From Plumapathes pennacea (taxonomy: Eukaryota > Cnidaria > Anthozoa > Antipatharia > Myriopathidae): a stretch of DNA of 64,000 nucleotides. The stretch lies in assembly GCA_964036295.1 (NCBI GenBank), contig OZ038462.1:21204363-21268362 (forward strand), in the 5' to 3' direction. The notes under the pieces are model-generated. The model had not been told where the DNA came from. It ran no database searches and saw nothing but the letters and a program-made list of their open reading frames with translations. Shown here piece by piece: positions 1 through 64,000 of this stretch. The translations under genes were made by a program, and so were the position numbers. How positions within the stretch are numbered: the stretch's first letter is position 1; each line of letters opens with the position of its first letter.

Positions 1-2641
1 AGAGTCCCAGCCTGAAGTTTTACTACATGGGATTCTATATCCATTCGTGTCCGAAGATGAGATACAAGGTACACGTACGATTATTGGTGTGTCTTGCGTG
101 ACTGGCGTGACCGCACCAGTTCTGTCTGGAGCGTGACCAGGGTCCAGGCCCTGACAAAGCGTGGGGGAAGGGACTGTCCATCTTCATTCTTTTCTCTTTC
201 TTTTCGTTCTTTCTTTCCTCCTTACGTCCTTCTCTCCCTTTGTTTTTGTTTTTGTTTTTTTTCATTTCTCCTCTCTACAGTATCTTTTATCCTTCTCCTC
301 TCTGCCTATTCTTACTTCTTTCTCCGTCTCCCACCCCTCTTCTCTCTCCCTTTCTCGCTCTTGGTCTTTCTCCTTCCTTTTTTTTTTTTCGTTCCCCTTA
401 CTTTTTTGTGGTTTATCTATACGTGCACACTAACGTTTGTTTTTTTCCCTTGCAGGGTCAGTACTTTCCTTCGTATCTCGTGTGCCCAGAGACGTACGAG
501 TGGGTACCTATAAACCAATGTGTACAGAAGTTAGACGCCAGTAAATATTCGCGCCTGAGCGAGAATCTTGAAGGTGAGTTGAAGTTGATAAAGCTCCCAG
601 AACTTTTACTCAGCCTAAATCAATATCACGTGTGATTCCAAGTAGACTGGCGGCTGCCTCCTCCACAGTCTCTTCTTACCCCTTCCCCAGCGAAAAAGCT
701 GACGCCAGAAAGCTGTGGACGAGCACGAAGCGCGAGCGAGGGGGTTGGTGGGAAGGGGAGAAAGAGGGAGAGAAGAAGAAGAGGCTTTGCCTCCCCTTCC
801 CATCTTCCTCCGCTCGCCCTCCCTCCCCTTCCCATACTTCCTCGCGCACCTAGTTAAAATCGAGGTGGAGCGACTGGGGACGAGGCAGGACGGGCGGCGT
901 CTTTTTCTTGTTCACTGAACAGCTTTATTGACCAGGGGTGATCCAGACCGGCTTACACCGGTTTACAGAAGCCGGTCAGGTAGTTGGAATTTCCTGTTCA
1001 CGGCCTCCGGAAATGGAGTTTTGGAGAGCTAAAATCTCAAAGATTTTCGACTGTACACCACCTAGGAACTCGGGACTTCGACGCTCGCGGAACTGGAAAT
1101 TCCATCCATCTGACCGGTTTCCTTAAACCGGTTTAAACAGGTCTTGAGTCCGTCAATAAAGCTGTTCTCTGAACAAGAAGTCTACTTGACCGGCTTCTAA
1201 ATATCACGCAAAATTCCAGGTTTTCTTCTGGATCACGTGACGCACGTCACCACATGACATGCTCATCTTTCTTTCCTTCTAGATCCACCCATGACTGGCG
1301 TGGAAAGTGTCATGGTTTTACATCAGCAAGAAGCAATGTCGTACCAGGTACAGTCCATTCAAACCTACGTTGAATAATTCTAGTCCCTATGAGGACTACG
1401 ATGGAATGCTAGTGCTTGTGAGAACTTGTTTTAGCTTCCCTGGATCGATTTTCCAGTTGATTCAGCGCTCGACATTAAGGTTTCAGGTTGGTTGCCCTTC
1501 GGACTGTAGATTGACTTCAAGCAATACTAAAGTTTCATCGATTTCTGGTTGCCCGGCCCTGAATTTACCTGCTTCGGGCATAGTGGTCAACCATTAATGT
1601 GGAGCACTGTGATTTATCATACGTTCTACGAGAAATAGTTTTGATCTACGTGGACGCAGCCTATACGTTTTGTCAATCTAAGGTTGACATGGATTTGTGT
1701 TAAAGGATGGTGCAACAAGCGGACGTTTCGAGCATTGTCGAAGAACGTCCGAGGGGTAAACCGACAGCGAATACATTATTGCCACCGTCAATAAGAAAAG
1801 TGTTATGGCGTGGTTTAAACCTGGAAGTTTGAACAGTATGCCAATCGTCAGACCAGTTACATCAACGACCAGAGACATCATCTGACGAAACCTATTCACT
1901 TGACTCTGAAGGTGGTCGAAATGCCCGGGGGTGGGGGTTAATCCTCAAAATTTTGGGTGGGAGTGTGCCGCCCGGGACTGAAAACCAAATTGTGCGATTT
2001 TCGACCGTTTTCAGACCAAAATTTGTAATTTTCGACCCTATTTTAGACCAAAATTTGCGATTTTCGACCCTATTTCACGACCAAATATCAAAATCCCCTA
2101 CCCTATTTCAGACTAAAATGTTGAAAATGATACCCTCTGCGGCGGCACATATCTATAGGACTTATATATATGGGGTCCCCCCCCCCCCGGGTCGAAACGT
2201 CGGTCACCAACAAGTCTTCCTCAGTGAACACTATTGTAATCTCCGCACCCCGACGACCACAACCTATACATTATACGTGTATAATTGTGTAGTCCTGGGA
2301 ATTTTTTTCTTGTTCATTTAGTTCCATATTGGACAGCTTGCAATCCTTATGATTATGTTCTGTTCCTATCAAAAATGTAAATGATCATGTTCTTCTACAG
2401 TCTGACTACTGTTTTGAAGGTGTAAGATTTAACAGACCTTTCATGAACGTCTATTGATAACATTCTCGATAAAGTTTATTTCATTCTCTCTCACTTGACT
2501 CTGATTATATCTGACTCTCAACAGATGTTCAAGGTTATCAAAGGTCTTCAGGGGACCAATGAAAATGATCCCGAAGTTGACGAGTACGCTAAGTTTGTTG
2601 GGCCGCTTGTAGCTCCGAGAATGCTGCTTTACCGATCATAG
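1..2641 (+). CDS. ATE1: Arginyl-tRNA--protein transferase 1, C-terminal exons (partial)
   Basis: ATE1 transfers arginine from Arg-tRNA to N-terminal Asp, Glu or oxidised Cys of proteins, marking them for the Arg/N-degron pathway (cytosol and nucleus). Four exons are visible: about 3-68, 456-573, 1283-1347 and 2525-2641 (TAG), joined in phases 0, 1 and 0 and giving 121 residues. The first carries the family signature YYMGFYIHSCPKMRYK. The second has YLVCPETYEWVPINQC, which matches the animal ATE1 C-terminal block. The last ends PRMLLYRS, close to the vertebrate end ERMLLFRN. All acceptors have pyrimidine tracts and all donors are GT. The N-terminal half, with the catalytic cysteine-rich region, lies outside the window. 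Introns 2 and 3 hold repeats. The nearest downstream AATAAA is at 3402-3407, too far to assign firmly. Identity is confident; whether bases 1-2 are exon or an acceptor AG is unclear. Confidence 0.93.
906..1178. mobile_element. MITE in ATE1 intron 2
   Basis: Terminal inverted repeats of 26 bp lie at 907-932 and 1152-1177 (CTTGTTCACTGAACAGCTTT... against its complement), with one internal mismatch. The interior is non-coding and rich in CCGGTTT motifs. No transposase is present, so this is a short non-autonomous element. Confidence 0.7.
1930..2200 (-). repeat. Dispersed repeat with GACCCTATTT units (copy 1)
   Basis: Units of about 35 bp (TTTTCGACCCTATTTTAGAC and variants) repeat four times, followed by TATATATGGGGTCCCCCC. 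The complement of the same family lies at 31965-32350, with a short head fragment near 50070. It sits in ATE1 intron 3 and is non-coding. Confidence 0.6.
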
Positions 2642-4867
2642 TGAGTCGTTGTCGCCCCACACATCCTCATGCACCTGACTAATCCTGCGTCCTGGGCGTT
2701 GTGATCCTCGTTCCCAGGCTTTCCGGTAGAAAAAGAGCCTGGGAACAATGAGGAGCCATGGCGAGGTGAAGACGAAAACTATGACGTACAGACAAATGAT
2801 TATTCAAGCCAGGACTTCGCTCTCAAGTAGAGAAGAACAGTAGTAACAGCATACTGGAACTAATTATCACCACTTTCATGTAAAACAGTAATACTTTAGC
2901 AGATATAACAGATATAACATATATTAATTTAAAATAATATTTGTTTGAAATAATATTTGTTTGAAAGCTAGATGATCAATTATTATAATTGTGAACATGA
3001 GTTTCTTTTTGAATGGTTAGAAGGAACGCTTATCAAAAGATTCTCAACAGGTCAAGTTGTAATTAGAGTTGGGCATATACAGTGTCAGGCCACGAATATA
3101 CATCGAATTTGAATCAACATAAGCTATCAGGTTGCACCTGATTAATGGATTTTAATTCAGAAAATTTTGTTTTTGAAATACTTACCCCTGATTGGGTGTT
3201 TACACATCAGCTCGTTGCATTGCTCAGTTCGGTTTGGGAATTTCGGGATCTGTTTGGCGCCAAGCTCGTGCAGTCCAGATGAATCAGTGTTTGTCAAAGT
3301 TAGCAAGATGTAAAATTAAACTTTAGAAGCAGGTAGAAAAGCTGGATGCACAAAACGTTATTAAAACGCTACATGACGCCTACGGTGAGACACTAGGTCC
3401 GAATAAAATTTGACTTTCACTCAATAATTTACATTTATGTTGTTCGACGGCATTCTAAAGAGCAGTGTGATCGTGCGGGAAACTCGACATAAGGTGACTC
3501 GTCGTTTTGTCGTTTTTACATTGTTAGTTTGTCCCGCAATTACTTTTGGCTAATCCTATACTGCCATTTAACTGTCATAGCTATTTCTCAGCCTTTAATC
3601 TCAAATATGGATTGTATGGCATATGCTAAACAAAACGCGTGGACTTGGTCGACAATTTAATCAATATAGCAAAAGAAAACACTTGAAACTTCATGCAGGA
3701 AAGCGCATAAGGGTTTTTTAGTTTATATTTTTCGATGCAGTCCATATTTTACTGTTGCAGTATCGCAGCCCAACACTGACTAGACAAGTTCTTGCAAGGG
3801 CGGATCCAATCATTGTTGCTACATTTTGTACTACATTTTTTTGTTTGCCTTTTTCAAGATTTAAAAACAGTCTTTGTTGGTCTATAATCTCAGCTAAATC
3901 TCCGTCGCTTTCCATTTTACAGCGAGCGTTCGTTTTATCTAAGTCAATTGATTTTAAATATTATATCTCTCTGCATGACTGTCTGTCTCTCTGCTCTCTC
4001 GAACTTACTACACAATTTCTGGCTCTTGTAATTCACGATTTTCTTGTATAAAGGCAAATTATTTTTTAGCGAATAATATAAAACTGCCGTGTGTATTTGT
4101 AAAGTTTTGAACCTTTGTCCCTGTCTCCGCCTCTATGTCTGTTTTTCTGTTGTATACGAATAACATTTAATTGGCGCAACTTAAGTTTTCCTTAAATTAA
4201 CCAGATATTACTGCTCTCACGATTTAACTAAATATTTTTTTGTTTGTGAGGAGTCCTCGACTTTAATGAAGTAATATGGGCAATAATTTCTCGCAGCGTC
4301 TAATGTTGCGCAACGTACTGTGAAATGATACTAAAATAAACTGATGTATCGGCTAGCAAAGCCGAAGCTCTGATTTCCATTAGATTGAGGTTAGGAGACC
4401 AAACAGTACTTCAGGCTCGATTACGAAAGGTCGCCGCTCATAAAATCATTTATTGATTTTTACTGTACAGTTCGTCCAATATCGAGCAATTTTTACATTA
4501 GCGCGCACGCGAAGGGGCTGTTTGTTTTTTTGTTTTTTTGTTTTTTTTTTTGTCAAATTGAGAGCGAAGCCAAACGAAGAATGAAGTTTTATACAAAGAA
4601 AAAGAGCTGGTTTGTCGTGTTTCCTTTTAATTATTGCGGAGTTTGAAATATTCCCTCTTTGGAGGCTTTTAGCATCCTGGTTACTAAACACTCTTTGTTG
4701 GCATTTTGTCGGACCCCAAGCTGTTTTAATATTTTAAATATTTATTTTCTAATTGTTTTATTCGTGCATTCGAAAATATATTAAGCAACAGCCCATCACT
4801 CCGAACTATAACCAGGAAAGTCAGTGGACCAACAGATACAAAATGACTAACCGATTATTAAATGTAT
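2642..4867. other. Intergenic, mostly unrecognised
   Basis: A small inverted repeat (CTCGTTCCCAGGCT against AGCCTGGGAACAATGAGG) lies at 2707-2753. The rest is AT-rich and holds only short reading frames without recognisable motifs. I see no gene. Confidence 0.5.
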
Positions 4868-5061
4868 AACCCTTTCACTCCCATGATCAAAATACAAATT
4901 CTCCCGACCACTGAAGTAGAAAATGTACGAGTGCTGTTGTGAGAATTAATGGTTAATCAAGCGTTAAAATACCAAGCTCTCCGTACCATTGGTGATATAC
5001 CTCTTGTGAGAAAATGGAAAGAGGAAATTGAAGTTGATCACTCTTGGGAGTGAAAGGGTTT
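4868..5061. mobile_element. MITE with AACCCTTTCACTCCC ends
   Basis: The 194-bp segment starts AACCCTTTCACTCCCA and ends GGGAGTGAAAGGGTTT, an inverted repeat. A related copy with the same termini lies near 58610-58797. No coding content. Confidence 0.7.
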
Positions 5062-5328
5062 AGCCTCGGCCCATTCAAGAGCGATCAGAACCCAACTTCA
5101 TCTCCTACACAATCATTTAGCAATATATAGTTTAGTTCAGTATGGAGAAAATGGCAGGTGATCTCCAAACTCGGTTACTAATTCCATATTGGAAGACATA
5201 TAAAGTTCAAAATTTATCTGATGTATGTACCCTGAACCATTTCAATGTCGAAAGCGAATTTCGAGAGTACTTTTTAATAGTCTGTTTAATTGTTCTTCCT
5301 CTTGAATTTTGTTCTCATTTATAAAGCG

Positions 5329-8300
5329 ATGAATCAGTGGATCCTCGTTACCTTCGTACTTCTGTCCGTCACAGGTATGTAATCTATTTGGCTTGACAAC
5401 CCGTAGGGCAGCGTATATGACTGATCCCACGCTTCTAGTGGGGTATACATTGAAGACGGTTCAGCCAGTGAGTGTAATACTGTCAGTACACCAAACAGTC
5501 GACCACAGTTATCAAACTAACCGTTTGTAATTGTTTGTATTTTACCCATGAACCATCCAAGCCCAAGTCCAAACCCAAGGTAATATTGTTGGTTACAAGA
5601 AATATAATTATATTTGTTGATTACAAGAAATATGATATTCGCAGATGTCCCCTCACTATTTAATTTTCTATTAAGTACCCTATAACCTTGCTCCCTAGTC
5701 CCTCTTAAACCCAGGGGACTAATCGGTTTGACTGCACATTTCCCATGCTCAAGTCAAAAAGAGGTTTAGTCTTTTTGTTTCTTTGTTTTTGTTTGTCTTC
5801 GCGAGGAGGGAGACCTCTACCGTCCTACCCTCCATCCCCCCCTTCTCGCTTTCGCGCTCGGACTGGACCCTCCCCTCCCTCCCCATTCCTTTGGCCCCGG
5901 ACGAGTCTGTATATAAAGTAACATACCACACACGCAAATACTGTGCTTGTACCTACATTGTGCACTCTTGCTACGTGTTATGTTCATTTCACTCTCCATT
6001 TGCTATATAATACTGAAAATACTATACCTAGTGGATATTTGATGATAAAGTATTAATAAAAGGCTGAGATTCGGCTGCACTGGGGATCGAACCGATACAC
6101 TTCTCCTACTCAAGGTAAAGTGAGTTGCGCTGTCATGGGCCTGCATTACGCTGAGTGTTCTGGTTTCTTGTAACATACGTACGAATTTGCTCAGACTGTC
6201 GTTCAGTCGTTTTGCAAACTTGCACCTCCACTTTCCGACATTTATTCATCGGTGGCTAAGGGATGGGGGAGGGGAGGGGGGGGGGGGGGGGGGGGCTGTA
6301 GTGGTGGAGATTATAATCGTTGGGCTTATGTCCAGGATGAAAAACTAGGAGGAATTTTCTGTCACCATATAGTGAGCTTATAACCGAATTTTACGGTATT
6401 GCTGCAAATAGGCCCATAAACGTAATTTAGAGGCTATAAACTTAAGAGGGTTTCCGCTTTAAACTCTAGTAATGATCACGGTAAAACGAAACAATTCTTG
6501 TACCAACATAATTTATTTATGATTGAGAATTTTTTGCCACCTCCCTGAAGATCTTGATGCCAGGCATCTTTCACTGTAACACCGAAAGATAATTAAAAAA
6601 CTCTCCAAGAAACAGGAGGACGAATATTCCTATCAAAATCTAGTATTTTGCAATAATAATTAATGCACGTATTATTGCGCATTTTGAGCTAGGAAGGCAA
6701 CCAAAACCACTCACATCTTCCCTTACGCTTCTTGATTATTTTCGGTGTTACTCATGCTTGATCGTATTGCATAGTCAAACTAGGAAATCAAAATAAATCA
6801 CAGAAATAATGCTTCTTTTTCTGGTACAGACTTTTTGCGTGCATTGCTCGAATTTACAGCGGAAAACGTCTTAATTTGTTGTTCTTTGTTTTTAAGTTGT
6901 GAACGGTGGCTACAGCAAATGGAGCGATTGGACAGCATGCAGCCAAACCTGTGGAAAGGGCGTAGTCACCCGTGTTCGTCTGTGTACGAACCCCTCTCCG
7001 CAAGGGGGAGGGCTCAATTGCAAAAGACTGGGGCCAGCTACAGAGAAGAAGTCGTGCAAAGGCAAAAAATGCAAGAAACGTAAGTAGTGCAACACTCGGT
7101 ACCAGTCCGTTTTCCCGGACACAAGATGTATCAACGTGTAAGCTGATCGACACCTTCTTAGTCAATTTCAGTGCTTTTGTTTGCAGGATTGTTGAAAAGA
7201 AACGGGCTGAATTTGATTCCCCACACTTATAAAAACAAAGAAAAAGCTTTAGTAGTACTTTTGGGACAAAAGAACGTAATCTTCCTCGAGCGCGTCGGAT
7301 GGAAATGGTTGCTAATATTGCTTTCGACTTTCGTCGTCACAACGGATCAAAGATTTCAGCGGGCAAAGGACTGTGATTGAAGAATTAAACTGACGCGTTT
7401 CGAGTGGTTAGCCTTTTGGCAGAGCAATGCATGACGAAGGATTAGTACTCTATGCTTTCTTCAATCTGTCTCAGTATGTTTTGATAGAAGGCTATTATTC
7501 TTTTGAGGCTTTCCGCCGGTAAACTCAAATTTTGCACAAAAAGATTGAAGTAATATTTTCTCCTTGTGACTTTTAGTCGATTTTCTCGTTTGATTGTGCA
7601 AGATAATCATGCATGAGTGGCCCCAAGAACAGTGGAGGAGAGTAAAGAAAGACTCGAGGGTTCTGTTTGCTTTACTTGTCCAAAATGTCAGCAATAATGT
7701 GAATACTCACTGAAAATTAGGGACATTCGTCCTTCCGCTTCTCGACGAGTTAAGAGTTGTATTTCATCGGTGTTACACAGTCAAGACGACTGATATCAAC
7801 ATCTTCCAAAAAATGGTGAAAACTCCACAATTATAAGTTACGTATTTTGATACAGGATTGCTTATTTTGATGTAGCGCAATCATTAATACTCGAAATTGC
7901 AGTGGAAATCCTCTAAATTGTTTCCTTTTTATTGGTTTTATTAGCCAAAGACGCTTGCAAACTTGGACTGGACCTCCATTTGATGATTGACCAATCAAAA
8001 AGCATCCCATCAAAAGCGTTGGATCTTTTGCTTAAGAAGACCATTCCTGCCTTCCTCAAGAAGTTCTCGATCTCAGAGAAGGGAACACGTGTGACCATCT
8101 CGCTGTATTCTCGCCCAAATCATTTCGAGATTTTGAACAAGTTCAACGAGGATACATCTTACAAGAAAAGCCGTTTGAATGCGTTGATCAAAAAAATTCC
8201 AGTCGTTACTTACTACGGAACACGACTTGACCGCGGCTTAAAGCATGTGGCCAAACAAGTCTTTTCCAAGAAGTATGGCGACAGGAAGAAGAATCAGAAC

Positions 8301-9984
8301 GTACTGGTGGTATTTGGGGATGGAATAAACAAGCCTCCGAAAGACCTCGAAAAGTTCAGGCAAATGCTGCAGGTTCGTAAGATTACCAATATCGCGGCGG
8401 ACGCGCTCGATTGACTGTTATTGCCTTTATGTATGCTTCTGCTACTACAAGTCAATACAGATATATTAAATTGCCTTTTACTCTACTGTGTTGAGTTATA
8501 GAGGCACGCGGAAACTTAGATACAAGTAACACAGTAAGAGAAGTGTTATGGGGTACTTATCCAAGTGGCTAAATTTACACTAACGTACGGTGAAAGCTAA
8601 ATAGAGGGTGAGAAAAGGGAAAGGAGGAAAAGAGCTCCGCGGCTTTTTGCCCGCCGTCCCACGATCTGCCCCTGGGTCTCCGAGGATGACTGGAACATCA
8701 CACGCATGTCTGATGTTTGCTTTGTAGGAAAGGAAGAAGTGCCACATCGTTGCAGTTGGTTTTGGACGTCGTGGAAATGTGGATAAATCACAGTTGCGCG
8801 CACTGGCGGGAGACAATGTGTACATACTGAAGAACCAAAGGGCGAGTAAGCTTGCGGAACAACTGGCAAGTAAGAAGCACATAAAAAAGATCGTGCAGCA
8901 AGTTTGTGGTAAATATGAATTATTTAACAGTTTCTACTATCAGTATCTATCTTCAATCTAAATATCTATCTCTAAGTACCTATATATATATTAATATATA
9001 TATTATATATTAATGTCTAATATATCTTAATCTATATTCCTCACTAAATATCTCTAAGTCTGTCTATTTACTGATTTATCTGGTATCTAACTAATAATAT
9101 ACAGTGGAACCTCCCGTAAGCGACCAACCTTCCTTCGGCTTTAATGGTCGCTTACGGGAATTTCTCACCGTGGCCGGGAGGTCTAGGTGAGATCGAGCTT
9201 TGAACCACAACCAGTGTCAAAAAATGCAGTTTTAGTGAGTGAATAACACCTTGAGTTTTAAGAAATTAAACTTGATGTGTCCTGTTGCATGTTACATCAG
9301 ACATGTTAGTGCTTTGTTCGGTCGGTTTCTGCAAGAAAGTCGGTCCTTGCTCTCCGGTAGTATAAAGTTAAGTGACGTTTACCGAAGATAAAAAACAATA
9401 GAAACTGAAACGGTGAGCCTCAAAGGTGGTCGCAGTCGCTCACGAGAGGTTTCACTATTAGTAAAATCGTAAGGCTTGTGGGATGTGGCTTAATTTACAT
9501 AATCAGAATACTGCACAATCTGCTGGTAAGCTGAAGCCACAGAATAGGGCACAAAGGCCACGGTGGTAGCGGGCATTACCCCTTGATCTACCAAAAAAAA
9601 AAAAAAAAAAAAAAGTTGTGAGCACTAATAGTAATTTGACTGAGGGACCAATCGGTCGTTTGGTAAGTGGTCACTTAAAAGAGGTGGTCGCTCAGGGAGG
9701 TTCCACTGTATATATCTTAATGTCTATCTTCCTATCAAAGTATCTATCTCTAAGTATCTGTCTCTCTATCTTTACTCTGTACTAATAAAGCCTATACCTT
9801 TGCAGCGATCGATGGAGGGTACAGTAAATGGGGCAAGTGGTCCGACTGTAGTGCTGATTGTGGCGAGGGCGTCCAGGTGTGCCAGAGAAGCTGCAAAAGT
9901 CCTATACCCCACAAAGGGGGCAAGAACTGCAATAAACTCGGTCCGTATTACAAGGCCCAGCAATGCAACCTTGGTCCTTGCTAG
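5329..9984 (+). CDS. Secreted TSP1-VWA-TSP1 protein (coadhesin-like), complete
   Basis: Five exons: 5329-5374, 6897-7079, 7945-8372, 8728-8908 and 9806-9984 (TAG), 338 residues, intron phases 1, 1, 0, 1. Exon 1 starts at ATG and encodes a hydrophobic signal peptide (MNQWILVTFVLLSVTG). Exon 2 is a thrombospondin type 1 repeat (YSKWSDWTACSQTCGKG, six cysteines). Exons 3-4 form a von Willebrand A domain, about residues 77-279, with an intact metal site: DQSKS, the TYYGT threonine and FGDG. Exon 5 is a second TSP1 (YSKWGKWSDCSADCGEG), whose CSADCG lacks the Ser/Thr needed for O-fucosylation. Such proteins are extracellular matrix or adhesion molecules; cnidarian examples include coadhesin of coral skeleton matrix. 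The ligand is unknown. A paralogue lies at 44654-51613 on the other strand. Intron 4 holds a Tc1/pogo-like MITE. Confidence 0.9.
6061..6150 (-). repeat. Possible tRNA-derived SINE fragment
   Basis: The minus strand has a B-box-like GGTTCGATCCCCAGTGC followed by CAGCCGAATCTCAGCC. No complete cloverleaf can be drawn. It lies in intron 1 of the TSP1-VWA-TSP1 gene. Confidence 0.25.
6276..6295 (+). repeat. Poly-G tract
   Basis: An uninterrupted run of 20 G in intron 1 of the VWA gene. Similar long homopolymers are at 13176-13198 (C) and 33380-33399 (G). Confidence 0.9.
9102..9708. mobile_element. Tc1/pogo-type MITE with TA duplication
   Basis: Begins CAGTGGAACCTCCCGTAAGC and ends GGGAGGTTCCACTG, flanked on both sides by TA (9100-9101 and 9709-9710). 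The termini and TA duplication are typical of the Tc1/mariner superfamily (pogo/Tigger-like CAGTGGAACC ends). The interior is non-coding and includes a poly-A run at about 9592-9613. It sits in intron 4 of the TSP1-VWA-TSP1 gene. Confidence 0.8.
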
Positions 9985-10041
9985 CCCATCCATTGAGGGT
10001 AGGAGGAATCTCTACTTTAGCCATGTTTCATCAGATCGTCT

Positions 10042-10400
10042 ACTGAAGTATTTATTGAGCAAGACACATATCTAACTTCTCTATCTCGCACTCTAAGAAA
10101 TAGCAACTCCAAGTTATTTCTAAGACCACATTCAAACTTTAACCAGCATGCTAATAGCTTTTTTCTATGGTCAATCAAGCATTGGAATAAGCTTACTGGT
10201 AGCATCGTAGATATTAAGGATAATTTTAAGTTTAAGACCGCATTGCGTGATTATTTTATTAAATTAGGAGAGTGGTTTTAGTTTTATTATTTTAAATTAT
10301 AGTGATATATTATTTATATTTGTAAATATTATCTATACTTTTATACTGATGTGATGCGGGGATACCGCTTTATCAGTCAATAAAGTGGAAGAAGTAGAAG
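10042..10400 (+). pseudogene. 3' end of a non-LTR retrotransposon (5'-truncated LINE)
   Basis: About 80 codons ending at TAG 10280-10282 read like the extreme C-terminus of a LINE reverse transcriptase ORF: NSFFLWSIKHWNKLTGSIVD, then FKTALRDYFIKL. No catalytic RT block remains, so the copy is heavily 5'-truncated. An AATAAA follows at 10379-10384. The copy starts within about 60 bp of the VWA gene stop codon and may supply that gene's polyadenylation signal; this last point is inference. Confidence 0.6.
10379..10384 (+). terminator. Candidate polyadenylation signal AATAAA
   Basis: First AATAAA after the stop of the TSP1-VWA-TSP1 gene, 395 bp downstream and inside the LINE-derived tail. Use is not proven. 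Confidence 0.35.
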
Positions 10401-10437
10401 TTAGGTGAGAAACTACAGTATTGTACAGATGATAGTG

Positions 10438-10690
10438 ACTATGATGGTGGTGGTGGTGGTGGTGATGATGATGATAATGATGAGGATGATAATAATGATG
10501 ATGATGATAGTGATAATAGTAGTGATGGTAATATGATAATTACAATGGCAATACGATTACGGTGATGACGGTAATGACAAATATAAAATAATACGATGTT
10601 GATGATTATGAGTATAATGACAATGACAATGACAATAATACTGTGATCATGATGATGATAAAATTTTAATGCTGCAGATAATGATAATAT
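10438..10690 (+). repeat. GAT/GGT-rich microsatellite region
   Basis: Imperfect (GAT)n, (GGT)n and (AAT)n runs over about 250 bp. The minus-strand Ser/Pro/Ile-rich reading frame across it is a by-product of the repeat. Confidence 0.8.
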
Positions 10691-11375
10691 GGTTACGACA
10701 TATGGCATGATGGCGATGATGCGAGTGGTGATTACGATAATTATGACAATTTGATATACTTATCAGAGAAGATCAGCAGGACCCACGTTTCCCCTGATTC
10801 TTGACGTCCAATCCATTCCATCTCCGTGCAATTCGTTTCCTCCCCCCTTGCTGTTTCGTATGTATTGGGAACATTACTTTTTCTCTTTCCCTCCAGCTTT
10901 CACTTTCCTTAATGTGCTATTTTTTTCCACAGTGAGAGCTACTGCAGTCCACTGTACTCGTTGCTGACCAGACGGGGTCCATAAGGAATCAGCGTTGGGA
11001 AAGCTGAACTCAGGAGCTGGGGGTTGAAAAATAAAGTAATGGTTTAAATTTAAGGTTTTTCTGCATGGGAGTACCGGTATTTGCATTTTCCTTGTCAGTC
11101 ATTTCATTGGAAAAAATGTCAACGGTTGGGTAAAATAAAGTTCACAAAAACGATCTGACGCTGTTTGTAACTGAAAGGGGGCGGGAGGGGAGGTGACGGG
11201 CTGGCGTTTTCCCGATAAAGAGAGGTTCTAAGTAAATTTGACTGCTTCTGCTTCTAATACTAAAACGGCTACTGTTAACTACCATTGCTAGCACTGTTAC
11301 TCCTGCTGCTGCTGCTGTCGCTACTACTACTAGTACTACCGTTGCTATATACACTTTTTAGTTACTATTATTCAC
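10691..11375. other. Intergenic, no feature recognised
   Basis: Contains a short CTG/CTA trinucleotide-rich stretch near 11300-11340. Otherwise no gene or named repeat is seen. Confidence 0.4.
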
Positions 11376-11454
11376 TTTTATTATATAGACACGAGTGTTT
11401 TACTGGAAAATACACCGTGCGTAAAATCCATACGAAACTACATCCGGGACCCGA
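11376..11454 (-). repeat. Repeat terminus shared with 44265-44335
   Basis: The minus strand carries TTCGTATGGATTTTACGCAC, then a segment ending in CTATATAAT. The same stretch occurs on the plus strand at about 44272-44330. It abuts the broken end of the Helitron pseudogene. Confidence 0.6.
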
Positions 11455-12360
11455 GTTAACACACATGATGGGGAAAGCTCTGGCGATCAGCATTTCCTCT
11501 ACTTCGGTGAGGTCCTGTAGTTCTGCAGGCACTGTCCCAGGATCCATGTCGTTTTCAGCCGAGAACAATCGACATGAAGTCTTTTTGTCGCGCTTGCACC
11601 TGGTCAGTGGTGCAGGTATAGTTCTGCTCGGGCATACTTCGGTTGGTGATCGGCCATGTTTCTTTGCATACCTTGCAGCGTAAGTGTCGGAGATTTTCCT
11701 CAAAGCTGTGAAAGGCAGTGAGTTCCTCCCGTACCTACTCTTGTTCGTGGAATGGAGGAGTTTCTGGATTTGCCCACCCACGGTTATGCAAATATTGTTG
11801 TTTTTGGCTGCGACGTTCTTCGAACTACAGCACGCTGTTGTCGGCGTCGAGTGTTGGCTTCATTTTGAGCTTGAAGCCTGCGGGTACTCCGTTCAGACGA
11901 TTCATGATTGCTACGTCGAGAAGCTACTCGTTGGCGACTGGATTCTCTTTGCGGAGTTGTCTGTGTCAACCGCTTCTCTTTATGACGCTTTTGATAGGCA
12001 CTCATACGCTGTTGTCTTTGCGGAGTCTTTTCTTCGGCCCGTTTTTTCTCCTGAAGTTCCCGATTTGCTTTCAAGCGCTCTTCTCTTTGCGGAGATGTCT
12101 GCGTTACCCGCTTCTGTTCATGTCGCTTTCGATCGGCATTCATGCGCTGTTTTCTCTGCGGAGTCGTTTCTTCGGCACGCTTCTGTTTATGATGCTGTCG
12201 ATCATAACAGGATTGTCGCCTTTTCTCGAGACAAATTAGGCGCTGTTCGCTCGTTTCACGATTTCGCCTTGCTCGTGCCTGTTCCCTTCTTATTTGAAGA
12301 CGAGCTTCGCGAGACTGTTGTGTTTCAAGTCTGCCAGTTTTTAAGTTTTCCATTTTCGTG
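11455..12360 (-). pseudogene. Degenerate Helitron-like (RepHel) N-terminal region
   Basis: The minus strand encodes an Arg/Gln-rich leader (repeats of the type QKRAEETTPQRKQRM), then HNRGWANPETPPFHEQEYV and a CKVCKE zinc motif. This is followed by FSAENDMDPGTVPAELQDLT and EVEEMLIARAFPIM, the characteristic helitron-like-helicase entry block. These parts lie in three different frames (breaks near 11785 and 11590), so the gene is dead. It stops before the Rep (HUH) and helicase motifs, where unrelated repeat sequence begins. Helitrons are rolling-circle transposons. The plus-strand 225-aa open frame here is antisense shadow. Confidence 0.75.
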
Positions 12361-12654
12361 AACGCAGCTACGATATATTGTTGCTTCGTTCAAATCTAAT
12401 TGCTTTGCTCAAATCTAATTTCTCTTATTCCGAGTAAAACTACAGTGCACACGAGATCAATCCGGCCTTTGTTATTGGTTATGCAGGGTAACCGCGCCTA
12501 AAGTCGTACGCCAGACAGACAGACTGACAGACAGACGAACGTTAAATTTCGAGATGGCGACACGCTTGGAGTCCCCAAGTTAGGCGATAATAAGGCGATA
12601 TTAATGCATTAGCGCCGTGATTATTACCCTCACTTCGCTTCGCTTCGCTCGGGG

Positions 12655-13165
12655 ATAATATTCCTCCAAGAAACGTACAGCACTAAAGAAGTAGAGGATA
12701 TTTGGCGCACATAATGGAAAGGTAAAATGTTCTACTCGCATGGCACAAACCATAGCCGTGGGGTGTTAGTCTTAGTAAGAGATGATCTGGAAATTGAAAT
12801 CAAACAGTCTGAAACGGACAACGATGGTCGCATTATTTTGATTGACGCTGCGGTGCAAGGCTCAAGTTTTTTATTAGTCAATATATACGCACCGAACAAA
12901 GTTCAAGAACAGTGCATGTATTTTAGCGACGTGAACAAATTGTTGGAAACACACCGTAACACAGAACAAAAACTGGTTTTGGGAGACGATTGGAATGCTG
13001 CGTTTGATATGGATCTTGACTGCTCAGGCGGCAAACCCATAAAGAAAGATTCTAAAAACCGTATTAATGATATGTGGTTAAATTTTGAGTTGGTACAATC
13101 CCGGACAAAATTGTGTGGGACACAGTATCCTGAACGGCTCTTAGGTTACAGATTCAATGGTTATG
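12655..13165 (+). pseudogene. LINE endonuclease (APE/EEP) fragment
   Basis: Encodes FLQETYSTKEVEDIWRT, an in-frame TAA, then HGTNHSRGVLVLVRDDL, LLVNIYAPNK and LVLGDDWNAAFD. These are the QET, NIYAP and GD-N blocks of the apurinic endonuclease domain of non-LTR retrotransposons; the usual GDFN reads GDDWN. It is truncated before the final catalytic SDH motif and followed by a 23-base C run. Stop codon and truncation make it a pseudogene. Confidence 0.75.
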
Positions 13166-13175
13166 TATCTCCCCT

Positions 13176-13198
13176 CCCCCCCCCCCCCCCCCCCCCCC
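13176..13198 (+). repeat. Poly-C tract
   Basis: 23 consecutive C at the 3' break of the LINE endonuclease fragment. Confidence 0.9.
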
Positions 13199-13436
13199 TT
13201 GACAATGTTGAAGACATAAACTTGACAACGCACACACATCATGTCTCGGTTCTCCGCTTTTTAACATTGAAATGGGAGGGGGGAGGGGGAGTGTTATTGT
13301 CATGTGACAGGCACAAATCATGTCTGTTGTCCCGACAATTTTGTCCAGGATTGTCTGAAAAAATACAAACATGAGTGTTTTGCTCGCAGAAAAGAAGAAC
13401 TGCGTTGAATCGTCCGCCGTAATTAAATATTTAGTA

Positions 13437-14405
13437 ACTAATAACATGCATACAATAATTTCTGCATTCTGATTGCATATGCTGAGCGCGCGTCAATTTA
13501 TCCCAAACAGTGCAAAAATGTGTAATTAACAGTGCAGAAATGTGAAATTAACAGTGCAGAAATTTGAAATTGAAGATTGCCGATAGTTGGCGCGCGTATT
13601 TGCGGCAAAGCCAAACAAAACAGAAAATTAAAGCGTTTTCATTGGCTCAGGACGATTCCAATTCTGTTTCGAGAAAACAAAGTTCTTGAGACAATTGTGA
13701 ATTGTAACGACATTGAAAAAAAAATTGCACGCCGTAAATTATTGTGTGCATGTTATTAACAAGTAATCACATGATTTCTTGTGCAATTTTGGAATAAATA
13801 AGCACTCGTAAATTTTTCAAAGACCACAAATTGCACTCGCGCGGCGCTCGTGCAATTTTGTCGTCCTTGAAAAATTTACTCGTGCTAATTTATTCCAAAT
13901 TGCACTCGGAATCATGCGATTACCTGTACTAATAACATGCACACAATAATTTCTGCATTCTGATTGGCTGAGCGCGCGTCAATTTATCCCAAACAGTGCA
14001 AAAATGTGTAATTAACAGTGCAGAAATGTGAAATTAAGAGTGCAGAAATTTGAAATTAAAAATTGCTGATAGCTGGCGCGCGTATTCGCGGCAAAGCCAA
14101 ACAAAACAGAAAGCGTGTTCATTCCTCAGGACGATTCCGATTCTGTTTCGAGAGAAGTTCTTGAGACACTTGTGAATTGTAACGAAATTGAAAAAAGATT
14201 ACTCGACGAAAATTATTGTATGCATGTTATTAACAAGTAATCACATGATTTCTCGCGCAATTTTGGAATAAATGAGCACTCGTAAAGTTTTCAAAGACCA
14301 CAAATTGCACTCGCGCGGCGCTCGTGCAATTTTGTGGTCTTTGAAAATTTACTCGTGCTCATTTATTCCAAATTGCACTCAAAACCATGCGATTACCTAT
14401 ACTAA
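13437..14405. repeat. Two tandem copies of a 480-490-bp element
   Basis: Copy 1 (13437-13927) and copy 2 (13928-14405) both begin ACTAATAACATGCA.ACAATA. They contain internal triplets of AACAGTGCAGAAATGTGAAA and end in an inverted segment around GAATAAAT.AGCACTCGTAAA. Copies differ by point changes and small indels. Non-coding and MITE-like. Confidence 0.75.
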
Positions 14406-15034
14406 TTGATAGTGCAATAAGATCGAGTTGAAATATCGGAATAATATCTTTTTTTTTTCCTGTGCTGAAAGCACATTTTTCGAAGTGGGCGTGATCAGCA
14501 TGGCATCCTGCCTGTGACACTGAATAAATGCCCGGCTGCATATGAGCTGAAAAGCTATCTCATTTCAAAAGTTTCGCATGTCTAAATCTCTTGTGTTTAG
14601 TCTCCTATACACAGCACTCATGCACCAAAATTTGTGAGAGTAGCATAATATTATTAGAGACCTGGCACACTTTTTGTTTTGTGACAATTGTACTAATTGC
14701 TTATTTTGAGAAGTTCTAACATTTGCAGACATTCCGCCTTTTAAGACAGCACGGCAGATTTGTCCTCAAAATCATTTACTTCATTACTTCGAAGGTGCAG
14801 CCGCTGTTTCAGTTCGAAGCCGTTTGTTTTATCCAAGGAACGTCTTAGACAGCATTCCCCAACTTTATGCAATTTCTTAGCGCTTAAACTGTGGCCCCCA
14901 AGCCTATGTCACTTACTGTTTAGGGAGAATCGTCTGTTTCCTCTACGCACATCCCATAAAAGGTGGATTGTTTCTGCCCACGATTGCTGTACGTGTTCAA
15001 AGTGGGTATATAACAGGCATCATTTGTAAGTATT
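14406..15034. other. Probable Penelope-like element remnant body
   Basis: No intact reading frame. Placement directly 5' of a hammerhead-like motif suggests element-derived sequence, but no GIY-YIG or RT motif could be read. Confidence 0.25.
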
Positions 15035-15100
15035 GTAAAACTCCCTGGTGAAGTCTGCGATAGTCAGACGAAACGCGTTGGAGAATTAAAGAAGTTTTAC
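15035..15100 (+). ncRNA. Hammerhead-ribozyme-like motif, Penelope-like element type
   Basis: Layout of a type I hammerhead. Stem I strand GTAAAAC+TCC (15035-15044) pairs with GGAG (15080-15083) and GTTTTAC (15094-15100). Core CTGGTGA is at 15045-15051. Stem II is GTCTG/CAGAC (15053-15057 with 15065-15069). GAAA is at 15070-15073. A minimal two-pair stem III (AC..GT) and T at the cleavage position 15079 follow. Deviations: core A6 is G, and an extra A (15052) sits at the base of stem II, so activity is doubtful. Short-stem-III hammerheads are known from Penelope-like retroelements. Confidence 0.5.
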
Positions 15101-17217
15101 AACTCAAGTTCGCACCGAGTGCTTCTCACTAGTTTAGCTTTTAAAATAATGTTTTAAAAAATGTTTTAAATAATAGTCCAATAACGAGGTCCTCATTATC
15201 ATTCCACAGTTACTGGTCTAGTCATCAAAGGAAGGGCAGACAGGAACTCCTGACAGGAACTCGCTTCACCACTCAGAACATCCGTTGTCTTGGATACTAC
15301 AGCGTACCTCCCACTAATGACCTACAAAGGGGAAGGTTATAACATATCCCACAACTTTTTTTTTGGTAATGCATAGCGCGAGAATAGACCTTTTTCATGG
15401 AAGCAGGCCACTGCAAATTAAAAGTGTTACCCTGCGTAATTCGTGAGGAAAGCAGCACTCTTTCAGCCGAATCAATCCTGCCTATTCTGTTGAGCAAAAA
15501 TTAGGCATACACAGATTACACACACTGATAAAAATAGTAAACAAACGAGAGATCCCCGAAGGTACCGCTCTACATGAAAAATAAACTGATGTGACAGGAA
15601 TAAACTCACACAAAAAGCAATGCCATAATATGGTTTTGTATTAAATAGTTAAGCATTATTTACCACATGGCGACTGTGTCAAACATGCATGTATGCAAAC
15701 TGTATAATTTTTCAGCTATTTACTATTTCCGTCATATTTATGTCATGTACTGTCTTGATATGATCTTAAATTGCAGTGTAAACAGGTTTTATGGTAGATT
15801 AAAATATACGGGAATAAAACGGTTATAATATGAGTGGCTGGAATCGGCTAAATTTTAAATAAAGCCACCCAATTTTGTTATAACGTAATAATATAATAAT
15901 ATAATATAATTTTTTAGTTATAATTATAAAGGTGAAATAACCTACTGTCATCCAGTTTCCATCGCAATCCAAAGAACCTGTGGAAGGTCTAAAACAGCAT
16001 TCAGCAGCTATATTATGGTCAAGAAATGGTAAAAGCTCTTGAACAGTTTAATCACAATGGCCACAAAGTCTCTTATACTTGTGGCTATGGTGACAACAAA
16101 TAAGAGCATTGTCGTTATTGCTTGTGGCTAACACAAGCTTTAAAATGGAGCGTGTTTTTTATTATTATTTTTCTGGGTTACGAATCAGCACACGGTGATT
16201 GGTTCGCATTATCACGTGATTTGCGATGACGTTATGCAATTGACATTTCCTCGCGAGCGACTTGAGATGTCGGCGATTGAAGCAAGAGACTGAAATTGAA
16301 TTGTGTTAAAGTTAGCCTGTATCCCATCCGAACTGAAGATCGGTTGGCTTTCTGGATGCACGGAAGCCATACTTTAAGAACGATTTTGGCTTGCATTGTT
16401 TTTAAGCGTCGGAAGATTTGAAAATAGCCGTACACAAATGCTTGATGTGTTACCAGCGGGACCCCCGTAAAGTACGAAGGGTTGTGTTTTTGCAAATGCT
16501 CGATTATAGATACCGCTTCAACCAATGTATCTGTGTTCTGAGCAATATTTGTGTGAAAGAACATCGAATAAGTAGTAGAAGACGTGTCGAAACTTGATAA
16601 AACTTGAACTTTTCCCTGCGGGCAGAGCGTCTTCCTTTGTCGGAAACTCGGGGGCTTTGTGTAACGCGCGGCGTATATGAACAGTCGGCGTTTAACTTTG
16701 TTTTGCGTGAAGTGAAGGTTCTTTGTTTATTGTCTGAGGATACTGAATTACTAATAGGTTTGAGGCAAATATCACGCGAGATTAAGATACAAGACCTGTC
16801 ATGTGAAATGTCACGAGCATAATATCATAGAACGGGGAATCCCGAATCATCAGCTACTTAGCTTTCACTCACGCCGCTTTAACAAAAGCAGGGAAGACCG
16901 GCAGGCGATTACATCGAGAATATTTGTCACTGAAATACCTCGAAGTCGTCAAAAGCTCAAGGTTGATATCCGACTATCCGAGCCTAATGTTCGCTCCACA
17001 AGCGTGATGCACGCGGAGTTTGTTGTCGCGGTATTCAAACGTCTGCAGCTTCCGATAGAGATTAATTTCGTATCGACCCAGAACTTTGCGTTAAAGCTTA
17101 ATGCATAACAGTCTTGAACATATTAGTGTATCAGACTTGTACATGTAGGATGCGTAACTTCTGAGATGGCTTTTTCATACGAAGTAACTTCACCATGGGA
17201 AGTATCATGTTTTAATG
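15101..17217. other. Intergenic, no gene recognised
   Basis: AT-rich, with only short open frames: a 110-aa minus frame at 16232-16564 and a 101-aa plus frame at 16803-17108, neither with recognisable motifs or splice context. Low-complexity AATATAAT runs near 15885-15915. Confidence 0.4.
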
Positions 17218-17700
17218 TGCTGCAGAGATAAGTCTAAAAAGCTGTCAATTACAGCTACTTGAACATGATGCACACACTGGGAAGATTAGCAAAGACGAGA
17301 TAAGACTAAAAAGCTGTTATTACAGCTACTTGTACATGATACATACGCAAACATTCCAACATCTGCTGCAGAGATAGGCATAAACAAGCGGCAATATTAA
17401 AGAGAGTGGCACTATGAAAAGCTTTTTGTTGTTGCTGTTAGGGTCTTCGTTTTCCGGGGTTATAGGTCTTCGTTTTCAGGGTCTTCGTTTTGGTTACAAC
17501 CCGGCAGTGTCAAGACGAGAACTCCAGTGGAGATGACGAAGCAACTTCACCACCGGGCAGTCGGTTGATAGGTGTCAGTCACCAGTTTTATGAGATGTTG
17601 GCACTACAGATAGCCAAAAATGATACCAGGCATCATGTTCTAAAAGCATTCCAACATGAGATAAGGCTATTACGCTGTCTTACAGCTACTTGAGATGTCG
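17218..17700 (+). repeat. Dispersed short repeats with AGCTGT..TTACAGCTACTTG
   Basis: Three copies of a GAGATAAG..CTAAAAAGCTGT..TTACAGCTACTTG unit at about 17225, 17297 and 17658, plus three GGGTCTTCGTTTT units near 17440-17490. Confidence 0.5.
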
Positions 17701-18095
17701 GGTATTCCCCAGTCAATCCCATTACAAAATGACAACACAGTTCCTCCACAAAACATGTCAGCTTGAAAATTCACTCAACAAAGTTGCCAGGTTATATAGC
17801 AAGCGTCACACCAGTACTGTCACATGCATCGGAAAGCAAGTTCAAAATGCTCCCGGCAAAAACAATCACTCAAAGCAAAAGCAAATCACTCATTGAAAAT
17901 ATTATTCCGTATGAAACATCATACCCGGCATGAGTCGGGAGCTATGAAAACTGGGTTGTTGCAAACGAAGAATATTCCTACGGGGCCTTCGATAATTATT
18001 TTCTCTCAATTATTATAAAACACTCTTTCGTGAATATCTGTTTGACCGAAATTAGAAGAAAAGAGGGCAAGAAAAATAAAGGGAGCTTTTGGATC

Positions 18096-18106
18096 CGTCA
18101 TGTGCA
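18096..18106 (+). repeat. Left 11-bp target-site duplication
   Basis: CGTCATGTGCA here is repeated exactly at 21111-21121, bracketing the foldback element. Confidence 0.65.
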
Positions 18107-18249
18107 TGCATGTCCAATACCACGGCTCGTAACGAGTCGTAAAAGTGAATTGTCGAGTCGTACGAGTCGTACAACTCGTCTAATGTATTCACGAGTCGTA
18201 AAGAAAGCCAGTCGATCCGTGAATTTCATTGACGGTGTCTCCATTTGCA

Positions 18250-18870
18250 CGCGAAATGTGCACAAACAAATCTACTAAAAGCACCACGCGAAATGCACAC
18301 AAAGAATTGTTTATTCCTCGTTCTACAAAAAGCACCGAGCGCAAAATGCACCCAAAAAGTGTATCCCTCGTTCTACTAAAAACACCACGCAAAATGCACA
18401 CAAAGATTCGGTGTGCATTCCTCCTTCTACAAAAAGCACTGAGACAAATGCAAATAAGCGTACTAGATTCCTCATTCTTCAAGAAGACCGAGCGAAATGC
18501 GCACAAAGAAGTGCATTCTTCCTTCTACTAAAAACACCATTCGAAATGCGGCAAACAAAGAATTGTTTATTCCTTGTTCTGCAAATAGCACCAAGCGCGA
18601 ACTACACACAGAAAGTGTATTCCTCGTTCTACTAAAAACACCACCCAAAATGAACGCTAAGAATTGTGCTCCTCGTTCTACAAAGAGGACTGAGCTAGAA
18701 GTTCACACAATTAGAAGTGCATTCCTCGTTCTACAAAAGCACTGACCGACATAGAAGCGTATTCCTCGTTCTACAAAAAAACACCGCGCCCAATGCACAC
18801 AAACAAGCATATTCCCCCATCTACAAAAAGCACTGCGCAAATTATGTGTTCCTCGTTCTTATGGTGATTC
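18250..18870 (+). repeat. Minisatellite of CTCGTTCTACAAAAAGCAC units
   Basis: About a dozen units of 45-60 bp (ATGCACACAAAG..., ATTCCTCGTTCTACAAAAAG). The array resumes at 19400-19560. Open frames on both strands through it are repeat artefacts. Confidence 0.8.
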
Positions 18871-20004
18871 CCTAGTTTTGCATTGCGCATCTTTAGTGCG
18901 CACAACACTTTTGAGATGGTGGACATTAAGAACCACCGAAACTTCAAGATCGAAAGTTCTTTATACTCGTTACGCAAATAAGTTTTATTTTTTGTCGTTC
19001 CTTGTGGAAGCAGCCACCTTTAAAGTTGAAACTCGCCCCAGTCCCCTCTCGGAAAGACGTATTTTGAAGTGAATTCGCCCTTTCCTGGATAATTGCGCAA
19101 AAATGAGCATGGTGACCCCCCTTTTTTATTTCATGTATTTTAAGAAAATACGACTCCCCATGATATATCCAAATTTAAACAAAAATTCTTTACTCAATTT
19201 TGAAATACTATCATTGAATCACTATTACAATATGTTTTTAGGCGTTTCAGTGTAAGCGTGTAGATGATCAAATTGCCTATTATTTCATGGTGACCCCCTA
19301 TTTTTATTTTATTTTTTTAATGTACTAGAAGTAATTACTAATTGTGCAAAGTTTTAAGAAAATTCAATTACTATTTCTTTTTCGATGGAATCACCTTAAA
19401 ACACCGAGTGTGAAATGCACACACAGTATTCCTCGTTCTACGCAAAGCACTTCATAAAATGCTGAAACAAGATTTGCATTGCTCCTTCTACAAAAAGCAC
19501 TGAGCCAAATGCAAAGAAGAGTATTCCTCTTTCTACTAAAAAACACCGCACAAAATTATTCAAAGCACGCGCGCGTGTATTTTTGGTTTTCAAACTAAAA
19601 GCACAGTCACGTATTACAATGCACAAACAACAAAAAATGTGTCGTCCAAAAACATTTATTGATAACGAATAAACCTAAAAAATGCTACAACAAACATTCG
19701 AGAGTCAATTGAGTAAATTATTCTTCATTCATCTTTTCGCAACGGCGACATTCTGCCCGCAGCTTCCTCGTTCATGTCAGTCTGCGCCCGATGTTACAGC
19801 ATCGATCACTATTGTTGACGTTGGCTACCGTCCAGATATAACACCTTCTTATGCTGCAAGTCAAAATAAAACCACTCTCTTCTTTTCGTGTCCAAGTTCC
19901 TTTCGATGAAATGAAGTTGTCTGGCTCTCTTTAAAGCTTTCTTCTCTTTTTCAAAGTTTATCGGCGTTCAATAAGTGCGACGTTTTAAAATAGACCCATC
20001 CGAA

Positions 20005-20500
20005 CTGTTCAGGCGTTTACGCGTGAAATACTGTAAACAATAGCGTTTTGAAATGTGAAATAGAAGCGTAATCCATCACCACTGAGAGGCGTCACACACA
20101 CACACAAAGTGGACCGCGCTTGAACAGAAAAAAAAATGGCAGTGAAATACATGGTAAAGGATACAATTCATCCTACAGTCTGCGCGTTATTCCTATCAAA
20201 TTCATGTTTCTTTTTTTTTTTTTTTTACACTGCCATGTTTCTTTGTCATAACCACGAACTGTTCAGGCGTTTACGCGTGAAATGTTGTAAACAATAACGT
20301 ATTGAAATGTGAAATAGAGGCGGTTCATCACTTTTGAGAAGCGTCACACACACAAAGTGCACCGCGCTTGAAAAAGAAAAGAATGGTTGTGAAATACATG
20401 GTAAAGGATACAACTCATCCTACAGTCTGCGCGTTTTTCCTATCAAATTCATCTTTCTTTTTTTTTACACTTCCATGTTTACTTCTCATAACCACTGTTT
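20005..20500 (+). repeat. Tandem duplication of about 250 bp
   Basis: Both copies start at CAGGCGTTTACGCGTGAAAT (near 20010 and 20262). Each includes (CA)n, CCGCGCTTGAA and a poly-T run. Inside the foldback element. Confidence 0.75.
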
Positions 20501-21110
20501 CAATTATCGTTTCATTAGTTACTCACTACTTTTAATCTTTACCGCTTAATTAACCTCTTTGTTTTCTTTTCGCGCTTCATATATCGAGGCTGACGCGCAA
20601 AACAAAAGACTACTACAGCAGCAAACCACTTGCCGAGTTGTACGAGTCATTCGATTTGACAGAGTAAAGGACACAGCCTCAAACTTGTCGAAAAAACTCT
20701 AAGTGTCTCTAATGAGATTCACGAATCGACTGGCTTTCTTTACGACTCGTGAATACATTAGACGAGTTGTACGATTCGTACGACTCGTACGACTTGACAG
20801 AGTCAAGGACACAGACTGAAACTTGTCGAAAAAACTCTAAGTGTCTCTAATGAAATTCACGAATCGACTGGCTCTCTTTACGACTCGTGAATACATTAGA
20901 CGAGTTGTACGATTCGTACGACTCGTACGACTTGACAGAGTCAAGGACACAGACTGAAACTTGTCGAAAAAACTCTAAGTGTCTCTAATGAAATTCACGA
21001 ATCGACTGGCTCTCTTTACGACTCGTGAATATATTAGACGAGTCTACGACTTGTACGAGTTGACAATTCACTTTTACGACTCGTTACAAGCCGTGGTATT
21101 GGACAGCCCT

Positions 21111-21121
21111 CGTCATGTGCA
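21111..21121 (+). repeat. Right 11-bp target-site duplication
   Basis: CGTCATGTGCA, identical to 18096-18106. Confidence 0.65.
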
Positions 21122-21770
21122 AAAACTGACTCGGCTATAATATCTTTTGTATATAAATGCACGACAAAAGTTCCTCTCCCGGGAATCCCGCGTGTCTCTA
21201 TTTATTGTACTAATGACGCCACAAGCGCACTGGCCACGGGCCTGTCTTGTTATACATATATGTCACAAGTGCTGTCAGCAACTGCATGGGTGGACAGTAT
21301 GGAATTTAAAAGGTCTTCGCGGCAGTCTGCCTGGCTTTCATTTAAACTGCCTGTGCATTTGTTCCATCTCTGATGGAGTGGAGCCTTCCTAGTCTCCAAC
21401 TCTTTGAGGAGTACATCTGCTGCTTTAAATAAGTGTCAAAACGGGGCCAAGTTTTCTGTAACAAACTTTAGTTTAAATGACTCTTTCATTGCTTATGAAA
21501 TGGAACATGCTGTTACGAGGCACTTTCGTGTCGTACAGTTATGATTGGGGAGTCGCTGGCGAAGGAGGCTTGAAACGGCGTTTTCCTGGGGAGGCACTTT
21601 AATCTTTCTCTTCACAGTATAGATCCAGGATTACCCTCCTTTTTTTCTAGCTCTGAACTCTACAGAGGAGAGTCCAACAGCTTATCTCTGTCCTTCACAT
21701 CTCTGTTCTTCTCTGCTCTGTTCTTCTCTGGCTCTCCCTCGAGTACCACGTAGGCTCTGTTGTACCCACC
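21122..21770. other. Intergenic, no feature recognised
   Basis: Short frames only. A CTCTGTTCTTCTCT microrepeat lies near 21700-21735. Confidence 0.4.
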
Positions 21771-21995
21771 TGTGGATCTGTTGTTCTGGGACCATTCGAG
21801 CTTAACAATCTTTGGTGCCACCTGCTCTTATCTGGTAGTTACGTTGTTATAGCATCGGCTCTGACGATGCTGTTTATTACAGGTGGTTGTTACGGTCTTA
21901 AAAGTTTCCAGTTAATTTAGGATTTCGAGCTATCGTATTTCCGCTTGTGGCTAGATATAAATTTCCTATTTTTGACTCTCAACAATGCAGCTACT
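21771..21995 (+). repeat. Repeat shared with 39804-40060
   Basis: Contains ACCATTCGAGCTTAACAATC, CACCTGCTCTTATCTGGTAG and TTTCCTATTTTTGACTCTCA, all found in the same order and orientation near 39810-40055. Confidence 0.7.
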
Positions 21996-22125
21996 CTCTG
22001 GGCCATACAATATAATAATTTATTGCATAATATATTTATCATTATTTATTTAGTATTGCTCCTATACAAACTCCTTACTCTGTAAGAAGGTGAAGAAGAG
22101 GAAGAAGTTAGAAGAGGACGGAAAA

Positions 22126-22198
22126 TCCCACACGGGACTTGAACCCGGGCCTCGACACTGAAGTTTGCGTCGCATCCTAACCACTGGACCATATGGGA
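22126..22198 (-). tRNA. tRNA-Glu-like pseudogene or SINE head
   Basis: On the minus strand a 73-nt segment starts TCCCATATGGTCCAGTGGTT and ends TTCAAGTCCCGTGTGGGA. A seven-pair acceptor stem (one G-T) and A- and B-box sequences resemble eukaryotic tRNA-Glu. The anticodon arm (CGACGC/GTGTCG) leaves an 8-nt or 10-nt loop instead of 7, and the T-stem has only four good pairs. A functional tRNA is therefore unlikely. Confidence 0.45.
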
Positions 22199-22381
22199 TT
22201 TCATGCAGGTAATGAGAAAGTAAGGTTATTCATTGTCATCACTGCCACCACTTGAGTGTCCCTCCACTTAAATATAGAGTATCATCTTACACAGACATAC
22301 TTGCAGCTGAAACTGTGCTCAACGAGGTGGCTTTGTCATCATTACCATGAGTCATATCATCCAAAGAAAAATGCAAATATA

Positions 22382-22657
22382 AGTATATAATATACATATA
22401 AATAGGCACATCAAAAGCACTTTGACATAAATATAAACAGTGACTCTAGTTTGCTGTGAATAAGGAATATAAAAACACAAATTGCTTTGCATACATACGT
22501 ATGTACATGTATACCCTACTGTACATCTATTTACACACAAAATGTAATTCACAATACTCAGTATAAAATATCAATTACACAGACAAAATATCACATAAAA
22601 ACACCGCAACAGTACTGGAGGAATCTTCAAAGTCTTGCCCATGATCTTTTCATGACG
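22382..22657 (-). repeat. Repeat shared (inverted) with 39516-39801
   Basis: The minus strand from AAGATCATGGGCAAGACTTT to TATATGTATATTATATACTT matches the plus strand at 39516-39801 with scattered differences. In both places it forms the 3' part of a short open frame or its trailer. Confidence 0.7.
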
Positions 22658-22849
22658 AGCTTCACTCTTTCGCCCTCCTGCTGTATCTAACATTGAAGGT
22701 GCCAAAATTCTCAGCAGGGTCCGATATTTGAGCGCATTCACTTCTGAAGACGTGGATGTAGGGATAATAAAAGCGTCACTCCTACGGACTACTTTACTCC
22801 GCAAGCTTAACCGCGTAACCGCGGCCATAGTTTTTCAAATGCTTCCGCG

Positions 22850-23040
22850 GTGAATAAAACCAGGCCGAGGAATTCGAAAACATTTCGCTCACATTTCGGA
22901 ATAAATACGCTAAAGTTTCCTCTCCAAAAGCTTGGGCGCGAGCCGCCTGAAAGCTCTGTGCAGGAGAGGAAAACCAGGCCGAAAAAATCGAAAACATTTC
23001 GGAATAAATAAGCCACAGTTTCCTCTCCAAAAGCTTTCGA
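22850..23040. repeat. Tandem pair of 75-85-bp units
   Basis: Both units contain AACCAGGCCGA, TCGAAAACATTTCG, CGGAATAAATA and TTTCCTCTCCAAAAGCTT (about 22857-22934 and 22971-23036). Confidence 0.65.
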
Positions 23041-23459
23041 CTGTCGACAGCCAAGCGAGTTAATTGTTCGGTTTTTAGATGTTAACAAAAACATCAGATT
23101 TGCGTACAGGGCCACTTGGAAGTGAATCCACGGACTATCAGTGCGATATATTTTTTCATAATGCTTTTAACACAGAAATTAAACCCTAAACAACACTGAC
23201 AGAGATGTGAATTTAATGGATGGCTGTCCGCTGGGCGCTTCAAGCGGGTTCCTAAACGATGTACGTTTGCAAGTCTTTAACGAATCAGTGAAATGTAAGG
23301 TCAAAGCATGTTACAAATATTTCAAGCCATAACTCAATACAAACAGCAAAGCAGAAGTACCAAATTTCTATTACTAATAATTGTCTTATACAATAGTATC
23401 GCCTAATAATATTAATTGCGAAAATTAAATTGCGATAATAGTACGGTCCTTCTTAGGTA

Positions 23460-23632
23460 TTTCCTGCCGACTGCCGACCGATCGTCGGCCGACTTCCGGC
23501 CGACACTGTATCGGCCGATGTATCAGTTGACTTGTCGGTCGGTTTCGCCATTGACAGTCGGCCGACTGTCGACCGACGCGTCGGCCAATGCATCGGCCGA
23601 CATAGTTGACCGATACGTCGGCCGATGGCAGC
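23460..23632 (+). repeat. TCGGCCGA palindromic array
   Basis: Five TCGGCCGA octamers plus GACCGA and TCGGTCGG variants in about 170 bp. It is self-complementary at several scales and far more GC-rich than its surroundings. Confidence 0.8.
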
Positions 23633-23640
23633 TAAAGTAC

Positions 23641-25290
23641 ACATGAACCGATTTCCTTACTTCAACCCCTCTTACACAGAGAGCCCAGCAAAATTCGGAT
23701 CGGGTCTCAGAGATGTGCACAAGAAGCTGATGAAAGAGGAGCTAGTTATAACTTTTATTATAAACCTTATTTCTAAGGTTCTTACTTTAACCTATTCATA
23801 GCACCTGTACGGTATTTAATTTGTAATCTAGACACTTTCTTCAATAAAGGAGGTGAGTTTTACTGGAAGAACAAGACGAAGAGCTTGGCTGTTGAACTAT
23901 ATTATAGCCAAGAGCTGTAGGCCAGAAATTGGAGGAATGATAGACATTTAGGATAGCCAAAAATGAGAAGCAAATAATGTTATACCTTTTCGTGACTCTT
24001 TTTTATGGATCAAGTTCTTGTTAAAGAAGACGTATTTTTGTGCACTAATTCACTGCACGTCTCAGCGTCAATATGTAATACGCATATAACTAGTCCCGCC
24101 TCCGAACTGATATAAATCTTGTCAAACAAATAGAAATCCTGTTTCACAGTTTGACAAAAGGCAGTATGAAAATTTAAATATGCATCAAAGTTAAGATTAT
24201 TCAGATTTGCCAGATAGTTATTATACTTCAGTTTCTTGTCACTCAACGCATAACAAGATGCTACATAAATTTTCGAGGTGTCAATTATCTTTTGTCCTTG
24301 TTTTGTATAAACCTGACCTTTTAAAGCAATTAGGAATTAGCAAATAAAGCAATTAGGGAAGAAACGATCGATCAAACAAAACGTATTTGGAGTTATTTTG
24401 ATAGACTTAGCGCTTAGTTTTTGAGATCTAGATCTTAGTTTTCGAGGTCTTAGTTTTCGAGATTGTCAAGGAAGCAGAGAAATTGCTTAGCAGCCCTCGG
24501 GAAACAGGAAGTTGTACCGTACGACATCGTGATTCTCGCGTACAGGGAGCCCACATTGGATATTCTAACGAAAAATGGTCCGAAAACTCGATGATATAAG
24601 ATAGGCTTGTCAGTCCAGTCCTGCGCGGGAAGGCGCGAAATTAACGACGGGGTGGGGGTGGGGGTTTATGTCATAACCAGAGCTGCTTAGTAACTAGGGA
24701 CCCCCTACCGATGAACCCGGCAAATTTCCGGGATGACTGGCCACTATATGTCAACATGTTAGTAGTTAATTGCAACTGGTGATACTAGAACTCTCACAGA
24801 AAGGCAGCTCGATTATATGTGAGTCAACTGGTGATACTAGAACTCTCACAGAAAGGCAGCTCGATTTATAGCGAATTTGATTAGATGCGAATTTCCCGAT
24901 GTTCCGCGCGCGATAGTGGACCAGCTTCACGTTTATTAAATATAGCTGCCGGGAGTGATGCGAGTTTTGTACGGCTCGCATCCCTGGAGCACTCAGGCAT
25001 AGCCAGGACTCCGTGTCAACAAGCGCTGACAGAACTTAAACCGTTTAAGTTCTGCGGCGCACAACAAATCCACAGAAACAAACAAATATTCAACTCGTAT
25101 CCCCTGGAGCACTCAGGTTTGATAGCGGGAACAAGCACCCTAACCCCATTTTTTATCTTATTTCTTTCATGTACTATAATTGGTCAGTAATTATGCAAAG
25201 TTTCAAAACAGTCACCGCACTTCATTTTCAATGGAATCGCCTTAAGGCGTTATTCCAGTTATGCTGCTATTTTTATGTCATGCGTGAGAA
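23641..25290. other. Intergenic with a short tandem duplication
   Basis: A unit of about 47 bp (CAACTGGTGATACTAGAACT...GCAGCTCGATT) is tandemly repeated at 24773-24866. No gene is recognised. Confidence 0.45.
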
Positions 25291-25356
25291 CCTTTAAGCC
25301 CTGTCAAACAGTCACAACATTTGTCTCAACATTCTCTCAACATTGTTAAGAGCCGG

Positions 25357-26892
25357 TGTACCAGTAAATGTGTTCCCCCCTAAAAGTGTTCTCCCCGGAA
25401 CACATTTCCTAGTAAATATGTTCCCCCCGGGGAACACTTTTCCTGGGATATGTGTTCCCCCCATCGGAAATATGTTCCCCCCAAGTTAACATTAACTGTA
25501 TACGATAACAACTGTCTGAGCAACTGCAACAGGGATTCTGGCACAGTCAAGCTTATTGCGTTTTGCGTTTTCAACTCTGGTCTACACAAAAACGAAAGAA
25601 TTCGGTGATAAAAATGCATCGATTCGAAAACACAGCCAAAAGTGGATCGTTTTCAAAACGGCCCGGTTTCTCTTTCCGTGTAAACGCATCCGTGTAAACC
25701 GCGCCTCAAACAAAGAACGATAACAGATGAAAACATTAAGCAAAGCAAGACTTCAACATCTGAAGCATGCAAATTAACAATGTGGACTAATTGCCCGCTG
25801 AAAAAACCCGCCGCGTGTCGTGAATAAAATCGTTTCTTTTGTGTTGTGAGGTAATGACGCGAATGATTGACACATTGTTATTATGTTTACTCCACCGTAA
25901 AGTGACAAAATGCGTTGACCAATATTGTAAGACTGGAATAAAAAAACCTCCCAGGGTTTCTGTGGAGTGAAGAGGAGTAAACTGCAAGGAGAAGCAAAGA
26001 TGGATTCAAAGGAGTATAGTGTTATCTATAATTATGTTGCAAGAGGAGAGTATCCAGATAGGTTCTCTAAAGAAGAAAAGAGATCTCTGAGAGTGAAGGT
26101 CGACGCTAGAGGAACGCGGAAACGGACTATTGAAAGATATAAACTTTGATCAAGTGAAGATGAGGGTGCACCTACTTGAGTGCCTAGAGAACGAAGCAAT
26201 CACGGCCTTTCCCCGTTCACGTAAAGCACCGAAACCGCGACAAAGAAGTCACAAACTGCAGGTGATTCAAACCTTTTGTACCTGCCATCTACCCGAGGCG
26301 TATGATGACATGATCAGATGTGATTTGTGCGACAAGTGGTATCACGTTAAATGCGTGAAATTATCTTCAACTCCCGCCGATGACGAAGAATGGCTCTGCC
26401 GATCATGCCTGCCGCCCAAGAAAGTCAGCCGGAGATAAACAGTTGATAACCCGTAGACTGTATATAAACATTTGTTTCAAGCCTGGGAGCTTTTAGCCCC
26501 GAGTACATGCGCCGACGCCGAGACTCGTGCAACACAACTGACTGAACATCATGTTACAGTTTAATGGAATACTAGACTTCCAATTGCAGTTATAAATAAA
26601 ACTAGTGTGCGTAAATCGGTGGAGCAATTTATTTGGTATCTACACAAACAGGCATCTTGAGCAGATAAGCCCACAATACAAAAGAAGCAGTGCCACAATT
26701 GATCGAGAGTTGTCGTAATTTTGGACGTCAGAATACCTGACAAGGTCAGGGCACAATTATGCCTTCGGCATGGTCAACGTTTACTGGGGGGAACACATTT
26801 CCGGATGGGGGAACACATATCCTAGGAAATGTGTTCCGGGGGAACACATTTACTGGAAAATGTGTTCCGGGGGGAACACATTTCCTGTCACA
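25357..26892 (+). mobile_element. Ginger-like DNA transposon, internally deleted, carrying a PHD finger
   Basis: Inverted termini TGTACCAGTAAATGTGTTCC and, on the other end, TGTGACAGGAAATGTGTTCC, flanked by an exact 4-bp duplication CCGG (25353-25356 and 26893-26896). Subterminal AATATGTTCCCCCC motifs repeat about five times on the left and four on the right. A TGT start, a 4-bp duplication and a KRBA2/GIN-like N-terminus plus PHD are features I associate with Ginger1 transposons (integrase-type DDE elements). The integrase core is missing at this locus, so it is a non-autonomous deletion derivative. Confidence 0.65.
26000..26438 (+). pseudogene. Transposon-encoded N-terminus and PHD finger, frame-broken
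   Basis: From ATG 26000 the frame reads MDSKEYSVIYNYVARGEYPD then FSKEEKRSLRVKV, resembling the N-terminus of KRBA2/GIN-type integrase proteins, and stops at 26149. An overlapping frame (about 26108-26438, TAA) encodes a complete PHD finger with C-x-C, CDLC, H-x2-C and CRSC ligands and the conserved W before the last pair (EEWLCRSC). A basic tail PKKVSRR ends it. PHD fingers read histone H3 tails. The frame break and missing integrase core suggest a deletion with a frameshift; a small spliced gene cannot be excluded. Confidence 0.5.
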
Positions 26893-27187
26893 CCGGTGTT
26901 GAGGCCGTTTCACACCCCCTCTCAACATTGTTGAGACATGTAAGAAGAGTTTGGGTTTTGTTTAAGCTTTGCCTCAACATCGTCTCAACATTTCTTTTGT
27001 TCTAGAAATTTTGAGGCCGTTTGACACGGCACGTTCTCAACATGTCTCAACAATGTTGAGAGAACGTTGAAACAACTGTTGTGACCGTTTGACAAGGGCC
27101 TAAAGGAAACAGACAAACAGTTTCCTAGTGCATCAACGTAATAGTCATTAAGTCAGTATAATATGTTGCCTCTGATTGAACCAAGTA

Positions 27188-27421
27188 AAGCTGGTGTTAC
27201 ACTGGTCGATTCGCAACGACGATTTGCAACGCCGATTTGCTCCAAATCCCCGCAACGGCGTTGCAAGTTTTTGAATCGCTTTCAAAAACTTGCAACGCGT
27301 TGCAGCACTGCAAACATAGCGAAAAATCGTTCGCAATGGGGTGTTACACCTCAACGATTTTTAGCGCAACATCGCATCGTTGCAAATCGTCGTTGCAAAT
27401 CGACCAGTGTAACACCACCTT
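27188..27421. mobile_element. Palindromic MITE, GGTGTTACACTGGTCGAT ends
   Basis: AAGCTGGTGTTACACTGGTC at the left, its complement (one mismatch) at the right, and internal GCAACG/CGTTGC palindromes make it a near-complete foldback. Confidence 0.8.
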
Positions 27422-29160
27422 AAAAGTGTAAAGCACGCAAACCCAAACAACAACGCAAAACAAGACTGAAGACATTGATATGCTGATTGCTTGAAGTTTC
27501 GGTAAGTAACTTAAGAGTCAGGTCCAACAAACTTACGATGGTACATTGCGAACCGCTCGTTCGTAAAATATTGTTTTTACCACTCGAAAATAAAATTCAT
27601 ATCTTTGCGCCGCCGTGTAATATCCTCTATATCTGTAACCAACAAATGTCCACATAGTAAAGTTCGAAATGATTCTGATACTGCTTGATCACTTCCGTAT
27701 TTCCCTGCGAATTAAAGGGGCTCTGTCATGAACTGGGAAGCGCGGTACTCTCAGCCTGCCGCCCGTGAAAACTTGAAAACGTAAGGCTAACGTTTTTTAA
27801 GTTTGATTAATGGCGGATGAAGCAAAGCACAGCAAAGTACAAATTACGTCTTAAAAATGAGATACATTATCAGGAAGGAAAAGCAAAGTTCATTCGGTGA
27901 AAATCGAGCAAACGCCAAGACAAATTTCACCGTTTCTAATTAACAAATTGACGTCAGTTTGTTTTTTACAATAACAAAACTCAAGCGACGACGCGGGGAA
28001 AACACGCAAGAAAACTGGATTTTGTTCGATTTGACCGAAATGTTGTCAACAACTTTTCCCGCTTTTTAATTGGTCGAGGTTGAAATTCAAGACATTTCAT
28101 TGGCCAAAAAGTGACAGTTTGACGTGAGCATTTCGCTCGTGCAAAATAAAATTTTCCCAAAAAGTTGGAAAAAAATGAAACTAGACGCTCTTCTGCTGCG
28201 GTTTTCCGACAATTTCAAGACAAAGCTTAAGGAAATTCGCCTCTGAACACTTCTGGTTTTCTACTTCAAATGCCGAATGTCGCTTTTGCAAGAACTGAGG
28301 TAAAATTGAAGCTGAATTCACCTTCTTCGTCCAAATGACTGTCGCCTTGTGTCTGTCCTCTTATTGATAATGAAAATTAGCCAATCACAAAGCGAGAAAC
28401 TGACGTGTTATTGTAAAAATATAATTGCCGAAATGTTTTGCTGTTGCATGAAGACTTCTGTCTGTTTTGAAATCATTGAAGGCGGTAAGTTATGCTAGCC
28501 ATATCCTTGGATTGAAACATATTAAAGGAGTCCATAGTAACTCTGTAACAACATATTTTATTGCAGTATTATTCCTTGCGAGACAAGGTGCCGCTGATTA
28601 GCATATATTCTGTCTGATCTTGTGTAGCAGTTTATTTGTGAATTTATCTGGTTGACTAGCAACCTGTTCGTCGGTCCATCTATTTTTCTATTTCAAGGAC
28701 AATTATTTGTGAATATTACCGAAGCCAAAAGTAGCCTATTGTCTTTATTATCGTTCAAATATTTCCTCTCGCAGTGGAAATAACGGCGCAGAAACTGTGA
28801 AGCTTTTTAGTGCTTTCTGGAGCTGCTTTTTCGACCAATAAATTGATGTCCTCCTCAGTAGTCGTCTTGTAATAATTTTTGTGATTAAATGTATAAAACT
28901 GTGTTCGGATATTGTCAATAAACAGCGTTAGTTCGCCACGTGTCACGATTCTACCAATCACGCGCGGGAGGAAATTTTTGATGGGTCATAAAGAAGCTTT
29001 ATTTGGTCCTTCGCACGCTGCTAGTCCTCGTGCTTTAAGAACATCAACACACCGAAAAGAGGCCCCTAATGGGCTAAGCATTAACTATCGTAACAGCAAC
29101 TGAACCTGATCGTGTTCAGCAACCAAGGTATGTTGTTTGCAGTTTTATATGCATACATTT
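27422..29160. other. Intergenic, no feature recognised
   Basis: Short open frames without motifs. No tandem array or inverted repeat stands out. Confidence 0.4.
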
Positions 29161-29441
29161 AGGCTACGTTTACACTATACCGGATAGCTTTCCGAAGCGT
29201 TGCAAAAACGTATCGGATAGGCCTTCCGTTAGATACGCACGGACCCATATAGGACAGGAAAACGCTCCGATTGCATTGATTGATTGTAACAAAGCCGCTC
29301 CGGGCTGGCCTTGTGCTTACACTGTACTGGATAGGTTTTTCAGCCAAAGTCGCTCCGGACCGATCTTTTCATGTTTACACTGTACCAGATAGGTTTTCGC
29401 AACGGCTCAAAATCCTATTCGGTATAGTGTAAACGTAGCCT
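29161..29441. mobile_element. Palindromic MITE, AGGCTACGTTTACACTATAC ends
   Basis: Left AGGCTACGTTTACACTATAC and right GGTATAGTGTAAACGTAGCC are inverted copies. CGCTCCGG and GATAGG motifs recur inside. Confidence 0.8.
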
Positions 29442-30462
29442 TACATGTAGTGCATCCAATAACAATACACGTGTCTGTTTTTCTACAAAAACGAAAACTT
29501 TTCTTTGCGGAATTGGCATCCGATGAATTAATATACGGTCGCTGAAACGAAAACTTTACGCTCTCCAGAATGGAAACTTTTGAATACGATGTTAATATCC
29601 GTATATGTGTGGACGGGTGAAGAACGCATTCAAAGCGCCGCCAGATTCGTGTTCGCGTGGACGGATAGTTAGCGTTCATATATACAGGACATCGCACACG
29701 GACATTACATAACAAAGTAAATAATGAACGTGTACCCGAAAGCTAAAGTGAAATATTTTAGTTTCAAACAATCATGTTATTCATAAAGAAATAGTGATTT
29801 CAGCATGCCCAGATTTGCTGTAAATTATGGTAAGCACTCTCTACGCTACCAAATGGACTAGTTACTGTATAATTATGGTCATTGCAAGGCTGAAAGACAA
29901 CATCGGTAACTTAACCAGCCTTAACACGTTCAAGAGCGCAATACGAAAAGTCGATATCAATATTGTTTGCTGGGCAAGAATTGCAACTGCTGCAACCATT
30001 TACAGATGTCTATAGCCCACCCTAGCTTTCAGCTTGAGTAACCATATCAGGGTAACTCGGGTTGTCCCACCCACATGTAAACAGACTGATTTAAAAAAGG
30101 GGAAATCTTAAAGCACTACAATAGGTTAACCCTAAGTGCCATGGTAACTGTAGTGCTATAGTAGGTTAGCCCTTCCACTTGTTTATGGGTAAACGAGATG
30201 GTCATTTATTCAAGTACTGTAAATATGGTACATGTATGCATTTAGATTATGGGCAATTATCATCAATCAATCTTTATAGTAATTTACAAATGTTAATCAT
30301 AATGAAAGGGATCGAATCATTCATTCATTCATGTGCAGATTCCACACTGCATGGCACATGAGCACAAGACGTTTTGGGGGGAGGGGCTGGGTGGTGACAG
30401 ATGAAATATTGATCATACACTTCCTTTTGCAACAGTGTAATAACTGCCATGTTTTCCAATAG
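29442..30462. other. Intergenic upstream of the FKRP-like gene
   Basis: 29460-29700 has CGTGTTCGCGTGGACGGATA-type sequence seen in other short foldback elements. No promoter motif can be assigned. Confidence 0.35.
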
Positions 30463-30515
30463 GTTGTCGTGGAGTAGAAGATTATAGGATTAAACAGTTG
30501 AAGGCTGACACAAAC

Positions 30516-33500
30516 ATGGCAAGATGGTCTGTCCAGACAATGTTTTATGGTTTGCTGTTGGTGGGTTCTGTTGTACTGGCCATTACATTTACCATAAAAA
30601 GGGGTTTATTTACAGCAAAACCACTTCAGAAATCACTGGCTACTGTTGATGGTGAAGAAAATTATCAAGTCTTTAGCAATGCAAGCAATGGGTGTATGTC
30701 AGGACCTGCCCAAAAGGATTTGGCTAAGAACCTTAAACACCTTGCTTTAGATCTAATGGACTTCCAACGGAGTCTCACATCATTTGCACAGCCTTTCAAC
30801 AGAGTAAACAAACAACTGGAAATGGTCAATCAAATCTTAGAAATTTTACAAGACGACCAGCTGCCAAATAGCAATTCATTTCCCCAAGGAATTCCACCAG
30901 CCAAATCTACTGCACAAAAACAAGAAGTCTGTCCAGAAAGGTTCAAAGGAAAAGACCTAACCTATGGAAGCCCATACTGGCGTAAAGGCTTTGAACGAGT
31001 GGATTGTAAAGAATTTGTTTCCATAGAAAATCTGATAACTTTGCTAATGTATATTCCCGAAGAATTGGCAAAGCCATCCATGAACTATTTAGAAATCATG
31101 CAAGGGGTGGAAAAGCATTATCCCAAAATGAAAGTAATTCTAGCAACAGCAAAAGCAATCAAAGACCCAACGAAATCTTCCATAGCACAGTTGAACATCG
31201 TCTTCAAAAACGAGGTGGTCGAAAGTTTCCATCAAGCAAAGATGTGGGACAAGCTTGTTAAACAAGTAGAGACTCCATATGTTCTGCTAGCCCCTCATAT
31301 CACCCACTTTGATGATGACATTGACTTGTATCGATTGGTCCGTATGATAAGCTACAATGCTGGTCGGGTATCTGTCACTGGAGGGAGCTACCGTGATGTT
31401 AAAGGCCACTGGAACCTTGGCTGTCAGCAAGTTACATTCAGAAACTGGACCGCATCTTACAAAGGAGGCTACTACCATTCTTTCAATGAGTGTGTAGTGT
31501 GTGATTTCCTTCCTGGACCTTTTGCAGCAAGGACATCAGTCCTGAAAGATCTGGGAGTTGATGAAAGGTACAGTATGGATCTTCTGTAATGCATGTTTTG
31601 ACTGAATTGTACAGTCATAGGGTTGGTGATCAATGGTACAATCTGAGACTTGCCAAGACCCTTGTTTGAAAATCCGAGACCAAGTCTTAACGACTTTAAA
31701 AAACCCAGAGAGAAATGACAGAAAAGAAACACACAAAAACAGACTTCGTGACTCATCACAAGGGCTTCCGAGATTTCGAGGTTGGAATAAAAGTTTCTGA
31801 AACCCACAATTTTCTAGGCATCATTTGCAACCCCTAGTCATGTTCCTTTAATTAGTTACTACTTACTTGTGCTGTATGAGTATTATAGTATTATATGTAC
31901 ATACACTTTTTTCTTGGTTGTCCTAGGGGCAAGCATTGCCCCTTTGGATTTTGACTGCCTTCTTCCATCCCTGGGGGGAGGGGGTACTCCTATATATAGC
32001 CTTATTGGTATGTGCCACCCCAAAGAGTATCATTTTCAAGTGTTTTTAGTCTGAAAGGGGGTATACAATAGATTTTGCCTTTTTGGCCTGAAATAGGGTA
32101 TTGATTTTGTCTTTGTGGTCTGGGATAGAGTATGATTTTAACATAAATGTGTCATCACAGACATTGCACAACAAATGGAAGAAAACACTGGGCAGCAAAC
32201 ATTGCAAAAGAAAAAAAAATCTCTGAAATACAGTAGGGTATACATTTTGGAGTCAGGTCTGAAATAGGGTATTGAAAATCAGATGTTTTGCTTTGAAATA
32301 GGATAAGGGTTTTCAGGACTGGGCAGCACACTCCCACCCAAAATTATGATGAGTACCCGACAGTATTTTGGCTGTTGTGAAAATGTAATTTCATACATGT
32401 ACAAACCATATGACTGTGCACAGTATCAGAAGGCAAGAGGGAGGTGATAGCAGACATAACTGACTGAGGATAAAATTAGGACCAATTTTGTTGCTTCCTC
32501 TTTGCTTAGTTTATGGTAATTAACACATGCATGTATTATTATTTCCACTCTTGTTTCACAGAATGTCCTACGGTTATTTCCATGACATGTTCTGGCGTCT
32601 TCATAAGAGAGCTTCAGACAACATTGTTCTTGTCTGTTCAGACGTCATGTTTAAGATCAACACGCGTGAAATCAAAGATGAAGAGTATGTGAATTTTGCT
32701 AATAAACATGCAATAAAGAAAATTGTGGATCCTGATGGTAGAGTCCACTGGTATGGATGCAGGCGCGGGTTCTCATACACGAAATCCAGCTTGTGCTCAA
32801 TAAAAGATGGCATTGGTGTACCGCCATGTGACCTCGCCAACCTAGCCGACGTCATCAAAACTACCATGAAGATATGCGAAACAGAAAAGATAGTTTGTGA
32901 GTTTGGTGCCGGCACACTGTTAGGTAAGCTCTAGACTTTTTCAATGTTCATCTACTGTTTCACCAAGAAAGTGCTGTACAACAGAGTAATGCAAAGGTAG
33001 AGGAGAAGTGTGATTGGTTGTGATTGGTTTATGCACCAGTCAATTGTCCCCCACCTCGGGGAATGGTGGGAACATGGATTTTCTTTGTTGCAATAATCGA
33101 CTATTCCCCCACTCCATGGGACATAATGTGCTGACAAATCCCCCACATTGTGGGGCCAAAAATATGGCAGAATTTTACAGAAGAGGCTTTGCACAGAAAA
33201 CTTCTCTCACAAACAAACTGCGTGGTCGAACTGGACGAGGCTGCATTGCATCATATTTTTAGTCAAATCTCCCACCTTGAGCCCCACCTCCGCAGGTCGG
33301 GAATCATGAAGAGAAAATCCCCCACCCCTTCGGGCTTAAACAACCTTTCAAATACAAAAAAATGTCCCACATTGCATTAGGGGGGGGGGGGGGGGGGGGA
33401 GGGGGGGTTACAGTTGACTAGTGCATTATTATTGGTAACCAATGTTTTGTGTGGTACCTGCAGATTGACATTGGTTCATGAGAAAGCAGAAGACATTAGG

Positions 33501-34094
33501 TGTGGATGCAGGAATATTAGCAGGGCTACCGACAGACATAAGAATGAGCACAAGTTGTTACCAGAGCCCCGTAACACATTTTTGATTGTCTCCTCAGGTG
33601 CTGTCAAGTTTGGTTCAGTACTCCCTTGGGAAAAAGACGCCGACATCATCTTTCTGTCGTCCAATTTCACTGCCATCGAAAATGTCAAGAGTAAATTTCA
33701 ACAGGCAGGCTTCTCCATCAGCGGCAACAAAAGAACATATGGTTGCTGTGATGAAACCGGGCGAATACGAGGCGGTTGGTTTGATGTGGTAACCACTCGC
33801 TGGAGGCTTGAGCTGTATGGTCGACCCTGGCTTGAATCACATGACATGTTGAACGATCATCAGCTTCCAACCAGGGTGCCACTAGATGGGGAGTGGTTTA
33901 TTGGTCCGCGCAACCCGGGGCTGTTCGCTCGTAATCACTACGGCTATGAGATATTTCGGCACGTTGAACACCATGGTGGTTGGAGTTTCTACCATGGAGG
34001 AAAGTTTAAGACATGTCCAAGCCCTGGACACTCTGCCTGTCTGGATCAATACCCAGCAGACGGAAACATGCAATTTAGTGACTATCTTCCATAA
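30516..34094 (+). CDS. FKRP-like LicD-superfamily type II membrane protein with glycosyltransferase-like stem
   Basis: Three exons, 30516-31567, 32562-32923 and 33598-34094 (TAA), phases 2 and 1, 636 residues from ATG 30516. The frame is open back to an acceptor AG at 30461-30462, so a further 5' coding exon is possible. Parts: one membrane segment (about residues 7-27); a Leu-rich coiled stretch (65-115); a glycosyltransferase-like domain (about 145-400) with FDDDIDL at 265-271 and CDFLPGPFAARTSVL; a zinc-loop region with C417, C429 and C440 followed by D441; then the LicD domain with GAGTLLGAVKFGSVLPWEKD and acidic residues E483, D485, D487. The order matches human FKRP, a Golgi ribitol-phosphate transferase acting on dystroglycan glycans. 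Substrate here is unknown, and orthology to FKRP rather than a cnidarian LicD paralogue is unproven. Confidence 0.85.
31965..32350 (+). repeat. Dispersed repeat with CTGAAATAGGGTATTG units (copy 2)
   Basis: Several CTGAAATAGGGTAT units and TGGGATAGAGTATGA variants, starting GGGTACTCCTATATATAGCC. It is the reverse orientation of the 1930-2200 family and lies in intron 1 of the FKRP-like gene. Confidence 0.65.
33380..33399 (+). repeat. Poly-G tract
   Basis: 20 consecutive G, then A and seven G, in intron 2 of the FKRP-like gene. Confidence 0.9.
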
Positions 34095-34296
34095 ACGCAT
34101 GTCCCTTTTGGTATGGGGGATCGGGTGGTCGGGAGAGTTGGTATATGTTATAGTCTTTTTAATAATTTATAATTATAAAATTTATAAATTTATACATTTA
34201 ATGTTCTTACTTTGGGCTGTGGTACCACGGAAAAACGTTTATGACTCCGTTCTTGACCCCGTTCTTGACGAAAGTTGGTCAGCATTCGTCGCCATA

Positions 34297-34385
34297 GACC
34301 GTTTGCAAATATGGCGGCGATTTCATGGGAGCGAGCCTTTTCGGTGGTAACCGTTGCTATGGGCAAATACTCTCTTGTTTACTCA
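34297..34385 (+). repeat. Segment inverted at 42283-42367
   Basis: GACCGTTTGCAAATATGGC, CATGGGAGCGAG, GGTGGTAACCGTTGC and CTCTTGTTTAC recur as their complements, in reverse order, near 42285-42367. Confidence 0.65.
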
Positions 34386-34719
34386 CAGGCTCCCCAATCT
34401 TACTGTATGAGTTGAAAAAAAAAGTTTTCAAATTAAAGAAATACTTCACCTATGTTGTTCCTTGTGTGCTTTTATTCCTTGTGTATCATTTCTGGGCAGT
34501 TTCAAGCCGTTTTGAGCGATTTTCATATGGTGATGATTCAGTCTGTATATATAATGACAAGGCAGTACACAAGCGAAACGACCGTTGAACTTACGAAGTC
34601 AAAAAATCACCCTAATTCTGTTTCAGTCACCTCTATTCTTATCGATAGCAATCGCCGAAGGTTGGAATGCATATCCTCTTCACTCGCACATCGAAAGCTC
34701 ACTCTCTTGCCTTCAAAAA

Positions 34720-34910
34720 GCATGCATTTCTGCCGCCGAAGACCAGCGTTTCACTATCTGTTGATCCGTTCATGTAGCAATGAGGACATCTTGAGCTCAG
34801 TGACCAGGCCTGATTACAATAGCTCTAATCCGACTGGACGTTGGATGCTCATGGCGACGTCACTGATAAACAGATAGTGAAACGTTGGTCCTAGGCGGCA
34901 GAAATGCATT
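34720..34910. mobile_element. Short inverted-repeat element
   Basis: About 46-bp arms (GCATGCATTTCTGCCGCCGA.. at 34720 and ..GGCGGCAGAAATGCAT ending 34910), roughly 85-90 percent complementary. Confidence 0.6.
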
Positions 34911-36006
34911 TGTCATTATTTATAACATAGTCACGATACAAGCCGCGCGCTGATTGGTCGAAAACCGTGGTTTGCCAGAGTATAAAACCACGCTTACCCG
35001 TGGTTTATAACCACGCTTACGTCATCCTCTGGCAAAAAAATTAAAATAATGCGAGAATGGAGTTTGGCTTAAGTGAAAGACACCGGCTAGTACGGCATGA
35101 TCAAAGCAGTTCACCTTGAATCGGTAAACGTGACCTCATCAAAAAGCACTTCAACAGTTTGGAGAGGGAAAATCTATGTCGAAGAACAGCCGCGGCACAA
35201 GTTTCTTGTCAGCGTCGTGAAAAGCGACTCGGTTTATTAGCACTGTCCCTAAGTACAGCATATTTGGGAGTCACAATTACACCCGTAGGTTGTTTAAAGT
35301 TGAATGCTTCAACAAGGAAGGAGAAGGCAAGTCATTCAGTTGAAGAAGATCGGCCAACTAAGCAATCACTGAACATGAACGGCGAAGACAGACCACAGGC
35401 AGCCCACAAGGTGTTACTAAGTCACGTCTGATCGGTCAAGGTCTGATGACGTCACGGCCGATCGGTTAATAAGGATTTGTATGGGGAGATTTTCAAATCA
35501 CATTTTATGCGTGAAAATAAAACAATCTTTCTCCTAAAATTCGTCAGATAACATTACGAGTCCTTATTTACCGTTTAAGGTGACTTTCGAGGCGATTTGG
35601 CGCCGATTTAGCGATTTATTTTTTGTGCTGCCTGTGTATGTACTGATATTTTGGGAAGGCAGGAAGCCAAATGCCTAAAATCCCCGACTCGCTCTTACAT
35701 AATCGCCGATTTCTCCCCGAAATCATCGCTTAAACGCCATCCGGCTCCGGCAAAGAACAGAACGATGACTAGACTTCTCAGACACATCGACATGCAGCCG
35801 ATAAACGCTGTTTCTCCATGCGAAAATGCTAGCGAAAGCTCGGCAACTTCGATTCCTAGATCATCGGACAGTTATGCATGGACCAGAAAAAAACCGTTGG
35901 TGTCAATTTGAACCCCCACCACCCCTCCCCGAGTGACAATTTTTTCAAACGTTCGCTCAAACCGAATGCCAGACCTCACCCGGGTAAAATTTGACACTTC
36001 CGGTGA
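34911..36006. other. Intergenic with a small foldback region
   Basis: 34940-35030 has repeated ACCACGCTTAC/GTGGTTTATA motifs and flanking CCAGAG/CTCTGG, resembling another MITE. The remainder has only short frames. Confidence 0.35.
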
Positions 36007-36151
36007 GTTCCGGCCCAGTGAATTTATTTAAAATTGCGTACTGTCAGAACTTGCTTTGCTTTCGATGAAGCTTTCATTTCGCCGGTGGACGCCGGGCGAT
36101 CAGTTAAGTTCTGACAGTACGCAATTTTAAATAAATTCACTGGGCCGGAAC
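36007..36151. repeat. Perfect 46-bp inverted repeat with 53-nt spacer
   Basis: 36007-36052 (GTTCCGGCCCAGTGAATTTA...) is the exact reverse complement of 36106-36151. Confidence 0.85.
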
Positions 36152-36354
36152 TTAATTGATCGCCCGGGACATTTCGCGGGACCGAAAACCACCATGACTA
36201 TTAGGTGCAATCTAATTAACGCGTTGGACGTCGCAACCCAACGCCTGGTAGGAAACCCTGTTGTGACCGGAATGCAGGCTCCGGGGCTCCTCGTGATTAT
36301 GACAGTTTGACCTTGACTCATATTTCTAATCAGAGGCCACGATTAATCCAGCCT

Positions 36355-36775
36355 TCGCTTCACTACTTATGTGTTTTCTTTTATTAACTCAATACGTTTC
36401 TTCTATCAGGCTTTCGAGTATTCGTGCTCTGTAACAAATATAAAATTAAAAGCGAGGAATGTCACACGAGAGATGTTTACAATATTATTGCGGTTTTGTT
36501 CACAGTGTGTTCAGTCCATTTGTGACTGCAAACTCAATCCTCAGAATTATTTCGGTGTATTTTTCATTTCTGGTATTTAATGAACATTGCGAAACAAAGG
36601 CACATGATCGAATGAAAGAAACACTTCAACAGGCAATGTACGATACGCAGAAGAATTTTATGAGGCAACAGATGTCATGTACAGAGTAAAGCATAAAGCG
36701 TCATTGTTTTACGGCTAAAGCTAACCGTAGCTTTGGTTTCTGTTTTCGCCCTGTTATCTTCCCAAAAGTATTTCG
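36355..36775 (+). repeat. Duplicated 420-bp degenerate segment, copy 1
   Basis: Matches 36993-37412 in the same orientation with about a dozen differences. Conceptual translations are hydrophobic (FVTANSILRIISVYFSFLVF), a little like a membrane receptor segment, but broken by stops and frame changes. Identity is not established. Confidence 0.6.
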
Positions 36776-36992
36776 TGTCGCCACAGAAAGTTTCGTCGGG
36801 ACTAAATACTTATCGGCGACAGAGATATTTGTAATACCCTAGCGGTATCCATCAAACATTTGTTTACGGCTATTGTCAAAGCTTGTGCGGTGAACGCGAG
36901 CCAAAATCTTTTCCTAAAATCCAGTTTATCCGTGCATATCCCACAGAGCCAAATGGCGTTGAGTTTGAATGGGATGCAGTTTACTTTTTCGC

Positions 36993-37412
36993 TTCACTAC
37001 TTATGTGTTTTCTTTTATTAACTCAATACGTTTTTTCTATCAGACTTTCGAGTATTCGTGCTCTGTAACAAATATAAAATTGAAAGCGAGGAATGTCACA
37101 CGAGAGATGCTTACAATAATTATCATTGCGGTTTTGTTCACAGTGTGTTCAGTCCATTTGTGACTGCAAACTCAATCCTCAGAATTATTTCGGTGTATTT
37201 TTCATTTCTGGTATTCAATGACCATTGCGAAACAAAGGCTACATGATCGAATGAAAGAAACACTTCAACAGGCAATGTACGATACGCAGAAGAATTTTAT
37301 GAGGCAACAGATGTCATGTACAGAGTAAAGCATAAAGCGTCATTGTTTTACGGCTAAAGCTAACCGTAGCTTTGGTTTCTGCTTTCGCCCTGTTATCTTC
37401 CCAAAAGTATTT
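36993..37412 (+). repeat. Duplicated 420-bp degenerate segment, copy 2
   Basis: Second copy. It ends abruptly at the junction with the gag pseudogene (copy 1 continues TGTCGCCACAG after TTTCG; this copy continues with gag sequence). Confidence 0.6.
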
Positions 37413-38275
37413 CGGGCCTGGAAGTGGTTCATCTTGCCACATTTCCTGCACTTCTGGCCAAATGCTGGGCACTCTCGTTTGTTGTGCTGTCTTCCACAGG
37501 CGCCACAGTCTGTGCGTGAGCCGTGCCTTGATTGTTGCGCCTCCTGCGGTGACCACTTTCGTGATCTTTTCTTGTCGGCTGTGCGCTTGTTCACGTGCTG
37601 TTTCCGGAGTGCGTTTACAACGCTGGATTCGTCTCCTTTCATCAGCTTTACTTGCTGCTCGGTCTGCTCTGCGGCTTTTATCTGGTCAACTGCGCTCTGA
37701 AGGGTTAAATCGTTGTATCTGAGAAGTCTTTCTCGGACTTTGTCGTTCCGAATTCCCAGGACAATGCGATCACGCAATATCTCTTCTGGCGTGATCTCCT
37801 CGTGTTTGCAGTTCTTTGCTATTGTTCTTAGCTCTGTAAGATAGGCAGCGATGTTTTCGCCTGGTTCTTGCTTTCGGTTATTAAATCGATAGCGTTCGTA
37901 TATTACTTGAGTTCTGGGCTCACAGTATGCGTCAAATTTTTCAAGAACCTTTTTCGGGTCTTCTTGGTTCTCACCTTCTTCCCACTGAAATGTATCAAAG
38001 GCTTTCGTGGCGTCGTCTCCGATTACGGATAAAAGGGTGGAAACTCTTACCAATCCTTCTTGCTTGAATATTCCGGTCGCTATCTCGTAGCGCGACCTTG
38101 CCTTCTTCCACAATTTCCAGTTGGACGCCAGGTTTTTGTCCATTGTCAGTGGCTTTGGTGGTGGCAAATTCGCGGGGGCCATGTAAATGGGTGAGGCAGC
38201 TGTTGGCGCTTCGATTTCTGCCATCTTTGACGTTTCGGCTTGTTCCTTACTCATCTCTATTCTCTGTTCCTTCAA
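37413..38275 (-). pseudogene. Ty3/gypsy-type retrotransposon Gag, 3'-truncated
   Basis: The minus frame encodes a gag capsid-like region (KARSRYEIATGIFKQE; EPRTQVIYERYRFNNRKQEP; AAYLTELRTIAKNC) followed by zinc knuckles CGACGRQHNKREC and CRKCGKMNHF. The second knuckle is cut before its last cysteine, at 37412/37413. No protease, RT or integrase follows. The upstream LTR and primer-binding site are intact. Gag packages the element RNA into particles. This copy can no longer be autonomous. Confidence 0.8.
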
Positions 38276-38310
38276 ATTTTAGTTTTCGGTGGCGTAGATG
38301 CGTACTTACA

Positions 38311-38322
38311 ATGCTGACACCA
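38311..38322 (-). promoter_or_regulatory. tRNA primer-binding site of the gypsy-type element
   Basis: TGGTGTCAGCAT on the minus strand immediately follows the LTR end ACGTAACA, the canonical position for minus-strand priming. Confidence 0.55.
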
Positions 38323-38560
38323 TGTTACGTTATCTGTGTTGCTTGGGCTTTGTAGAGGCACACACAACAACGTGTATTGAACAAGAACTGTCTTTAATGT
38401 TGATCTGCCAAGTGCATACAGTTGACTGATGTATCGGTTATTGTAGTCTGTTAATGGAATGCTAATCATTCTAAATATCACGATAGGATTATGTTACGAA
38501 TACGATACGATACTAAATGGCTATTTGTGTAATTGAACTGCTAAATGTCAAACTGTCACA
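38323..38560 (-). mobile_element. 5' LTR of the gag element
   Basis: On the minus strand it starts TGTGACAGTTTGACATTTAG and ends GATAACGTAACA, about 238 bp with TG...CA termini. The start was chosen by the TG rule; no second LTR is present for confirmation. Confidence 0.5.
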
Positions 38561-38579
38561 ATTTCTTTGTCACTTTGTC

Positions 38580-38762
38580 GAGGCAATCTGACATTCCTGA
38601 GACCGTACCAAGATGGCGCCCAAAACCCTGAAATCGCATGGCATCCAGACCGGAAATGACGCATCTACACCAGATCGAGGCAAATCTCACATTCCTGAGA
38701 CCGTACCAAGATGGCGCCCAAAACCCTGAAATCGCATGGCATCCAACCGGAAATGACGCGAT
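38580..38762 (+). repeat. Tandem duplication of about 100 bp
   Basis: GACATTCCTGAGACCGTACC or CACATTCCTGAGACCGTACC followed by AAGATGGCGCCCAAAACCCT and GGAAATGACGC occurs twice (38589- and 38692-). Confidence 0.75.
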
Positions 38763-39001
38763 TAGACTGCGTTCTCCTTCGTCGAACGCAATAAAAATTT
38801 GCGTTTTTAAGCTCGCTTGGGCCCCAGGCCCTCGCGAGCAATAATGATTATGATTGTTCCCAGTTCATGATCTCGAGGCAAACTTTAACGGATATAATGA
38901 AATACTATCTGACAATGGCATTCACTGATATAGATAATGTATGCCGCCGGCCGCGCTCCTAACTGGCTTAGGGCACTGGGACACGGAAAGCCGCAATCAA
39001 C

Positions 39002-39477
39002 ATGGCGGCCGAATATTCCCGAGGTCAGTATCGGTTTGGACTTTTATCTTGTGGAGCCGTTTTCAGATTATTACTATTACATAAATCGAATACTCATGAC
39101 TCTCATACACACATTACTGTATTGTGTAACGCTTTTGAACTTACAGTAATGGCGATTTCTAACCCTTGTATTAATCGAACCTGTACAGCGATTTGCGTTC
39201 GTAGGTGGTTTGTCTTTTCATGGAAACGCATCTGAAACCTGGGAGAGTTTTTGGATCAAAATGTTTACACCAGCAGTCGCAATTGTACTTATACTTTCTG
39301 TTTCATATAGGTAGGGAGCGTAAGCGTAAGAAGAAGGAAGAGTTCGATGAGGTGATGGAACAAGCGGAAAGTGTTTTGGCCGATCTTGACGAGAAGAAAA
39401 AAGCACAAAAGCAAAAAAGAGGGCAGACACAACCCTTTACTGTTTCAAAGATCCTCCTGTCACAGGGAGGCCAATAA
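39002..39477 (+). CDS. Possible two-exon 62-aa basic protein
   Basis: ATG at 39002 in an ATGGCGGCCG context, exon 1 39002-39023 ending CGAG|GTCAGT, acceptor CATATAG at 39309-39310 and exon 2 39311-39477 (TAA). The joined product starts MAAEYSRGRERKRKKKEEF and ends TVSKILLSQGGQ; the middle (EEFDEVMEQAESVLADLDEK) is a charged helix. The upstream 80 bp are GC-rich, as in a promoter. I do not recognise the family. It could be a real micro-protein, or the ends of a larger gene that was lost. The 3' trailer carries a dispersed repeat from 39516. Confidence 0.4.
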
Positions 39478-39515
39478 CTCACTGTGAGTACAGGCCAAAA
39501 GGAGCCCCAAGAGAA

Positions 39516-39801
39516 GATCATGGGCAAGACTTTGAAGATTCCTCCAGTACTGTTTCGGTTGCAGTGTTTTTATGTGATCTTTTGTCTGTGTAATTGATAT
39601 TTTATACTGAGTGTTTGAATTACATTATGCTTATGTGTGTAAGTAAATGTACAGTAGGGTATACATGTACATAAGTATACATGTGTCAGTGTGCAAAGCA
39701 GTTTGTGTTTCTATGTTCCTTATTCACAGCAAAAAAGTCACTATTTATATTTATGTCATAGTGCTTTTGATGTGCCTATTTATATGTATATTATATACTT
39801 A
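39516..39801 (+). repeat. Repeat shared (inverted) with 22382-22657
   Basis: Starts AAGATCATGGGCAAGACTTT and ends ATATTATATACTTAT. See the other copy. Confidence 0.7.
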
Positions 39802-39803
39802 TC

Positions 39804-40060
39804 TGGGATCATTCGAGCTTAACGATCTATGGTGTCACCTGCTCTTATCTGGTAGTTACGTTGTTATTGCATCAGCTTCAACGATGCTTCGCTCGGGCGC
39901 TTCCTTGTGGAATATTGTTAGTTGGCCGAGCTGTTTATTACAGGTGGTTGTTATGGTTGTTTTGCCAACAAAAGTTTCCAGTTAATAGGATTTCGAACTA
40001 TCGTATTTCCGCTCGTGGCTGAATATAAATTTCCTATTTTTGACTCTCAACACAATAGTT
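39804..40060 (+). repeat. Repeat shared with 21771-21995
   Basis: Same order and orientation of TCATTCGAGCTTAACGATCT, CACCTGCTCTTATCTGGTAG and TTTCCTATTTTTGACTCTCA, with a roughly 45-bp insertion relative to the other copy. Confidence 0.7.
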
Positions 40061-41070
40061 TTTCTTTTCCTGAGCTTTTGCACCTACCACTTTCCTTTTT
40101 GCACCCGTGGTGTAAATTGCAAAAAAAATTTGTCCTTATCGAAGTGTTGTCATCGCCATAGCGGCCATGGTACTGCTGCGTTCCGTGAAAGTCGTAGAAG
40201 GTATAAAAGGACAATATACTCAAGGTAAAAGGACCGGTCAAGCATTGCAATGAAAAGGAAAGGTCTAAGGTTATTTTAAAATAAAATATTGACCTCAGTG
40301 ACTCTGAACAAGATAAATAAGCGTACGGACTGATGACGTCACCAACATGCGCAATGCGTTTGTCAGTTCTGTCGCTGGGAGTCGGTTTTCGTCGGCACAT
40401 GACCGTGAGGGACTTGTTTCGAATCAAAATATGCTAATTTCTTGACCGTACTTTTGAGCCGTGTGAACGAGTGCCTGCATGCATGACACCAACAAGGCTT
40501 CGTGACCGCCCCTCCAAGACCCACCCCGGGAGGGTACGGTGTCTTTTGCGCCGCGCCAGCAAAAACTTTCCAGAGTCCCCACAGAGTCCCCTGCAACTAA
40601 GGACTCATCTACTCGACCTGGAAAAACATTTCTTGGAGGGAAAACTCTTGCTCTCGACATCATTCGACTGTGAGTAGTCGCTGGGAACAAAAGAGTGTCA
40701 TTCACCTACCTGTGGGGATTTTGACATTCGAGTATGTTTGGAAAAGCTCTCCTAATAACATTCTATTTTATGGAGGTCGATAAAACCGTACGTTATGCAT
40801 ATGTACGTTATGTTATGTTATTCCAGCAGTGTCCATTCCCTCTCCCCGGGACACCCCCGAGCATTCGCTCTGCTGAGGGTTCCCGGCAAAACTGAACATA
40901 TTCCCGCGAAATTATATTCAATTATTTGATTATTATTCGATTATTTGATTTTTATTTGATTTTTGTTAAATTTAGGGTAGGCCATAGGGTGGACCATGAC
41001 CTAGGCCATGGCCTGGGGCTCATGTTTTGTCTACACCCGTCGCCGCTTGATTTGTTAGGTCTGTGTCTGC
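40061..41070. other. Intergenic, no feature recognised
   Basis: Short open frames on both strands without motifs. GATTATT-type low complexity near 40915-40965. Confidence 0.4.
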
Positions 41071-41912
41071 GCTTTATAATCTGTCCGATCACCCAATTTT
41101 AAGGAACTGTTACTCTCGATATTGGTCAGAGAGCAGATAATATATTACAGTGGCGGCCAGAGAAGAACTTCTTTGCTCAATTGTGTACATGGGTGTCAAC
41201 TCACGAACGCGCGTTTAGGTGGAGCGGCCTTTTGTATAAATAAACGCGGAACACGGTACTTGTTAGTCAGTAACTTCTGAGTTGCACAGATTTCTCAAGA
41301 ATTATATCAAGAAAATATTAATCACACACGTCCAGGAGTGTGTCTCTCTGCCCTGGATCGTTTATGACACTCAAGAATATCCCAGATGTCAAAAGTACGA
41401 CAAGCGCTAAATGGTCTTACCCCTTTTGCGTTCAATGTGATGGTTAGGTTCGTTCACAAGTCAGGAAAGACTGCGACTGTCAGGGAAGTCAACAGATAAT
41501 ATGGTCATGAAACCTTTTGAAAGAGGTTTAATTATTTTTGTTGTGGCTAGGGTATTTATCTGCATGGAGTGCTATGTGTTGCACAGGGTAGAGGATAAAT
41601 CTTTTACTGTGAGAGCCTCATGTTACCGCAGCTGGCATAAAAGTGAAGCCCCACACAAGATTAAGCTAGTTATTCCACACAAGCTCTAGTTATATCCACA
41701 CAAAAGGCCGCTCACTAAATTAGAGAGTGATTCACAATCCGGTTCGCGTCATCGGGAAGGGCACGCGTCTGAGTGTCGTTTTGACACTACGCATTGCAAA
41801 ATTCTTTTACACAGTTCTTCTCTGGCCGCCACTGTAATATATTATCTGCTCTCTGACCAATATCGAGAGTCACAGTAACATAAAAATTGGGTAATCGGAC
41901 AGATTATAAAGC
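41071..41912. mobile_element. 842-bp DNA element with about 100-bp terminal inverted repeats
   Basis: Left arm GCTTTATAATCTGTCCGATC... through CAGTGGCGGCCAGAGAAGAAC; right arm is its complement, ending GATTATAAAGC. Agreement is nearly complete except for a short indel around CTGTTACTCTCG. The interior has no transposase-like frame. Confidence 0.8.
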
Positions 41913-42282
41913 TCCTGAGATCAAGCGCGGAGCGGCGGTCAGATCGCATCGTGCCGTGGGAAGCGCTCAGAAGCTCGAGTATTTGTTCGTCGGCAAGCGC
42001 TCATATCGCACAAGTTCCAACCCAAATACAACTACTATCCCCCACACAAAACTAGACACAGGTAATAAAACTAAATGTGGCATAAATCGGATAAATGTAT
42101 TAACATTTCAGAGCAGTCCATCAGATTTGCTAGTTTTCTCGCATGACTTACGCCACAGACGCTGCTTTTCGCTCTACAAGGATTCGACAAATATTTCAAA
42201 GTGATTCACGAACTTTTTCAGCGCTCAAAGTAAGAAAAGGAGCACTGAAAAGCACATCTTACCGCTCACGTCTGTGAAGTAA

Positions 42283-42367
42283 ACAAGAGTGCATTCGCCC
42301 ATGGCAACGGTTACCACCGACAAGTCTCGCTCCCATGATATCGCAGCCATATTTGCAAACGGTCTAT
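42283..42367 (-). repeat. Inverted copy of 34297-34385
   Basis: GTAAACAAGAG, GCAACGGTTACCACC, CTCGCTCCCATG and GCCATATTTGCAAACGGTC are complements of the 34.3-kb segment. Confidence 0.65.
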
Positions 42368-42499
42368 TACTATCTAATTTCTAATTTGAGGAAAAATCTC
42401 ATATCGTGTTCAAACCCCGTTTTTAGTGTGCACAGAATATGTCATACACAATAACTTGAACTAGCTTACAATTGAGTAGCAAGCCTTGGTACTGAGTTT

Positions 42500-42590
42500 C
42501 TTCGGTAAGTCTCGAGGTTTTACGAGCGTTACAATGAACTACAAACCACAATTTTGTGCGCTGACTTAAAATAAGGTGACCGAACTAGAT
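42500..42590 (+). repeat. Repeat related to 63042-63138
   Basis: AAGTCTCGAGGTTTTACGAG, GAACTACAAA and GCTGACTTAAAATAAGGTGA match AAGTCTTGAGGTTCTACGAA and GCTGACTTAAAAATAGGGCG near the right end of the window. Confidence 0.55.
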
Positions 42591-42907
42591 ACCGTGCTCA
42601 GTGTAAAATCTGAAAGCGGTCTCAAAGTTCGTGAGCGCAATTGTAACCATAGGATGCTTTCTCTTACCAAATGGCGAGATTTTCTTTTTTTAATAAGTAC
42701 ACTCTCCCGAGGTGTTATTATAACTTTATAACTGCTCCACAGCCATTTTTGGCAACATAGGACGCGTTTTATGGCCAAAAATAGGACAGAACAGAACAAC
42801 AGCAACAAAAAAGTCAATCTGCTTTTACAACAAAAACGTAATAAAAGCTGTGACGAGGGAGAAAACCTGCAAGAAAACAGATTTTCAATCTGGACAGTTC
42901 TGGCTTT

Positions 42908-43130
42908 CTATCAAGGGCCTTTTCATATGAGCCCTCGGTCATGTGTTCATATGGGAAGTTTCAGCCTGGGTAACCAAGACGAAGTGTCCTTTTGCCAATT
43001 CTTCCATCAATGCCAAATTAAGAAGCAAGAAAATGCCAAGTACATTTCAGACTCGTTTATTTGAAACATTTTCATCCGGTTAACCGGGCTGGAGTGTTCA
43101 TATGAAAAACGGGCCAGCCCAGTTTTACCG
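42908..43130. mobile_element. Probable MITE with GTTCATATG and CCGGTTAACCGGG motifs
   Basis: CTTTTCATATGAGCCC at the left, GTTCATATGAAAAACGGGCC at the right and an internal CCGGTTAACCGG palindrome indicate a short foldback element. Exact ends are uncertain. Confidence 0.4.
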
Positions 43131-43679
43131 AGATCCCAGTCGCAAAGACCGAGTCTGGTAAAATTCAAAGCAATGAAAACGACAGCTTCAGATGTGAGCA
43201 TTCAAGTGTGAAATATTAAAAATTCCAAACTGTGTGATGAGTTTTTCAAAACAACAAAGCAAAACTAACACATGAACACTTTTGGTTGGTCACTTCAGTT
43301 GGGAATGTCGCAGCATTGAGTAATAATTGAGTTGTAATTCACATTGTCAACGATCAACAGATGTAAAAGGTCAGTTCCAGTGAGTCAATTGGTCATAAAA
43401 ACTTGCCCATCACAAAACGAACAACTTACCTGGGTAAGACTATTATGTACACAGTTGTTGTGTAGAGCCCACGGTTCGGGGCGCGAAACCTAATATTATC
43501 TTTAATTTAGAACTCCTTCTATACAGTTGAGGTTGTGTTTGGCGAACTGGAATCTCGGAAATCTTCGTAACGTCTTCGGAGATGGTCGGGTCGTCTTCGA
43601 ACAAAATCTCGCACCTTTGACTCGAAAATAGTTGGCAGGTGAAATATGTGTATATTATCCATTTTACAAAAGTACTATT

Positions 43680-43812
43680 TCGTTTTCGTTTCGTTTCGTT
43701 TCGTTTCGTTTCGCAAAGTACCGTAAGCTATCTCCCAGCGGAAAATAAACAAAGAATCCAGCTTCCGGAAAGCACTACTTTTTTTTTTTTTTTCTTTTTT
43801 TTTTTTTTTTTC
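43680..43812 (+). repeat. (TTTCG)n microsatellite and poly-T tract
   Basis: Six TTTCG units at 43680-43713 and T-rich runs at about 43778-43812. Confidence 0.85.
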
Positions 43813-44113
43813 ATGTTTACAAGGGAAGACCGTAGAATTGTCAGCTATTTTGCTATAAAACGTGGCATTCCTACCCATTCGTCGATCAAAAAACTAACCG
43901 GAGCATTTTCCATGTCGACCTATTCTCGCCGTAGAAAATCGCGAGTCAATTAAGTGTATCGATCGTAAACTGTTCGAGTTGAACCTCAAGCTGTCATTTG
44001 TGTTTTTGTTAATGTCAGTCCCTCAATTACTCTTAAAATATTTATGGCATACAACTGACAAACAAAATACGCTATTGTCATACGGTAACACAAAACAGGC
44101 AAAATTCGACGTG

Positions 44114-44250
44114 TAGCCTGCGTAGCAAGCGTTTCCCCTCGATACGAAGTGCACACGACGACTTTTTCGATTTTGGCCGCGCGAAACTTGGGGCCGAAAA
44201 AGTCGTCGCATGCGCTCAGAAACCTACGGAAACGCTTACTTCGCAGGCTA
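44114..44250. mobile_element. 137-bp MITE with 9-bp target duplication
   Basis: Starts TAGCCTGCGTAGCAAGCGTT and ends AACGCTTACTTCGCAGGCTA. Exact flanking repeats TTCGACGTG are at 44105-44113 and 44251-44259. A 9-bp duplication is characteristic of the MULE superfamily. It is inserted next to the repeat terminus shared with 11376-11454. Confidence 0.8.
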
Positions 44251-44264
44251 TTCGACGTGCTATG

Positions 44265-44335
44265 TCTGTGTTTCGTATGGATTTTACGCACGGTATATTT
44301 TCCAGTAAAACACTCATGTCTATATAATAAAACGT
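44265..44335 (+). repeat. Repeat terminus shared with 11376-11454
   Basis: TTCGTATGGATTTTACGCAC and TTTCCAGTAAAACACTC on the plus strand match the minus strand near 11.4 kb. Confidence 0.6.
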
Positions 44336-44427
44336 AATATGTACAGACAATTTGAGGAGGATGGGTGAGCTATAACTGGAGCCCTTGCAAGCTGCGGCAA
44401 AGAGATTGACGTTGCTTTGCTTTCCCC

Positions 44428-44433
44428 TTTATT
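44428..44433 (-). terminator. Candidate polyadenylation signal AATAAA
   Basis: 221 bp downstream of the stop codon of the minus-strand VWA/TSP1 gene; nearest AATAAA on that strand. Confidence 0.45.
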
Positions 44434-44653
44434 CTTAAAAGGCACATTGCATTGTAACAATATTCCTTAGCGAACCCAAATAGACAAATAGTCAAAACAT
44501 TAAAACGTAAACTTTTCTTGTGTCTGATCGATGTTCTTCATAGAGTTCCACTCATCCACACTGCTCATCTGGAAAATAGAATTACGTTATGTCAATTTAC
44601 CTTAGTTTAAAGATTAATAAACATGGCAAAAATCCCATGTATGGGTTGGGTTC

Positions 44654-47600
44654 TTACGCTGGATTGATGCATGGGCCTACAAAGCAAGGCTTTGAATCAT
44701 AGTTAGGTCCAAGCCTTGTGCAGTCTTGACCGTTCTTCTGGTATGAGGGACTATCACATAACCTGGATCGGATCTGGACGCCATTACCACATGAGTCACT
44801 GCACTTGGACCAGGCTCCCCACGATCCGTACCCACCATCGATACCTAGGGATAGGAATAGTCAATAATGTGATCAGATATCAATGCCTCGGCCAAGGCAG
44901 ATTAGAAACGTTGTTTTCGCCGTTAAATCAAAAGAAAAAGACTTCAAAATAGAATGAAAGAAAAGGTTTACTCGTCTCGGTAATATTTATGTCGTGTATA
45001 TGGCATCACACATAAATATAAAGAGGTTATTACACGGGAAGGAGTGCAATACGGCGGAGTATTTTTACAAATCGGTTTTATTTTTTCGAGCTTGCTTCAG
45101 GCAAGAAAAAATAAAACTGATGAGTAAAAATACAGCCGTATTTTTCGTGTGATAAATTGTTTATTATACGACAAACGAAGCAGGGCATTAAACGTTCTCG
45201 CCGCGCGCAAAATGGAACAAAAATTGACGCGTTCGTAAACTTTGCTTGCAAAAATTGATCACGTAAGCTAATAAACCACTTAATCTGGTTCCTGACGAGT
45301 GCAATACGCTCCCATCTTTGGACTCGTTTTGGCCCGTATTTGCACTCCAAAATGTGAAGTCATGTAATAAATACCAATACATGTATGTGTGATAGACTCG
45401 GTTTTTCAGATGTCTTCCAAAAATCAGAACTAAAGGAATGACTGCGCTAGTTGCAAAGGCTGTAAGAAACAATGGCCAAAGTAATTTGGCTTTAGTTTCA
45501 AGGAATGCAGCAATCAGCAATGCGAGGAAGCGCACATGCATTACTTGTTTTGTACATGTAAACTGTGATCCGGCAAGGGATTTAGCTTTTGTTTCTGGTT
45601 GGCCAAGAATGCTGCTAAACTTGCCTGGACCACTCGAAAAGCGTAGCAAACAAACTATAAGACAGTCGCCTAAAATGGACTCTATCAAGCGGTAGCGATA
45701 ACAACATAACAGCAAAATAAGTCAAACAGGACACAGGCAGCCCAAGCTCGTAGGGAGTCTGAATCTAGTTGTTGAAGATTATAACTGAAACGCATGGGGA
45801 TTTTGATGATCGCGAAAAATCGCGGATTTTGTTAATAAACTCGAGGAGAAAAACGTCGAACCGAATCTCACCTCAAATGGCCTCGAATCGGCTTCAAATT
45901 AGCGCAAGGAACACAGGGGACAACAGCTAAAAGGTAGAGTATGCTTATTTTGAGTTTATTACCAAAATCCGCGATTTATTGCGGTCATCAAAACCGCCAT
46001 ACGTTCAGTCAGTTATAATCTTCAGCAACTGTAGATCCAGACTCCCCTGAGAACAGGAGTACTGGTAACTCGATTATAGAGTGTAGGTCTTATGAAGTAA
46101 CTTGCCACAGACTTCCTTGACCAGCTTTCGGATTCGTCTTGTAGCTTGATCAGGTCTTAGCATGTCGTTTTGTTCAAGAAGGAACACGTTGTCCTCAGCA
46201 AGTTCATTGAGTTGAGAATCGTTGACTCTTCGATAGTTGCCAAATCCAACTGCCACAATGTGACATTTCTTCTCTTCCTGAGAGACAAATGGAGTCTATT
46301 CCAGACACGCTAAAAAACTACTAGCAATGTATTTCTTGGAAATTCTTTCTAATTTTCTAAGAAAGACTGACATACAAATATCTACGGGCAAGGAGAGTCA
46401 GAAACAGGCAGAAAGAGACACTGATAAATTGCAACAGATAAATGGCCTCATTTTTCGTTTGGTTAATTAGTGTAGAAAATGCACTGAAGTAATTTATTGT
46501 TGAGCCTGGGTCCTAGTATTGAGTAGCTTGCGAATACAGTCGTCTCCGGTCTGTATTCGTAGGCTAGGTCTTGGCGCAGTAAAACTTATTTCTCCGGTGT
46601 CCCTCTACCCGGGATGTACAATTTCAAGAGCAGAAAGAAACATGGTTATTTACCTTCAGTGGTCTGGCATAGTCTGGAAGATACACATACGGGAAGTTTT
46701 TCCCATCTCCAAAGATCACCACTACATTGTGCTTGTCGGGTCTGTCACCAGCTTTTGGTGTGAAGACCTCTTTACGAGCGATGATGAGGCTTTTCTGAAG
46801 GTTGGTTCCGTAGTAAGTCTGCGCAGGTGTCTGCTGAAGCATCTTTGTCATCTTGTTCTTATCGTACGATTGTACCTTGGTAAAGTCGTTCAACAGTGTT
46901 GTTTTACGGATGCTGGAGTACATGGAAATACTCACTCTTGTCTTTTTGTTGTGAATCTTGAAGCGACTCAGCAAAGCCGGCACAAATTTTGTCAGTACAC
47001 CACTTAGCTCGCTCTTTGGAATGGATCGTGATTGGTCAATGATGATATGAAGATCCAGTCCCGCCACGCAAGCATTTTTGCCTGTGGAAGCGTTCAGAAC
47101 ATCACGACAGGAAAATTCTAGTTGGGGAGCTTATTCTATAAATAGACCAGTCACCAGTGTCTCAAAATTGCGCGCACAGTCGGGGGCACTTGTGACTATT
47201 AGTGACGTCACGGCCAAGTTAAGAAACAAGTTGTTCAAAGTAGGATTACGATAGCCCTGGATTAAAGGACTTTTTGTTTACATCTGGAAATGTGAGGTTG
47301 TACTTGGTTTCCAACACAAAACAAAATGTATTAAAGTTTGCTAAGCAATAGCAACGTACCGTAAGTAGTACCACTTCAGTAGGGCCAAACTAAACAAGTC
47401 GGATGTAAATTGATTACTAATTTATCTTTTGACTTGCAAGGGCCTTGAAAAATGGCGTATCAAAGATTTCGACGCGAAGGGCTGTGGTTGAGAGGGCCCC
47501 TTTCACTCCAACTTTTGTTTCAATCTCTAAGCCGCGAGACCGGGAGATTTCTCTTGATTCCTGACCCACTTGGCATTTTCTTTACACTGGACTAGCTTAA

Positions 47601-50579
47601 TCGAGTTTAAATAACTGAGTCCAGGGACCCAGTTTTTCAAAGCACAATTAGGCTAATCCTGGATTAGTTCTAAACTTCTTGTCATTTATAAGCCTGAAAA
47701 CGTGAAAGTTTCGTCCACCGACTCCTTGATAACGTTTTAAGCTGGAACAAGCTTATTAATCCATCTTCGAACAAAACTCTGCAGTTTATTGGGAGAGAGG
47801 TCGAGAGAAACAATTTCGTTAATCCTGGATTAGCTTAATCAACTTTCGAAAAACCGGGCCCAGATGAACAGGGACTCTTAAACCTCGACATGCACACTAC
47901 CTGGGCTCATATTTCAAGCCATTTCCGTTAACTTGCCCGGGGAGGGAGAGGGAGGGGAGATTTCACACCTTTGCATCTCTTCTTTATGCCTTTTCCCTTG
48001 CACTGCTGAACTTCTACGTCTGGGCCAAGACGATAGCAGTTTTTTCCCATCTTCTGACGGGGCGGATTTGTGCAAAGACGAGTGCGTGTTCGCACAGCGC
48101 CACGGCCACACGTTTGACTGCACGTGGTCCACGCACTCCACGAAGTGTAGCCTCCATCAACATCTTGAATATAAAAAACGCAAAGAAATTAAATAAATCA
48201 GAAAGCATTGACATATACTAAGAAGGCATCTTGTTCGCTCTGTTCGAGGGCAATTCGATATTCTTCAAAAAGAAATTTTGCAGGATTTATAACAGGTATA
48301 TCAGGGCAAAATTGAGTCAAGTATTGGGACAATACTACATTACTACAACATTTAGTTAGTGGGAGATACAATATTAGTGGGAGAGTCCATCAACCGGAGA
48401 AGTCAGTCAGTCAAACAGCAAAGTTTCAGAGCTGTAGACACCAAGCACTGGGGTCAAAATGAAATAGTACGAGTTTGCAAGCTAAATAAAACAGCTACGA
48501 GGGAAGAAATTTAATTTTAAACCACTAGGGTAAACCCTATCTCCTTGTAAACAGGCCCTTACTCGGCTGTTCATGCACGGTTCGCTTTACGGCTCAGGAG
48601 GAACTCGAAAGGAGATATGAATTTTGATGAAAGAGTTCATGCAAGAGGTAACTTAAGACTGAGAAAAGGCGCTATTTTCTTTGAGCCATGTGAACGAGTT
48701 CAAACCGACTTACTCTCGCACGGTTTGGTGTTGCACTCCCTCGCCCCGATGGGGGCCGCACGCCGCCCTGCACATGCGTGGGGAGTTACGCAGGACTTCG
48801 TTCGTAACTTTATTCCGCCGCCACACTTTGTGCTGCATGCAGACCAATCCGACCACTTCTTATAAATTTCTGGTGGATCTGGTGAAAAATGAATCAAACC
48901 AAAACATTGCTCTGATTTTTGAACTCCTGAGTCTTGTAGTAGAGATTTTCTCTAGCTGCTTAGCATGAACAGTCACTAAAGTCGGAGAGTGTCTAAGGTT
49001 AATACAGTTTTCAATCTGACAATGTTTAAAACGCATCACCAAAAACATTGCAAAGACAAATTTTAAACACATAGGGCCGATTATTTAAACGAGGTTTGGA
49101 CTGCGGTTAAGAAAGTCCTGGTCTAAATAAGGTCCAAACAGTATCCATGCTGATCGGACCACGGCGGTAACGTGGTATTTATAAACTGACGCCGATCCAC
49201 GTTCTAAAAGTGCAATTTAGCCTTTGGCAAACCCTAGTTTGCAGAATCTGTCTGAACTTCAATTTAACGATAAACCAGGTCTAAGTTAGACTTTGTTTAA
49301 ATAGAAAGTTAAATCGGCCCACAATGTCCAACCATCTACATCTATTGGGCTGGGTCTAGTTAGAAGAAAAGTATATAAGGAATCAATTAATTTATAATTG
49401 TCAAAAGACTGGTACCTGCTGGCATGACAAGGATGCTGCTGAACTGACAGTCTATAATGACTATAATCAAAGAAACTTGAACGCAAAACCTGACTACTAC
49501 AGGAAGAGTCAGTGATATCAACTCTTAAGAGAACTAAACTAACTGCGTCGGCGTGTGATAAAAACGCTGGTGTATCAACTGAAAGTTGACCGAGGTACTG
49601 GAACGCCGTAAGGGTAACGGTAGTTAACGTTTCGAGCGTTTGTCCTTCTTCAGAGCGAATAAGAGTTGTTCAGGAGAGTTTCGAATCAGAAGAGTTTCAC
49701 CTTGATTGGAACAAAACAATGGAATCCTATTCCAAAACTCACGAAAGAAGAGCAATGCCAAGAACCTTAAAATAATTATAGAAAAGACTTCAAATTTGAA
49801 GTGACTTCGTCTTGATCTGTTTTCTATCTTGTAACTCACCAGAGGTTTTACAAGGCTGTGTGTTGCATGGCTTATCTTCAGTCAGTGATCCAAGACAATT
49901 TTTCCCGCCATTGCTTGGGAGTGGTTTGGTGCATGTTCTGACCCTAGACGTGGATCCACCCCGCCCGCAGGTAGCGCTGCATTCCGACCATTCACTCCAA
50001 TCCGAGAACTCCCCATCAGTAGCTTAAAATAAAAGGATATTTAAACTATATATTTCTCCTGGGCGAGAGAGGGGTTACTCCCATATATAAGCTGTATAGG
50101 TATGCCCGCCACTAAAAAGTTGAAATTAAAAGGAAACGGCTATAGATCACGAGACTTACGACAAACGGAGCTGATCATTTCTGGTATTTGCCGGATCAGC
50201 AAGTAGAAGCTCGGTACACTCAAAGCCTTCCCGCGATGCCCAGCGAGTTGAATTAACTGGTCCATCTTAATTGCGTTAGTGATTCCCACAACGAGAAGAG
50301 AAACGCCTTTATCCTAAACGATTTGAGGAAAATTATACACAATCAATAAACACGCGCAAACTAGGCAAACATTAACAGAATCAGTGGGATTTTGCCTGGT
50401 GCACTCACCTTTGAATATATTTATCTTAAATTACCATGATATCAAGTACAGGTAGTATCTTATTTTTGGGGGGAATTTTACCGTAAATTGTCATTTCTAT
50501 AGCTATTATATTAATTACCATGCCTGCTCACGACCCTCTTGCCAAACACTTCTTAATGATGTTGGCTTCCTGATTAAAG

Positions 50580-50626
<47 letters not shown>

Positions 50627-51613
50627 CATTATTATTATTATTACCTCCAGTTTTTTCACTCCTGGCTGAAAGGGCAAAGCACCCTTAGATGGCCTACCAT
50701 CAGTAAACATTAACAGAACGTCTTTGCGATTTGGTCGTTCACCGTACAATTTGTTAAACAAAACATGGTAGGCCTTATCCAGTGCTTTATAGTGATAGGT
50801 GCGAGGAAACAATTTCACTGGGATGTTTCTGATTGCTTTCTTGACTTCAGAGTTGTTCGTGGATTCGTCGAACTTTAGGTGAACCTTCGCGTCGTCGGCG
50901 AACAGTATGATTCCGATCCGAGTTTTGTGCGGTTCGACGTCAAAGTTGTCAATCAAATTCTCCAGAAATTTCTTCAGTTTGGGGAAGTTTCTATTGCCAA
51001 TGCTTTTGGATCGATCCACGATGATTCCAACATCAAGTCCATCTTCGCAGATACCTGAAAAAAAAAATCAATTAAATTTAAAGGGATAGCGTCAAGGTTT
51101 TTTTTTTTGTATTTCAATAATGTTTATTGTCTTGATATGTAGATACATTTACAAAGTGATTACAGTACAGTACATGGATAGCGTCAAGGTACAGAAGAAC
51201 TAATTTCCAAATATTTTTCAACCTCTAAACGAAAAGAAAATTGCACGCACACATAATATATATATATATTTCAGATCGAATGAAACATAAAAGTGCTACA
51301 GCTCAGATGACTGTTTTGGTTTCAATCTTCAGCTTAATACGGGCAGACAAATAAAACAGATAAAGCCGAGGATTAAACACAGAGTAAATAAACCGGCAAG
51401 GCTCTCACCTTCATTGCAACAGTTGTTTCTAACTGAACTAACTTTAATTAGACTCAGCTAGCCATATGTCGAGAACAGAAATTAATATCAAACCATAAGT
51501 TTCAGTTTTATAATTTTTGCCATTATTTCGGCAGCTACCTTCTTACCTTTTGCGGCCGGGACAAACGAAAGAAAAGACAAAATAAAAACGAAGCGAAGGC
51601 CTTGATGCGCCAT
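44654..51613 (-). CDS. Secreted VWA-TSP1-TSP1-TSP1-VWA-TSP1 protein, complete
   Basis: Nine exons on the minus strand: 51547-51613, 50645-51054, 50160-50313, 49840-50022, 48714-48878, 47969-48163, 46654-47081, 46106-46277 and 44654-44844, giving 654 residues with frame kept throughout. ATG 51613 starts a signal peptide (MAHQGLRFVFILSFLSFVPA). VWA1 (24-210) has DRSKS, TYHYKAL and FTDG. TSP1 repeats (about 212-271, 273-326, 328-391) read FSDWSEWSECSATCG, YKKWSDWSACSTKCG and YTSWSAWTTCSQTCG. VWA2 (393-591) has DQSRS, TYYGT and FGDG. The last TSP1 (593-654) has YGSWGAWSKCSDSCG. The exon after VWA2 uses a GC donor (46105-46104). TSP1 exons are bounded by phase-1 introns; each VWA is split in phase 0. 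Likely extracellular matrix or adhesion protein, paralogous to the 5.3-kb gene. Confidence 0.92.
45753..46046. mobile_element. MITE in the last intron of the six-domain gene
   Basis: About 60-bp inverted arms: GGGAGTCTGAATCTAGTTGT...GAAGATTATAACTGAA and its diverged complement ending ATCCAGACTCCC. Internal CGCGGATTTTG/CAAAATCCGCG pair. Confidence 0.7.
47625..47861. mobile_element. Palindromic MITE near TSP1-3/VWA2 exons
   Basis: Left CCCAGTTTTTCAAAGCAC..AATCCTGGATTAG and right TAATCCTGGATTAGCTTAAT..CGAAAAACCGGGCC are imperfect inverted repeats, in the intron between 47969 and 47081. Confidence 0.65.
49074..49320. mobile_element. MITE between TSP1-1 and TSP1-2 exons
   Basis: GGGCCGATTATTTAAACGAG at the left and GTTTAAATAGAAAGTTAAAT followed by CGGCCC at the right are imperfect inverted repeats. 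Confidence 0.6.
50581..50642 (+). repeat. (ATT)n microsatellite at a splice donor
   Basis: About 20 ATT units with one interruption end directly at the donor of the VWA1 exon (gt at 50644-50643 on the minus strand). Confidence 0.9.
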
Positions 51614-52290
51614 ACTCTGATGAATGTCTCTTGTGAACCGCTTGCAGTTTCGTGTAATGACTTTTAACCTTAAAGAGAAGAGTCTTCCACATTTGCACCT
51701 ATTGTGAGTGATCTTTTATTGACTGACTACTAAACAATCAAAATTATCTCCTAATTGACTTCCCCGACCATCAAGGTTAATACTTTTAAATGAGCATTTT
51801 ACCTTTTGAACAAAGCGAGGAAGACTTGTTGCTTAGAAGTTGGCAGACCTTGGGAAACATTTGTTTTTTGTTGAGCTTTTGCTAAAGAAATTAAAGGAGG
51901 TGTGAAATGAAGGCCCTAAGTCACCAAAGCGATAGATAGAGCTAACTTTTGATTACGCATTTTACATTAAAAAACGGCGCGTATTTTATTCCTTGCGATG
52001 ATCTTGAGGGAGAAAGAATTTCTAGCCTATAGGACGAACAGACAGAAGATGTCAAAGAGCTTTCCAACAATCAGGGAGGCTAGTGCTATCTAATCGTGTG
52101 CTGGGCTGATTAGGTTCAACAATCTCATTGATTACTAAAACCCTCATTTGCATCTGAAACGAGTATTCAAGTTTCATCAGTTTAAATTTGATATAAAGTA
52201 CAGTAGTTCAATTTGTGCAGTAAAATTTCCATCGTGAACAATCTTAGATCATACCTGATTATTTGGGCGAGGGAATATATACGAATGTCT
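51614..52290. other. Upstream region of the six-domain gene
   Basis: On the minus strand a TATA-like CAATAAAAGATC lies about 105 bp before the ATG (near 51715). Otherwise nothing is recognised. Confidence 0.25.
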
Positions 52291-52291
52291 T

Positions 52292-52395
52292 AGGCCTATT
52301 TCAAACGTCGTGCCACTGCCGTGCCGAACTCCAAGCAAATGAGCTCATTTGCACAGAGTTCGGTACGGAAGTGGCGCGACGTTTGAAACGGGCCT
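52292..52395. mobile_element. 104-bp palindromic MITE
   Basis: AGGCCTATTTCAAACGTCGT and CGACGTTTGAAACGGGCCT are inverted; the arms continue through GCCACTGCCGTGCCGAACTC with two mismatches. Confidence 0.75.
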
Positions 52396-52402
52396 TATAT
52401 TA

Positions 52403-53440
52403 GTGCTACTTTTACGCGAATCGGAGTTATACGAAATACACTTGAAACAAACCCCACGAATCATGTGTTCTCCATAAAAAAGGTTGCCTTCGTCGATCAA
52501 TACGACATAGTTCATATAGTGATCTTTTGACTATATTTTTCCTGTCAAAGTCTCAAACGAACTGTTGCGCATGCGCCAAGCACAAATGTTGCTATAACGG
52601 TGCTTACTGACGATTTAAAAAGAATAATTCAAGTGAAGAAGGAAGATAATTATTAAGGAACTCGGGTATATGGAAGCGGTCATAACAATAGGACGGTGAA
52701 GATGTTTTGTAAAGCAATGACAAACCATACAAAGGTACATCCCATATGGATGAAGGCCGCCTGTCTGAAAGTATATATATACTTTATTGTGTGCATATAT
52801 TAAACAAGTCGGCTTAGCATTTAAGCACTCTTCGGATTTATAGGGATAATTCACCATGGCTTGGGGGCCGAATTATCTCTCCCCGTTCGTTGAGTGTGGA
52901 CGGGTGTTCAGCAGGGTTGCTGCTCGAACTGGCTTGGGATCCGGACAACTCTCCCCACGGCGAACGTTTTATTATTATTATTATCATTATTATTTTTTGC
53001 AAGCTGGTTGTTTATTTATTTGTTGTTATCCATTGCTACTGATTAAATGCGCGCACATTACTTTCTTATTTACTACATGAAATACTGAGAGACCAGGTGA
53101 CGGCATACAGTAGCTGCCGTTCGCGTTTTCGAGTAGTTAAACAAAAATGTTGACATTTTACAAATTCTCAAGTGCAAACTCATGCAAACGGCACTGCCAC
53201 CCCACGGCGAACGTTTTTTTTTTATTATCATTATTATTTTTTGCAAGCTGGTTGTTTATTTATTTGTTGCTATCCATTGCTACTGATCAAATGTGCGCAT
53301 TACTTTCTTATTTACTACCTAAAATACTGAGAGACCAGGTGACGGCATACAGTAGGTGCCGTTCGCGTTTTCGAGTAGTTAAACAAAAATGTTGACATTT
53401 ACAAATTCTCAAGTGCAAACTCATGCAAACGGCACTGAGT
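52403..53440 (+). repeat. Duplicated block copy A (52403-53200) plus partial tandem copy (53201-53440)
   Basis: The block beginning GTGCTACTTTTACGCGAATC and including ACCATGGCTTGGGGGCCGAA recurs at 54079-54834 at high identity. Its last 230 bp (CCCACGGCGAACG... to ...GCAAACGGCACTG) is repeated immediately downstream. Short frames are shared by copies but have no domain. Confidence 0.75.
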
Positions 53441-54078
53441 TTGTCGCCCACAAATATGTTGTAAATCACTACCCGCAAACTTCGAAGAAACCGTGGTGCG
53501 AGGTTTAAACATTAATGATTATATATCCGTCTAACGCGAACGGCTCGGAATAAACAGAAAGTAACATTTTTGCTAAAGCTTCTTGTATGCGTACAAGGAC
53601 GTTCATGCTACTGTGGCGGGTCCAGGGGAGTTTGGGAGATTTGTCCTTTTCTGCTCGCTCGCTGATCGCGCACAATATAGCAGAAAAATTGTTATCCTTC
53701 TTTGTTTACCCTGATTTTTAAAATTGTACACAATAAATCTGTCCCCTGCATGGAGTTGTCCTCCTTCAGCTAAAACTGATTTACTATTTCAAACCGCCCC
53801 AAACTTTGGCTCAGGGGCGGAAGAATTAGCACGGTAAACATAAAACCTCAAAAGGAAAACAGTTGGAGGAAGTAGGATAAATTTGCCAGAATTTCCTTTC
53901 TCGGGGGATAATGAATTTGTAGCATTTTGAAAAGCTTTGGGCCCAATCCAGATGCTGTAGTATTGCAAGATAAGAGCAAATGCTGGGTGATGCAACGTAA
54001 CACTGCTCAATTTTCGGGCATAAATTAACCACACCGTTAGAGCGTATGGTTTGCTCAATTTTCCGTCAGCCCGACTTA
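53441..54078. other. Spacer between duplicated blocks
   Basis: No gene recognised. A 114-aa minus open frame has no motif. Confidence 0.4.
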
Positions 54079-54834
54079 GTGCTACATTTACGCGAATCGG
54101 AATTATACGAAATACACTTGAAACAAACCCCATGAATCATGTGTTCTCCATAAAAAAATTGCCTTCGTCGATCAATACGACATAGTTCACATAGTGATCT
54201 TTTGACTATATTTTTCCTGCCACAGTCTCAAACGAACTGTTGCGCATGCGTCAAGCACCAATGTTGCTATAACGGTGCTTACTGACGATTTAAAAAGAAT
54301 AATTCAAGTGAAGAAGGAAGATTTTAAGGAACTCGGGTATATGGAAGCGGTCATAATAATAGGACGGTGAAAATATTTTGTAAAGCAATGAAGGACGATA
54401 CAAAGGTACATCCCATATGGATGAAGGCCGCCTGTCTGAAAGTATATATACTTTATTGTGTGCATATATTAAACAAGTCGGCTTAGCATTTAAGCACTCT
54501 TCGGATTTATAGGGATAATTCACCATGGCTTGGGGGCCGAATTATCTCTCCCCGTTCGTTGAGTGTGGACGGGTGTTCAGCAGGGTTGCTGCTCGAACTG
54601 GCTTGGGATCCGGACAACTCTCCCCACGGCGAACGTTTTTTTTATTATCATTATTATTTTTTGCAAGCTGGTTGTTTATTTATTTGTTGCTATCCATTGC
54701 TACTGATCAAATGCGCGCATTACTTTCTTATTTACTACATGAAATACTGAGAGACCAGGTGACGGCATACAGTAGGTGCCGTTTGCGTTTTCGAGTAGTT
54801 TTAGTAAACAAAAATGTTGACATTTACAAATTTT
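54079..54834 (+). repeat. Duplicated block copy B
   Basis: Second copy of the 52.4-kb block with small indels, for example loss of one AT step in the TATATATA run and one TTATTA unit. Confidence 0.75.
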
Positions 54835-56352
54835 CGGAACTCTAACATCTGTAAAGTGAACACCGACGTATATGAGCCCAACAACACCCTCACAAATCTT
54901 CAAAGACGCTTTTCTGCAGCAATAGTGTTAGCGGCTCCAGCTTCCAGTTCTTCCTCCAACAGTTCATAACACTTTCCAACGGCGCCGCCGAGTTGTTCTC
55001 AAGAGTGAAATTTGAAGCGTTTTCGGCTGAGTTAACGAGCCAGGCTGGTGTCATGAATCCGTCTTTCGAGCAGTGAAATCGATTTTAAATATCTCTTTTT
55101 CTCAACCACTGGGAATAAAATGCTCTTGCAATTGTTGACGTCGCCGTCACATCGCCAAAGCGCGGGAAAAAAGCGCGCGTGCGCCCCACCACCGGAAGTT
55201 CAGCAAGAATTATCCGGAAGTGCACGAAGACAAAACATATCTTAAAAACCTAGCCTACTCGGTCTGTACGGTTGATAGGGGTTATTATTGAACATTCCTC
55301 TGGGTCTGAACGGTGTTGTATCTGAGCTACAAGATGTTTTTGTCCAGAATTTTTAACAGAATATTCAGACTCGTATTTGCTGGAACTTTCTGTCGTTCTG
55401 TCTTTATTAAAGCGGTCATACGCCTCTAGTTATTACATTCAAACGGATCTTCTACCTTTGCGAAATCGTGGAGTTACTGAGATTCAAGCATACATTCAAA
55501 CAATTAGCTTCAAGTAAAACGTTAACCTAATGTAGATCCTAAGTCCCGATTCTAGGCGTTCGATAGTAAACTTTGTATGTGGGGATTTGATCCTTTCACT
55601 GCTAAAAAGGCATAGTTTGGTCATGCGACCTAGAAAACCTCCAACTCCTGATCTGTCAAATGAAACCTAAAGGCGTGATCACTAAAAAAAAAAAGCTCTG
55701 AATAAGTATATTCTAACAGTAGTGTTATCTTTGTTAAGTCGGAGTTCGTGTTTTGGAGCATTGCAGTGAAAGAATGGTAAACGTGGCCGTTCCTAAACTG
55801 ACTTATTGTCAATATTAAATAAATACTACGTTAGACTAGTATCTTGTAAAATACAAGGGCATATTCAGGAGAGAGCACATCTCTAATCTCCTATTGTGTC
55901 TCATGCCTGCTTCCGAGGATAATATAAGTAAATATAAATCTTATATTAATAGCTTTATGTAACTTATTATATATCTGTGCATTTCTCTTTAGTGTTGGTG
56001 CCTCTGGGAACGGGCGATGGAGAGGACCAATGAATCATTTGCGGGACTCCCCGGGGCTGGGCTTAAGTTTCCCTTCACGTTCTAACAACGTGCATTTACT
56101 GTTTTAACTCCAGTGATCTCTACCAAAAATCCAAGCACCATCATAATCCTAATTTGTACGCCACATTGAATAGCGTTACTTCTTCGCGACTCAAAGCTTC
56201 ATATTGTCAAACAATCTGACTAAAAAATCTGCCCTTAGTCTGTACGCCAAACTGAATCGTGAAACTATTTTGCGACTCTCATAGAGGATCCCTGACAAAT
56301 AAAAAGGCCCTCAAAATGTTCAATTTTACGTCAAACTGGATCACGTGAATTG
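54835..56352. other. Region 3' of ARFGEF3, no gene recognised
   Basis: On the minus strand an AATAAAG near 55404 is a possible distant polyadenylation signal for ARFGEF3. No other feature is supported. Confidence 0.3.
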
Positions 56353-59300
56353 TCACACAATACCATAAATGGAACCCATACGTTTGATGACGTCACATAC
56401 GAGCTGCCGCACTTTAGGCTCGGTGCCCGTGGCGATTAAGCTTGTAACGGTGGGAAAGACCGCTGGCAATACAGCTTTGAACTGCAGCGTTGGCAAGCCC
56501 AGAAGCAACTCTAACATTGTGGTAACTAAATGTGTCCATATGCCCAGCTGCAAGAGTTCGTCTTCTTTGCGTCGTATCAGCTGTTTTTCATACTCAATCA
56601 TTCTCAGTTCTTCCTCGAGTGTGTGCTTCGCTTTTCCCTCCCGATGTCCAGCGTCTCCCCTGTGTTCGGGAGAGGTGCCTCGCTTTCTCGATAAAGGAGA
56701 ACTGAGAGAGTCGTCGGCCTGGCTCCAAAGCGGGAGATCCCGCGCCGGGGATAACGAGGCAGAGATTGCAAAACTCTTGTCAAGTTCGCTGTCCTGACAC
56801 TCGTTTGTGTATTGGCTGAAAAGGCGGAGGTACACACTGCCGAGCTGATCACACGCTTCGTTCAATCGTCGTACGATCCAGTCCACATTGCGGTCCCCTT
56901 TTAGGAGATCGTTATGTCTGCTGGGACTCGGAGCCACGTCAGCCTTGGTCGTCTCCTCGTTCTCGTGATTGCCGTTCAACCGCTCGCCCGTCAAGATTCG
57001 CTTAATGTGCGAGCTGGAGAAATGGTCCCCGCCGTGTGTACAGATTTGAAAGAGCGTGCGCAAATAACAGGTAAATGCATCCGCTGACTGTCGGAGTAGG
57101 TTCGCCGGCGCTTCCAGCCTGGAGAGTTTCTGGATTAAAAACCTCAGCCCAGGTCTGGCGTTGAACTCGTATGCCACCATGTGGGACTCCATCAAGCAGT
57201 CAAACAGAACCGAGATGTTGGCCGGTGACAGATACGAGAGAAGACCCGGTAGAATCGCTTCAGACCTTTCTGTGCCAACGCTGTCAACGGAGATGGCTGG
57301 ACTGCTGGGGACTGAACCGTTCATTGAAAAAGAGTTCTCACGTTGATCGAGAAGGATTGAGCTGAGCGTCTTCAAGAGTAGCTGATGGGACAAGAGACCA
57401 ACCAGGAGACCACGTAGAGGGATCCTGCACGAAATCAAATTAGTAAGAGACGCTTCGTTTTTAACGACAATAGGAAAACATTCGCGTCCCAAATCAACAA
57501 ATAGGAATTTACCTTCGAGCGGCTTCAGGTTTCTCTTTGCTTTCCATAGTCGAAAGAACAAACACATAAGACCGCTGCTCCTCTTCGTCGCTCGCTGGCT
57601 CTTGAATCTCTGTCTTTCGCAGTGAACAGCTTTCCATCTGGTTATCAAGGAGCAACACCTGTGGGAATAAGATTTGTGAATTAATATTTCTCACTGTCAA
57701 ATGAAGGTGTGACTACTCAAGAAAAGCTTTTCTAATGGCAATGTTCTTTTGGAGATTGTCCATTAATAATTATTATGTAAATGTGAGGCCTGGACCTGAG
57801 ACCAGGGGCCAATTCAATAAACATTTACACGTGTATTTTACAAGTCGAACCATTATTCACACATCACACATCACTAAACGGACCATACTCCAGCAAAGTC
57901 TGTACAATATTACGTACAGATACAGGTTCCCAGTGCACAACCACAACAGCATTTGGCCTTTGTATTGGATTAAAGTGTGTTTTAATTTAACGTGTGGAAA
58001 AATTTGTACGACTTGTAAAATACACTTGTAAATGCTTTAATGGATTGGCCTCAGGGGCCAATTCAATAAACATTTACACGTGTATTTTACAAGTTGGACC
58101 ACTATTCAAACACCGCTAAACGGACTCTAATCTGACAAAAATATGCAAACGTTTCAGATACAGTCTCAATTGAGTAACTGCAACAGTATTTGGCTGTGGT
58201 ATTAGATTAAAGTGTTTTACCTGCAGGAAAACTAGTACGACTTGTAAAATACACGTGTAAATGTTTTATTAAATTGGCCCCAGGTCGTATGACCTCAGCA
58301 GATCTGGTGAGAAGTGGCGTGACTGAGGAGGAGGCACTCAGCGACAAACACGAGAACGCCCGACAAGTATAAGTAAAGTGATTCTGGGAACAAACTGTAT
58401 GACTGTGATGTGATGCGACGTGATGCGCCGTGATTAAACCAGTGATTCTCTCTATGAAGTGTCAAGAAACGAGAATATTTGCGATAGTTCAAGATCTTGT
58501 TGAGGAGTTCAAGACAAGATGTTTGCATATGACAGTTAAGTAGCTATAAGTCACTGACTTGTTCGGCAAATATCGACAAATAAGCCATTTCTGAGTTGCC
58601 GTTCGATTCACTCCCAAGAGTGATCAACTTCAATTTTCTCCTTCAGTTTCTCTGTTTTCGGCTTGTGATAGCTTGCTCAGATGAAGCTGAAAGCTGATTA
58701 AACTTCTCACTCTATCACCTCTATCACACATAACTCATAAATTTTCTTCTCGGAAGGTTGGAAGAAACAGCATTCTGAGCATTGGGAGTGAAAAGGTCAA
58801 TTTGAAACTTTTAGTTCGTTTCCAAGAAAATGAACGCGGGAAGAATTAATTTCACGTGAAAAGCAACTTGGAAATAGCCGAGATGGATCACCGTGTCATT
58901 TGGCCGCCACTTGGTGGCACGCGCGAACTGCGCATGACACAGCAAAGTCCACTGACCTGTTCTGCGACTTGCTGTAACCTGATTAAGTCGCTTACGGTGG
59001 AGTCACGCCGTGCGACAACCCTCACACTCATACCCTCGTCTCCGCTGACATTATATGAGCCCGGTTGGAAACACGTGACCATCTGTTTCATATTGGACAA
59101 GGTCGCTTGAACCGCTTCTTTCAGTCCTTGGCAGACAATATGCCAAAGGTCTTCAGTGAAAATCGGTCCACCTGCCAGAAGGAGATGCCTTGAAAGAGAA
59201 GAAACAAATGTGAGAATACATTTATGTCTTTCTATGTCGGTCTCTCTACCTGTCTCCGTTGGTTCATTATTTCTGCCCGTCTATTTGTGCGCCTCTCTGT

Positions 59301-62300
59301 TTGCCTGTGAATGTCTGTGAATGTCTGTATTTCTGTGTCAGCTGACCTGTTTCCCTGTCTTACTTTCTCTCTATTTGTTCATTTCTGTCGGTTCCCTTGG
59401 CTTCTTTGTCCGCCTGTCTACTTGTCAATCTTTCTGTTGCAAAATCTTTACAGTTTGTTTACCAAAAGGTCGAGGAAAAGAATTTGGTGGGCTTCGAACA
59501 AACGTGCGCTGAGCTTTGTAACTATCAATGTGGTGAATAAAATAGCTGTGATACTACGCGCGTTCTGATTGGCTAAATAACCGTGTAAGATGAGAGTGTA
59601 TTGCACGCTGACGTGATAGGTTATGTATTTTATTGACTTGTTATTTTATAAAACAAATATATAACGCGTTCCCCTCTAATATAGCCTCATCTAAACACTT
59701 GGGAAGTTGGGAGAACACTCGAGTAGCGGGAAACCACTCGGCGGCCTCGTGGTTTCCTTACGCTATTATCGTGTTCTCCCAACTTCCCGCGTGTTTAGAT
59801 GAAGGCTATATTACACGGGAACGCGTATATAGCGTGGAAGTGTCATAGCATAGTTTTGTTCATACCGTAGACAAGAACATCCGAGGCGCGCAATCTTCTC
59901 CACGGGCTGCTTGACGCACTCTGTTAGAAGGTCGAGTATTTGTTTAATTACTCCTGGTACACTCTCTGCAGCTCCTGAGGAAAAACGTTGCAAAAAGAAA
60001 TGATCTCAGAGTTCACTTCAATATATTACAAATGTACAAAAAAAAAACAACCATCAACAAACATGCAAAAACTACTTTGTGATAATTATAACTTTAGCTT
60101 TTCTCTCATACAAAGTCAAAAATTTGCAGTTAAGATACCTTCGACACTCAAGAATTGCCCAAGTTCTTCGACAATAAGTTCAGTAGCCAGCCCGCAAGCG
60201 TGTTTGAAATTGGCCGCTGTGCCCTCCCAGTAACTGCGGTCTCGGTTCCCGCGCTCGACCCAGGCTTGCAGCATTGGCAGCAGCAGATGTGACACGGCGT
60301 ACACAGAGAAGTTGGGGCCTGGAACTGTGGTTATTGAGCGCAGGATATCAAACAGGATCTCGAGGGTCTGCGGCTGAAATCGCCGGGGACACTGCGCGAC
60401 AGCATTTGTAAGTCCCTCGAGAAGAAGAAACCAAACACGAAGGACCCCCGTGTCGTCGATGGCGATTATTGACCGGGCTGAATCTCTGTAAACCATTTGA
60501 AGGTCAGAGTTTGTGTCTGAGCTCATTGAGCTGTTCTGCTTTACTGGGCTCGAGTTAGGACTCGGTTCCGGCGAAGAAGGCAAGGAATGCGCATTTTCCA
60601 GCTTTGCCAGGCTAACAGCGTGAGACCCGTGGAAAACTAAACTGGATGGCATGATGTAGACCGAGGCTAGTTTCTTGGAGAGGTTAGAGAGAAACTCCAG
60701 CGCGGGAAGACTCATCTCCACCATCGTGATGTCACTCATGTTGCTCGCGCTGTCGATATCACTTCGGCTGCCGTCGTCGTTGATGTCGTCATAACCCGAC
60801 GAGTTTACGAATCGGAGCAGCGTCTGAATGCACTGAACTGCAGCAGATGCAAACACAGCTGGGTTTTTGTTGCCCAGAAATGAAGAAAAAATGCCGAGGA
60901 TTTGCGTCAGGCGATGGTCGGTTTGCAGTGCTTCAAGGGATACGCGCTCAGAAATTCTGATGGCCATCACGAATGCGAACACTGATCTCCAGCCAGATTT
61001 CACGCTGCTGACGTAAGGGTCGATAAGGCTGCACACAGTAGACAAGAGCTGGAAATAAAACAGTAGTCAAGATAGCGTTTAAGAACTGGTGTGTTTTAAA
61101 AGGAATCTTTATGAGTGTGGTACGGTTTACTTGACGAGGTCCGCATAAATAAACTCTATGGACTCGTTCACACGAGTAAAGCAACCGCAAGAGTAGAATG
61201 GAAACGTTTCCATTATCCTGCGCTTGCGTTTGCGCTCGCTTCACAAATCTTATCGTGTGAACCGCTCGCTTGCGCTTCCTTTACTCGTGTGAACCAGCCT
61301 TTACAAGAATATGACGCAAACTCTCGTTGCCACAATCCTCAGATAGTCCCCTTCTGCAAAATCCATGTGCGTGTGCTGTACACTCTGAATTCACTGTTCA
61401 ATCCCATTGCGCACTCTTCCGTCACTCACCTGTAGACAACCCTCTAGAAACAACTCTCTCTGTTATCCCTATTCCGGAATACGTACAGTCAACTCTCTCA
61501 AGACGAATAACGAATACCTACGAATTTCACTTATTTGTGTCTATTTAAATCTATAAGCCGGATACCTCTATAAGACCAGGTCCCGAGGGTATCCTTCCTA
61601 CAGGGAGTTCAGTCCAGGTCAAAAGAAACGCGCCCTAAATCAACTGCACCAAAGGACCCGAGCTTTGATTTACGAGGCATCCGTCACCTATTCACGAGTA
61701 CGAGATACGCCGCTTGCCTCACAATTTCTTGATCATATCGCACGTCCAGTTGTGCTCGAGATTTTAGCCATTTTAAAATAAAGATTTTCTGTTTACCCAC
61801 CTGCTCCTGCTTCTCTTCAGTGCATCGTTCTGAAGATGCAATCTGCTCGAACGGTTTGAAGAGCGCCTCGTGGAACCAGAAATGCGGCAGCTCGCTCCTG
61901 CTACTCAGCATCTCCGTGATGACGTCATGCAATGACGTAATGGCCAAATTTGAAACGTGTTGGTCTTTGTGAGCTGCTGCCTGTAGGAAAGAAATGCATA
62001 ATCAACAAACGATGCACAATGAATACACGTATCTCTGGATTACTTTACGCTTGCCTTACCTCTACAAAATGTGGCGAAACAATGTGCCAGGCCTTCATCA
62101 GATGCAACAGCGGTCTATTTGCATTGCGGGCGCTCCTCAGCATGACGTCAGTTAATCTGTACAGGTGCAGTGTTCCACTGTATGTTGACAGCTGACCAGG
62201 CGTGTCCGTGGGCACACTCGGGGAGAGACCTGTAAATATTTCTGTGGTTCTGGGGAACAACTGAGCATGGGACGCAGAGACAAGGGCTCGGAGAAACGAT

Positions 62301-62673
62301 AGCAACCCTTCCAAGGTCAAGCTATTAGCAGCGTGTTCAAACAGACGATCCACAGCGGCAGATAATGCATAGATCGCTCGTGAAGCGTCGGCTAGCGACA
62401 GCAGCCCGCCATTCGCCGAAGTTGATTCCGCACCGTTTTCGTTACCTTTCCGACTGATGTCACTACCGTTGGGAGAAACATCGCCGGAGAAGCAATCAGA
62501 GATGCTCGAGCTTTCCGACATGGGCGAAACATCGGAAGCTACTCGGAGACTGTTCGGAGGTAAGGGGCGCGTCGGGTCCACGACTCCGCCACGAAAGTGT
62601 GTTCGCTCGAGCTCCGAAATGTATGTGCAGCACCTTGAAAGAATAAATAAAATAAATAAATAAATAAACAAAT

Positions 62674-62704
<31 letters not shown>

Positions 62705-63536
62705 TTTATTTAAGTCTCAATGTATTTAGCACTGCCGCGCTAATTGGGGAGACTTGAAGTGCAGAAACCAAATATCAAACTGAACGTAAATTTGTTAAGA
62801 ATCCCAACTGGTCGGAGGCTAACCAGTTGGCTATTTACATAGTGTGGCCGAGGATTTGAACTCAGGGCTACCGTGTTGCAAATTCAGCTGGTGGTCAGAG
62901 CGGGACTTGAACCGACGCCCTAACCACTCGACCACACTGCTTCCAATAACTATACTACAATGTAGAAAATATTGTTGTCTAGGTTTATCTCGGTTACTGG
63001 AATACTGTATGCTCAAGATAGGCCTTGCACTATTTGGATAAGTCTTGAGGTTCTACGAACGTTACACTGAACTACAAAATCTACACTTGAGTTCCACAGT
63101 TTTATGCAATGGCCGCTGACTTAAAAATAGGGCGACCGCGCGCAAGGGCAAAAATTGTATTTCGGCGGTGTCCAGGATTCCTCCATAACAGAACAAACAT
63201 ACCTGAACACGTGTTGCCAGCACTTGGGTGCGTGAATTCCAAGCTCCAGGCCAACAGCCAGCAGTCCGTCCATACTCAAGACATGCGCGGCGTGGAGTTT
63301 ACTCGGACCATGACTCCCTTGTTGTTTCCGCCTGTTGGCCCCAGGTCCCTCTGAACCACAGGAAGCGTTTGCCAGCTGCGCCAAGACCATCTCACATCGC
63401 ATTTGAATTCCCAAACTGCAGCACAGTCGTGCAGCTCGCCGGAGTCCGTCCAGACTGAGGCAGATGGTGTCGCGCTCTCTGTTATGGTCACGCTTCGACT
63501 CACCGCCCAGCATCAGTGACATGCCATTTGTTCCAC
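56353..63536 (-). CDS. ARFGEF3: ARFGEF3 (BIG3), C-terminal eight exons (partial)
   Basis: Exons on the minus strand: 63203-63536, 62060-62633, 61801-61980, 60139-61048, 59866-59974, 58957-59188, 57513-57658 and 56353-57424 (TGA), giving about 1,184 residues in continuous frame. The first visible exon needs one base from an exon beyond 63537. Matches to vertebrate BIG3 run in order: RPLLHLMKAWHIVSPHFVE, HFWFHEALFKPFEQI, SGWRSVFAFV, SYWEGTAANFKHA, RLGCSCLR, LLVGLLSHQLLLKTLSSILL, ANLLRQSADAF and the end PKVRQLVCDVIKRMGSIYGI. This is the large HEAT-like C-terminal half of the BIG family of ARF exchange factors; the Sec7-related part is outside. Vertebrate BIG3 is about 2,180 residues and regulates secretory granule maturation. 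The cnidarian role is unknown. Confidence 0.93.
57805..58282. mobile_element. Two MITEs of one family side by side
   Basis: 57805-58051 and 58053-58282 each start GGGGCCAATTCAATAAACAT and end in the complement (ATTGGCC after ACGACTTGTAAAATACAC). They lie in an ARFGEF3 intron. Confidence 0.8.
58610..58797. mobile_element. MITE copy with CACTCCC ends
   Basis: Left CACTCCCAAGAGTGATCAAC and right ATTGGGAGTGAAAAGG relate to 4868-5061. In an ARFGEF3 intron. Confidence 0.55.
59664..59826. mobile_element. Palindromic MITE, AACGCGTTCCC-type ends
   Basis: ACGCGTTCCCCTCTAATATA and its complement at the right end (TATATTACACGGGAACGCGT), with arms of about 55 bp including CTAAACAC.TGGGAAGTTGGG. Confidence 0.8.
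61164..61296. mobile_element. MITE with TTCACACGAGTAAAG ends
   Basis: Left GTTCACACGAGTAAAGCAAC and right TTCCTTTACTCGTGTGAACC are inverted. GCGCTTGCG motifs inside. In an ARFGEF3 intron. Confidence 0.75.
62641..62700 (+). repeat. (AAAT)n microsatellite at an ARFGEF3 splice acceptor
   Basis: About 14 AAAT units. On the transcribed strand it is (ATTT)n and supplies most of the pyrimidine-rich tract in front of the acceptor at 62635-62634. Confidence 0.85.
62846..62942 (-). repeat. tRNA-derived SINE
   Basis: The minus strand begins GCAGTGTGGTCGAGTGGTTA (A box) with GGTTCAAGTCC (B box), like tRNA-Ser/Leu. A second GAGTTCAAATCC element follows. In an ARFGEF3 intron. Confidence 0.6.
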
Positions 63537-64000
63537 CTAAAGGAGACACTCTCATCGTTAATGTACTGCGCGACCAGCAACATACGCAATCATATATTAT
63601 ACGAAAATGGCGACTCTGTTTTCGTTTCTAGTTCTTTCTACAGTATGTACAAGTTGGCTTGAAGATATATTACACGTGGCATGCAGTAGGAGCCACATCG
63701 TGGGCGACCAAAAAGTGGCAAAGTTCGCTGACGATAACATAAACACCGGAACGTAAAGCGTAAACGGTGAAAGTGAAAACGACCACTGACGTATTCCTCG
63801 AGTACGCAAAGACAGTCGACAACCGTGAGCGGTTTTCGAAGCGAATTGTATTTCTCTGATTTGGTCACTAAAGCTTGGTTTTCACGAGAGACGCAAGTAC
63901 AAGCGCAAAGCATAAACACAAGCGCAACCACAAGGGACAAAATAATTTCTTCCTTGTGCTTTTGCTTGCGCTTGTTCAATCTTGCGTCGCCCATATATCT
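63537..64000. other. ARFGEF3 intron at the right edge
   Basis: No exon is recognised. 63880-63990 has GCGCAAGCA/TGCTTGCGC-type inverted words typical of a short foldback element, giving an apparent 118-aa minus frame that I do not accept as coding. Confidence 0.4.

Follow-up and report, generated by a model that had tools for sequence, protein, structure and literature searches.

Introduction

According to the accessible part of Bao et al. 2010 (PMC2836005), Ginger1 elements have 4-bp targets (CCGG or CCGT/ACGG), terminal inverted repeats (TIRs) of 40-270 bp and TGTNR ends, and their transposase carries YPYY, H2C2, DDE and GPY/F parts together with a C-terminal OTU or Ulp1 domain. Ginger1-9_HM of Hydra (Table 1 of that paper) has both Ulp1 and PHD at the transposase C-terminus and provides a published precedent for this combination. 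Among the matches listed in literature searches, nothing beyond PMC2836005 was found on PHD-bearing Ginger1 elements or their deletion derivatives, or on transposase PHD fingers used in target choice; a term search of the accessible text of PMC12863088 gave no match.

Here we analyse an element lying in a 64,000-nucleotide stretch of DNA (the window, C1:21204363-21268362), using searches of a genome of 290 Mb in 24 contigs. Judged from its sequence and that of its relatives, the element is very probably a non-autonomous, internally deleted Ginger1 cut-and-paste transposon.

Results

Structure of the element and of its target

Window positions 25353-26896 hold a 1,536-bp insertion with TGT...ACA ends (TGT at 25357, ACA at 26890-26892), inverted repeats of about 120-140 bp and an exact CCGG duplication. 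The features of the locus are as follows.

25299..25352, plus strand: left part of the target element, a 259-bp inverted-repeat element (joined-flank match)
25353..25356, no strand: left copy of the CCGG target-site duplication (flanks joined at one CCGG fit paralogous repeats)
25357..25496, plus strand: left TIR with TGT start and TGTTCCCC modules (inner limit approximate)
26000..26149, plus strand: putative N-terminal transposase ORF remnant (ATG 26000, stop 26147-26149)
26097..26438, plus strand: PHD-containing ORF, 113 aa (first in-frame ATG 26160)
26116..26117, plus strand: predicted internal-deletion junction with 2-nt GC microhomology (relatives on each side; 19 places)
26116..26276, plus strand: putative last part of the Ulp1-like region, with linker (relatives run upstream into a DCG motif)
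26277..26408, plus strand: C4HC3 PHD finger (Pfam PHD)
26773..26892, minus strand: right TIR, ending in ACA (inner limit approximate)
26893..26896, no strand: right copy of the CCGG target-site duplication (sequence, copies elsewhere)
26897..27097, plus strand: right part of the same 259-bp inverted-repeat target element (joined-flank match)

Alignment of both 140-bp ends scored 128, whereas 200 mononucleotide shuffles reached no more than 10. The module TGTTCCCC occurs in forward orientation at 25371, 25419, 25453 and 25473, and as its reverse complement at 25429, 26788, 26808, 26839 and 26871. The ORF at 26097-26438, which overlaps the N-terminal ORF in another frame, matched Pfam PHD with an E value of 5.5e-10 (39.6 bits, cut-off 24). 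A sequence-only reading of the locus had reported inverted TGT ends with repeated modules, an exact CCGG on both sides and an intact C4HC3 PHD finger in an overlapping frame; all three were borne out by these results.

When the flanks of the element are joined at one CCGG, they form a 259-base dispersed repeat with 53-bp inverted ends. Among the best 40 of 104 candidates in the joined-flank search, 39 of the 40 scored places cross the junction when alignment spans are compared, the remaining one being the right side in the window itself. The three best of these 40 matched 259 bases for 259 at 97-98%, with length unchanged; many of the others are about 10 bases longer, so indels must lie somewhere within the target repeat. 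Since the joined flanks correspond to a dispersed repeat that is uninterrupted elsewhere, the Ginger1-type element most likely landed inside such a 259-bp repeat, duplicating 4 bp. The inverted ends of this target repeat (window 25299-27097) carry CTCAACATTGTTGAGA motifs, and a separate 234-bp inverted-repeat element (window 27188-27421; arms of 44 bp, 95% complementary) lies close to it.

Copies of the family share ends, CCGG targets and a deletion junction

The left 138 bp of the element gave at least 46 matches in the genome, right ends included and several per element, a lower bound from the best 40 of 61 candidates scored. Loci with sequence of the family merge to at least 37 places, to which C7:14983950 is additional. 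Both ends were present on one strand in 16 places, two of which were dropped as segmental duplicates with identical flanks. CCGG/CCGG was found in 13 of the 14 independent two-ended insertions and CCGA/CCGG in the other. CCGG also adjoins the end in 15 of 19 one-ended places, the four others showing CAGG, CCTT, CCAG, and CCGG with an additional T after it. Two pairs of copies with the same flanks, C7:193236/C7:205165 (about 12 kb apart) and C7:18092884/C7:18109317 (about 16 kb apart), appear to be local segmental duplications carrying the element.

End-to-end spans of the copies range from 296 to 2,879 bp, with inserted sequence present in the longest. Various internal deletions were found, joining for example 148 to 1358, 263 to 1108, 533 to 909 and 207 to 829 in element coordinates; multiple different internal deletions are usual for cut-and-paste elements. 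The junction at 26116-26117 of the window is common to 19 places, or to 18 independent copies once C7:205165 is removed as a segmental duplicate of C7:193236, and the junction-bearing copies diverge by 1.2-3.4% from the majority sequence. Since the same junction occurs in 19 places, the deleted form has probably spread in trans.

The two ORFs correspond to opposite ends of one gene

The N-terminal ORF is transposase-derived to about position 26117, after which an out-of-frame tail of about 10 aa leads to the stop. Its 72-aa frame gave a single unrelated, below-cut-off match in Pfam and nothing else. The sequence-only reading had called this piece KRBA2/GIN-like; a search on KRBA2 yielded nothing useful. 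By eye it contains GEYPDRF, which was compared with the published YPYY motif by description only. Left of the junction, relatives at C6:17.52 Mb and C6:17.86 Mb run on into Integrase_H2C2 (Pfam E 1.2e-19); they are 97% alike in this region and perhaps reflect a single duplicated event. The H2C2 zinc finger is thus absent from the window copy and present in the same-family places C6:17522887 and C6:17863505. At 87% identity or above, the H2C2 region was found in three places only among the best 150 of 300 candidates (C6 twice and C7:14983950), and all three are deleted elements too.

Right of the junction, the upstream continuation of relatives at C1:18.39, C7:4.70, C2:6.34 and C7:18.09 Mb is a Ulp1-like piece, whose motif reads VDFG in C7:18.09 and VDCG in the other three. 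All four lead into the same PHD; only C7:4.70 Mb has it both complete and open. The Ulp1-like piece has a DCG motif and matched Peptidase_C48 with an E value of 0.011, below the Pfam cut-off; Peptidase_C48 was not listed for a shorter Ulp1-like query. The copy at C8:13.01 Mb, in which the regions left and right of the junction meet at different points, is an independent deletion. On the evidence of these relatives, a single predicted transposase gene of Ginger1 type supplied both parts, the N-terminal piece from one end and the PHD finger from the other, and an internal deletion brought them together.

A decayed sister element retains the integrase core

A sister element at C7:5797.2-5801.6 kb has the same domain order and 42% identity over the PHD ORF; it differs from the window copy in retaining the integrase core, which is deleted in the latter. 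Although decayed, it contains the whole domain order. In Pfam, H2C2 (E 3.1e-6) and PHD (E 4.4e-8) were recognised, together with rve_3 below cut-off (E 0.0014); of the seven pieces compared, three were matchless and a fourth had only an unrelated weak match. Against solved structures, the integrase core matched Ty3 (E 2.9e-9) and foamy-virus integrase (E 1.6e-7). The first core piece matched no solved structure and was picked up by a related integrase-core query (E 1.5e-20). A YP-containing N-terminus, a GPY stretch and a DCG-containing protease piece were recognised by eye, and the Ulp1-like and PHD pieces come after the integrase. The frames are interrupted, by stops and decay or by introns, and no inverted ends were seen in 7.8 kb around the element. 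At C7:9554-9558 kb, core and PHD matches are spaced as in the sister element, as far as match positions alone indicate.

Among the best-scoring candidates in the genome, no autonomous copy of the element's own family was found via the PHD ORF, the N-terminus, the H2C2 region or a related integrase core, no copy of the family had an integrase core, and no enzyme source for movement in trans was identified. No integrase was seen by eye in the translations of three places where the left end alone aligned (L003, L008, L018), and no integrase motif upstream of the Ulp1 piece in L043. The order proposed for the parent rests in part on the broken sister family because no integrase-core copy of the element's own family was found.

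The sequence-only reading had described an element of Ginger1 type, deleted internally, that retained its PHD finger, and this is supported by the relatives on each side of the junction, the CCGG duplications, the joined-flank match and the sister element. It had named a lack of other copies sharing the termini as an argument against itself; many such copies are present, with at least 46 left-end matches. It had also suggested a search for full-length copies with integrase sharing these termini; end-sharing copies are numerous, and none of those found has an integrase core. As for relatives with a different transposase class, also named as telling against it, the sister element has an integrase, and within the family itself no full-length relative was found.

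Other families with related modules

Four places similar to L087 2796-3870 (C12, C2 and C1 twice) form with it a second family of Ginger1-like integrases, which has H2C2 and a partial core that an intron apparently splits; the core was also matched in three of the four other places. L087 itself (C11:5297 kb) matched H2C2 (E 1.5e-13) and, below cut-off, rve (E 0.012). It was rejected as a parent of the window element: no TGT ends with CCGG-type duplications were found in 9.7 kb. At L070 (C1:16116.6-16117.6 kb), only about 0.9 kb spans both a YP-type N-terminus and a decayed Ulp1-PHD, so that a similar internal deletion may have occurred in a second family.

Six further loci (L079-L084, on C3, C2, C11, C6, C10 and C5) contain ORFs, 305 to 675 aa long, that end in Ulp1-like and PHD or PHD-like parts. 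In four of the six (L079, L080, L082, L084), a clear SWIM-like C-x-C...C-x-H was seen by eye in the same or an upstream ORF. They share with the window family a Ulp1-like part followed by a PHD, and differ in the N-terminal half and in having only 27-34% identity to the window PHD ORF. These long ORFs were considered as parents and rejected; they apparently belong to a different class of transposase that shares this C-terminal module. In keeping with such ORFs, a figure legend in the accessible part of PMC2836005 aligns Ulp1 and PHD domains of Mutator transposases too.

The PHD frame shows no detectable constraint

The PHD ORF is uninterrupted in 9 of the 18 independent junction copies, a count that the sequence-only reading had suggested making. 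Such persistence would suit a useful, selected protein, whether the short PHD ORF or the N-terminal peptide, acting for example as a repressor of the parent element or as a host chromatin reader. We regard this as very unlikely. According to our reading of the alignment, a zinc ligand is no longer present in two of the nine open copies (C5:17178907, C11:3127902), nor the ATG in one (C3:12884250), and the deletion would have shifted the PHD out of the frame of the original start. Across the 18 copies, with each changed site counted once, the PHD frame shows 60 nonsynonymous changes, 24 synonymous changes and 5 stops, where the noncoding spectrum of the element itself predicts 55.2, 23.1 and 4.9 (omega about 1.05). 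The other two frames of the region gave omega values of 0.79 and 1.09, and the true frame therefore does not stand out; the N-terminal frame gave 1.09 (22 changes). The PHD region is no less variable than the noncoding part (322 vs 239 changes per kb). Changes common to at least two copies comprise 10 nonsynonymous and 1 synonymous; though small in number, they run counter to what purifying selection would leave. With this many amino-acid changes, an omega of 0.5 was rejected (P 0.001) and one of 0.7 weakly disfavoured (P 0.057), in a test that pools the 18 copies and that one selected copy among neutral ones would escape. The PHD of the deleted form looks like a passenger under no detectable selection, decaying neutrally. 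The sequence-only reading had left the choice between chance and usefulness; chance is favoured because the PHD frame shows no purifying selection, and a useful protein found no support.

The class of the element was weighed in the same way. A Mutator-like class that also carries Ulp1-PHD is less probable still: the Ulp1-PHD ORFs of the genome, several with an upstream C-x-C...C-x-H read as SWIM by eye, speak for it, but the 4-bp CCGG duplications, the TGT ends and the left-hand relatives entering Integrase_H2C2 point to Ginger1. Duplications made by Mutator-like elements are longer, about 8-11 bp. LTR retrotransposons, too, have TGT...ACA ends and can make a 4-bp duplication, and a Gypsy-type remnant would be compatible with both. 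It is the least probable of these alternatives, as the ends are inverted repeats of more than 100 bp, the targets are CCGG, and the Ulp1-like and PHD pieces lie downstream of the integrase in the sister element. The likeness of Ginger1 termini to those of LTR retrotransposons is stated in the accessible part of PMC2836005.

Discussion

The deleted Ginger1 interpretation implies the following history. The parent would have encoded one transposase with, in order, a YPYY motif, an H2C2 zinc finger, an integrase (DDE) core, a Ulp1-like protease and a PHD finger, the full order being taken from the sister family. A single deletion with 2-nt microhomology would have taken out the whole stretch separating the N-terminal motif from the end of the Ulp1 part, so that the PHD no longer shared the frame of the original start. 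Both ends would have been kept, so that integrase supplied in trans could mobilise the deleted copy to other CCGG sites, until it reached at least 18 independent places with the PHD carried as a passenger between the ends. The element that supplied the enzyme is likewise a presumed part of this explanation.

It is doubtful that the PHD of the parent transposase bound H3K4me3 and tethered the integrase to CCGG sites in active chromatin. Compared with solved structures, the window PHD matched MTF2 best (two PHD fingers summed) and TAF3 next, with PHF23, PHF2, PHF8, ING4/5 and BPTF among further matches, and several in this group are H3K4me3 readers. In a crude test, 45 insertion flanks of 500 bp did not differ from the window in G+C (P 0.28) or CpG (P 0.26), so the targeting idea gains no support from base composition.

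Collectively, an odd gene-like island can be explained as transposon debris that holds a clue to the build of its parent element, and a domain inside a repeat can look intact without being under selection. The sister element backs an integrase-Ulp1-PHD protein beyond Ginger1-9_HM, the single PHD family published in the accessible part of PMC2836005, and histone-mark reading at integration thereby becomes testable.

Set beside the Ginger1 description in the accessible part of PMC2836005, the family has CCGG/CCGG at 13 of 14 two-ended insertions, TIRs of roughly 120-140 bp within the 40-270 bp range, and an H2C2 zinc finger in the same-family C6 places; the integrase core is found in the sister element, with GPY there by eye. 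The right end, TGTGA, fits TGTNR, and the left end, which would be the 5' side, reads TGTAC, its fifth base being no purine. The AT-rich RTATAY target preference of Ginger2/Tdd is not matched, the targets being CCGG. On this comparison, the window copy is best filed as a putative non-autonomous member of an already known kind, Ginger1. Compared by description only, it resembles Ginger1-9_HM in its C-terminal Ulp1-like and PHD parts, in TIR length (120 bp in Ginger1-9_HM) and in belonging to a group with 4-bp CCGG targets, and differs in that Ginger1-9_HM is 3,758 bp long with an annotated transposase, whereas the core of the window element is deleted. Non-autonomous Ginger1 copies of Branchiostoma likewise share the ends of an autonomous element; PHD retention, which distinguishes the window copy, is not described for them in the accessible part of that paper.
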